Positions 1-39,471 of a stretch of 39,471 nucleotides of DNA are shown piece after piece; the stretch's first letter is position 1; the number at the start of each line of letters is the position of its first letter. Below the pieces are notes generated by a model. That model worked only from the letters and a program-made list of their open reading frames with translations. It did not search any database and had not been told where the DNA came from. The position numbers and the translations under genes are program-made. The DNA comes from Ruminococcus sp. (lineage in GTDB: Bacteria > Bacillota > Clostridia > Oscillospirales > Ruminococcaceae), in contig JAFWWU010000029.1 of the NCBI GenBank assembly GCA_017523285.1, positions 1 through 39,471 of the forward strand, written 5' to 3'.

Positions 1-79
1 GTTAAAAACATTTTTTGCCAATAAAAATACTCTTACTTTCTCAATAAAAAACATATCTTCTGATAATAAAGGAGTTAAA

Positions 80-1183
80 ATGAAATTTTCTTGTTTAAGA
101 CAGTCACTTTGTGAAGCTATTTCAAGCGTTTCAAAGGCTGTATCACAAAAATCAACCATTGCCGCACTCGAGGGCATAAAAATAAAGCTTTCACCAAATC
201 AGCTTGAACTTACAGGCTATGACCTTGAAATCGGCATACGCACAACTATTCCCGTTGTTTCCGAAGACAGCGGCGAATGGGTAGTAAATTCACGTCTTTT
301 CAGTGAATTTTCACGCCGTATGGCAGGAGAAAACATTCTCTTTGAAATAGATGAAAACTTACAGATGAACATTTCAAGCAGTAATACTCAGTGCAGTATT
401 TCAGCTATGTCTGCTGAGGAATATCCTGAACTTCCCGTTGTAGACCTTGATAAGAATATCGAAATCAGACAGGATTTACTTAAATCAATGATTAATCAGA
501 CAAGCTATGCCGCTTCAACAAGTGAAAACAAGCCTGTTTTAACAGGTGAGCTTTTTGAAATTGAAAACGGTATTTTCAGAGTTGTTGCTATTGATGGTTT
601 CAGACTTGCTATCCGTACTGAAAATACAGATTGTCAGGATTATTATCACTTTGTTGTTCCGAAAAAGGCTCTTTCTGAGGTTTCGGGACTTATAAAAGAT
701 GATTCAGGCGACAAAACATGCTTTATTTATACAAATAACAAGCATATTATCTTTGATATCAACGGATTTCTTGTTATTTCTCGTCTGCTTGAGGGCGAAT
801 TCCATAATTACAAGAACAGTATTCCTGAAGGATATAAAACAGAAATTATTGCAAATAAGCGTGATTTTCTTACTTGTATGGAAAGATGCTCGCTTCTTCT
901 CAATGATAAGAACAGAGCTCCCGTTAAATGTACTTTCGAAAACGGCGAAGTAAAGATAAGCTGTAAGACAGCTATCGGTAAAATCAACGATTCATTCAAG
1001 GCTGATATTTCAGGTGAGGCTGTAACTATCGGTTTCAATAACAAATATGCTCTTGAAGCGCTCAGAGCTGCTGACGGAGATAAAATCAAAATTCAGCTTA
1101 ACGGCTGTATGAAGGTTATCAAGATAGTTCCTCTTGAAAGCGAAAGCTATATCTTCCTTTTAATGCCTATTCAGCTTAAGTAA
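80..1183 (+). CDS. dnaN: DNA polymerase III beta subunit (sliding clamp)
   Basis: This encodes a 367-residue protein, the normal length for the bacterial beta clamp, which encircles DNA and tethers the replicative polymerase. It begins MKFSCLRQSLCEAISSVSKAV and ends with the clamp-type LLMPIQLK tail (family SYLLMPxxL), and the three-domain clamp fold is expected throughout. An AAAGGAG ribosome site lies about 7 bases before the ATG. It is followed by the S4-domain gene and recF, the usual Bacillota origin order, so dnaA and the replication origin probably lie just left of the window. The 79 bases in front show no DnaA box. The call rests on both sequence and synteny. Confidence 0.96.
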   Translation: MKFSCLRQSLCEAISSVSKAVSQKSTIAALEGIKIKLSPNQLELTGYDLEIGIRTTIPVVSEDSGEWVVNSRLFSEFSRRMAGENILFEIDENLQMNISSSNTQCSISAMSAEEYPELPVVDLDKNIEIRQDLLKSMINQTSYAASTSENKPVLTGELFEIENGIFRVVAIDGFRLAIRTENTDCQDYYHFVVPKKALSEVSGLIKDDSGDKTCFIYTNNKHIIFDINGFLVISRLLEGEFHNYKNSIPEGYKTEIIANKRDFLTCMERCSLLLNDKNRAPVKCTFENGEVKISCKTAIGKINDSFKADISGEAVTIGFNNKYALEALRAADGDKIKIQLNGCMKVIKIVPLESESYIFLLMPIQLK

Positions 1184-1219
1184 TATGATTTAAACTTCAT
1201 AGTGTAAGGAGTGTGAATT

Positions 1220-1432
1220 ATGAAACAGATTGAAATAAGTATTACTACCGAGTTTATTAAGCTCGATTCATTACTCAAATTTTCAGGTCTTGCCGATACG
1301 GGCGGAATTGCCAAGGAGCTTGTCCAGAACGGCGAAGTTACCGTAAACGGCGAGGTTTGCACTATGCGAGGTAAAAAAATAAGAAGCGGAGATAAGGTTG
1401 CCGTTGATGAATATGAGGTAATTGTATTGTGA
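1220..1432 (+). CDS. yaaA: S4-domain RNA-binding protein, YaaA/RlbA type
   Basis: A 70-residue protein consisting almost entirely of one S4 RNA-binding fold, with the diagnostic stretch [20 protein letters not shown] followed by I-R-S-G-D. Proteins of this type lie between dnaN and recF in Bacillota and are thought to bind ribosomal RNA; the exact role here is inferred. The ribosome site TAAGGAG precedes the ATG. Its TGA stop overlaps the GTG start of recF in a GTGA arrangement, so translation of the two is probably coupled. Confidence 0.9.
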
Positions 1433-2574
1433 TTATTACTTCTGTTCGTATAGAAGGATTTAAAAATTTAGGAAAAATTCATCTTAAACCTGATGAAAAA
1501 TATAATATCATAATCGGAAAAAATGCTCAGGGGAAAACAAATCTTCTTGAAGCTATGTGGATTTTAACAGGGTGCAAGAGCTTTCGTGGCTCTAAGGAAA
1601 AGGATTTTATCGCTCATAACGGTAAATCAATGAAAGTAAAGCTTAAATTCAGAGATTCGCTCAGAACACAGAAAATAGAGTATGACCTTGTTAAAACACA
1701 GAATGGAAGAAGCATTTTTCTCAATGAAGTCAAGGTGAGAGGAACAGGCTCGCTTTTTGATGTTTTCAAATGCATTGTTTTTACTCCCGATGACGTTGAT
1801 ATTATAAAAGGCTCTCCCGAAAGGCGAAGAAGCTTTATAGATATGGCTTCCGCACAGCTTAACCCCGTTGCACTCGGACATATAAACAAGCATAATGTGC
1901 TTTTAAATCAGAGAAACGCCGTACTGAAAAACGTAGTTTCACTGAAAAGTATGAAAAATGAGCTTGATATATGGGATAAACAGCTTTCTGCTGAGGGTGC
2001 TTACGTTTCATTTATGCGCTATGATTATGTGAAGAAGCTTTCTGAAATATGCGGCAGGCTTTATTCTAAAATTACAGGCGGAAACGAAGTATTGGAGCTT
2101 TTTTATCGCTCTAATGTATTTTCCCGGGAAATGCTTGAAGCGGGATTTGATTCATCTGCCGCTGAGGTATATTATAATAAACTATCAGAAAATATTGATT
2201 ATGATTTGAAATTCGGCTATACTCATACAGGTGTGAGCAGAGATGAAATCGTTATAAAAATAAACGGCTTCAATGCTAAGGAATTCGGCTCACAGGGACA
2301 AATCAAGAGTGCGGCTCTTGTTATAAAGCTTGCTCAGGCTGAGATATATTCAAAGCAGAGTAAGGAAGCTCCCGTAGTATTTCTTGATGACGTTATGGGT
2401 GAGCTTGATGAAAGCAGACAGAGGCTTGTATTTGATATTATCAAGGATATGCAGGTTTTCATAACTGCCTGCAACGAGTCTGCATTATTACCTGAAATAA
2501 AGGGAAAAATTTTTCGTATCTGTGACGGCAATGCCGCTGAGGAGGATAATTATGTATCTTCATCTGGGGAATGA
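1429..2574 (+). CDS. recF: DNA replication and repair protein RecF
   Basis: An SMC/ABC-type ATPase of 381 residues that helps load RecA at single-strand gaps. Walker A is GKNAQGKT at residues 30-37. The ABC-like signature region is [17 protein letters not shown], and Walker B is [13 protein letters not shown] near the C-terminus. The start is GTG and overlaps the upstream stop. No separate ribosome site is obvious, consistent with coupling to yaaA. The length is typical and no frameshift is visible. Confidence 0.96.
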
Positions 2575-2800
2575 ATATTCTGTTTGTATCAAGGATATTG
2601 TAGGAATTTTTGATATTGAGAATACAACTATCGGAAAAGCTACAAAGGAGCTTCTTGAACGTGCGGAAAAGGAAAAAAGGTGTGTTTATGCCACCTATGA
2701 TCTGCCGAAAAGCTTTGTTATCGTTGTAAAAAACGGAGAAGAAAAGATTTATATATCACAGCTTGCGGCATATACGCTGCAGAAAAGACTGGGGATATGA
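2552..2800 (+). CDS. remB: RemB/DUF370 regulatory protein
   Basis: An 82-residue protein matching the DUF370 (RemA/RemB) family: [20 protein letters not shown], then DIENTT and YDLPKSFVIV. In Bacillus subtilis the equivalent gene yaaB/remB sits in the same place and contributes to biofilm matrix gene control. I chose the ATG at 2552 because GAGGAGG lies just before it at 2539-2545 and the family begins MYLHLG. An in-frame ATG at 2522 lies inside recF and has no ribosome site. The gene overlaps recF by 23 bases. Confidence 0.88.
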   Translation: MYLHLGNEYSVCIKDIVGIFDIENTTIGKATKELLERAEKEKRCVYATYDLPKSFVIVVKNGEEKIYISQLAAYTLQKRLGI

Positions 2801-2818
2801 TTTTTAATTCTATATGGC

Positions 2819-2845
2819 GTAGGGGACGGCGTCCTCGACGTCCCG
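2819..2845. repeat. GTAG-headed palindromic repeat (REP-like), ACGTCCC type
   Basis: Begins GTAGGGGACGG and ends ACGTCCCG. The outer arms GGGACG (2823-2828) and CGTCCC pair, and an inner GGACG/CGTCC pair is also possible. It lies between remB and the RAYT gene. It shares the GTAGGGG head with the palindromes at 3030 and 23285 but has a different stem. A GTAG tetranucleotide 5' of a palindrome is a known mark of RAYT-associated REPs. Confidence 0.6.
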
Positions 2846-2891
2846 ATAAAAAAATTAAAAACATACGGTGAATATGTAAATGAACAGATAA

Positions 2892-3419
2892 ATGAAAAAT
2901 GAATTCAAAACACGAAAAGAAATCCGCATGAAAAATTTTGATTATTCACGCAACGGATTATATTTCATAACGATATGCACCAAAGACAGAATACCGTATT
3001 TATGTACGATATGTGATGATTCTGTTTATGTAGGGGCGGATATTATCCGCCCGATTGTAAACCTTACAAAAACAGGAAATATGACAGAATATTCAATGAA
3101 TCAGATAAATAAGCATTATGACGATGTAAATGTGTTGAAATATTGTATTATGCCTGATCACATTCATATTATTATTTCGATCATGCATGACATAAATACC
3201 GCAGATTGCGGGCGGATAATATCCGCCCCTACAATTCCAAAAATTATTGGTTCATTTAAAAGATATGTATCCAAAAATACAGGAATAAAATTATGGCAAA
3301 AATCCTATTACGACCACATAATCCGCAATGAAAAGGAATTCCTTGAAATATGCGATTATATCGATAATAATCCTTTGAATTGGATTAACAATAAATTCAA
3401 CCTGAATAAATGGAGGTAA
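2892..3419 (+). CDS. REP-associated tyrosine transposase (RAYT, IS200-like Y1/HUH)
   Basis: A 175-residue protein of the single-tyrosine HUH (Y1) transposase family. Visible features are the [17 protein letters not shown]-type start, the metal-binding HxH motif in [11 protein letters not shown], and the catalytic-region segment [15 protein letters not shown] with candidate tyrosines, ending YIDNNPLNW. RAYTs act on REP palindromes. This gene breaks the usual remB-gyrB adjacency, so it is an insertion. It has no clear ribosome site. Its last codons, TGG-AGG, serve as the Shine-Dalgarno of gyrB, which starts 4 bases after the stop. Two inverted REP copies lie inside the frame and are translated as VGADIIRPI and GRIISAP. 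The frame is intact and all motifs are present, so it may be active. Confidence 0.85.
3030..3052 (+). repeat. REP palindrome inside the RAYT gene (copy 1)
   Basis: GTAG followed by the perfect 9-bp inverted repeat GGGCGGATA-T-TATCCGCCC (arms 3034-3042 and 3044-3052). It is fully inside the transposase coding frame. The same GTAG+palindrome unit recurs in reverse orientation at 3210-3232 and in direct orientation at 23285-23307. Confidence 0.85.
3210..3232 (-). repeat. REP palindrome inside the RAYT gene (copy 2, inverted)
   Basis: The exact reverse complement of the unit at 3030-3052, with arms 3210-3218 and 3220-3228 and the GTAG head reading as CTAC at 3229-3232. With copy 1 it forms an inverted pair separated by about 157 bases, the arrangement of a REPIN/BIME-type doublet. 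Confidence 0.85.
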
Positions 3420-3423
3420 ATTC

Positions 3424-5355
3424 ATGAGTCAGCAAAATAACAATTATGATGAAAACGATATACAAGTCTTAGAAGGACTTGAAGCGGTCAGAAAAAGACC
3501 GGGTATGTATATCGGTTCAACAGGTTCGAGAGGACTGCACCACCTTGTGTATGAGATTGTTGACAACTCCATCGACGAGGCACTTGCAGGTTATTGTACC
3601 GAAATTACTGTAAATATCCTTGAGGGTGATATTATCGAGGTTTCCGATAACGGACGTGGTATTCCTGTCGGTATTCATCCAAAGGAAAAGATTTCAGCTG
3701 CTACCGTTGTTTATACTATCCTCCACGCAGGCGGTAAGTTCGGCGGCGGCGGATATAAGGTTTCAGGCGGTCTGCATGGTGTAGGTGCTTCTGTTGTTAA
3801 TGCCCTTTCAGAATGGCTTGAGCTTACTGTTAAAGACGGCGAGCATATTCACTTCCAGCGCTTTGAAAGAGGTAATTATTCAGAACAGCTTAAAATTATT
3901 GGCGATACAAAAGAAACAGGTACTTCAGTAAAATTCAAGGCTGACGGAGAAATTTTCGAGGATACTGTTTATGATTACGAGGTGCTTTTAAAGCGTCTGC
4001 GTGAACAGGCATTCCTCAATGCAGGTATCAAGATTGTTTTCTCTGATCTGCGTGATTCTGAAAATATAAAATCCGAGGTTCTTCACTATGAAGGCGGTAT
4101 CCGTCAGTTCGTAGAGCATATTCATACTACAAGAGGTCTTGAAAGTATGACAGAAAAGGTTATCTACGTTTCGGGTACTTATGAGGACTCATTTGCTGAA
4201 ATTGCAATGCAGTATAATGACAGCTATAATGAAGTTATACTTTCATTTGCAAATAATATCCATACTGTTGACGGCGGTTCGCACGAAACAGGTTTCAAAA
4301 ATTCTCTTACAAAAGTTATAAACGAATACGGAAAGAAATTCGGACTTCTTAAAGACGGTGAAAAGCTTACAGGTGATGATGTCCGTGAAGGTCTTACAGC
4401 TATTATTTCTGTAAAGCTTACAGAATGTGAGTTTGAGGGACAGACTAAGGGACGTCTTGGAAATCCTGAAGTAAAGCCGTTTATTGAAAAGCTTGTAAGC
4501 GAAAAGCTTATGAATTATCTTGACGAAAACCCTGATGTTGCAAAGCTTATTTTTGAAAAGAGCATGGCGGCGTTAAGAGCAAGAGAGGCTGCTAAAAGAG
4601 CAAGAGAAAATGAGCGTAACAAGGCTGTATTCGGTAAATCTCCGCTTCCTGAAAAGCTTGCGGACTGCGCTGAGCGTGATAACCGCTATACAGAAATATA
4701 TATCGTCGAGGGAGATTCTGCGGGCGGTTCGGCTAAAATGGGCCGTGACAGACGCTATCAGGCAATTCTGTCTCTTTGGGGAAAAATGCTCAACGTAGAA
4801 AAGGCAAGAATTGATCGAATTTACAACAATGAAAAGCTTCTTCCTGTTGTTACAGCACTCGGTACAAGTATTGGTGAAGATTTTGATATTGAAAAGCTTC
4901 GTTATGGCAAGGTTATCATTATGGCCGATGCCGATGTAGACGGTGCGCACATAAGAACGCTTCTTCTTACATTCTTTTTCAGATTTATGCGTCCGCTTAT
5001 TTCAAACGGACATATATACATAGCACAGCCGCCTCTTTTCAGGGTAAGCAGAGGTAAAAAGCTTTTCTATGCTTTCTCTGATGAGGAAAGAGATAAATAT
5101 ATCTCAGAGCTTGCCGATGAGGATGGAAACACCTCAAAGGTTGAAGTACAGCGTTATAAAGGTCTTGGTGAGATGGACCCTGAACAGCTCTGGGAAACTA
5201 CTATGGACCCTGAAAGACGTACAATCATTAAGGTTGAAATGGAGGACGCTATGCGTGCAGATGAAGTGTTCACCATTCTTATGGGCGATAAGGTAGAGCC
5301 AAGACGTGAATTTATCGAAAAGAACGCTAAATTCGCTAAAAATCTCGATATTTAA
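3424..5355 (+). CDS. gyrB: DNA gyrase subunit B
   Basis: The ATPase subunit of DNA gyrase, 643 residues, the usual Gram-positive length. GHKL ATPase motifs are [21 protein letters not shown] and [14 protein letters not shown]. The TOPRIM region shows [18 protein letters not shown], then [17 protein letters not shown]. The C-terminal gyrase-B motif is [20 protein letters not shown]. The ribosome site GGAGG lies in the last codons of the upstream transposase. It acts with gyrA at 5994 to introduce negative supercoils. One small membrane gene sits between the two. Confidence 0.98.
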
Positions 5356-5364
5356 GGAGCTAAA

Positions 5365-5955
5365 ATGGAAGAAAAACTTCTTGAAAAGGAATACAGTATT
5401 CCTTATGAAATATTCGGAGAGGCTTATACTGAATTTCAGAAAAAATATGTAAATAAGCGCAGTTATATTTTAATGGGAATTTTTATTGCTCTCGGACTTG
5501 TTTATGTGTGGTCAGCAATAAAAGACCCCTCAAATACTTTAGCATATCTGCTTATGGTTGTATGTTTTGCTTTTGCGGGAATAAACTGGTATAACCCGAA
5601 GCGTATAAGACGTACTCTTATGGAGGGAATAAAGGGACTGGAAGATGAAAAATACAGATTTGAGCTTTTTGAATCCCATATTGAAATTTCTACCCTTATC
5701 CCTGAAAAAGAAGATGAAAATGATAAAGAGAATGATATAAATTCAGAGCTTGAAGAAGAGCTTTTCGGAGATAGTCCCGATGAGGTTTCGGAAAGTTCAA
5801 AGCTTTATTTCAATGACAGATTGAAAATAAGCGAAAAGGATAATTTCTTTATGTTATATCAGCTTAAAGAACTCTTTTATGTTGTTCCGAAAAGCGATTT
5901 CTCAGCAGAAGAGCTTGAAATCTTCCGCAAAAAAACGGGAATTGTTAATCAGTAA
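5365..5955 (+). CDS. Two-helix membrane protein, possibly YcxB-like
   Basis: A 196-residue protein. Residues 1-30 are polar, two hydrophobic helices span roughly 34-52 and 59-75, an acidic stretch (EKEDENDKENDINSELEEEL) spans roughly 111-130, and a C-terminal part reads MLYQLKELFYVVPKSDFSAEELEIFRKK. The layout and the C-terminal 'VPK..FS.EE...F' pattern resemble the YcxB-like family, which has no firm function. The ATG follows a TAAGGAG site 9 bases after gyrB, so it is probably co-transcribed with gyrB and gyrA. Confidence 0.6.
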   Translation: MEEKLLEKEYSIPYEIFGEAYTEFQKKYVNKRSYILMGIFIALGLVYVWSAIKDPSNTLAYLLMVVCFAFAGINWYNPKRIRRTLMEGIKGLEDEKYRFELFESHIEISTLIPEKEDENDKENDINSELEEELFGDSPDEVSESSKLYFNDRLKISEKDNFFMLYQLKELFYVVPKSDFSAEELEIFRKKTGIVNQ

Positions 5956-5993
5956 TCAGGAATTAGGAAATTCATTCCTAAGGAGGTAATGAC

Positions 5994-8621
5994 TTGTTTA
6001 AAGATAATTCTAAGGTGCTTCATGTTGATATTGTCAACGAAATGGAAAATGCTTCGCTTCAATATGCAATGTCGGTTATTGTTTCGAGAGCGCTTCCTGA
6101 TGTTCGTGACGGACTGAAGCCTGTTCACAGAAGAATACTTTATACTCTGCATGAAAACGGACTTACTCCGGATAAGGCTTACAGAAAATGTGCCGATACA
6201 GTCGGTGCTGTTCTCGGTAGATATCATCCTCATGGTGATGCTTCTGTTTATGACGCACTTGTACGTCTTGCACAGGATTTCTCAATGCGTTATCCGCTTG
6301 TTGACGGTCACGGAAACTTTGGTTCTATCGATGGTGACGGTGCTGCCGCTTACCGTTATACAGAAGCTAAAATGGCTAAGCTTTCACTTGATATGCTTAC
6401 CGATATCAACAAGAATACTGTTGATTTTGTTTCTAACTATGACGATCGTCTTAAAGAGCCTGCTGTACTTCCGTCACGTTTTCCTAATCTTCTTGTAAAC
6501 GGTTCGGTTGGTATTGCTGTTGGTATGGCGACAAATATTCCTCCGCATAATCTTGCTGAGGTTATTGACGCACTTAATCTTCTTATAGATAATCCCGATG
6601 CAGACCTTGAGGATATTATGGAATGTATTCAGGGACCTGACTTCCCGACAGGCGGTATTGTTATGGGTAAGGCAGGAATCCGTGCCGCTTATGCTACGGG
6701 CAGAGGCAAGATAATTCTTCGCTCTAAGACTCATTTTGAGGAAATAAAGGGAAGAAACTGCATTATTGTTGATGAAATTCCTTTCATGATAAGAAAGACA
6801 AAGCTTATTTCAAGCATTAATCAGCTTGTAAAGGATAAGCGTGTCGAAGGTATTTACGACCTTCGTGATGAGTCTGACAGAGAGGGTATGAGAATTGTTA
6901 TTGAGCTTAAAAAGGATGCAAATCCTCAGATTATTCTCAATAAGCTCTTCAGCTATACAAAGCTTCAGGATACAGTCGGCATTATTATGCTTGCACTTGT
7001 AAACGGCGAGCCTAAGGTACTTACCCTTAAACAGATGCTTACAAATTATCTCGATTTTCAGGTTGAGGTTATCCGCAGAAGAACACAGTTTGAGCTTAAT
7101 AAGGCTCGTGAAAAGGCTCATATTTTACAGGGTCTTGTTCTTGCCGCTGATTACATTGACGAGGTAATTGCAATAATCCGTGCAAACAAGACTGTTGCTG
7201 AGGCTAAGGTTGCTCTCATTGAACGATTCAAGGATGTAGATATGTCTGCACTTCTTGACAGAGCACAGTATGACCTTACAGGACTTTCTCTTGAAAGCAG
7301 AATAGGTCTTTCAGAGGAGCAGTCTGAGGCTATCGTTCAGATGAAGCTCGGACAGCTTGCAGGTCTTGAACGTCAGAAGGTTACAGACGACCTTTACGGT
7401 CTGCTCAAGAAAATTACAGAGCTTGAAGCTATTCTTGCAGATAATGCTCTTGTATATGAAATCATATCAAACGACCTTGCAGAAATCAGACGTAAATTCA
7501 ACGATAAGCGTCGTACACAGATTGAATCTGTAAGCGGTGAGGTTGATATTGAGGATCTTATTCCTGTTGAGGATTGCGTTGTTACTCTTACAAATAACGG
7601 CTATATCAAGCGTGTTTCTGTTGATAATTATAAGACTCAGAAGCGTGGCGGACGTGGCGTTACAGGTATGAAACAGCGTGAAGAAGATTATGTTGAAGAA
7701 ATGTTTATCTGCGGAACTCATGATAATATCCTGTTTATTTCTAATAAGGGTATTATGTATAAGCTTAAATGCTATGAAATCCCTGATGGTACAAAGGCTT
7801 CAAGAGGTATTAATCTTATAAATCTTCTTCCTCTTTCAGATGGTGAGAAAATTACATCAATGCTCAGAGCAACTGACTTTGAAAGCGGAAATTATGTTGT
7901 TATCGCAACAAAGCTCGGAAAAATCAAGCGTACAGAGCTTTCTAAGTATAAGAATGTCCGCAAGAACGGTCTTATTGCTATCGGTCTTGATGATGGCGAT
8001 GAAATTGCGGGAGTTCGTATGACTGACGGCAATGCACAGCTTTTCGTTGCTACTCATAACGGTATGGCTATCCGCCTTGAAGAAAATAAAATCCGTCCGC
8101 TTTCACGTTCAGCACACGGCGTAAAGGCTATAAAGCTTCGTGAGGGTGACTATGTTGTTTCTATGGCAAGAGTGCGTGAGGGTGCTTCACTTGTAACCGT
8201 AACCGAAAACGGATATGGTAAGAGAACAAGTCTTGATTCATATAAGGTTCAGAACAGAGGCGGTCTTGGTCTTACAAACTATAAGGTAGACGAAGAAAGA
8301 GGCCACGTCTGCGGAATCAAGGTTTGTGATGAAGATGATGATATTATCATGATTTCAAGCGATGGTGTTATTATCCGTATCAGAACAAGCGATATTCGTA
8401 TTATGGGAAGAATCGCCAAGGGCGTAAGGGTTATGAGAGTCCGTGACGATGTTAAGGTTGTTGCATTCACAAGAGCAGAGCATGATGAAAATGCCGATGT
8501 TCAGGAAGTTGAACAGCTTTCAGAAGAAGAACTCAGAAAAGCGCAGAGCGAAGCTGAGCTTGAAGAGAAGAACGAAGTAATAATCGAAAACGAAGAGCCT
8601 GATGATGATGAAAATGAATAA
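5994..8621 (+). CDS. gyrA: DNA gyrase subunit A
   Basis: The DNA-cleaving subunit of gyrase, 875 residues. The catalytic tyrosine is Y122 in AAAYRYTEAKM, and numbering matches Escherichia coli exactly in this region. The GyrA box reads QKRGGRG and is followed by the beta-pinwheel repeats of the C-terminal domain, then an acidic tail. The start is TTG, 7 bases after a perfect AGGAGG (5981-5986). A nearby ATG at 5989 is out of frame. The quinolone-determining region reads HPHGDASVYD, so position 83 is Ala where E. coli has Ser. Its end overlaps the start of the next small gene. Confidence 0.98.
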   Translation: MFKDNSKVLHVDIVNEMENASLQYAMSVIVSRALPDVRDGLKPVHRRILYTLHENGLTPDKAYRKCADTVGAVLGRYHPHGDASVYDALVRLAQDFSMRYPLVDGHGNFGSIDGDGAAAYRYTEAKMAKLSLDMLTDINKNTVDFVSNYDDRLKEPAVLPSRFPNLLVNGSVGIAVGMATNIPPHNLAEVIDALNLLIDNPDADLEDIMECIQGPDFPTGGIVMGKAGIRAAYATGRGKIILRSKTHFEEIKGRNCIIVDEIPFMIRKTKLISSINQLVKDKRVEGIYDLRDESDREGMRIVIELKKDANPQIILNKLFSYTKLQDTVGIIMLALVNGEPKVLTLKQMLTNYLDFQVEVIRRRTQFELNKAREKAHILQGLVLAADYIDEVIAIIRANKTVAEAKVALIERFKDVDMSALLDRAQYDLTGLSLESRIGLSEEQSEAIVQMKLGQLAGLERQKVTDDLYGLLKKITELEAILADNALVYEIISNDLAEIRRKFNDKRRTQIESVSGEVDIEDLIPVEDCVVTLTNNGYIKRVSVDNYKTQKRGGRGVTGMKQREEDYVEEMFICGTHDNILFISNKGIMYKLKCYEIPDGTKASRGINLINLLPLSDGEKITSMLRATDFESGNYVVIATKLGKIKRTELSKYKNVRKNGLIAIGLDDGDEIAGVRMTDGNAQLFVATHNGMAIRLEENKIRPLSRSAHGVKAIKLREGDYVVSMARVREGASLVTVTENGYGKRTSLDSYKVQNRGGLGLTNYKVDEERGHVCGIKVCDEDDDIIMISSDGVIIRIRTSDIRIMGRIAKGVRVMRVRDDVKVVAFTRAEHDENADVQEVEQLSEEELRKAQSEAELEEKNEVIIENEEPDDDENE

Positions 8622-8949
8622 TATTTTTATGCAGGCTGCTTTGCAGGCGACAACTGCCGCACAATCAGATGAAGAAGGTAAAGTTTTCATGATTTCAACC
8701 ATAATCAAGGTTGGCGGCTTTTGCGTGATTATTATGGCACTTATATATATCCTTGCGGTTTTTACTCCTAAAATTGCCGCAAAGGTAGATAAGATAATAG
8801 AAAATAACAAGAATAAAAGCAATGGTTACAGAACAGACGGGGTAAGGGGTATTTACGACCTTCCTCCTGTAACCGAAAAAAAAGAGACTGTAAAAAATGA
8901 AACAGACTCTGATGAAGAAAAAGTTAATGATGAAAGAGGTCATATTTAA
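8602..8949 (+). CDS. Small single-pass membrane protein
   Basis: A 115-residue or slightly shorter protein; in-frame ATGs at 8602, 8605, 8608 and 8614 all overlap the gyrA end. One hydrophobic segment (about residues 32-53, reading [20 protein letters not shown]) is followed by a charged cytoplasmic-type tail. The size and layout faintly recall OadG-like small subunits, but no partner subunits are nearby, so I give no function. Its TAA stop shares a base with the proS start (TAATG), so translation of the two is probably coupled. Confidence 0.65.
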
Positions 8950-10391
8950 TGGCAAACGATAAGAAAAAGGTTGAAGCAATTACCTCAATGGAAGAGGATT
9001 TTGCAAAATGGTATACTGATATTGTAAAAAAAGCAGAGCTTATTGAGTATACAAGCGTTAAGGGCTGTATGGTAATACGTCCTTACGGTTATGCAATCTG
9101 GGAAAATATCCAGAGAATTCTTGACGGAATGTTCAAGGAAACAGGACATGAAAATGTATGTATGCCTATGTTTATTCCTGAAAGTCTGCTCCAGAAGGAA
9201 AAGGATCATGTTGAGGGATTTGCTCCTGAGGTTGCATGGGTTACTCATGGCGGAAGCGAAAAGCTTGAGGACAGACTTTGTGTACGTCCTACATCAGAAA
9301 CTCTTTTCTGTGAGCATTATGCAAATATTATTCATTCATACCGTGATTTGCCAAAGCTTTACAATCAGTGGGTAAGCGTTGTAAGATGGGAAAAGACTAC
9401 ACGTCCTTTCCTCCGTTCAAGAGAATTCTTATGGCAGGAGGGACACACAATCCATGCTACTGCTGAGGAGGCTATCGAAGAAACAGAGCGTATGCTCAAT
9501 GTTTATGCAAAATTCTGTGAAGAATCACTTGCTATGCCAATCGTAAAGGGTAAAAAGACAGAAAGCGATAAATTCGCAGGTGCTGTTTCAACATACGCTA
9601 TTGAAGCTCTTATGCACGATGGTAAGGCACTTCAGGCAGGTACATCACATTATTTCGGTGACGGTTTTGCTAAGGCATTTGAAATTGAATATACAGATAA
9701 GCAGAATAAGAAGGTAAATCCTCATCAGACAAGCTGGGGTGTTACAACACGTCTTATCGGTGCTATCATTATGACTCATGGTGACGATAACGGTCTTGTT
9801 CTCCCACCTGCAGTTGCACCTGTACAGACTGTAATTATTCCTATTGCTCAGCATAAGGAGGGCGTTCTCGATAAGGCAAATGAAATTAAAGAGCGTCTTG
9901 CAAAAGCAGGAGTAAGAGTTAAGCTTGATGACAGCGATAACTCACCTGGCTGGAAGTTTGCTGAATATGAAATGAAGGGTGTTCCTGTAAGAGTTGAAAT
10001 CGGTCCTAAGGATATCGAGGCAGGTCAGTGCGTTGTAGCTACTCGTCATAACGGCGAAAAGACAGTTGTTTCTCTTGATAAGCTTGAAGAAACAGTTGCA
10101 GCAAAGCTTGTTGAAGTTTGTGACGGACTTTACAAGAAGGCTCTTGAAAACCGTGAAAACAAGACTTACGCTTGTACAAGCATTGAAGAAATCATTTCTT
10201 CACTTGAAACTAAGGGCGACGGCTTTATCAAGGCTATGTGGTGCGGAGATGAAGCTTGCGAGGATATGGTTAAGGAAAAGACAGGCGTAGGTTCAAGATG
10301 TATTCCTTTTGAACAGGAAAATCTTTCAGATAAATGTGTTTGCTGCGGTAAGCCTGCACAGACAATGGTTTACTGGGGTAAGGCATATTAA
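8949..10391 (+). CDS. proS: Prolyl-tRNA synthetase, archaeal/eukaryal-like short type
   Basis: A 480-residue class II synthetase that charges tRNA-Pro. Proline and ATP site motifs include [33 protein letters not shown] and [12 protein letters not shown]. The short form lacks the large bacterial editing insertion and has a C-terminal domain with CVCCGK and a terminal Tyr (GKAY), marks of the ProS3 group. The ribosome site GAAAGAGG lies within the upstream gene. Many clostridia use this type, so it need not be a recent transfer. Confidence 0.96.
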
Positions 10392-10417
10392 GATGTGTTA
10401 AGGAATGAGGAAGTAAA

Positions 10418-11221
10418 ATGTATTATTTTGATTTTCACACTCATGCATTTTCGGAGAAAATTGCAGAAAAGGCAATGGCTTCGCTTGCTGAAACAAGTGG
10501 CATAACTCCCGAAACAAACGGAACTGTAAGCGATCTGTTGAAAAAATGTGATGAATATGGAATAGAAAAGGTAATGATACTTCCGATAGCTACAAAGCCT
10601 GCACAGCAGAGTATAATAAACAGCTGGGCAAAGGAAATAATGAACGAAAGAGTTTATGCTTACGGTTCGGTTCATCCCGATGCAGAGGATGCTCTCGATG
10701 AGCTTGAACATATTAAGCAGTCAGGACTTTTCGGTGTTAAGCTTCATCCTGAATATCAGCTTTTTTATCCTGATGATGAAAAATTATTTCCGATATATGA
10801 AAAAGCCTGTGAGCTGAAGCTGCCTGTTGTATTTCATGGCGGATATGATCCGCTTTCACCTGATATTATAAGAGGCACTCCCGAAAGATTTGCAGCAATT
10901 GCAAGAGTGTTTCCGAATTTGCAGATAATTGTTGCACATCTCGGCGGTGACAGACTCTGGGATGATGTTGAAAAACATCTTGCAGGAAAATTTGACAATG
11001 TATATTTTGATATTGCCGTTATCGCTGACGATATAAGCGATGAACAGGCACAGCGGATTATCAAAACTCACGGTGCGGACAGAATACTGTTCGGAAGTGA
11101 TATCCCCTGGGATAATCCTCTTGACGAGGTTAATCTGATAAACAGAATTGAGCTTACCGATGAGGAGCGTGAGCTTATTTTCTACAAAAATGCTGAAAAA
11201 CTAATAGAATACGCAATGTGA
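10418..11221 (+). CDS. Amidohydrolase-family metal-dependent hydrolase
   Basis: A 267-residue TIM-barrel hydrolase of the amidohydrolase 2 (TIM-barrel decarboxylase-like) group. Metal-binding HxH is in DFHTHAFSEK at the start. A second-strand motif GVKLHPEYQLF, then PVVFHGG, IIVAHLGGDRLW, and the terminal catalytic Asp region RILFGSDIPWDNP follow in order. The substrate cannot be told from sequence. A GAGGAAG site precedes the ATG, 26 bases after proS. The stop overlaps the frame of the next gene. Confidence 0.85.
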   Translation: MYYFDFHTHAFSEKIAEKAMASLAETSGITPETNGTVSDLLKKCDEYGIEKVMILPIATKPAQQSIINSWAKEIMNERVYAYGSVHPDAEDALDELEHIKQSGLFGVKLHPEYQLFYPDDEKLFPIYEKACELKLPVVFHGGYDPLSPDIIRGTPERFAAIARVFPNLQIIVAHLGGDRLWDDVEKHLAGKFDNVYFDIAVIADDISDEQAQRIIKTHGADRILFGSDIPWDNPLDEVNLINRIELTDEERELIFYKNAEKLIEYAM

Positions 11222-11235
11222 ACGGAGGTACAGAA

Positions 11236-11688
11236 TTGAAAAAATCAAAACATGATAAGGAAATGGAAAAGTTCTACGAAGATATCAGAGGAAGAAATCG
11301 TGAAAGTGAAAGAAACAGCAGCGATCTTAAATGTTTCTTTTTAGGTCTTTTGATGTTTGGTGCAGGATTATTTATGATTTTCCAGAATGCACAGGTAAGA
11401 AGTAATCTCGGTTACGGCGGATATTTTTATCATATAGGCAATTGGAATGTACCTAACGGGCTTATTATGCTTCCGCTTATTGCAGGTATTTTCATGCTGT
11501 TTATGATGGAAAAGCGAATATTCGGCTGGATAGTTACAATACTTGGAATAATATTTATTCTGATGACTATTCTTATGAATGTAAGGCTTGAATGGAGAAC
11601 AACAAGTGCTTATGTATTTGTAATTATGTTCGGTCTTACTGCGGCAGGCGGCGGCTTGCTTATGAGAGCGCTTTTCAGAAAACGATAG
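11236..11688 (+). CDS. Four-helix membrane protein of unknown function
   Basis: A 150-residue protein with a charged N-terminus (KKSKHDKEMEKFYEDIRGR) and four hydrophobic segments, ending MRALFRKR. I chose the TTG at 11236 because GGAGG (11224-11228) lies 7 bases in front. The longer frame from GTG 11218 has no ribosome site of its own. It follows the hydrolase within one operon. No family was recognised. Confidence 0.65.
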   Translation: MKKSKHDKEMEKFYEDIRGRNRESERNSSDLKCFFLGLLMFGAGLFMIFQNAQVRSNLGYGGYFYHIGNWNVPNGLIMLPLIAGIFMLFMMEKRIFGWIVTILGIIFILMTILMNVRLEWRTTSAYVFVIMFGLTAAGGGLLMRALFRKR

Positions 11689-11702
11689 AATATATTATTA
11701 AA

Positions 11703-11768
11703 GGGCGGATATTTTCCGCCCTGAATTTTTGTATTATTATGATTATGGGCGGATATTTTTATCCGCCC
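11703..11768. repeat. Two REP-like palindromes between converging genes
   Basis: The first pairs GGGCGGA (11703-11709) with TCCGCCC (11715-11721). The second pairs GGGCGGATA (11747-11755) with TATCCGCCC (11760-11768) around a TTTT loop. They share the stem of the RAYT-associated repeats but lack the GTAG head, so they look degenerate. They fill the gap between the plus-strand membrane gene and corA and may end transcription from both sides; no long T-run follows either one. Confidence 0.7.
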
Positions 11769-11775
11769 ACATTGA

Positions 11776-12705
11776 TTATTTATTCTTTTTAGATTTCATA
11801 AGCAGAATTCCTACAAGAAGCGTAAGAATTAAAGATATAAGAGTCGGGAAAATCGTATTTGCAAATGGCAGGTCAGGCGTATTCATACCATAGAAGCTGA
11901 ATACAATAGTCGGAATAGCCATTAAAATGGTGATTAACGTCAATCGCCACATAACGATATTCAGATTATTTGAAATAACCGATGCAAATGCGTCCATCAT
12001 ACTCGATAAAATGTTTGAGTATATACTCGACATCTCGATAGCCTGTTTGATTTCGATTAAAACGTCTTCAAGCAGATCTTCGTCCTCGTCATAGAGCTTT
12101 ATTACTCTGCCACGGTTTATTTTTTCAATCGTAGCATCATTTGCTTTAAGTGATGTTGAAAAGTAAACGAGTGACTTTTCAAGCTCTAAAAGCTGCATAA
12201 GGAGCTTATTCTGCATAGCATTGTGAAGTCCCTGTTCAGCCATAGATGAGGTTTTTTCAATTTGTTTGAGGTAAAAAAGAAACAGAGTTGTAATTCTCAG
12301 CAAAAGCTGTAATACAAATCGTGTTTTCATTTGTGTGGCAAGATTTCTGATACTGCCGTTCATTGCCTCGCTTACAATTCTTGTAGATTTGGAAGAAATT
12401 GTAAAAACGTAATTTTCGGTAAGTATAATACCGATTGGCAATGTGTAGAAAAAGAGAGTTTCATCGTTATCAACCGAAGATACAGGAGTATCTATAATAA
12501 TAAGAGTCTGGTCGTCTTCTTTTTCTATACGGGAGGATTCCTCTTCATCAAGAGAGGATTTAACAAATCCGCTGTCGAGATTATAATCATCAATGAGCGC
12601 ATAGATTTCTTCTTCTGTCGGCTCAACTACTGAAATCCAGCAGCCTGTCTGAGGAGCTTCGATTTCTTTAATCAAGCCATGTTCCGTGATATAAAATTTT
12701 ATCAT
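11776..12705 (-). CDS. corA: CorA-family magnesium (divalent cation) transporter
   Basis: A protein of about 309 residues: a large cytoplasmic N-terminal domain, a long helical region, and two C-terminal membrane helices. The hallmark pore motif YGMN (in FSFYGMNTPDLP) follows the first helix, and the end is basic (MKSKKNK). CorA proteins form pentameric Mg2+ channels. The ATG at 12703-12705 is preferred. An in-frame TTG at 12712-12714 lies three codons upstream, but neither is at normal distance from a Shine-Dalgarno. The nearest strong one (AAAGGAGG, 12734-12741) instead serves a three-codon ORF ending 5 bases before the ATG, which suggests reinitiation. See the leader features. Confidence 0.9.
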   Translation of the reverse strand: MIKFYITEHGLIKEIEAPQTGCWISVVEPTEEEIYALIDDYNLDSGFVKSSLDEEESSRIEKEDDQTLIIIDTPVSSVDNDETLFFYTLPIGIILTENYVFTISSKSTRIVSEAMNGSIRNLATQMKTRFVLQLLLRITTLFLFYLKQIEKTSSMAEQGLHNAMQNKLLMQLLELEKSLVYFSTSLKANDATIEKINRGRVIKLYDEDEDLLEDVLIEIKQAIEMSSIYSNILSSMMDAFASVISNNLNIVMWRLTLITILMAIPTIVFSFYGMNTPDLPFANTIFPTLISLILTLLVGILLMKSKKNK

Positions 12706-12710
12706 AGGTA

Positions 12711-12722
12711 TCAAGCCAACAT
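12711..12722 (-). CDS. Three-codon upstream ORF before corA
   Basis: On the minus strand, ATG-TTG-GCT-TGA (Met-Leu-Ala-stop) follows AAAGGAGG (12734-12741) by about 11 bases and ends 5 bases before the corA ATG. Seen directly in sequence; a role in translational coupling is inference. Confidence 0.35.
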   Translation of the reverse strand: MLA

Positions 12723-12737
12723 AATGTCAGCAACCTC

Positions 12738-12775
12738 CTTTCGCCTGTATACGCAGAAAGCGTCTTCGGCGAAAG
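12738..12775 (-). promoter_or_regulatory. Leader hairpin partly covering the corA-side Shine-Dalgarno
   Basis: Read on the minus strand, CTTTCGCC pairs perfectly with GGCGAAAG (plus-strand arms 12768-12775 and 12738-12745), with an inner ACGC/GCGT helix around a short loop (12751-12763). The 3' arm includes the first four bases of AAAGGAGG, so folding would hide part of the ribosome site. The arrangement fits a translational switch, but no known riboswitch class was recognised. Confidence 0.5.
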
Positions 12776-12779
12776 ACTG

Positions 12780-12845
12780 TTAAAGTGTGTCAGCCGCATC
12801 GCCGAATAAAGATTTTTTTAAATTCCCATAAGGGTCAGCAGTCAT
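12780..12845 (-). CDS. Candidate leader peptide upstream of corA
   Basis: A 21-codon ORF starting MTADPYGNLKKSLFG, with a GGAGG site 6 bases before its ATG, the first ATG after the corA promoter. It contains an Asp-Pro pair near the start. In enterobacterial mgtL leaders, acidic-proline runs destabilise ribosomes at low Mg2+; that analogy is inference. Its end lies just before the hairpin at 12738-12775, so a ribosome finishing or stalling here could affect folding. Confidence 0.5.
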   Translation of the reverse strand: MTADPYGNLKKSLFGDAADTL

Positions 12846-12877
12846 AACGCACCTCCAAAGATAAATATTATACTAAT

Positions 12878-12906
12878 ATTATATCAAAAAAACTTATAAA
12901 TTTCAA
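12878..12906 (-). promoter_or_regulatory. SigA-type promoter for corA leader
   Basis: On the minus strand TTGAAA (12901-12906) and TATAAT (12878-12883) are separated by 17 bases. Transcription would start near 12871, giving a leader of about 165 bases in front of corA. Confidence 0.75.
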
Positions 12907-12927
12907 TAGCAGAGGAAATTTTTTTGA

Positions 12928-12960
12928 AAAAAAACACGCTGTCAGCAAGTGCCGACAGCG
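12928..12960 (-). terminator. Terminator of the SGNH-dockerin gene
   Basis: On the minus strand CGCTGTC (12954-12960) pairs with GACAGCG (12937-12943), extendable to 10 pairs with one G-U, followed by TG and a run of eight T. It lies just after the stop at 12971 and directly before the corA promoter. Confidence 0.85.
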
Positions 12961-12970
12961 CTTATATATA

Positions 12971-14191
12971 TTATAATATTCCGTTTCCGCCTGTTGCGAT
13001 ATCTGCATAGTGAGCAAGAATTGTTGATGCGTCAATAGCATCAATAGCGCCGTTGCGGTCTGTATCGAGAGATATTCTTACAGCAGGACTGAGATTTACT
13101 GTTTCTCCTGTTGAAATTGAAGCATAAGTTGCAAGTGCAAATGAAGCGTCGCCTGCATCTGCAAGATTGTCAGAATTACTATCGCCGATATTAACATTGA
13201 TAGCATTTAAAAATGCCTTGTGACCTGAAATCGGCATATCCTTATAATCGGATTCATATAATTCTACAACCTCATCAGCGTTTTCTGTCTTTTCATCAAA
13301 AGCTTTGATTACAGCAGCTGCAATTGCGTGATTACCGAGCTGATTAGGGTGAAAATCACGGTTTGTGCTTTTTGTTATATCTGTGTAGATATTTGAATAA
13401 CCGAATTTGTCCTCTGTGCCTTCTTCTGTGAATAAAGAATATACATCGGCAATTTTTACATTTTCGATTGCACCAAGAGCATCGCTGTTAAAATTCATTA
13501 TATTATTCTTGAAGAGATTTCTTATCATTGTATAACCGGTTTTATAATTTGAAGGACGTCCCTCAAGATAAGCTTCAAGGTCTTTTTCGCTCATAAGAAT
13601 AGGATTGTAAAGATTCTGATAAATTATTTTTGCATCAGGATTGATTGATTTAAGTTCAGCGTCAATCTGCTTCATTGTATCAACGCAGTTTTTTACTTCA
13701 TCCTTTAAAGCAGTGTTCATTTTTGTTATGAGTGACATAAGCATTTTATCTGCATCAGGTTCATCCTTTACAGATGATATAATTTCAAGAAGTGAATTAT
13801 ATGGATTTGTTCCGTTGTACTGGTCAGGATATTCTTCTTCAATTACAGCCATAAGAGTATCAATGAGGTCGTTTCCGCCTATAGATACAACAATTTCATT
13901 ATATCCCTTTATTGTACTTATGTATGCAGTATCATTTTTTAGTTTTGCAAGAAATTCATCTGATGTCATTCCTGATGTATGAATTGAAACTACTTTTTTT
14001 CCTAAATATTTTCCTACTGTTGTAACGTAAGGTGCATCCTGATCATATGCTGTACTTATTATACTGTCACCGAGGAAGAGTATGCTCTGATTTGTATAAA
14101 CTATCTGACCTGCATTTGCAGTTGTTATTGGTGAGAGTGCTGCAGCACCCATAACGATTGAAGTTAAAGCTGATATAATTTTCTTTTTCAT
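12971..14191 (-). CDS. Secreted SGNH/GDSL hydrolase with C-terminal dockerin
   Basis: A 406-residue exported esterase-like protein. A signal peptide of about 27 residues ends ITTANA. The SGNH domain has block I GDSI (nucleophile S43), block III GGND (N107), and block V DFHPN (D279, H281). A dockerin occupies about residues 332-406 with two calcium loops, GDSNSDNLADAGDAS and DTDRNGAIDAIDAS. The likely role is removing acyl groups from plant cell-wall polysaccharide within a cellulosome; the substrate is unknown. The dockerin sequence is clearly different from those of the two other dockerin proteins in the window. Ribosome site AAAGGAG. Confidence 0.88.
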   Translation of the reverse strand: MKKKIISALTSIVMGAAALSPITTANAGQIVYTNQSILFLGDSIISTAYDQDAPYVTTVGKYLGKKVVSIHTSGMTSDEFLAKLKNDTAYISTIKGYNEIVVSIGGNDLIDTLMAVIEEEYPDQYNGTNPYNSLLEIISSVKDEPDADKMLMSLITKMNTALKDEVKNCVDTMKQIDAELKSINPDAKIIYQNLYNPILMSEKDLEAYLEGRPSNYKTGYTMIRNLFKNNIMNFNSDALGAIENVKIADVYSLFTEEGTEDKFGYSNIYTDITKSTNRDFHPNQLGNHAIAAAVIKAFDEKTENADEVVELYESDYKDMPISGHKAFLNAINVNIGDSNSDNLADAGDASFALATYASISTGETVNLSPAVRISLDTDRNGAIDAIDASTILAHYADIATGGNGIL

Positions 14192-14235
14192 AAAAACTCC
14201 TTTGTTTTGTTTTGGTTTATTCTTATTATAAAAAT

Positions 14236-14264
14236 ATTATAGCTTTATTTTTGGATAAAGTCAA
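14236..14264 (-). promoter_or_regulatory. Promoter of the SGNH-dockerin gene
   Basis: Minus-strand TTGACT (14259-14264), a 17-base spacer, then TATAAT (14236-14241), about 45 bases before the start codon. Confidence 0.75.
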
Positions 14265-14392
14265 GATATTTTTCATATTGAAAAATATTCCATAATTTTA
14301 TTTTACATAGCAATTTATATATTACAATCTGAACAAATAATAATAAATTATATTAGTCACAATATAGAAAAGTAATTTATTTACAAAAATTG

Positions 14393-14421
14393 TTGAATAA
14401 TATTTTTTCATTTGATATAAT
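14393..14421 (+). promoter_or_regulatory. Promoter of the Ig-repeat dockerin gene
   Basis: TTGAAT (14393-14398), 17 bases, TATAAT (14416-14421). The start codon at 14509 follows a strong AGGAGG site. Confidence 0.65.
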
Positions 14422-14508
14422 ATAAATATAATTTTTTACAATACACAAAAATGCAATGTTCAATTGTGTTATTGAAAATATTAATAAATCAAACAGGAGG
14501 TTTTATTT

Positions 14509-16245
14509 ATGAATATCAAAAAAATCACAGCAGCGTTTTTATCATTTGCTGTTCTTGCGGGGGGAATTACCTGCAATGAGATTTATCTCAAGAATGAATT
14601 TGCAGTTTCTGCGGCAGAAGAAAGTAACGAACAGCTTGAAGACAGCACAACTCTTAGTATAGTACAGGTTCCCGATAAGCTTGTATACAATATCGGAGAA
14701 GAGCTTGATCTTACAGGTGGTATGGCTTATGCAAAAGGTGTCTATAACGGAGAGAATTGGGATACATCCAATCAGCCGCTTGATTCAGAGCATTTTAAAA
14801 TAGATGCATCCGAATTTGATAATCAGGAATCTGGTACATATAGTATTTATGTAACAAATACATACGGTGTGCCTGAAACAAGAGTATTTGCAGTTAGAGT
14901 TGTATATACTGAAATTGAAGAAGAGCCTACTTTTTATATATCGCAAGCTCCTGTTAAGAGTAAGTATAGGATTGGTGAAGAACTTGATTTTACAGGCGGT
15001 ATGGTATATTCATTAGATATGGGTGACTGTGAACTGCCAATAGATCCGAAATATTTTAAAATAGATGCTTCCGAGTTTGATAATCAGAAAGTGGGAAGGT
15101 ATCGTATTTATGTTTTAGACCCGAATGTTTCAGATATGGAAAATGACATGAACTGGGATAGTTTTTCGGTCGAAGTTGCAGAAGGCGGAGGGAATCTTCA
15201 TTTATCCTCGCCTCCCGATAAGCTTGTTTACAATATCGGTGAAGAACTTGACCTTACAGGTGGCGTGGCTTATGCATCCGGAACTGATAATGGAGCTGTC
15301 TGGGATACATTCTGGCAGCCAATTGATTCGAAATACTTTTATGTAGACACTTCCGAGTTTAATAATCAGGTACCGGGTGTATATAATATTTATGTTTCAA
15401 TTAGCGACTGGATATGTGGCACAAAATCATTTGAGGTTAAGGTTATTGATAAAGAAAATAGTAATGGAACACTCATTAGATTAATTTCACCCGGTAGATT
15501 TATTTACGATATCGGCGAAGAACTTGACCTTACAGGTGGCGTGGCTCGTGCACAAGGATTTTATAATGGAGAAAGATGGGAGATATCCGAGCAGCTGCTT
15601 GATTCAGAATATTTTGATATAGATGCTTCTGAATTTAATAATCAGAAAGCGGGAGTTTATAATATTTATGTTACAAATACATATGGTGAACCTGTAACAG
15701 AATCATTTCAGGTTAAAGTTATAGGTAATGAAAATAATAACGATGGTATAGATTATGAAGATCGGAATGAGTCAAGTCTTTATATAAGAAAAGAACCTGA
15801 TAAGACTGTGTACAATATTGGCGAAGAACTTGACCTTACAGGTGGTGAAGCTGAGGCAGCCGGAATATATAACGGAGCATATTGGGATACAACTTCTTTT
15901 CAGCCGCTTGATTCGGAGCATTTTAAAATAGATGCTTCTGAATTTGATAATCAGAAAGAGGGAGTTTATACTATTTATGTTACAAATACATATGGTGAAC
16001 CTGTAACAGAATCATTTGAGGTAGAGGTTGTTGAAGTAATATATGGTGATGCAAATTGTGACGGCGTGGTTGACATTGCAGATATTGCAATTGTAAAATG
16101 CTACCTTATTAATAGTGAAAAATACAGTATGACATCAAAGGGATTGAAAAATGCCGATGTTCAGGGAAATGAAAACGGTATTAATGTAAATGACGCTATT
16201 GCTATTCAGAAATACGTTCTCGGAATGATAGATAGCTTTTCTTAA
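14509..16245 (+). CDS. Secreted five-repeat Ig-like protein with dockerin
   Basis: A 578-residue exported protein. After an N-terminal signal peptide come five tandem repeats of about 85-95 residues (starting near 47, 143, 233, 324 and 423). Each carries a YNIGEELDLTGG-like motif, a FKIDASEFDNQ-like motif and an IYVTNTYG-like strand, the pattern of bacterial Ig-like (Big_3-type) domains. The C-terminal dockerin begins GDANCDGVVDIADIAIVKCY and includes KNADVQ and DAIAIQKYVLGM. No catalytic domain is visible, so it may be a binding or spacer component of the cellulosome. Repeats 1, 4 and 5 are nearly identical over parts, which suggests recent duplication. Confidence 0.82.
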   Translation: MNIKKITAAFLSFAVLAGGITCNEIYLKNEFAVSAAEESNEQLEDSTTLSIVQVPDKLVYNIGEELDLTGGMAYAKGVYNGENWDTSNQPLDSEHFKIDASEFDNQESGTYSIYVTNTYGVPETRVFAVRVVYTEIEEEPTFYISQAPVKSKYRIGEELDFTGGMVYSLDMGDCELPIDPKYFKIDASEFDNQKVGRYRIYVLDPNVSDMENDMNWDSFSVEVAEGGGNLHLSSPPDKLVYNIGEELDLTGGVAYASGTDNGAVWDTFWQPIDSKYFYVDTSEFNNQVPGVYNIYVSISDWICGTKSFEVKVIDKENSNGTLIRLISPGRFIYDIGEELDLTGGVARAQGFYNGERWEISEQLLDSEYFDIDASEFNNQKAGVYNIYVTNTYGEPVTESFQVKVIGNENNNDGIDYEDRNESSLYIRKEPDKTVYNIGEELDLTGGEAEAAGIYNGAYWDTTSFQPLDSEHFKIDASEFDNQKEGVYTIYVTNTYGEPVTESFEVEVVEVIYGDANCDGVVDIADIAIVKCYLINSEKYSMTSKGLKNADVQGNENGINVNDAIAIQKYVLGMIDSFS

Positions 16246-16264
16246 TAAAACTTAATAATGATAT

Positions 16265-16301
16265 AAAGCTGTCGGATTGAAAAAATCTGACAGCTTTTTT
16301 G
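16265..16301 (+). terminator. Terminator after the Ig-repeat dockerin gene
   Basis: AGCTGTC (16267-16273) pairs with GACAGCT (16289-16295) and is followed by a T-run. Confidence 0.85.
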
Positions 16302-16303
16302 TT

Positions 16304-16336
16304 AATTCCGATTAAAAATCGGAATTTTTTTATTTT
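16304..16336 (+). terminator. Second, tandem terminator
   Basis: AATTCCGATT (16304-16313) pairs perfectly with AATCGGAATT (16317-16326), followed by a T-rich tract. With the preceding terminator it insulates the phage cassette from upstream transcription. Confidence 0.75.
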
Positions 16337-16375
16337 TCTGATGTGAAAAATGCTGAATTGAAAAATTATTTTTTT

Positions 16376-16410
16376 CTTATGTTGACGTTTTCGTCAACAT
16401 AAGCTATGAT
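16376..16410 (+). promoter_or_regulatory. Phage-cassette promoter overlapped by a perfect inverted repeat (probable operator)
   Basis: A 12-bp perfect inverted repeat, CTTATGTTGACG (16376-16387) and CGTCAACATAAG (16392-16403) around TTTT, covers the -35 element TTGACG (16382-16387) and the spacer of a promoter whose -10 is TATGAT (16405-16410) at 17-base spacing. No T-run follows on either strand, so it is not a terminator. Its placement is that of a repressor operator. The repressor is not encoded in the cassette. Confidence 0.65.
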
Positions 16411-16461
16411 TTCTGCCCCTTTATGAACGGTGTTTGCCGAATATCATAAGGAGGTATAAAA

Positions 16462-16950
16462 ATGAATAATTCACTCAATGAAAAAAGACTTTTGTTCTGC
16501 TGTAATTATGTGAAGCTGGGAAATGTCAGAGAATCGGCAATAAAAGCAGGATTTTCTCCCGAAACAGCCTTGATGGAGGGGCTTGAATGTCTGAAAAGAG
16601 ATAAATTTCAGCGTGTTATCTCACAGCTTCGTGAAATTTCATCAGTAAATGGCGAAGGGATAATGTCAGGGCTTGAAAGACTTGCTTTCGGAAGCTGTAA
16701 CGATGCAGTTTATCTTGTTTTCTCGGAGGAGCTCCCTCCAGCCGATGTAATATCGGGGCTTGACCTTTTTAATGTTTCAGAGGTAAAGCGAGTAAAAGGC
16801 GGCGGTGTGGAAGTAAAGCTTTTTGACAGACAAAAGGCTCTTGAAAAACTGCTTGAATACCTGAATACTGTTGATAATTCTAAAAATGCGGCAAGTCTTT
16901 TACAGGCACTTGCAGGTTCGGATTCGGAGAGTGAAAACAATGGAAATTAA
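16462..16950 (+). CDS. Phage terminase small subunit-like protein
   Basis: A 162-residue protein with an N-terminal helix-turn-helix-like start (NVRESAIKAGFSPETALMEG) typical of small terminases that recognise viral DNA, and a helical C-terminal part (DRQKALEKLLEYL). It directly precedes and overlaps the large terminase, which strongly supports the call. Ribosome site AAGGAGG. First gene of the phage cassette. Confidence 0.8.
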   Translation: MNNSLNEKRLLFCCNYVKLGNVRESAIKAGFSPETALMEGLECLKRDKFQRVISQLREISSVNGEGIMSGLERLAFGSCNDAVYLVFSEELPPADVISGLDLFNVSEVKRVKGGGVEVKLFDRQKALEKLLEYLNTVDNSKNAASLLQALAGSDSESENNGN

Positions 16951-18184
16951 AAGCTTATCGGAAAAACAGAAAATTGCACTCAGATGGTGGAACAGAAATG
17001 AATACAGCGGCTATGACGCTATAATCTGTGATGGTGCGGTAAGAAGCGGAAAAACTCTTTCAATGTCAATTGCATTTGTAAGCTGGGCAATGACCTGCTT
17101 TGACGGCGGATATTTTGCAATGTGCGGAAAGACGATAACCTCGCTTAAAAGAAATGTTATAAATCCGCTTCTTTCAATGCTTGGTCAGCTCGGTTTTATG
17201 TGTATCGAAAAGGTAAGCAAGAATTACTTTGAAATCACTCTCTGCAACAGAGTAAACAGATTTTATATTTTCGGCGGCAAGGATGAAGGCTCGGCATCTC
17301 TTATTCAGGGAATAACTCTTTCAGGAGTTTTTCTTGATGAGGTTGCACTTATGCCTCGTTCTTTTGTAGAGCAGGCAATTGCAAGATGCTCTGTGCCGAA
17401 TTCAAAAATGTGGTTCAACTGTAACCCTGAGCATCCTTATCATTGGTTTTATCGTGAATGGATTAAAAAAGCCGAGGAGAAAAAGGCACTTTATGTTCAT
17501 TTTACTATGGATGATAATCCATCTCTCACCGATGAAGTAAAAGAGCGTTACAGCCGACTTTATTCGGGTGCATTCTATGACCGTTTTGTTCTTGGAAAAT
17601 GGACTGCTGTAAGCGGGGCAGTTTATCCTATGTTTGACAGCAGCAAGCATATTTTCGATGATGAGGTAATATGCGACAGATATGTTATTTCCTGTGATTA
17701 CGGTACAGTAAATCCATCGTCATTCGGTTTATGGGGAAGATGCAATGATAAATGGTACAGACTGAAGGAATATTATTACTCCTCGAAAAAAGAGGGTATA
17801 TCAAGGACCGATGAAGAGCATTATACTGCTCTTGAAGAGCTTGCGGGAGATTATCCGATTGAAAAGGTTATAGTAGACCCCTCTGCCGCAAGCTTTATCG
17901 AGTGTATCCACAGGCACGGAAAATTCAGAGCAGTAAGAGCTGATAATGACGTTGTTACGGGAATCCGCAGGGTATGCGACGCTTTGAAGCAGGAAAAGAT
18001 TTTATTCCATAAAAGCTGTAATGATATTCAGAGGGAGTTTTCTCTTTACTGCTGGAATGAAAAGGCAGGCGGAGATATTCCTGTCAAGGAAAATGATCAC
18101 GCTATGGATGATATGAGATATTTTGTTTCAGAAGTATTTAATGGTTGTGATGATTGCTTTTTCGTAGGCTCATTGGCAAGATAG
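16940..18184 (+). CDS. Phage terminase large subunit
   Basis: A 414-residue DNA-packaging motor of the PBSX/Terminase_3 type. Walker A is GAVRSGKT (32-39), Walker B is FLDE (131-134), and a coupling-type motif is MWFNCNPEHPYHWFY (about 157-171). The RNase-H-like nuclease contributes D253 in SCDYGTVNPSS, then VIVDPSAAS and DHAMDDMRYF. All key residues are present and the length is normal, so it appears functional. The ATG at 16940 overlaps the small subunit gene and begins MEIKSLSEKQKIA; an upstream in-frame ATG lies deep in the previous gene. Confidence 0.94.
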   Translation: MEIKSLSEKQKIALRWWNRNEYSGYDAIICDGAVRSGKTLSMSIAFVSWAMTCFDGGYFAMCGKTITSLKRNVINPLLSMLGQLGFMCIEKVSKNYFEITLCNRVNRFYIFGGKDEGSASLIQGITLSGVFLDEVALMPRSFVEQAIARCSVPNSKMWFNCNPEHPYHWFYREWIKKAEEKKALYVHFTMDDNPSLTDEVKERYSRLYSGAFYDRFVLGKWTAVSGAVYPMFDSSKHIFDDEVICDRYVISCDYGTVNPSSFGLWGRCNDKWYRLKEYYYSSKKEGISRTDEEHYTALEELAGDYPIEKVIVDPSAASFIECIHRHGKFRAVRADNDVVTGIRRVCDALKQEKILFHKSCNDIQREFSLYCWNEKAGGDIPVKENDHAMDDMRYFVSEVFNGCDDCFFVGSLAR

Positions 18185-18223
18185 TTACAAAAGACACCGT
18201 TCAATTTCTTATAAGGAGGAAAA

Positions 18224-19390
18224 ATGAGGCTTTTCGGAAATAAAAGAAACAGGCAGGCAAAGTATGAAGATTCTCCTGAAATTCATACAGCTTATCGTGA
18301 TGAAAAAGAGCTGTTTCCGCTTCCTTCGTGTATGGAAAAATACGAATATGAGCTTTATGACAGGCTGAGGGCAGCCGTGCCGATTATTGATGCGGCAATT
18401 ATGAAAATCGTAAGGCTTACAGGCGGATACAGGGTAATTTCATCGGACAGTACATTACAGAGCGAGCTTGAATATTTCCTTGAGAATATTCCTGTCGGCA
18501 TTTCGGGAAAATCAATTTATACATTTACAGATTGTTATCTTGATAATCTGCTTACATACGGAAGTGCCGCAGGAGAAATTATTGCTGACGGAAATTCCCG
18601 TAAAATTTCGGGATTGTATATCGGGAAAACGGATAAGCTTGAAGTATTAAGGGGAAAAAATCCGAATGACAGACGTTATCGCATAAGATGCGGTGACAGC
18701 TATCGCTATATCAAAAGACCTGACAGGATATTATTTACTTCTCTCGGTACAACTGAGGGAAAGGGTAAATCTCTGCTTTACGGACTCCCCTCTCTCAGCG
18801 GAATACTTCTTCGCATATATCAGTGTATCGGTCAGAATTTTGATCGTATCGGAAATGTACGCTATGCCGTTACATATAAGCCCTCATCTGACAGCGGAGA
18901 GAGAAGCTTTGCAAAAGAACGTGCAATGCGGATTGCAAAGGAATGGTCAGACGGTATGACTTCGGCAAAATACGGACAGGTAAAGGATTTTATTGCTGTC
19001 GGAGATGTAGATATAAAGGTTATCGGGGCGGAAAATCAGCTTTACAGCACAGAAATACCTGTCCGTCAGCTGCTTGAACAGCTTATTGCCAAGCTTTCAA
19101 TACCGCCGTTTCTGCTTGGACTGAACTGGTCGTCTACCGAGCGTATGTCGGCTCAGCAGGCGGATATTCTGACGTCAGAGCTTGAATATTACCGACGTCT
19201 TATGACTCCCGTTATATGTGCTGTCGGCAATGCGTATCTGCGTTCTGTCGGAAGTATGGCACAATGCAGTGTAGAGTGGTCAAACATTAATTTACAGGAT
19301 GAAAAAGAGCTTGCGGAAGCAAGACTTAAAAATGCACAGGCAAGTGAAATCGAATACAGGCTTGCGAATTATAAAATACAGGAGGATTAA
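18224..19390 (+). CDS. Phage portal protein
   Basis: A 388-residue protein of the portal family, which forms the ring through which DNA enters and leaves the capsid. Characteristic segments are LLTYGSAAGEII, KGKSLLYGLPSLSG and PPFLLGLNWSSTERMSAQQ followed by a tail region LEYYRRLMTPVI. It sits right after the terminase in the standard order. A strong AAGGAGG precedes the ATG. It is intact. Confidence 0.88.
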   Translation: MRLFGNKRNRQAKYEDSPEIHTAYRDEKELFPLPSCMEKYEYELYDRLRAAVPIIDAAIMKIVRLTGGYRVISSDSTLQSELEYFLENIPVGISGKSIYTFTDCYLDNLLTYGSAAGEIIADGNSRKISGLYIGKTDKLEVLRGKNPNDRRYRIRCGDSYRYIKRPDRILFTSLGTTEGKGKSLLYGLPSLSGILLRIYQCIGQNFDRIGNVRYAVTYKPSSDSGERSFAKERAMRIAKEWSDGMTSAKYGQVKDFIAVGDVDIKVIGAENQLYSTEIPVRQLLEQLIAKLSIPPFLLGLNWSSTERMSAQQADILTSELEYYRRLMTPVICAVGNAYLRSVGSMAQCSVEWSNINLQDEKELAEARLKNAQASEIEYRLANYKIQED

Positions 19391-19393
19391 TTT

Positions 19394-20356
19394 ATGTATA
19401 ACGAAATCAGACTTGAAAAAGGAATGTACAATCTCAGCGGAAAGAGCTTTTCAGAGGCACTTGAAGCACTCGACCCGTCATCAGCTTATGAAAATTCACC
19501 GCTTTCAAAGCTTGATGCTTATGAAAGACAGCTCAAACGTTTTGATATCAGAGTATCAGGTAAAAACTGCGACAAAGTAGAGAAATTCTTTGCAACAACA
19601 GAGAGCGCTGTGCTTTTCCCTGAATTTTTAAGACGCTCTTTGAAAAAGGGATTTGACGAGGCAATTCTAAGCGGAATTACTGCTGCAAAAAGTACCTGCG
19701 ACTGTAATACATATATCGGCTGTCTGCTTGATGACAATACTCCTTATACAACAACATCAGAAGGTAATCCGATGCCCGAATCATCAGTTACTGAAAATAC
19801 ATCTGCTGTAAATCTTCTCAAATACGGAAGAATTATAAATGCTTCTTATGAAGCTGTAAGACAGCAGCGACTTGATGTATTTGCGGTAATGCTCCGAGGT
19901 ATAGGAAGAAAGCTTGCAAACTCGGTTATGGCGGCGGTAGTTTCGGCTCTTACTGTCGATACAGAAGCTATTACTGCATCTGCACTTACATATAACGAGC
20001 TTACAAGGCTTTATGGTGAGTTTGACAGCTTTGAAATGAATACTGTTCTTGTTTCACCTGCGAAAGCGGCTGAAATATTTGCAATGTCGGCAATGCAGGA
20101 GGCTTCATTTGTATCATCAGACGGAAAGATATATCTTCCATTCGGTGCAGAGCTTTTAAAATCATGTGCCGTTGAAGATAATACGATAATCGGCTTCAAT
20201 AAGGATTTTGCTCTTGAGCTTATCACAAGCTCTGATTTTATTATGGAAACCGATAAGCTTATAAACCGTCAGCTTGACAGCATTGCTGTTTCGGTAAACT
20301 GCGGATTCAGAAAGCTTACTCCCGACGCAGTAAGAGTTCTTACAATTACAGGTTAA
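19394..20356 (+). CDS. Probable phage major capsid protein (HK97-type)
   Basis: A 320-residue protein without a signal peptide. A polar N-terminal part is followed by FATTESAVLFPEFLRRSLKKG, a mid part with GRIINASYEAVR, and MNTVLVSPAKAAEIF near 220, then a beta-rich end with SVNCGFRKLTPDAV. This order resembles HK97-fold capsid proteins, and the position after the portal supports it. It starts 4 bases after the portal stop with an AGGAGG site. Alternative: another head protein. Confidence 0.7.
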   Translation: MYNEIRLEKGMYNLSGKSFSEALEALDPSSAYENSPLSKLDAYERQLKRFDIRVSGKNCDKVEKFFATTESAVLFPEFLRRSLKKGFDEAILSGITAAKSTCDCNTYIGCLLDDNTPYTTTSEGNPMPESSVTENTSAVNLLKYGRIINASYEAVRQQRLDVFAVMLRGIGRKLANSVMAAVVSALTVDTEAITASALTYNELTRLYGEFDSFEMNTVLVSPAKAAEIFAMSAMQEASFVSSDGKIYLPFGAELLKSCAVEDNTIIGFNKDFALELITSSDFIMETDKLINRQLDSIAVSVNCGFRKLTPDAVRVLTITG

Positions 20357-20368
20357 TCGGAGGTTATT

Positions 20369-21199
20369 ATGGAGAATAATCAGCTTACAAAAATAAACAG
20401 CTTTACACGCAGGAGTTTTTCAGCCGATGAAGTTTATATCTTCGATGTTATTCTCTGTGATAATGAAATTGACAGAGATACAGAGCGATTTTCTCATAAA
20501 TCGCTCTGTACGCTGAAAAAGCTGTTTGTCGGCAAAACAGGTATTACCGACCATAATGCAAAATCTGAAAATCAGCTTGCAAGAATATTTGATACTGAGC
20601 TTGTTACGGATAATGAGCGTCTTACCTCTTACGGTGAGCCTTATGAATATCTTAAAGCTTCGGTCTATATGATTCGTACCGATGCAAACAAAGACCTTAT
20701 TGCTGAAATTGACGGAGGCATAAAAAAGGAAGTCAGTATATCGTGTTCATCGGGCAGACGTTTATGCTCGGTATGCGGCAAGGATAAATCAGAGCAGGGA
20801 TGTAATCACGTTAAGGGAAAAAGCTATGGCGGAAAGCTTTGTCATACTGTTTTAGAGCAGATAAATGACGCTTATGAATGGAGCTTTGTTGCTGTTCCTG
20901 CACAGGTTAATGCAGGAGTAACAAAGCATTTTTCGGAGCAGGAAAATTATAAGGTGCAGACTGCGGATATATTGTCAATCAGAAATGCCCGTGAGGATAT
21001 AAGCCGTGATATTGTAAGGCTTGCGTATTTCTGCGGTGGTGATGATTTTGCGAAATCAGCCGCAGGTCTTTCAGAATCAATGAGTATGGATGAGCTTATA
21101 GATTTCAAGAGAAAGCTTGAAAAAAGCAAGCCTAATGAATGTTTATCACAGCTTCTTGATGAATGTGATGAAGTCTGCGACGACTGCTTCAGTGTATAG
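20369..21199 (+). CDS. Prohead-protease-like phage protein with zinc-knuckle
   Basis: A 276-residue protein. The order DRDTERFSHKSL, GKTGITDHNA, KKEVSISCSSGRR and AYEWSFVAVPAQVNAGV recalls phage proteins annotated as prohead maturation proteases, with H in the TDHN motif and S in the SISCSS region as possible active residues. Between them is a metal-binding-like CSVCGKDKSEQGCNHV. It lies after the capsid gene, whereas prohead proteases usually lie between portal and capsid. Assignment is by resemblance only. Confidence 0.6.
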   Translation: MENNQLTKINSFTRRSFSADEVYIFDVILCDNEIDRDTERFSHKSLCTLKKLFVGKTGITDHNAKSENQLARIFDTELVTDNERLTSYGEPYEYLKASVYMIRTDANKDLIAEIDGGIKKEVSISCSSGRRLCSVCGKDKSEQGCNHVKGKSYGGKLCHTVLEQINDAYEWSFVAVPAQVNAGVTKHFSEQENYKVQTADILSIRNAREDISRDIVRLAYFCGGDDFAKSAAGLSESMSMDELIDFKRKLEKSKPNECLSQLLDECDEVCDDCFSV

Positions 21200-21209
21200 G
21201 GGGTAAATT

Positions 21210-21569
21210 ATGGATATAAACTCGGTAAAATCGCTTTTTACAATGATTTCGGGCGAGGAAGATTATGAAATATATCTTCCGATTATTATACTTTCAATGT
21301 CAGAAACAGAGCGGATGTTAAAAGCCGGAGCAGATAAAAACGATATACGTCTTGATTTTCTGTCAGCGGCAATAGCGAATTTCAGATATGTACAGCTTAA
21401 AGCTTCAAGGGACAGAACTCAGGCGGTTATGCTCGGAAATGCTCTTACCTCTGAAAATGAAAGCGGCACGCTAAGATATGCGGAAAAGCTTATGTACAGC
21501 TATATGGGAATGTGCTCAGAGCTTATAGATTGCGATGGGTTTGTATTTTCGGGCTTCGGGAAGGAGTAA
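21210..21569 (+). CDS. Phage head-tail connector-like small protein
   Basis: A 119-residue, mainly helical protein (DINSVKSLFTMISGEEDY, LDFLSAAIANFRYVQLKA). Size, helical nature and position after the capsid/protease genes fit an adaptor or connector that docks on the portal; sequence alone does not prove it. GGGGG ribosome-site region and tight spacing to neighbours show operon membership. Confidence 0.55.
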   Translation: MDINSVKSLFTMISGEEDYEIYLPIIILSMSETERMLKAGADKNDIRLDFLSAAIANFRYVQLKASRDRTQAVMLGNALTSENESGTLRYAEKLMYSYMGMCSELIDCDGFVFSGFGKE

Positions 21570-21575
21570 ACGGAT

Positions 21576-21989
21576 ATGCTGAATAAAATCCTATCCGATA
21601 TTATAGGCTGTATCAAAGGAAATGATATAAATTATGTTTTTTCAACATACGACGGAAAGAATGTTGAAAAAAAGCCGAATGATATAGTTATAACTGTCGG
21701 AATCGGAGAATTCAATATGAAAAAGCCTGTTTATTCAGATGAATACAGCTCTTATCCTTACAAAATTACCGCTGAGATAAGCATTACTGCTCCTTACTGG
21801 TGCAGTGCGGACAGGCTTTATGAGATTTTATGCAATGTTGTAATTGATAGGATTACAGCTTCGGATATGAATTTTGATAGTATAAAGAGTGTATCGGTGA
21901 AAAACGACTCAAAGCTGAAAAGAATAGTATATAATTCAGAGATTATGCTGTCAGGCATATACAGCATAAAAAGGGGTGAAAGCGTATGA
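21576..21989 (+). CDS. Phage head-tail joining/tail-terminator-like protein
   Basis: A 137-residue alpha/beta protein (VITVGIGEFNMKKPVYSDEY, ITAEISITAPYWCSADRLYE) with the size and beta-sheet character of tail-terminator or minor tail proteins. It begins 6 bases after the preceding gene, and its stop overlaps the next start (ATGA). Function inferred mostly from position. Confidence 0.5.
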   Translation: MLNKILSDIIGCIKGNDINYVFSTYDGKNVEKKPNDIVITVGIGEFNMKKPVYSDEYSSYPYKITAEISITAPYWCSADRLYEILCNVVIDRITASDMNFDSIKSVSVKNDSKLKRIVYNSEIMLSGIYSIKRGESV

Positions 21990-22372
21990 ATACTTTTTGT
22001 GAAAATTCTGTTCCCGTTGCAATAGGTGAATTTACTTTGTATACTGAGAAAATCCGTATTTCATGCTTGAAGGATATAGCCGAAGATACTGCTCTCAGCG
22101 GAAATATCGTATATACAAAGGATATACCGAAAAGCACAAGGATTATGCTTTCTGGCAGAATAATTCCCGAAAAAGCGCTTAGCTTTGCTGTATTTGCCGA
22201 TAGTGCGATAAGAAACGGAGATATTATGAATATCTTGTATAAGAGTCTTTCGCTCAGATTATGCAGAGTGGTTTCGTGTATATGTGAAAACTGCGATGAC
22301 GGCTTTTATAATGTCAAGCTTATGCTTATTACTCCGAATCAGATTGAAGAGGCGGCTTTGAATGGAGAGTAG
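21986..22372 (+). CDS. Phage-cassette protein of unknown function
   Basis: A 128-residue, beta-rich protein. The N-terminal part includes VPVAIGEFTLYTEKIRIS and a mid part IMLSGRIIPEKALSFA. It overlaps its neighbours by 4 and 11 bases, so it is certainly in the same operon. No family recognised; a tail or baseplate component is possible. Confidence 0.5.
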   Translation: MNTFCENSVPVAIGEFTLYTEKIRISCLKDIAEDTALSGNIVYTKDIPKSTRIMLSGRIIPEKALSFAVFADSAIRNGDIMNILYKSLSLRLCRVVSCICENCDDGFYNVKLMLITPNQIEEAALNGE

Positions 22373-23288
22373 AATCATATTAAAGATAGCTGACGGTACA
22401 GAGATAGTTTTTGAAGATATACTCAGCTTTACATTTGAAAAGAATGCATATATGCCATATACAAGTTTTTCTGCTGTTGCCTGTTCGGAAATCGACAGCA
22501 TTGAAAGCGTGAGCGAGGTTAGTTTTATTATCGGAGGAAAACGCATTCATCACGGTATCTGTGACACTCTTGATATTTATACGGAAAACGGAAAAGGCTT
22601 CTGCCGCATTGTTTCAAAGGGATTTACCTCGCTTTTATGCAGAAATCAGCTTGAAGAAGGACTGAAAACAAATATTTCGTTCAATGCGCTTATGGAAAGC
22701 TTCTATACGCTTCCTTTTGTTGAGCATGAAGATAATTCCGATACAAGCAATTATATTTATGTAAAGCCGAATTCTGTTATGTGGGACGGAGTTGTAAATC
22801 TTGCGTATAAGCTGTACGGGCGTTATCCTTATATAAGAGGGACAAATAATGTAAGAATTACGCCGATTGAGCTTCCTGTCGGATTTGTTTACAGGGATAA
22901 TGCGATTCTTAAAAAAGGCATACGGATAAATACAAGCCGTATAATAAGTGATTATCACATGGCGGATATAAACGGAAGCTACGGAGAATTCGAGCTTGTA
23001 AATACTGAAGCACATCAGCTTAATATTATAAGGAATAATTTTTTCGAGCTTGACAAGCAGTTTCTGTATTCGCCGCAGGAAGCTCTTATTTTTCGTGACC
23101 GCTTCAATACAAGAGAAAAGCTTTCACACTATTTTGTATACAGCGGCTATAACGGAGAGGATATAACCGATATTGTTACATTTTCTGATATTATGGAAAA
23201 GAAAATCACAGGAGTAAAAGTAATCGGAAACAGTAACGGGATTTTCACCGAAATATCGGTAAATAATGATTATTTCAACAGAGAGTAG
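22362..23288 (+). CDS. Baseplate hub / late-control-gene-D-like phage protein
   Basis: A 308-residue beta-rich protein, beginning MESRIILKIADGTEIVFED, with domains resembling the XkdQ/gpD hub: a first barrel, DTLDIYTENGKGFCRIVSKG, a helical insertion (FNALMESFYTLPF), then NAILKKGIRINTSR. Hub proteins sit at the tail tip and help penetration. Its TAG stop is part of a GTAG-headed REP palindrome. It is the last gene; no tape measure, tail tube or lysis gene follows. Confidence 0.55.
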   Translation: MESRIILKIADGTEIVFEDILSFTFEKNAYMPYTSFSAVACSEIDSIESVSEVSFIIGGKRIHHGICDTLDIYTENGKGFCRIVSKGFTSLLCRNQLEEGLKTNISFNALMESFYTLPFVEHEDNSDTSNYIYVKPNSVMWDGVVNLAYKLYGRYPYIRGTNNVRITPIELPVGFVYRDNAILKKGIRINTSRIISDYHMADINGSYGEFELVNTEAHQLNIIRNNFFELDKQFLYSPQEALIFRDRFNTREKLSHYFVYSGYNGEDITDIVTFSDIMEKKITGVKVIGNSNGIFTEISVNNDYFNRE

Positions 23289-23307
23289 GGGCGGATATTA
23301 TCCGCCC
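23285..23307 (+). repeat. REP palindrome forming the stop codon of the last phage gene
   Basis: GTAG (23285-23288) plus GGGCGGATA-T-TATCCGCCC (arms 23289-23297 and 23299-23307), identical to the copy at 3030-3052 inside the RAYT gene. The TAG of the head is the stop codon of the baseplate-like gene. Confidence 0.85.
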
Positions 23308-23340
23308 GCATTCCCATTAATAATATAATTCTGACAGATT

Positions 23341-23367
23341 AGCTGAGGATACCGCCTCAGCTTTTTT
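23341..23367 (+). terminator. Terminator of the phage cassette
   Basis: AGCTGAGG (23341-23348) pairs perfectly with CCTCAGCT (23355-23362), followed by a run of T. Confidence 0.9.
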
Positions 23368-23403
23368 GTTGTGAAAAAAATTGCTTTGCGGCAATGTAAA
23401 GGA

Positions 23404-23432
23404 TTGACAAAATGCAAAAAAAAGTGTATAAT
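23404..23432 (+). promoter_or_regulatory. Consensus promoter for rny
   Basis: TTGACA (23404-23409), a 17-base spacer and TATAAT (23427-23432): an exact match to the housekeeping consensus. The start would be near 23439. Confidence 0.88.
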
Positions 23433-23786
23433 TATTCTGTTGTATTTATTCGCTTAATTATTTCGGGCAAAAAATGCAGCTTTGTTTTAAATCATTCATT
23501 TTTAAGTTTTTTCTGCTGTAAAAAGCAGTTTTAAGCAATAAAGCAATCCGATGATTTTCGGATATGCTACGTTTTGAGAGCTTATTCACATCACGAAAAA
23601 TATTGTGGAAAATTTCTCATTTCTATCGTCATAGCCACTATCTATGGCTTTATTATATTACAAATGAATAAAATAATAGCGGCATTTATCGCCTGTGAGT
23701 AATAGAATTTATGATACAAACCATAATTTATTACGCTGACTTTTCCGATTTTTCGGTTTTGTCAACAGAAGGAGGTAATGCACTGT

Positions 23787-25364
23787 ATGGATTCTGTAAT
23801 GGCAATATTATTTTGCGTAATCGGTATAGTAATCGGTGGGGCTGCCGCAGGATATCTGATGTACGGTAAGGGCGTAAAGTCAGGTATCGAAAAGCGTAAG
23901 CAAGAGGCCGAATCTGCTATCGGTTCAGCTGAAAAAGAAGCTGAGCGTATCAGAAAGGATGCCGAAAAAGATGCTGATAACAAGAAGAAATCTGCTCTTG
24001 TTGAAGCTAAGGATGAAATACATAAGCTTCGTGCAGAAGCTGACAAGGAAATCAAAGACCGCAGAGCTGAAATATCCCGTCAGGAAAGACGTGTTCAGCA
24101 GAAGGAAGAAAGTCTTGATAAAAAGAATGATAATCTTGAAAAGAAAGACGAAGTCCTTAATGCAAAAATCAAGCAGGCTGAAGAAAAGCTTGCTGAAGCT
24201 GAGTCAATCAAGAAGAGCGAAATGGATATTCTTGAACGTATCTCAGGCTTTACAAAGGAACAGGCTAAGGAATATATAATTTCTGCTCTTGAAAATGATC
24301 TCGTTCACGAAAAGGCTGTAAAGGTTGCGGCTTATGAACAGCAGATAAAGGATGATTGTCAGGAAAAGGCAAGAAATTATATCTCACTTGCAATTGCAAA
24401 GTGTGCCGCAGAGCATGTTTCAGAAGCGGCAGTTTCAGTTGTTCCGCTTCCTAACGATGAAATGAAGGGAAGAATTATCGGTCGTGAGGGCCGTAATATC
24501 AGAACCCTTGAAACTCTTACAGGTGTTGACCTTATTATTGATGATACACCTGAAGCTATTACCCTCTCATGCTTTGACCAGGTAAGAAGAGAGGTTGCCC
24601 GTATCGCTCTTGAAAGACTTATTGCTGACGGACGTATTCATCCGACACGCATTGAGGAAATGGTTGATAAGGCTCGCCGTGAGGTTGAGTATCGTATCAA
24701 GCAGGAGGGTGAACGTGCTGTTATTGAAACTAACGTTCATGGTATCAATCACGAACTTGTTAAGCTTATCGGACGTCTTCGCTTCCGTACAAGTTATCGT
24801 CAGAATGTTCTTGACCACTCAATTGAAGTTGCGCAGCTTTCAGGCATACTTGCTTCCGAGCTTGGCGTAGACGCTAATCTTGCAAGAAGAGCAGGTCTGC
24901 TTCACGATATCGGTAAGGCTCTTACAGCTGAAATCGAAGGCTCACACGTTCAGATTGGTGTTGATGTATGTAAGAAGTACAACGAAAATCAGAACATCAT
25001 TCACGCAATTGAGGCTCACCACAATGACGTTGAACCTCAGACAGTTATTGCTTGCATTGTTCAGGCTGCTGACGCTATTTCAGCTGCACGTCCTGCTGCA
25101 AGAAGCGAAAACTATGAAAGCTATATCAAGCGTTTACAGAAGCTTGAAGAAATCTGTACATCATATAACGGCGTTGAAAAATGCTTTGCTGTTCAGGCAG
25201 GCAGAGAAGTCAGAATTATGGTTCTCCCGGAAGTTATCAACGATGAAAAAATGGTGCTCGTTGCAAGACAGATTGCACAGCAGATTGAAAACGAAATGGA
25301 TTATCCGGGACAGGTTAAGGTTAATCTTATTCGTGAAAGCAGAGTTACAGATTACGCTAAGTAA
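23787..25364 (+). CDS. rny: Ribonuclease Y
   Basis: A membrane-anchored endoribonuclease that starts mRNA decay in Gram-positive bacteria, about 525 residues. One N-terminal membrane helix (about 4-25) is followed by a long charged coiled coil (about 33-160), a KH domain with [10 protein letters not shown] (228-237), and an HD domain with H344 and the HD pair in LLHDIGKAL (373-374). I prefer the ATG at 23787 ([10 protein letters not shown]), 11 bases after GGAGG. The in-frame ATG at 23778 lies only 2 bases after that site. The gene has a very long leader. Confidence 0.95.
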
Positions 25365-25372
25365 CATTTTAA

Positions 25373-25405
25373 GACCGCAGGAAGTTTCCCTGCGGTCATT
25401 TTATT
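25373..25405 (+). terminator. Terminator of rny
   Basis: GACCGCAGG (25373-25381) pairs with CCTGCGGTC (25389-25397), followed by a T-rich tract. Confidence 0.88.
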
Positions 25406-25541
25406 TATATATATCTTGAATTTTTAGTGCTAACAGAGCAGAATAAACCTATACTATCCGTAAATTTATACAAGATAAAAAGAATATAATTGTAATAAAT
25501 GCTAAAATTAAAATTAAAATAGAAAAAAGTGTGGAATCGCC

Positions 25542-25569
25542 TTGATTTTTTTTAAAATAGTGGTATAAT
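25542..25569 (+). promoter_or_regulatory. Promoter of the cytidylate-kinase-like gene
   Basis: TTGATT (25542-25547), 16 bases, TATAAT (25564-25569), about 84 bases before the start codon. The rest of 25406-25652 is AT-rich with no supported gene. Confidence 0.65.
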
Positions 25570-25652
25570 ATATTAAAAGTCAACAATAAAACTGTTGCGT
25601 AAAAAAATAATTTGTAATATATTATAGAGAGAAATAAGAGAGGGGAATAATT

Positions 25653-26270
25653 ATGAAAAAGAAAATTATTACAATAGAAAGACAATACGGAAGCGGCGGA
25701 AGTGAAATCGGAAAGCTTGTTGCTCAGAAGCTCGGAATAGAATATTATAACAGAGAAATTCTCGAAATTACATCAAAAAAATGCGATATTGCGCCTGATA
25801 AGCTTGAAAATGCGGAAGAAAACGTTCCCACAAGCTTTCTTTATTCTCTGATGCTTGCTTCGAATTTTTCAAAATCCTATGATAATAATCTCCCGCTTTC
25901 AGACAGAGTTTTCCTCATTGAAAGTCAGGTAATAAAGGAAATCGCAGAGCAGAATGACAGCTTTGTTTTAGTCGGAAGATGCGGAAATTATGTGCTTGAA
26001 GAATACGGCTGTTTTGGCATATTTATTTACGGAGATAAGGAAAAAAGAATTGAACGTGCAATAAAGGATTACGGCATTGACCCGAAAAAAGCCGAGGCAT
26101 TCCTCAAAAAGACGGATAAACGCCGTGAAGTATTCTACAATACCAATTCCGACAGATTGTGGCAGGATAAAGAGCAGTATATGCTCTGCCTGAACAGTTC
26201 TGAGCTTGGCGATGAACTATGTGCGGAAATTATTGTTAATGCGTTCAAAAAGTATTGCGAAAAAGAATAA
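25653..26270 (+). CDS. Cytidylate kinase-like family protein
   Basis: A 205-residue P-loop protein of the cytidylate kinase-like (CMK2) family. The start reads IITIERQYGSGGSEIGKLVAQKLG, in which GSGGSEIG is an altered P-loop, then DRVFLIESQVIKEIAEQ and FVLVGRCGNYVLEE, typical of the family. The true substrate is unknown; these differ from authentic Cmk. The GAGGGGA site precedes the ATG. The lipoprotein gene follows by 22 bases, so they may share an operon. Confidence 0.82.
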   Translation: MKKKIITIERQYGSGGSEIGKLVAQKLGIEYYNREILEITSKKCDIAPDKLENAEENVPTSFLYSLMLASNFSKSYDNNLPLSDRVFLIESQVIKEIAEQNDSFVLVGRCGNYVLEEYGCFGIFIYGDKEKRIERAIKDYGIDPKKAEAFLKKTDKRREVFYNTNSDRLWQDKEQYMLCLNSSELGDELCAEIIVNAFKKYCEKE

Positions 26271-26292
26271 CATCTGAAAGGATACAATAATT

Positions 26293-27153
26293 TTGAAGCT
26301 TAAATTAATTCTTGCGGCAGTTCTGTCTGCCGCATTGCTTACATCCTGCGAGGTTACTGTTATACAGGATGGCGAAAGCAGTGTTTATAAATTTGATGAT
26401 TTTGTCACGGATACTGATAACTATGAAGATGACGATAGCGAAGATATCGTAAAGGATAGCGAAGAAACTGAGGAAAAATCTGATTCCGATGAAGAAAAAT
26501 CGGAGGAAGAAAACGAATCTGAAGATAAATCTGATGATGAGGATAAAAAATCAGAAGAAAGCGATAAAAAAGAGGAAACAACTTCAAAACCCGATAAAAA
26601 GCCTCAGACCGATATAAAAGAGCCTGAAGCTGAGGATAAAACCGATAATAAAACTCAGTCAGATGAAAAGCTTACCGCTACTGAAAAGGAACTTAAAAAG
26701 CTCGTTGACAGAAGTATTGATTGCCTTTATAAGCTTGAGCTTTCAACGCCTCACACTGTCGGTGAAAAATACGGAAACAGCTATATTTATCAGGTAGATA
26801 CTGATATTTTCAAGGATTACGAGGATTTTCAGGAGAATTTTTCTGAGATTTATTCAAAGGATTATATGGACCTCGTTATAAATGCCCGTGATCAGAACGA
26901 TAAAGAACAGAAATTCTTTAATATTGACGGAAAGCTTTACATAAATTATGCTCACGCTGGTTCAAAGGGATATTACGTTGACTGGTCGGATTATAAGCTT
27001 GAAATAATATCCGAAACAAAATCAGAATGTAAATTCAGACTTACAGCTGTTATTGAAGAGCCTGCTGATGAGCCTGTAAAAGAGCCTTATATAAAAACAT
27101 TCAGGGCGGTTTATGAAAATAAGGAATGGAAGCTTACAGCACCGATTTATTGA
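26293..27153 (+). CDS. Acidic lipoprotein of unknown function
   Basis: A 286-residue protein with a lipoprotein signal (LSAALLTSC; lipidated Cys19). A very acidic, low-complexity linker (about residues 36-125, rich in Glu, Asp, Ser and Lys) is followed by a C-terminal domain of about 150 residues with KELKKLVDRSIDCLYKLELS and DYMDLVINARDQ. The start is TTG after an AAAGGA site. The linker would hold the globular domain away from the membrane. The C-terminal domain was not recognised. Confidence 0.75.
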   Translation: MKLKLILAAVLSAALLTSCEVTVIQDGESSVYKFDDFVTDTDNYEDDDSEDIVKDSEETEEKSDSDEEKSEEENESEDKSDDEDKKSEESDKKEETTSKPDKKPQTDIKEPEAEDKTDNKTQSDEKLTATEKELKKLVDRSIDCLYKLELSTPHTVGEKYGNSYIYQVDTDIFKDYEDFQENFSEIYSKDYMDLVINARDQNDKEQKFFNIDGKLYINYAHAGSKGYYVDWSDYKLEIISETKSECKFRLTAVIEEPADEPVKEPYIKTFRAVYENKEWKLTAPIY

Positions 27154-27170
27154 TAATTTGCAGATACAAA

Positions 27171-27208
27171 AAAGGTATCGGATTTTTGAAATCCGATACC
27201 TTTAATTT
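27171..27208. terminator. Bidirectional terminator between converging genes
   Basis: GGTATCGGATT (27174-27184) pairs perfectly with AATCCGATACC (27190-27200), with A/T runs on both sides. It ends both the lipoprotein transcript and the minus-strand GH74 transcript. Confidence 0.88.
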
Positions 27209-27212
27209 TTGC

Positions 27213-29831
27213 TTAAACAGGAAGCTCATCAATCATTTTAAGAGCATATTTCTGAATTGCGAGAGCGTCCTGAGTGTTAAGTCCGCTTCCCGAATTCTGT
27301 ACATCGGCATTTTTTACACCGTCAGCAGAAATCTTGTATTTGTTGCTGTTGATGAGATAACACTTAATAAGAACAACGTCAGCTACGTCAACTGCACCGT
27401 CGCAGTTTGCGTCACCGTATTTGATGTTGCTGTCAGCAGGCTTTGTTGTAGTCTGCTGTGGCTTTGTAGTTGTCGGAGGTGTAACAGTACCGTCTGAAAG
27501 CTTACCGTAAACGATACCACAGCCTACTGTTGACATATACATTGTGCCAAATTCATTCATATCACCAACGATGAAGTTACCGTTACCTGTACCGCCGTAA
27601 AGCTTGTCAGAGTTGATGCATACCCATGTAGTACCGCCGTCCTGTGAGCGATAAATGCCCTCAGGGTCAGTTTCCTTTGGCTTACCATACATATAAAGAG
27701 TATTTACCTCTCCTGCCTTTTCAGGTGCACCGTAGCCTACTGTCTTGCAGTAGAATACATTCTTGTCTGTAACCTTTGTTCCGCCGTCAGTAACATTGTA
27801 AAGACCATACCAGCCGGCAGCTAAGATAAGATTATCTTCACCGAGGTAAGCAATTCTGCCTGCACTGTCACACTGGTCGTACATAGCAATGTCAGTACCT
27901 GTGAATTTCTTACCGTAGTCTGTACTTACATAAAGTGTATAATGAGCGTCCTCAAATTCAGGCTCTGTCTTTGAGTAATGCCATGATGAATTGAAATATG
28001 TAGCGTATGCGTAAACAACATTTGGCTTTTCAGGCTCAACAAGCAAATAAGTTGTCTTAGAGCCGTAAGCTGAATCAATACCGCTTACAGTTGACCATGT
28101 TGCACCGAAATCGTCTGTGTATGAAACGTTTCCGTCGTCCTTGCCTGATTTGAAGATACGGTATGTATCCTCGTCAATCTGAGTGATAGCAGCCTTGCCA
28201 CCGAATGAGCAGTTTTTCATTTCTGTCCATGTAGTGCCGCCGTCTGTTGAATAGAAACCGCCTGCAACGTCATTCTGAGTGTCAGCTATACGAACCATAA
28301 CATCAGGATTCTGAGGACAATAAGCAATTGCACCTGTTGTACCCATATTTGGTGTGTGCTGGATACCGATTTCGTCAACGGCAACGTGACGGAAGCCGTC
28401 GTAGTCACCGATTGCAGAGAATTCATCGCCGCCCGGAACACTTATCATATCAAGACATACAACTTCTTCGATGCCGTCAGGGTGGAAGTAGTAAACAGGA
28501 AGCTCATCCCATACGTTATCACACGCAAATACACCATTACCTGATGTAAGGAGCATTCTGTCGCTGTCACGAGGGTCGAGAACAACCGCACCGCACCAGT
28601 GGATAGCCTTGTTTACAATCCAGTCATAGCCTGCTGACTGGAGATAATCAGCACAGAGAGGACCACCCCAGCTCTTTTCATTACCCGGAGTAATTGATTC
28701 CCATGTTGCGCCGCCATCGTGTGAACGATAGAACTGGTCGCCCCAGCATACCTTATCGTCTTCCCATGCGCCCTTGTACCAGAGCTGTGAGCTCCATACA
28801 CCACAAGTTGTAGCAATAAGCTCCTGTGAATTGTCAGGAAGACTTACACAGCCGCCGAAGCTGTTTCCTGTCGGAGAAATATCTGTTACCTTGTCGTTTT
28901 TGATATCATACTTGTAAAGACCGCCGCCTGTACCTGCAAAAGCAAGTCCGCCTACATAAGCGATAAGGAGATTTCCGTCAGCGTCTTTATTTATTCTTGA
29001 AGGGAAAGCATCTGTCGGGAGGTCTGCACTGAGTGGCTTCCAGTTATCCTTGCCTACATCTGCAACATAAACGTTAGCACCGATTGTATTATCTGAAACA
29101 CCTACGAAAACCTTGCCGTCTTCGATTGCGATAGTGCCGATACCGTTACAGTTAGCGTAGTCAGTACCAACTGTTGTCTTTTCGATAGTATCAGTCCATG
29201 TCGGCCACTTGATTTCATTTGTGAAAAGTCCGAGTTCATCGAAGCTTTCAACGAATGTCCATGTTTCGCCTGCGTCTGTACTCATGATAAGACCGTCTGT
29301 ATCGCCGCCGCAGTAGATAATATTCGGATTATCAGGGTCAATTGCAATTGATTCACCGCACTGTCTGCCGTAACCGTTACCGTGAACCTTGATTAAATCT
29401 GTGACATCATATTGAGTAAATGTCTTACCGCCGTCTGTTGTTTTGAAGATTGCGGTTCTTTCACTACTGAAATAAGCACAGCCACAAAGGAAATAAGCGG
29501 TATTATCATCAGTAGGGTCGATACACATAGCGTCAACGCTGAGGAAGCCTCTGTCGGTATCGTTGATAAAGCTCATAAGCTGAACCCATTCCATTTTGTC
29601 ATAGTCGTATCTGTAAGCACCGCCTACGTCAGTACGGGCATACATAGTTTCCTTACCTGTGACAATTCCCGAAACGAAGCCGCCTCCGCCTATTCGGAGC
29701 GTACCCCATTCCATTGAAATGTTTGAATCTGCCGCCTCTGCAGATTCAGGCTCTTCGGGTGACATAGCGAAACCCGTAACAGCCATGCAAAGCGCTGTTA
29801 TTGCCGAAACAGCTCTTTTTCTTAACTTCAT
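27213..29831 (-). CDS. Xyloglucanase, glycoside hydrolase family 74, with dockerin
   Basis: An 872-residue exported enzyme that cuts the xyloglucan backbone. A signal peptide is in the first 33 residues. The two seven-bladed propellers of GH74 show repeated Asp-box motifs (KTTDGGKTF, MSTDAGETW, YRSHDGGATW). Catalytic candidates are D68 in ARTDVGGAYRY and D476 in AIGDYDGFRH. A Pro-Thr linker (PPTTTKPQQTTTKP) leads to a dockerin starting GDANCDGAVDVADVVLIKCY, closely like that of the Ig-repeat protein. I chose the ATG at 29829-29831, 9 bases after AAAGGAG; a longer frame upstream lacks both a signal peptide and a ribosome site. Confidence 0.92.
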   Translation of the reverse strand: MKLRKRAVSAITALCMAVTGFAMSPEEPESAEAADSNISMEWGTLRIGGGGFVSGIVTGKETMYARTDVGGAYRYDYDKMEWVQLMSFINDTDRGFLSVDAMCIDPTDDNTAYFLCGCAYFSSERTAIFKTTDGGKTFTQYDVTDLIKVHGNGYGRQCGESIAIDPDNPNIIYCGGDTDGLIMSTDAGETWTFVESFDELGLFTNEIKWPTWTDTIEKTTVGTDYANCNGIGTIAIEDGKVFVGVSDNTIGANVYVADVGKDNWKPLSADLPTDAFPSRINKDADGNLLIAYVGGLAFAGTGGGLYKYDIKNDKVTDISPTGNSFGGCVSLPDNSQELIATTCGVWSSQLWYKGAWEDDKVCWGDQFYRSHDGGATWESITPGNEKSWGGPLCADYLQSAGYDWIVNKAIHWCGAVVLDPRDSDRMLLTSGNGVFACDNVWDELPVYYFHPDGIEEVVCLDMISVPGGDEFSAIGDYDGFRHVAVDEIGIQHTPNMGTTGAIAYCPQNPDVMVRIADTQNDVAGGFYSTDGGTTWTEMKNCSFGGKAAITQIDEDTYRIFKSGKDDGNVSYTDDFGATWSTVSGIDSAYGSKTTYLLVEPEKPNVVYAYATYFNSSWHYSKTEPEFEDAHYTLYVSTDYGKKFTGTDIAMYDQCDSAGRIAYLGEDNLILAAGWYGLYNVTDGGTKVTDKNVFYCKTVGYGAPEKAGEVNTLYMYGKPKETDPEGIYRSQDGGTTWVCINSDKLYGGTGNGNFIVGDMNEFGTMYMSTVGCGIVYGKLSDGTVTPPTTTKPQQTTTKPADSNIKYGDANCDGAVDVADVVLIKCYLINSNKYKISADGVKNADVQNSGSGLNTQDALAIQKYALKMIDELPV

Positions 29832-29929
29832 TCCAAACAACTCCTTTTTGCATCTGCAATACAGCCTAAGTAAAGCGATGCATAATATTTCTTTGATAAA
29901 GCGCGGGCACACTTTATCTCAGTATATAC

Positions 29930-29959
29930 ATTTTACCATATTACGTTTAAAAAAATCAA
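29930..29959 (-). promoter_or_regulatory. Promoter of the GH74 gene
   Basis: Minus-strand TTGATT (29954-29959), 18 bases, TAAAAT (29930-29935). The leader is about 90 bases. Confidence 0.5.
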
Positions 29960-30066
29960 CAATTATTATAAGGAATATTATTAATTTTATAAATATCATT
30001 TTTTAAAATGTTAATATAATGAATTTAAAAACTGATGTAATATTTGTGCATTTTTTAAAAAAAGCC

Positions 30067-30095
30067 TTGATTTGATAAAAAAATTGTGATATAAT
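30067..30095 (+). promoter_or_regulatory. Promoter of the parA-comFB operon
   Basis: TTGATT (30067-30072), 17 bases, TATAAT (30090-30095). Confidence 0.7.
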
Positions 30096-30228
30096 TGTTT
30101 TATTATAATGAAATATTGTGTACATTTATATTTATGCAATATTTATCTGCAAAACGAAAATTTATAAAACGGTGCATAAAAATATAAAAAGACAGCAGTG
30201 CGCCTGCCGAAAGAAAGGAATGAACAGC

Positions 30229-30993
30229 TTGGCAGTAGTAATTTCTGTAATTACGCAAAAGGGCGGCGTAGGTAAAACTACAGTTGTAAACGCTCTTTGT
30301 GCCTCTCTGAGCAAAAGACGTTACAGAGTCCTTGCGATTGATATGGACCCTCAGGGCAATCTCTCTCTGAGCTTTGACGCTGACAGCGACAATGCGGCTA
30401 CCATTTATGATGTTCTCAAGGGCGAGGCTTTACCGATAGACTCTATTCAGCGTCAGCCGGTTGCCGACATTATCCCATCGAATATCCTCCTCTCAAGTAT
30501 TGAGCTTGAATTTACAGGGAAGAACAGAGAATTTCTCTTATCCAACATAATCGAACAGGTTACAGGACTTTATGACATAATTCTCATTGACTCTCCTCCC
30601 GGACTTGGTATTCTTACAATCAATGCCCTTACAGCAAGTGATTATGTAATTATTCCTATGCTCCCTGATATATTCTCACTTCAGGGTCTAACCCTCGTAT
30701 ATGATACTATTGAATATATCCAGAGTACAGTAAATAAAAAGCTTGCAATTTCGGGTATACTCGTAAACAGATATATGAAGCGTTCAAAGCTTCATAAGGA
30801 AATCTATGGTACAGCTCAGCTTATCTGTCACAAGCTTAATGTAAACCTCTTCAAGACAGTTATCAGAAATTCAAAGACTCTTGCAGAGGCACAGTCAATT
30901 CAGACGGATATTACGGAATATTCTCCGAAGAGCTCAGGCGTAAAGGATTTCAATTCGCTTGTTACCGAGCTTGAAGAGCTTAATATTATTTAA
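30229..30993 (+). CDS. ParA/Soj-type ATPase
   Basis: About 254 residues. A deviant Walker A KGGVGKTT lies at residues 11-18 with signature Lys11. AIDMDPQGNLS (switch I) and LIDSPPGLG (Walker B/switch II) follow. These ATPases dimerise on DNA or membrane and position chromosomes, plasmids or protein complexes. I prefer the TTG at 30229 (9 bases after AAAGGA); the ATG at 30220 directly abuts that site and would add three residues. No ParB follows; the partner is a ComFB-like protein. So its cargo may not be the chromosome. Confidence 0.82.
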   Translation: MAVVISVITQKGGVGKTTVVNALCASLSKRRYRVLAIDMDPQGNLSLSFDADSDNAATIYDVLKGEALPIDSIQRQPVADIIPSNILLSSIELEFTGKNREFLLSNIIEQVTGLYDIILIDSPPGLGILTINALTASDYVIIPMLPDIFSLQGLTLVYDTIEYIQSTVNKKLAISGILVNRYMKRSKLHKEIYGTAQLICHKLNVNLFKTVIRNSKTLAEAQSIQTDITEYSPKSSGVKDFNSLVTELEELNII

Positions 30994-31005
30994 GGTGATT
31001 AAAAG

Positions 31006-31563
31006 ATGAGAAAGACTAAAAAAGATATAGATAAAAAGCTTATGTTCGATAAGCTTATTCCGTCGGGAGCAGACAGAAACTCTCACGTTCCGAATTCATT
31101 GCAGAATGTGCTCAGAACATCGGAAGAAGGTGCAGAAAACAATTCCGCACCGGTAGTTCAGCCGACAGCTTCAAATGATGCTCCTGTTGTAATTGACGAA
31201 GCGGCTTATACACATCGTGGACAGACTCAGCCGCAGTATGCAGAACCTGAAAAGGAAGAAGCAGAAAAAAAGCCTGCGGCAGTTGAAGCAAAGACAAATG
31301 TTGCTCCGAAAGAGCAGTATATAAACATCAACGAAGAAATGGTAAAGCAGAAGATTGATGACGCTATGGATAAATTCTGCTGCTGTAAATGCGAGCTTTG
31401 CCGTCAGGATGTTACAATTATGACTCTTAACAATATGACTCCGAATTATATGTACATAAAGCCTTATGAAACAGCCGCAGCGGCTAAGAAAATGGATTTT
31501 TCCGAAACAACAAAGGCGCTTATGAAGTCAATTCTTCACGTTAAGACTCATGCAAGACACTAA
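31006..31563 (+). CDS. ComFB-like domain protein with cysteine cluster
   Basis: A 185-residue protein: basic N-terminus, a disordered Ala/Pro/Glu-rich region (about 40-103), then a ComFB-type domain (about 106-185). The latter shows ININEEMVKQKIDDAMDKF, cysteines at 125, 126, 127, 129 and 132, D135, the family LNNMTPNYM pattern, and a terminal RH. ComFB (late competence protein) family members have poorly known roles; some cyanobacterial ones have been reported to bind cyclic dinucleotides. It starts 12 bases after parA, so the two are co-expressed. Confidence 0.65.
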   Translation: MRKTKKDIDKKLMFDKLIPSGADRNSHVPNSLQNVLRTSEEGAENNSAPVVQPTASNDAPVVIDEAAYTHRGQTQPQYAEPEKEEAEKKPAAVEAKTNVAPKEQYININEEMVKQKIDDAMDKFCCCKCELCRQDVTIMTLNNMTPNYMYIKPYETAAAAKKMDFSETTKALMKSILHVKTHARH

Positions 31564-31575
31564 TAAAAAATTGAG

Positions 31576-31608
31576 AGGTATCGGGTGTAAAATCCGATAC
31601 CTTTTTTA
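31576..31608 (+). terminator. Terminator of the parA-comFB operon
   Basis: AGGTATCGG (31576-31584) pairs with CCGATACCT (31594-31602), followed by T-run. Confidence 0.88.
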
Positions 31609-31669
31609 TGTCGAAGATATCGGCTGAGTGAAAAAATAAATCGAATTTCGCTGTTTCTGCGAAAAATAC

Positions 31670-31698
31670 TTGCAATTATGTCAGAATTTTGCTATAAT
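31670..31698 (+). promoter_or_regulatory. Promoter of the oxidoreductase operon
   Basis: TTGCAA (31670-31675), 17 bases, TATAAT (31693-31698). A small hairpin GCCGA/TCGGC follows in the leader near 31706-31721. Confidence 0.72.
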
Positions 31699-31770
31699 AA
31701 AATGTGCCGATAAATTTCGGCAGAGGTGATATGAAGAATATCGCTTACATATCCTTTTACGGAGGTATCA

Positions 31771-32430
31771 ATGAAGAGAATTACTATCGTTACAGGACAT
31801 TACGGAAGCGGAAAAACAAATCTTTCCGTAAATCTTGCGATTAATGCCGCAAAAGAGGGTAAAAACGTAACTATCGTTGACCTTGATATCGTCAACCCTT
31901 ATTTCCGTACAGCCGATTTCAAACAGCTGTTTGAGGAAAACGGAATAACAATGCTTGCACCTGATTTTGCTAATTCAAACCTTGATATTCCCGCCCTTAA
32001 TTTCGATATAGAGCAGATTTCCTGCAAGGATTCAACTCTTATTATCGACGTTGGCGGCGATGACGCAGGTGCGGTGGCACTCGGACGTTATACTGAGGCT
32101 TTTTCACGATATATCGATGAAATTGAAATGATTTATGTCATCAATAAATATCGTTATCTCACAAATACCGCCGATGAAGTTCTTGCGCTTATGCATGAAA
32201 TAGAAACTGCCGCAAGAATGAAGCATACTGCTATTGTAAATAATTCAAATCTTGGAAACGAAACAACTTTAGAGCTTATTGAAGCTTCTGAAGAATTTGC
32301 TTCCGAAACATCCGAAAAAGCAGGTATTCCTCTTATGTTTACAACATGCCCTGAGGATATTGCCGAATTTTCGGAAAATGAGGATATCTATCCCGTAAAG
32401 ATTTACGTCAAGCCTTTATGGGAAAAATAG
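31771..32430 (+). CDS. MinD/CobQ-like P-loop ATPase
   Basis: A 219-residue protein with Walker A GHYGSGKTNLSVNLA near the N-terminus, TIVDLDIVNPYFRT and LIIDVGGDDAGAVAL. The fold is SIMIBI class (MinD/Mrp/CobQ-like). It lacks the Lys before the first Gly in the ParA signature. It leads the oxidoreductase operon, so a role in cofactor assembly or regulation of that complex is possible but unproven. Ribosome site GGAGG. Confidence 0.8.
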   Translation: MKRITIVTGHYGSGKTNLSVNLAINAAKEGKNVTIVDLDIVNPYFRTADFKQLFEENGITMLAPDFANSNLDIPALNFDIEQISCKDSTLIIDVGGDDAGAVALGRYTEAFSRYIDEIEMIYVINKYRYLTNTADEVLALMHEIETAARMKHTAIVNNSNLGNETTLELIEASEEFASETSEKAGIPLMFTTCPEDIAEFSENEDIYPVKIYVKPLWEK

Positions 32431-32486
32431 ATTGATTTTGTTTGCTTTGGTATATCCGCAAACGCTATGAAAGGAGCTTAAGCTGT

Positions 32487-32693
32487 ATGGCTAAAATGAC
32501 TGTAATTGCAGAACGCTGTAAGGGCTGTGGACTTTGTACTACTGCCTGTCCTAAGAAGATTGTGGAAATCCAGAAGGAAAAGCGTAACAAAAAGGGATAC
32601 TTCTATGCTGCATGCACTGACGACAACGCTTGTATAAGCTGTGCAATGTGTGCTACAATGTGTCCTGACTGTGCTATTGTTATCGAAAAATAA
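32487..32693 (+). CDS. korD: 2-oxoacid:ferredoxin oxidoreductase delta subunit (ferredoxin)
   Basis: A 68-residue protein carrying two 4Fe-4S motifs, CKGCGLCTTACP and CISCAMCATMCP. It accepts electrons from the catalytic subunits. I chose the ATG at 32487 (MAKMTVIAERC), 10 bases after AAAGGAG. A longer frame upstream adds a segment without family support. Confidence 0.9.
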   Translation: MAKMTVIAERCKGCGLCTTACPKKIVEIQKEKRNKKGYFYAACTDDNACISCAMCATMCPDCAIVIEK

Positions 32694-32722
32694 TCTATTT
32701 TTATTGAGAGGAGCTGTTAGCT

Positions 32723-33781
32723 TTGGAAAGAAACTTAATGAAAGGTAATGAAGCTCTCGCTGAGGCTGCTATCAGAGCAGGCTGTAAGTGCTTCTTCGGT
32801 TACCCAATTACTCCACAGACAGAGCTTGCCGCATATATGGCAAAGCGTATGAATAAAGCAGGCGGTGTATTCCTTCAGGCTGAGTCTGAAATTGCCGCTG
32901 TAAATATGGTTCTCGGCGCTGCATCAACAGGCGTTCGTGCAATGACATCTTCATCTTCACCGGGTATTTCACTCAAGAGTGAAGGTATTTCATATCTTGC
33001 AGGTTCAGATGTTCCTGCTGTTATCATCAACGTAGAAAGAGGCGGTCCTGGTCTTGGTGGTATCCAGCCATCACAGCAGGACTACTGGCAGGCTACAAAG
33101 GGTCTCGGTCACGGTGACTTCCATCTTATCGTTTATGCTCCTGCATCAGTACAGGAAATGGTTGATATGGTTGTTACAGCTTTCAATAAGGCTGATGAAT
33201 ACCGTGTTCCTGCAATGATTCTTGCAGACGGACTTCTCGGTCAGATGATGGAACCTGTTGCTTTCCCTGAAATTTCAGCAGAGCAGCCTGATAAGTCATC
33301 ATGGGCAGCAAACGGCCACAAGAACAGCAGAGAGCACCACATTGTAAACTCACTTTACATTGACCCTAAGACTCTTGAAGACAAGATTATCGAAAGATAC
33401 GAAAGATACGCAAAAATCAAGGAAAATGAAGCAGATGCAGAGCTTTATCTCACAGATGATGCTGATATCGTTGTATGTGCATTCGGTGCAACATCAAGAG
33501 TTGTAAAATCTGCTATAAATGACGCAAGAGCAATGGGTATCAAGGTTGGTATGTGCAGACCTAAGACTGTATGGCCATTCCCTGAAAAGCAGATTCGTGA
33601 AGCTTGTGCAAACGCTTCAAAGGTACTTTGTGTTGAAATGTCAATGGGACAGATGATTGACGACGTTAAGCTCGCACTCAACTGTGAAAAGCCTGTTGAA
33701 TTCTTCGGCAGAACAGGCGGCGTTATTCCTACACCTGCTGAGGTTCTGGACAAAATCAAATCTATGGGAGGTAATAAGTAA
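32723..33781 (+). CDS. korA: 2-oxoacid:ferredoxin oxidoreductase alpha subunit
   Basis: A 352-residue subunit. CKCFFGYPITPQTELAAYMA near the start, AESEIAAVNMVLGAA, and MTSSSSPGISLKSEG are hallmarks of the pyrimidine-binding subunit of VOR/KOR enzymes. The start is TTG, about 9 bases after AGGAG. The enzyme oxidatively decarboxylates a 2-oxoacid (2-oxoglutarate or branched-chain acids) with CoA. Substrate cannot be told; the symbol is one of several used (vorB, oorA). The stop overlaps the beta start (TAATG). Confidence 0.92.
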   Translation: MERNLMKGNEALAEAAIRAGCKCFFGYPITPQTELAAYMAKRMNKAGGVFLQAESEIAAVNMVLGAASTGVRAMTSSSSPGISLKSEGISYLAGSDVPAVIINVERGGPGLGGIQPSQQDYWQATKGLGHGDFHLIVYAPASVQEMVDMVVTAFNKADEYRVPAMILADGLLGQMMEPVAFPEISAEQPDKSSWAANGHKNSREHHIVNSLYIDPKTLEDKIIERYERYAKIKENEADAELYLTDDADIVVCAFGATSRVVKSAINDARAMGIKVGMCRPKTVWPFPEKQIREACANASKVLCVEMSMGQMIDDVKLALNCEKPVEFFGRTGGVIPTPAEVLDKIKSMGGNK

Positions 33782-34536
33782 TGGCTGTTGTATTTGAAAG
33801 ACCTAAGGCACTTTGTGACGTTCCGCTTCATTACTGCCCTGGTTGTACTCATGGTATTGTTCACAGACTCGTTGCTGAGGTAATTGACGAAATGGGCATT
33901 GAGGGCGAAACTGTTGGTGTATGTCCTGTTGGATGTTCTGTTTTCGCTTATGATTATTTTAATTGTGATATGATTGAAGCTCCTCACGGAAGAGCACCTG
34001 CTGTTGCAACGGGTGTAAAGAGAAGTAATCCTGACAAGTTTGTATTTACATATCAGGGTGACGGTGACCTTGCCGCTATCGGTACAGCTGAAACAGTACA
34101 CGTTGGCGCAAGAGGCGAAAATATCGTTGTTATCTTCATCAACAATACAATTTACGGTATGACAGGCGGTCAGATGGCTCCTACAACACTTATCGGACAG
34201 GTTACACAGACAACACCTTTCGGAAGAGATTCACAGCTTGCAGGTAATCCTATCCGTGTATGTGAAATGATGGCTACACTTTCAGGTACTGCACTTGCAC
34301 AGAGAGTTGCTGTTGATACAGTTCCACACATCCGTGAAACAAAGAAGGCAATCCGCAAGGCATTTGAAAACCAGAAGGAAAAGAGAGGACTTTCAATCGT
34401 TGAAGTTCTTTCAACCTGCCCTACAAACTGGGGACTCAGTCCTATTGACGCTATCAAGCGTTTACAGGATGAAATGATTCCTTATTACCCACTCGGAGTA
34501 TATAAGGATATTACAGCTGAGGGAGGTAACAAGTAA
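33781..34536 (+). CDS. korB: 2-oxoacid:ferredoxin oxidoreductase beta subunit (TPP-binding)
   Basis: A 251-residue subunit with thiamine diphosphate motif YQGDGDLAAIGT (GDG 93-95) followed by NN at 121-122. Cysteines C19 and C22 (HYCPGC), C48 and C52 (VCPVGC) may help bind an iron-sulfur cluster. It joins with alpha to form the active site. One-base overlap on both ends shows tight coupling. Confidence 0.93.
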   Translation: MAVVFERPKALCDVPLHYCPGCTHGIVHRLVAEVIDEMGIEGETVGVCPVGCSVFAYDYFNCDMIEAPHGRAPAVATGVKRSNPDKFVFTYQGDGDLAAIGTAETVHVGARGENIVVIFINNTIYGMTGGQMAPTTLIGQVTQTTPFGRDSQLAGNPIRVCEMMATLSGTALAQRVAVDTVPHIRETKKAIRKAFENQKEKRGLSIVEVLSTCPTNWGLSPIDAIKRLQDEMIPYYPLGVYKDITAEGGNK

Positions 34537-35066
34537 TGACAAATGAAATTCTTATCGCAGGCTTCGGCGGTCAAGGTGTACTCTTTGCAGGAAAAATCCT
34601 CGCTTACTGCGGTCTTATGGATAACAAGGAGCTTTCATGGCTTCCTTCATACGGTCCTGAAATGCGTGGCGGTACATGTAACTGTTCAGTATGTATTTCA
34701 GATGAGCCTGTAGGTTCACCGCTTGTTCTTACTCCTGATATTCTAATTGCAATGAATCAGCCTTCATTTGATAAGTTCGTAGGAACAGTAAAGGCTGGCG
34801 GCACAGTGTTTGTTGACAGCACACTTGTTGACTGTGCATGTGACAGAACAGATATCAAGATTTTTGGTATTCCTTCATCACAGCTTGCAGATGAAAACGA
34901 GCTCAAGGGTGGTTCAAACATCATTCTTCTCGGTAAAATCATCAAGGAAACAGGAATTTTCACACTCGATACAATGAAAAAGGCTATTGAAAAGGTAGTA
35001 CCTCCTTCAAAGGCGGCACTTATCGCAAACAATTTCAGAGCTATCGAGCTTGGAATGAACTCATAA
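34536..35066 (+). CDS. korC: 2-oxoacid:ferredoxin oxidoreductase gamma subunit
   Basis: A 176-residue subunit with the classical [20 protein letters not shown] start and [15 protein letters not shown]. This subunit completes the delta-alpha-beta-gamma set, in the same order as oorDABC of Helicobacter pylori. The start overlaps beta (TAATG). Confidence 0.93.
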
Positions 35067-35075
35067 TAAATTTAA

Positions 35076-35103
35076 GGCATCGGTGCAGACCGATGCCTTT
35101 TTG
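35076..35103 (+). terminator. Terminator of the oxidoreductase operon
   Basis: GGCATCGG (35076-35083) pairs with CCGATGCC (35090-35097), followed by T-run. Confidence 0.88.
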
Positions 35104-35137
35104 TTTGAAATTATTTGTGATGGAATTATTTTCCGCT

Positions 35138-36130
35138 TTATTCTTCGTAAAGGATGTTGCCGTTTTTGTCAGAAACAGTATAATTTCCTAATTTATAGTC
35201 AGGCTCTTCATCATCGTATATGGAAAGTATAAGCTGTTTATGTGTATAGCCGTATTCATCTGTTCCCTCTGCGTAGATGTCAAACTGGTCGTTTTTGCCT
35301 GAATTGAAGGTTTTATCAATAGAGGTGGAATACTCGGATATATCTATTCTTTCAATTTCTTTACCGTTGACGCAGAAGATAAGTTTCACATTATTGATAT
35401 CTCCTTTTGCGTCATTTAGATAAGTGCCTGTAATATTATACTTATTATTTTTCTGCTTTTCATTATCTATAAGCATTGTGCCATGTAATTGTGGCATGAA
35501 ATTCTGGTATAATGGTATATGTTCATTTTCTGAAACTACATGAGTGGTTGTAATGTCGTTTGTTGTAATTGAAGCGAATATATTTCCGTAATTCGGTTCA
35601 AACAGCGGAAATGCTTTTGTTCCTGTATATCTTCCGTCAGCAGTCTTTTTCAGATTTATATTTTCGTTTCCCATAGTGATAGATACAGATGTATCTGCTC
35701 CTGTTGTTTTGGGGATACAACGGAATGTTATATCAACAGTATGATTTGTAGTATCTACTTTTCCGTATTCGTAATCAAATTCCGAAAAAACAGAATTCTG
35801 CTCTTTAAGCTGATTTTTCAAATCTGTTATTTCGTATTGAAGATTGTTTATAGTATTATTTATATTATTCTGATTATTATGTAGTTCAGACGAAATATCT
35901 GAAAGCATAGATATTGTCGAAAAAGTGAATATTGACAATCCGATAATAACAAGCACTTTGCCGATACTTTCACTTGGCAGCATAGAAACATGAGCCATAC
36001 TTTCATTCGCTTCAAGCTTTTTATTTATTTTTTTCCTGTAAATATTTGAATATACCTTATAAATTATCAAGGCAACAAAAATCAGACATATAATTATAAC
36101 AGGTAATAGACTTGCATAAGAAAATCCCAT
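35138..36130 (-). CDS. Two-helix membrane protein with extracytoplasmic beta-rich domain
   Basis: A 330-residue protein. Helices occur at about 5-25 and 57-77, a probable coiled coil (ELHNNQNNINNTINNLQYEI) follows near 80-115, and the remaining part is beta-rich, resembling Ig-like sheets (DTTNHTVDITFRCIP, KLIFCVNGKEIERID). It lies 13 bases after the LytTR gene in the same direction. In LytTR regulatory systems the downstream membrane protein inhibits the regulator; here that is inference. Ribosome site AGGAGG. Confidence 0.7.
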   Translation of the reverse strand: MGFSYASLLPVIIICLIFVALIIYKVYSNIYRKKINKKLEANESMAHVSMLPSESIGKVLVIIGLSIFTFSTISMLSDISSELHNNQNNINNTINNLQYEITDLKNQLKEQNSVFSEFDYEYGKVDTTNHTVDITFRCIPKTTGADTSVSITMGNENINLKKTADGRYTGTKAFPLFEPNYGNIFASITTNDITTTHVVSENEHIPLYQNFMPQLHGTMLIDNEKQKNNKYNITGTYLNDAKGDINNVKLIFCVNGKEIERIDISEYSTSIDKTFNSGKNDQFDIYAEGTDEYGYTHKQLILSIYDDEEPDYKLGNYTVSDKNGNILYEE

Positions 36131-36143
36131 AATAATAACCTCC

Positions 36144-36596
36144 TTAAATTCCGAAAAATTCTTTGAATGAATTATAATAGCTTCTTGTTACGTCAACAAG
36201 AGAGCCGTCAGACATTGTAAGTATAAACTTCATAGACAATGATGGTTTTATTTTTTTAACGTGTTTCTTTGCAATGATTGCACAATTGCTTACACGAAGG
36301 AATTTTTCATTGTCGAGAATGGCGCACAGCTGATATAATCTGTCGTAAGCGAAATAAGCTTCACCGTCTGTGCTGTGGATAACAACATCATGACCAAAGC
36401 TTTCTATAAATATTATTTCCCCAGATTTTAGTCTGAGTTTTTCTCCTTTTTTGTTTTTGACAGCTATAAATGAGGAATAATGCTCTTTTTCTGTAATTAT
36501 CAGCTCGGCTTCGTCATCTATTTCAAAGCCGGCGGATAAAAGTTTTTGTTCAATTTCAGAGTATCTTTCATCGCTGACATTAAGTCGTATTTTCAC
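36144..36596 (-). CDS. LytTR-domain transcriptional regulator without receiver
   Basis: A 150-residue protein. The C-terminal LytTR DNA-binding domain covers about 45-148, with IIFIESFGHDVVIHSTDG, FLRVSNCAIIAKKHVKKI and VTRSYYNSFKEFFG. The N-terminal 40 residues form a small alpha/beta portion (KIRLNVSDERYSEIEQKL) with no phosphoacceptor. The GTG at 36594-36596 was chosen: AAAGGAGG lies 6 bases in front. It probably controls its own operon through direct repeats at the promoter. Confidence 0.85.
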   Translation of the reverse strand: MKIRLNVSDERYSEIEQKLLSAGFEIDDEAELIITEKEHYSSFIAVKNKKGEKLRLKSGEIIFIESFGHDVVIHSTDGEAYFAYDRLYQLCAILDNEKFLRVSNCAIIAKKHVKKIKPSLSMKFILTMSDGSLVDVTRSYYNSFKEFFGI

Positions 36597-36635
36597 AAGT
36601 TCCCTCCTTTGCGTTTTTTCAGATCTGTTAATTAT

Positions 36636-36669
36636 ATTATACATGATTCAATACATTTTGCAATACATT
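36636..36669 (-). promoter_or_regulatory. LytTR operon promoter with direct repeats
   Basis: Minus-strand TTGCAA (36658-36663), 16 bases, TATAAT (36636-36641). Two copies of AATGTATTG (36661-36669 and 36649-36657) repeat at 12-base spacing across the -35, a geometry close to that of LytTR target pairs. Confidence 0.6.
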
Positions 36670-36850
36670 CAGCATAGCTTGCATATTTTGCGGTATGGAA
36701 TGCAGATACAAAATGTTTTTATGTTTGAGCAGCTGCACATTAAACAGAAACAACACCCTACATTTTCAAAACCTATTATATTACAGACAGAATATGCAAT
36801 TTATCCAAAACAGAAATTAAATATTATATATAATTTTATTCACATAATTG

Positions 36851-36879
36851 TTGCAAATAGTTAAAAAATGTGTTATAAT
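36851..36879 (+). promoter_or_regulatory. Promoter of the surface adhesin gene
   Basis: TTGCAA (36851-36856), 17 bases, TATAAT (36874-36879). The leader of about 93 bases contains a weak CACAAA/TTTGTG hairpin (36912-36937). Confidence 0.68.
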
Positions 36880-36978
36880 TATATATTATTGATAAAATAT
36901 AAGAAGTATTGCACAAAACGGGTGGTGAAAATTTGTGTGATATTTCGAAAAATAAAATAAATATGAAGGGGAATTTTT

Positions 36979-39471
36979 ATGAGGAAAACATTAAGAAACC
37001 GTATAATCGGAAGCTTTACTTCCGCATTTATGGCGGTTACAAGCGTTGTATCTTCTGCGACTTCGGTTCCGTCTATGATGAGTACGGCAGATGATATTCC
37101 GATTTCTTATCCTAAAACGTATACTATGGAAAACGTTCTTACCGATTTCCAGTATTTCGTTAAGGATGATTTCACAGGAAGCGGCCACGTTGTAGGTGCA
37201 GTCGCTGTCGGTGGTACTTTTGATAAGGAAAACACTATCTGCGACGGACAGATTACTCCGTCTTATATCTATGATGTAAAGCAGGCAACAGTCGGACAGG
37301 CTTTTTACGTTAAGGGCGATAAGACTGTATATTATGCTAAAAACTCAACAGGAAATGATTTATCTGAATACTTCGTTGAAAATCCTGCATACATAGATAT
37401 GGAAAAGGCTTTCGGCAAGCTTGAAAAGCAGTCTGCTGAAATTGCTTCTGAAGGCAGAGTAGTTACTGAAAATGATTTAAAGGTTATATATATCGACGGA
37501 TATGATTCAAGCTTCCTTGATATTGATGTTGAGGGCGGTAATGTAACTATTCCATGGTCTGTATATGAAAAAACAGACGTTATCAATCTGATTGGATTTG
37601 CAGATGCAGATTATTTCAAGGATAATCAGCTTGTAATTTCTGTAACAGATATTCCTGAGGATAAATCGTTCAATCTTTCTGCCGATTACGGTGTGCGCAG
37701 AGAAAAAGATACTGTAAACATCAGATGGAACGGTGAATTCGGAGAAAAATTCTTCTTTGATAATATGACAGGCTTCGGTGCAGATGTTATAACACAGGAA
37801 ATCAACCTCGAAGGCTTACAGCTTATATGGAATCTTCCTGACGCTGAATCTGCAAATGTAACAGCTCTTGGCGGACATCTTGTTGCTCCTAAGGCTGATG
37901 TTGAAATTGTAAACTGTGGTCGTTTTGAGGGCAGCGTTATTGCTGAAACAATCGTAAACGATAACGGTGCAGAGGCTCATTTCTATACTCTCGGAAATCC
38001 ATTTGTTCCGATTGCTGTTGCAGATACTGTAATCAGCAAAAAGGACAGCAATACAAATGATGAACTTGAGGGTGCTAAGCTTGAAATCATTGCTGCTGCG
38101 GATAATCCGGCACAGCTTGATGAAGTAACAGCTACAAACAAGACTACCGAAATAAATATTGCTACGGGAACTATAAGCTGGATTTCAGATTCTGTTCCGA
38201 ATGAAATAAAAAATCTTCCTGAGGGTGCGTATACTCTTGTAGAAACAGCTGCTCCCGCAGGTTATACTATCGCTTCAAGCATAAACTTTGTTATTACTCC
38301 TGACGGTGCTGTTGAATGGGAGGGTGCTTCTGTTTCAGAGGTTGACGGCGTTATAACAATGTTTGACGATATCACAACTGTTACAGTAAGCAAGGCTGCA
38401 ATCCTCGATGACGGAACAAAGAAAGAACTTGACGGTGCAACACTTTCTGTTACAGGTGAAAACTTCAACAAGGAAAATCTCAATCTTTATTACCTTGAAG
38501 GTGATGAAAAGGTCGCTGTAAAGCATAATTTCATTAAGCTTGCAGACGGTACAGAGGGCGTAAGCTGGGATACAACAGGTAAAGAAACTATAATCGAGGG
38601 TCTTCCTGTCGGAGATTACATTCTCGAAGAAACAAGCTCACCTGATGGTTATGCAGTTGCAGAGAGAATTCCTTTTGCAATCGGCAAAGACGGAAAGCTT
38701 GTAAATGGCGAAAAGCTTGAAATGGTTGACGCAGTTACAAAGGTAACAGTCAGCAAGATTGAAATTCTCAATGACGGAAGTAAAAAAGAGCTTGACGGCG
38801 CTACACTTGTTATAAATGGTGCAAAAGCTGATTACAGCAATATAAAGCTTTATAATGTCGAAAACGGAGTTAAGACTCCTGTTGAGTTTACAACAATTCA
38901 GAATGGTTTCTCATGGGAAACAACAGGCAAGGAAACAGTAATCGAGGGACTTCCTGTCGGTGATTATTCACTCAAGGAAATAACAGTTCCTAACGGTTAT
39001 GTAAGAGCAGAGCAGATTGAATTCTCAATCGGAAAAGACGGCAAGCTTGTCGGCGGTGAAAAGGTTGAAATGGTTGACGCTATTACAACCGTAACAGTAA
39101 GTAAGATTGAAATTCTTGCAGACGGCACTAAGCACGAACTTGAAGATGCAGAGCTTACAATTACAGGAAGCAGCTTCAATGGTGAAAATGTTTCATTATA
39201 TTACATCGATAAGGACGGAAATCAGAAAGATGTTCCGTTCACAGAAATTGAAAATGGTATTAAATGGGAAACAAACGGATATGAAACAATCATAAACGGA
39301 CTTCCTACAGGCGAATACACATTAACAGAAATTACAGCTCCTTTCGGTTATGAAATTGCTGAGAGCATAAACTTTACAATCGGTTCAGACGGAAAGCTTA
39401 CAGGTGCTGAAAAGGTTGAAATGGTAGATGCAAAGGTTACAACAACTACTACAACAACAACTACAACAACA
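36979..39471 (+). CDS. Surface adhesin with choice-of-anchor A and SpaA/CnaB repeats (3' truncated by window)
   Basis: 831 codons are visible and the frame remains open at the window end. A signal peptide (RKTLRNRIIGSFTSAFMAV...) is followed by a choice-of-anchor A domain (about 48-345: DFQYFVKDDFTGSGHVVGA near the start, ALGGHLVAPKADVEI and GSVIAETIV near its end). Four SpaA/CnaB-type repeats start near 350, 465, 580 and 695. Each has a VSK lysine and an E-box such as VETAAPAGY (E422), EETSSPDGY, KEITVPNGY or TEITAPFGY, consistent with Lys-Asn isopeptide cross-links. It ends in a Thr run from residue 821. The cell-wall anchor (sortase or other) must lie beyond the window. AAGGGG site. Confidence 0.88.
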   Translation, partial: MRKTLRNRIIGSFTSAFMAVTSVVSSATSVPSMMSTADDIPISYPKTYTMENVLTDFQYFVKDDFTGSGHVVGAVAVGGTFDKENTICDGQITPSYIYDVKQATVGQAFYVKGDKTVYYAKNSTGNDLSEYFVENPAYIDMEKAFGKLEKQSAEIASEGRVVTENDLKVIYIDGYDSSFLDIDVEGGNVTIPWSVYEKTDVINLIGFADADYFKDNQLVISVTDIPEDKSFNLSADYGVRREKDTVNIRWNGEFGEKFFFDNMTGFGADVITQEINLEGLQLIWNLPDAESANVTALGGHLVAPKADVEIVNCGRFEGSVIAETIVNDNGAEAHFYTLGNPFVPIAVADTVISKKDSNTNDELEGAKLEIIAAADNPAQLDEVTATNKTTEINIATGTISWISDSVPNEIKNLPEGAYTLVETAAPAGYTIASSINFVITPDGAVEWEGASVSEVDGVITMFDDITTVTVSKAAILDDGTKKELDGATLSVTGENFNKENLNLYYLEGDEKVAVKHNFIKLADGTEGVSWDTTGKETIIEGLPVGDYILEETSSPDGYAVAERIPFAIGKDGKLVNGEKLEMVDAVTKVTVSKIEILNDGSKKELDGATLVINGAKADYSNIKLYNVENGVKTPVEFTTIQNGFSWETTGKETVIEGLPVGDYSLKEITVPNGYVRAEQIEFSIGKDGKLVGGEKVEMVDAITTVTVSKIEILADGTKHELEDAELTITGSSFNGENVSLYYIDKDGNQKDVPFTEIENGIKWETNGYETIINGLPTGEYTLTEITAPFGYEIAESINFTIGSDGKLTGAEKVEMVDAKVTTTTTTTTTTT

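Follow-up and report, generated by a model that had tools for sequence, protein, structure and literature searches.

What does an intact, partial set of phage morphogenesis genes do in the genome of a Ruminococcus? The question is raised by a 6.8-kb cassette (positions 16462-23288) within the window, the 39,471-nt stretch of DNA analysed here, for which an initial annotation had offered three roles: gene transfer agent (GTA)-like, bacteriocin-like or satellite-packaging. GTAs are well described in few lineages only.

Gene content and boundaries of the cassette

The window ORF list places nine ORFs (A-I) in the cassette, all intact and in the same orientation (+ strand), as initially described; the claim that they overlap holds for the A/B, G/H and H/I junctions only, the remaining junctions being gaps of 3-39 nt. 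Phage-derived packaging and head genes of the kind expected of a GTA are recognised by Pfam and PHROGs profiles in its first half, in line with the earlier terminase, portal and capsid calls. Specifically, A (16462..16950, 162 aa) is a terminase small subunit (Terminase_2, 9.6e-16; phrog_2606 and phrog_51), B (16940..18184, 414 aa) the large subunit (Terminase_6N, 4.8e-14; phrog_2, 1.4e-51; start set at the ATG at 16940, a TTG at 16871 giving a longer ORF), C (18224..19390, 388 aa) the portal protein (phrog_30703, 1e-129) and D (19394..20356, 320 aa) the major capsid protein (Phage_capsid_4, 2.8e-13; phrog_3922, 2.4e-66). E (20369..21199, 276 aa), first read as protease-like, matches a family of unknown function in PHROGs (phrog_16951, 3.9e-94) and carries a Cys/His motif conserved in the alignment; it is putatively protease-like or scaffold-like, both being candidates, and in 16 of the 105 loci compared it has changed places with D and lies between portal and capsid.

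Direct searches with F, G, H and I returned no Pfam or PHROGs match at E<=1, and their assignments draw on position and on homologous loci. F (21210..21569, 119 aa) is a probable head-tail connector by position and by alignment with its counterparts in L052 and L055; the L053 gene at the same position matches a head-tail adaptor (phrog_541, E 0.007). G (21576..21989, 137 aa) is tentatively a tail-terminator-like connector and H (21986..22372, 128 aa) tentatively a small tail-tube-like protein that may be a tube relative, each by position and a weak profile match to its L054 counterpart (E 0.006, probability 6% for G; E 0.004, probability 8% for H); the G and H alignments gave weak, scattered matches against PHROGs. 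The baseplate-hub-like reading of I (22362..23288, 308 aa) survives through an intermediate alone, because I matches an L054 protein (hhalign E 8e-5, probability 60%) that in turn matches baseplate hub phrog_177 (3.5e-10). Matches of the I alignment against Pfam were at chance level (best E 0.089), including a Mu GpP-like hub domain at E 0.14 in 1 of 18 members, and I, H and E found no convincing match among PDB profiles.

As first noted, Pfam and PHROGs recognised among the nine ORFs no gene for an integrase, a repressor, replication, a tape measure or lysis, nor was any mobility gene seen in the ORF list or these searches. The adjoining ORFs in the window were checked by eye for replication and integration genes, and the cluster, as in GTAs, has none of its own; the 40 commonest families flanking the cassettes of relatives include none that looks phage-like by eye. 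Nor does the cassette show the integrase, the repressor, the replication genes or the full tail set of an active temperate prophage. Its GC content (36-42%) lies within the range of the surroundings, and a hairpin scan confirmed the annotated terminators: two terminator-like hairpins 3' of the upstream gene (16265-16297 and 16304-16326, + strand) and one downstream of the cassette (23341-23362, + strand). Lysis and fibre-like genes are located elsewhere in the genome.

Spread, inheritance and selection

The portal gene occurs as a single copy in 92 of 100 congeneric genomes (54 of the 55 good ones); R. flavefaciens strains Y1, YAD2003, ATCC 19208 and FD-1 are among its carriers. Of the good genomes, 127 of 265 in the family and 101 of 392 in the order have it once each, the latter spanning 52 of 172 genera and five families. 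Gene order is co-linear over 105 loci within the limits of gene detection, with the complete set in 71. The portal follows host descent: its distances correlate with those of the host gene rny (Mantel r 0.79; 0 of 5000 permutations), and the portal and rny trees share 17 of 26 splits, against at most four in 2000 label permutations. In all six cases checked, close relatives deposited as 'phage' or in IMG/VR are surrounded by bacterial genes. Cassette dN/dS is 0-0.35 where computable; in most pairs the genes for terminase, portal and capsid rank with the most constrained.

The initial annotation had taken an intact partial set as a sign of selection, and had named occurrence in a single strain or dN/dS near 1 as evidence to the contrary; the wide occurrence among congeners and ratios far below 1 bear it out. 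Because the portal is widespread and single-copy, dN/dS is low and the tree is host-like, the cassette is not a prophage remnant; like a GTA, it is passed down with the host and held under purifying selection.

An upstream element and dispersed operons

A conserved, promoter-like element of ~104 nt (model R1; 16338..16441, + strand) precedes the cassette. It contains a perfect dyad with 12-bp arms and a 4-nt centre (16376..16403, + strand) and a TTATGAACGG box (16421..16430, + strand) that may be a -10 region; alignment rows were chosen by this box, so that its conservation there partly reflects their selection. Such an element, with a covarying dyad and recurring in the genome, is new. R1 lies upstream of the cassette in each of 17 genomes, 12 of which belong to its training set; 29 cassette-free genomes of other genera have no match below E 0.2, a control confounded by training almost wholly on Ruminococcus. 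The hairpin scan also listed the dyad, as a third hairpin upstream of the cassette. A sigma-70-like match (16382-16410) was dropped as a conserved promoter because by eye it is not kept in relatives, and an ArpU-type activator was rejected as the regulator, with no match above cut-off among 18 genomes.

The dyad shows strong two-sided covariation across relatives, as would an RNA leader acting, for instance, by antitermination. We consider this reading, which concerns control only and is compatible with a GTA, unlikely, although it deserves some weight: one pair is a C-A mismatch in 12 of 38 rows and one-sided G-U steps are few, which better suits an imperfect DNA dyad, and Rfam has no match anywhere in the window at the gathering threshold.

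This strain carries two further R1 sites, weak on score alone (E 1.7e-4 and 3e-3). One is followed by DUF6291, holin and amidase/SPOR genes, the holin, accompanied by the amidase, being the sole Phage_holin_4_1 (PF05105) holin of the genome; the other is followed by XhlA-like and fibre-like genes. The unlinked lysis and fibre genes that the initial annotation had suggested looking for were thus found through the shared element. In relatives, a fibre-operon protein found by sequence (alpha; 45 of 68 good genomes, not found by sequence search in this one) has R1 upstream in 29 of 30 loci, or 23 of 24 once the six loci that defined alpha are excluded, with one place taken per genome in 30 genomes out of 63 alpha places in total. 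A clear R1 is present at only 3 of 30 holin loci. The endolysin of this strain was rejected as a conserved GTA marker, having homologues in just 3 of 85 genomes, including its own.

Among the extra R1 sites (40 of 90 examined), 21 have no phage-like gene downstream, and 7 of the other 19 precede, by eye, prophage-type genes; R1 is therefore not GTA-specific. The sharing of R1 by the head cassette, lysis and fibre operons may reflect common control.

A proposed GTA-like system and its alternatives

We favour, at a probability of about 0.7, a GTA-like system whose head, fibre and lysis operons lie apart in the genome, of which the window holds the head and packaging operon; the domesticated, GTA-like role first proposed is supported in this sense. 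A putative dimeric regulator would probably bind the dyad, placed at about -43 in a promoter that would have the TTATGAACGG box as its -10 region, switching on together three unlinked operons: head and packaging, receptor-binding fibre, and holin-endolysin lysis. The terminase would package chromosomal DNA into a small capsid, probably in pieces shorter than the 6.8-kb cassette, cell lysis would release the particles, and a very short tail of hub and fibre would pass the DNA into kin. Since the head genes are inherited as an ordinary cluster and appear to share an on-switch with lysis genes, the cassette probably serves to ship bacterial DNA between cells rather than to produce virus.

The nearest system for comparison is FpGTA of Faecalibacterium prausnitzii, described in 2026 as the first GTA reported from the human gut microbiome, in a host placed in Ruminococcaceae (Borodovich et al. 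2026, PMC12946183). In the passages on it, FpGTA likewise has a small, single-operon head and packaging cluster without replication genes (TerS, TerL, portal, scaffold and capsid) and, far from it, another operon that carries baseplate, fibre and holin/endolysin genes and resembles the dispersed operons here; FpGTA I measures 10.5 kb with ten ORFs, against 6.8 kb and nine ORFs, a comparison by description. Those passages report short packaged DNA fragments and mention no shared promoter element like R1. No record named Faecalibacterium was among the 80 listed of 561 records. The same source reports random short host DNA packaged by Ruminococcaceae, including R. callidus, in faecal particles (PMC12946183); the cassette might account for the ~4.6-kb packaging given there for R. 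callidus, to be set against a 6.8-kb cassette in this Ruminococcus. It is a candidate locus for the GTA-like packaging of DNA described in a Ruminococcus species, and the cassette family extends over five or more families within a single order. R1 offers a sequence signature for locating unlinked lysis and fibre genes, usually hard to find because they change fast, and the exchange of genes between fibre degraders of the rumen and gut could become directly testable.

Other readings were weighed against this one. A particle like PBSX of Bacillus subtilis, a defective phage particle with host DNA, would be made to kill relatives without delivering DNA. The homologous cassette of another bacterium (L053) has a tail sheath (phrog_279, 4.9e-48) in a contractile layout that we take to be similar to that of PBSX. 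The FpGTA authors also leave the killing option open for Faecalibacterium (PMC12946183). We regard this reading as improbable for Ruminococcus: apart from H, which may be a tube relative, contractile parts went unrecognised, since Pfam/PHROGs and the ORF list showed neither a sheath nor a tape measure nor a LysM protein in the window cassette, and baseplate J matched in just 1 of 19 genomes searched, not this one. Terminase, portal and capsid genes, moreover, rank with the most constrained in most pairs. A tailocin-like role, which would dispense with capsid, portal and terminase, is unlikely because selection maintains all three and 18 of the 19 genomes gave no baseplate J match. That the cassette serves co-resident prophages with the same promoter type, either by providing them with small capsids or by hijacking their own, would fit the 7 of 40 examined R1 sites upstream of prophage-type genes; we hold it very unlikely for a cassette without a visible mobility gene that is inherited with its host. 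A slowly decaying prophage, its genes surviving by chance and intact since its loss is recent, would explain the partial gene set, the stops in some portal genes (6 of 136 in the family search, 8 of 101 in the order search) and the congener G063, in which the portal to G, most of the cassette, is gone; this reading is largely refuted by single-copy retention over five families, dN/dS far below 1 and the host-like tree. G063 has nine R1 matches beside its partly deleted cassette, and the idea that its alpha gene has no R1 was dropped, a weaker R1-like sequence being visible there by eye.

More tentatively, and short of even odds, the GTA-like system may belong to an ancient family spanning a Clostridia order, in which a contractile tail would have been lost step by step (complete in L053-type loci, reduced in L054-type and almost gone in Ruminococcus). 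A promoter code, its dyad co-evolving within each genome, would tie head, fibre and lysis operons together, be used by prophages too and have spread to solitary sites, where it may give rise to non-coding transcripts or mark the points at which packaging begins. RcGTA and CcGTA of Alphaproteobacteria are, like the cassette here, phage-derived clusters inherited with the host. They come from another phage ancestor and form longer clusters with a tape measure and full tail genes, and their loci are dispersed. Dispersed loci are also stated for GTAs in general in a passage of PMC12946183, and coordinated control, by activation and anti-termination, is described for CcGTA in a passage of PMC11150451.

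A GTA-like reading of the cassette

The nine-gene cassette (genes A to I; 16462..23288, forward strand) is probably part of a gene transfer agent (GTA)-like system, a reading to which we assign a probability of roughly 0.7. GTA-like packaging by Ruminococcaceae, including 4.6-kb packaged fragments in R. callidus, is reported by Borodovich et al. 2026 (PMC12946183), who also describe the Faecalibacterium GTA genes FpGTA I and II; a two-part logic appears to be common to FpGTA and the system of the window. No publication describing a GTA locus of Ruminococcus was among those listed by a literature search limited to open-licence PMC. The system of the window combines a nearly tailless nine-gene cassette of 6.8 kb, a cassette family of vertical descent and a shared, covarying promoter-like element.

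All nine ORFs are present and intact, as the initial annotation had claimed, and Pfam and PHROGs bear out its terminase, portal and capsid: A is the small terminase, B the large terminase, C the portal and D the major capsid protein. In the same searches, E matched a phage family of unknown function and F to I had no direct match. The hub-like protein proposed earlier was recovered in I, via an intermediate relative. E looks protease-like by eye and has a conserved Cys/His pattern, and G and H are placed by position, with weak profile support. The pattern in E (20369-21199), CxxC...C.H...C, is zinc-site-like and is also present in more distant relatives. The source genome comprises 2.84 Mb in 174 contigs, one of which is the entire window; three genes near the cassette (12971-14191, 14509-16245 and 27213-29912) have, by eye, dockerin-like C-termini, as in cellulosome-type secreted proteins.

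Distribution, descent and tail content

Of 100 congeneric genomes, 92 have the portal gene, each as a single copy and none with a stop codon in it. It was found in 136 of 298 genomes of the family (127 of 265 good genomes; 53 of 107 genera) and 101 of 395 genomes of the order (101 of 392 good genomes; 52 of 172 genera), the latter falling in families f1, f6, f12, f13 and f22; internal stops occur in 6 of the 136 and 8 of the 101, respectively. A scan of GTDB species genomes confirmed at least 561 relatives, the best 80 of which include R. flavefaciens Y1, YAD2003, ATCC 19208 and FD-1 and none named R. callidus or Faecalibacterium.

The nine-gene order, which the initial annotation had proposed to seek in relatives, was compared at 105 loci, drawn from 20 congeneric stretches, 5 phage records and 80 named contigs (some contigs being counted twice), and is complete in 71. 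E precedes D in 16 loci (four phage-collection records and 12 others); genes missing from the remaining loci reflect a contig end or a diverged gene unseen by tblastn, and no other rearrangement was seen among the 105. In one congener, G063 (L433), contig C1 carries an intact A, half of B, an end of H and then I; the gap from portal to G may stem from a deletion or from an assembly join. Cassette flanks vary among relatives: the RNase Y gene adjoining the window cassette was not found in the available flanks of the 20 congeneric loci, a comparison limited by two loci that stop within ~0.5 kb of the cassette, and none of the 40 commonest flank families is phage-like by eye.

Relaxed selection (dN/dS near 1) had been named as refuting evidence; the values found range from 0.000 to 0.35 (NG86) across ten close pairs (two being the same two strains) and the window paired with the relative's locus L032, for cases with both genes found and a computable ratio, H and I of the last pair being saturated. 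Portal and RNase Y distances across 29 genomes are correlated (Mantel r 0.79, a value reached in 0 of 5000 permutations), and their trees share 17 of 26 splits, compared with at most 4 in 2000 label permutations. The cassette looks like a vertically inherited family, with members in at least five bacterial families of one order.

Of six phage-collection hits, five are unannotated scaffolds from human faeces; the sole annotated phage, Microcystis phage MACPNOA1, has a portal 26% identical. The largest hit, MT835508.1 (L052), is flanked by rpoA, SecY, an Rnf-type subunit and anaerobic ribonucleotide reductase (Pfam), bacterial housekeeping genes that identify it as bacterial chromosome, and in MT835769.1 (L053) the cassette is flanked, by eye, by thymidylate synthase and further host housekeeping genes. 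Both records were deposited as uncultured phage from human faeces. IMG/VR yielded 304 relatives, the best 80 on contigs with a median of 6.0 kb and a maximum of 30.4 kb; in the four stretches that were inspected, the flanking genes look bacterial by eye. Wherever flanks were inspected, then, these phage-collection relatives lie in bacterial DNA, not in a phage.

In L053, TerS and TerL come first, and then portal, E, a small head protein, capsid and connectors. Next in order are a tail sheath (phrog_279, 4.9e-48), a gene that looks tube-like by eye and matches phrog_27038 (unknown function), several small genes, one of 183 aa at the tape-measure position, a LysM/hub-adaptor protein and, near the contig end, a match to I. 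The corresponding region of another relative's locus, L054, has no sheath-sized or tape-measure gene and retains a gene with weak similarity to the L053 tube (E 0.003), one that is LysM-like by eye, and a hub; downstream of F, the cassette of the window carries nothing but the short G, H and I. L053, L054 and the window may represent, in that order, successive tail loss.

A covarying element upstream of the cassette

A stretch of ~104 nt 5' of A (16338..16441, forward strand) is conserved across the genus. By eye, its parts are a TTGTGCA..TACAAA box, shared by many rows, an A/T tract, a dyad (16376..16403) and a TTATGAACGG-type box roughly 30-60 nt ahead of A. Applied to 92 distinct upstream regions, the box pattern gave 50 usable stretches and none in 42, many of these being distant relatives or having a misplaced gene start. 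The alignment uses 38 of the 50 (three from more distant relatives); rows having been picked by the box pattern, the box in it is partly a product of selection. The dyad played no part in that choice: 83.2% of its cells are paired, compared with 64.3% after shuffling, and 51 are changed on both sides, compared with 15; slid controls gave 32-47% paired. If TTATGA is the -10 box, geometry would place the dyad centre near -43. Similar dyads, by eye, precede some cassettes of more distant relatives. Across 54 of 58 sites, with four weak dyads left out and some rows out of register, dyads are more alike within genomes than between them (mean 7.7 versus 9.2 differences of 22), a mean as low arising in 5 of 601 permutations.

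Unlinked fibre and lysis operons

Such an element, common to the cassette and to unlinked fibre and lysis operons, appears to expose those operons. Its model, R1, whose training set included 12 of the 17 congeneric genomes searched, has a match ahead of the cassette in all 17. Candidates for the unlinked tail or lysis genes sought after the initial annotation were encountered in the source genome, where both extra sites lead into phage-like genes. On contig C148 these are DUF6291 (4.7e-19), Phage_holin_4_1 (6.8e-16) and Amidase_3 (3.4e-24) with SPOR; on C158 they are an XhlA-like protein whose match (4e-4) is below cut-off, a fibre-like protein of 274 aa that matches nothing in Pfam, and a short ORF. 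Since both sites are weak by R1 score alone (3e-3 and 1.7e-4, respectively), their support is the gene content downstream. The C148 holin is the only PF05105 holin of this genome, and the pattern is repeated in G026 and G030; among 30 of the 31 holin loci matched in 17 genomes, a clear element stands at 3 and a match at E 0.97 at one.

Alpha, a small protein aligned from six fibre-operon loci and then sought by sequence, occurs in 47 of 71 genomes (45 of 68 good) at 63 places; the same search did not find it in the source genome. R1 matches at 29 of 30 alpha loci (one place each from 30 genomes, mostly best-scoring), or 23 of 24 without the six defining loci, lying within about 150 nt upstream in 26 of the 29 and about 500-800 nt upstream in the rest. 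The single exception, G063, has a weaker look-alike by eye. By eye, most genes after alpha resemble fibre genes; in G378, G043 and G084, those that follow encode a protein of 161-196 aa and an M15-type peptidase (with Pfam for G084 alone), and G084 has XhlA-like and holin-like genes (by eye) ahead of alpha.

R1 gave 107 matches at E<=1 in the 17 genomes. We examined 40 of the 90 extra sites, picked mostly by score from 14 of these genomes, with downstream genes labelled by eye unless a Pfam match is stated. Phage-like genes lie directly downstream of 19. At 12 sites they are of the fibre or lysis kind, and at 7 (L218, L223, L224, L237, L239, L240 and L241) of the prophage kind, such as replication or portal genes, so the prophages of these hosts may share a regulator with the cassette. 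The other 21 have no phage-like gene downstream (L199 and L201-L208 in G008; L211-L213 in G050; L231-L234 in G048; L215, L216 and L242 in G087; L228 and L229 in G035) and, as far as listed with neighbours, most are faced by a convergent gene. In 29 cassette-free genomes of other genera, R1 gave four matches, none below E 0.2, a lenient control because R1 was trained on one genus. At L206 a host-type gene lies 117 nt downstream of the element copy, and the G008 copies have TTATAGAGGG or similar in place of TTATGAACGG.
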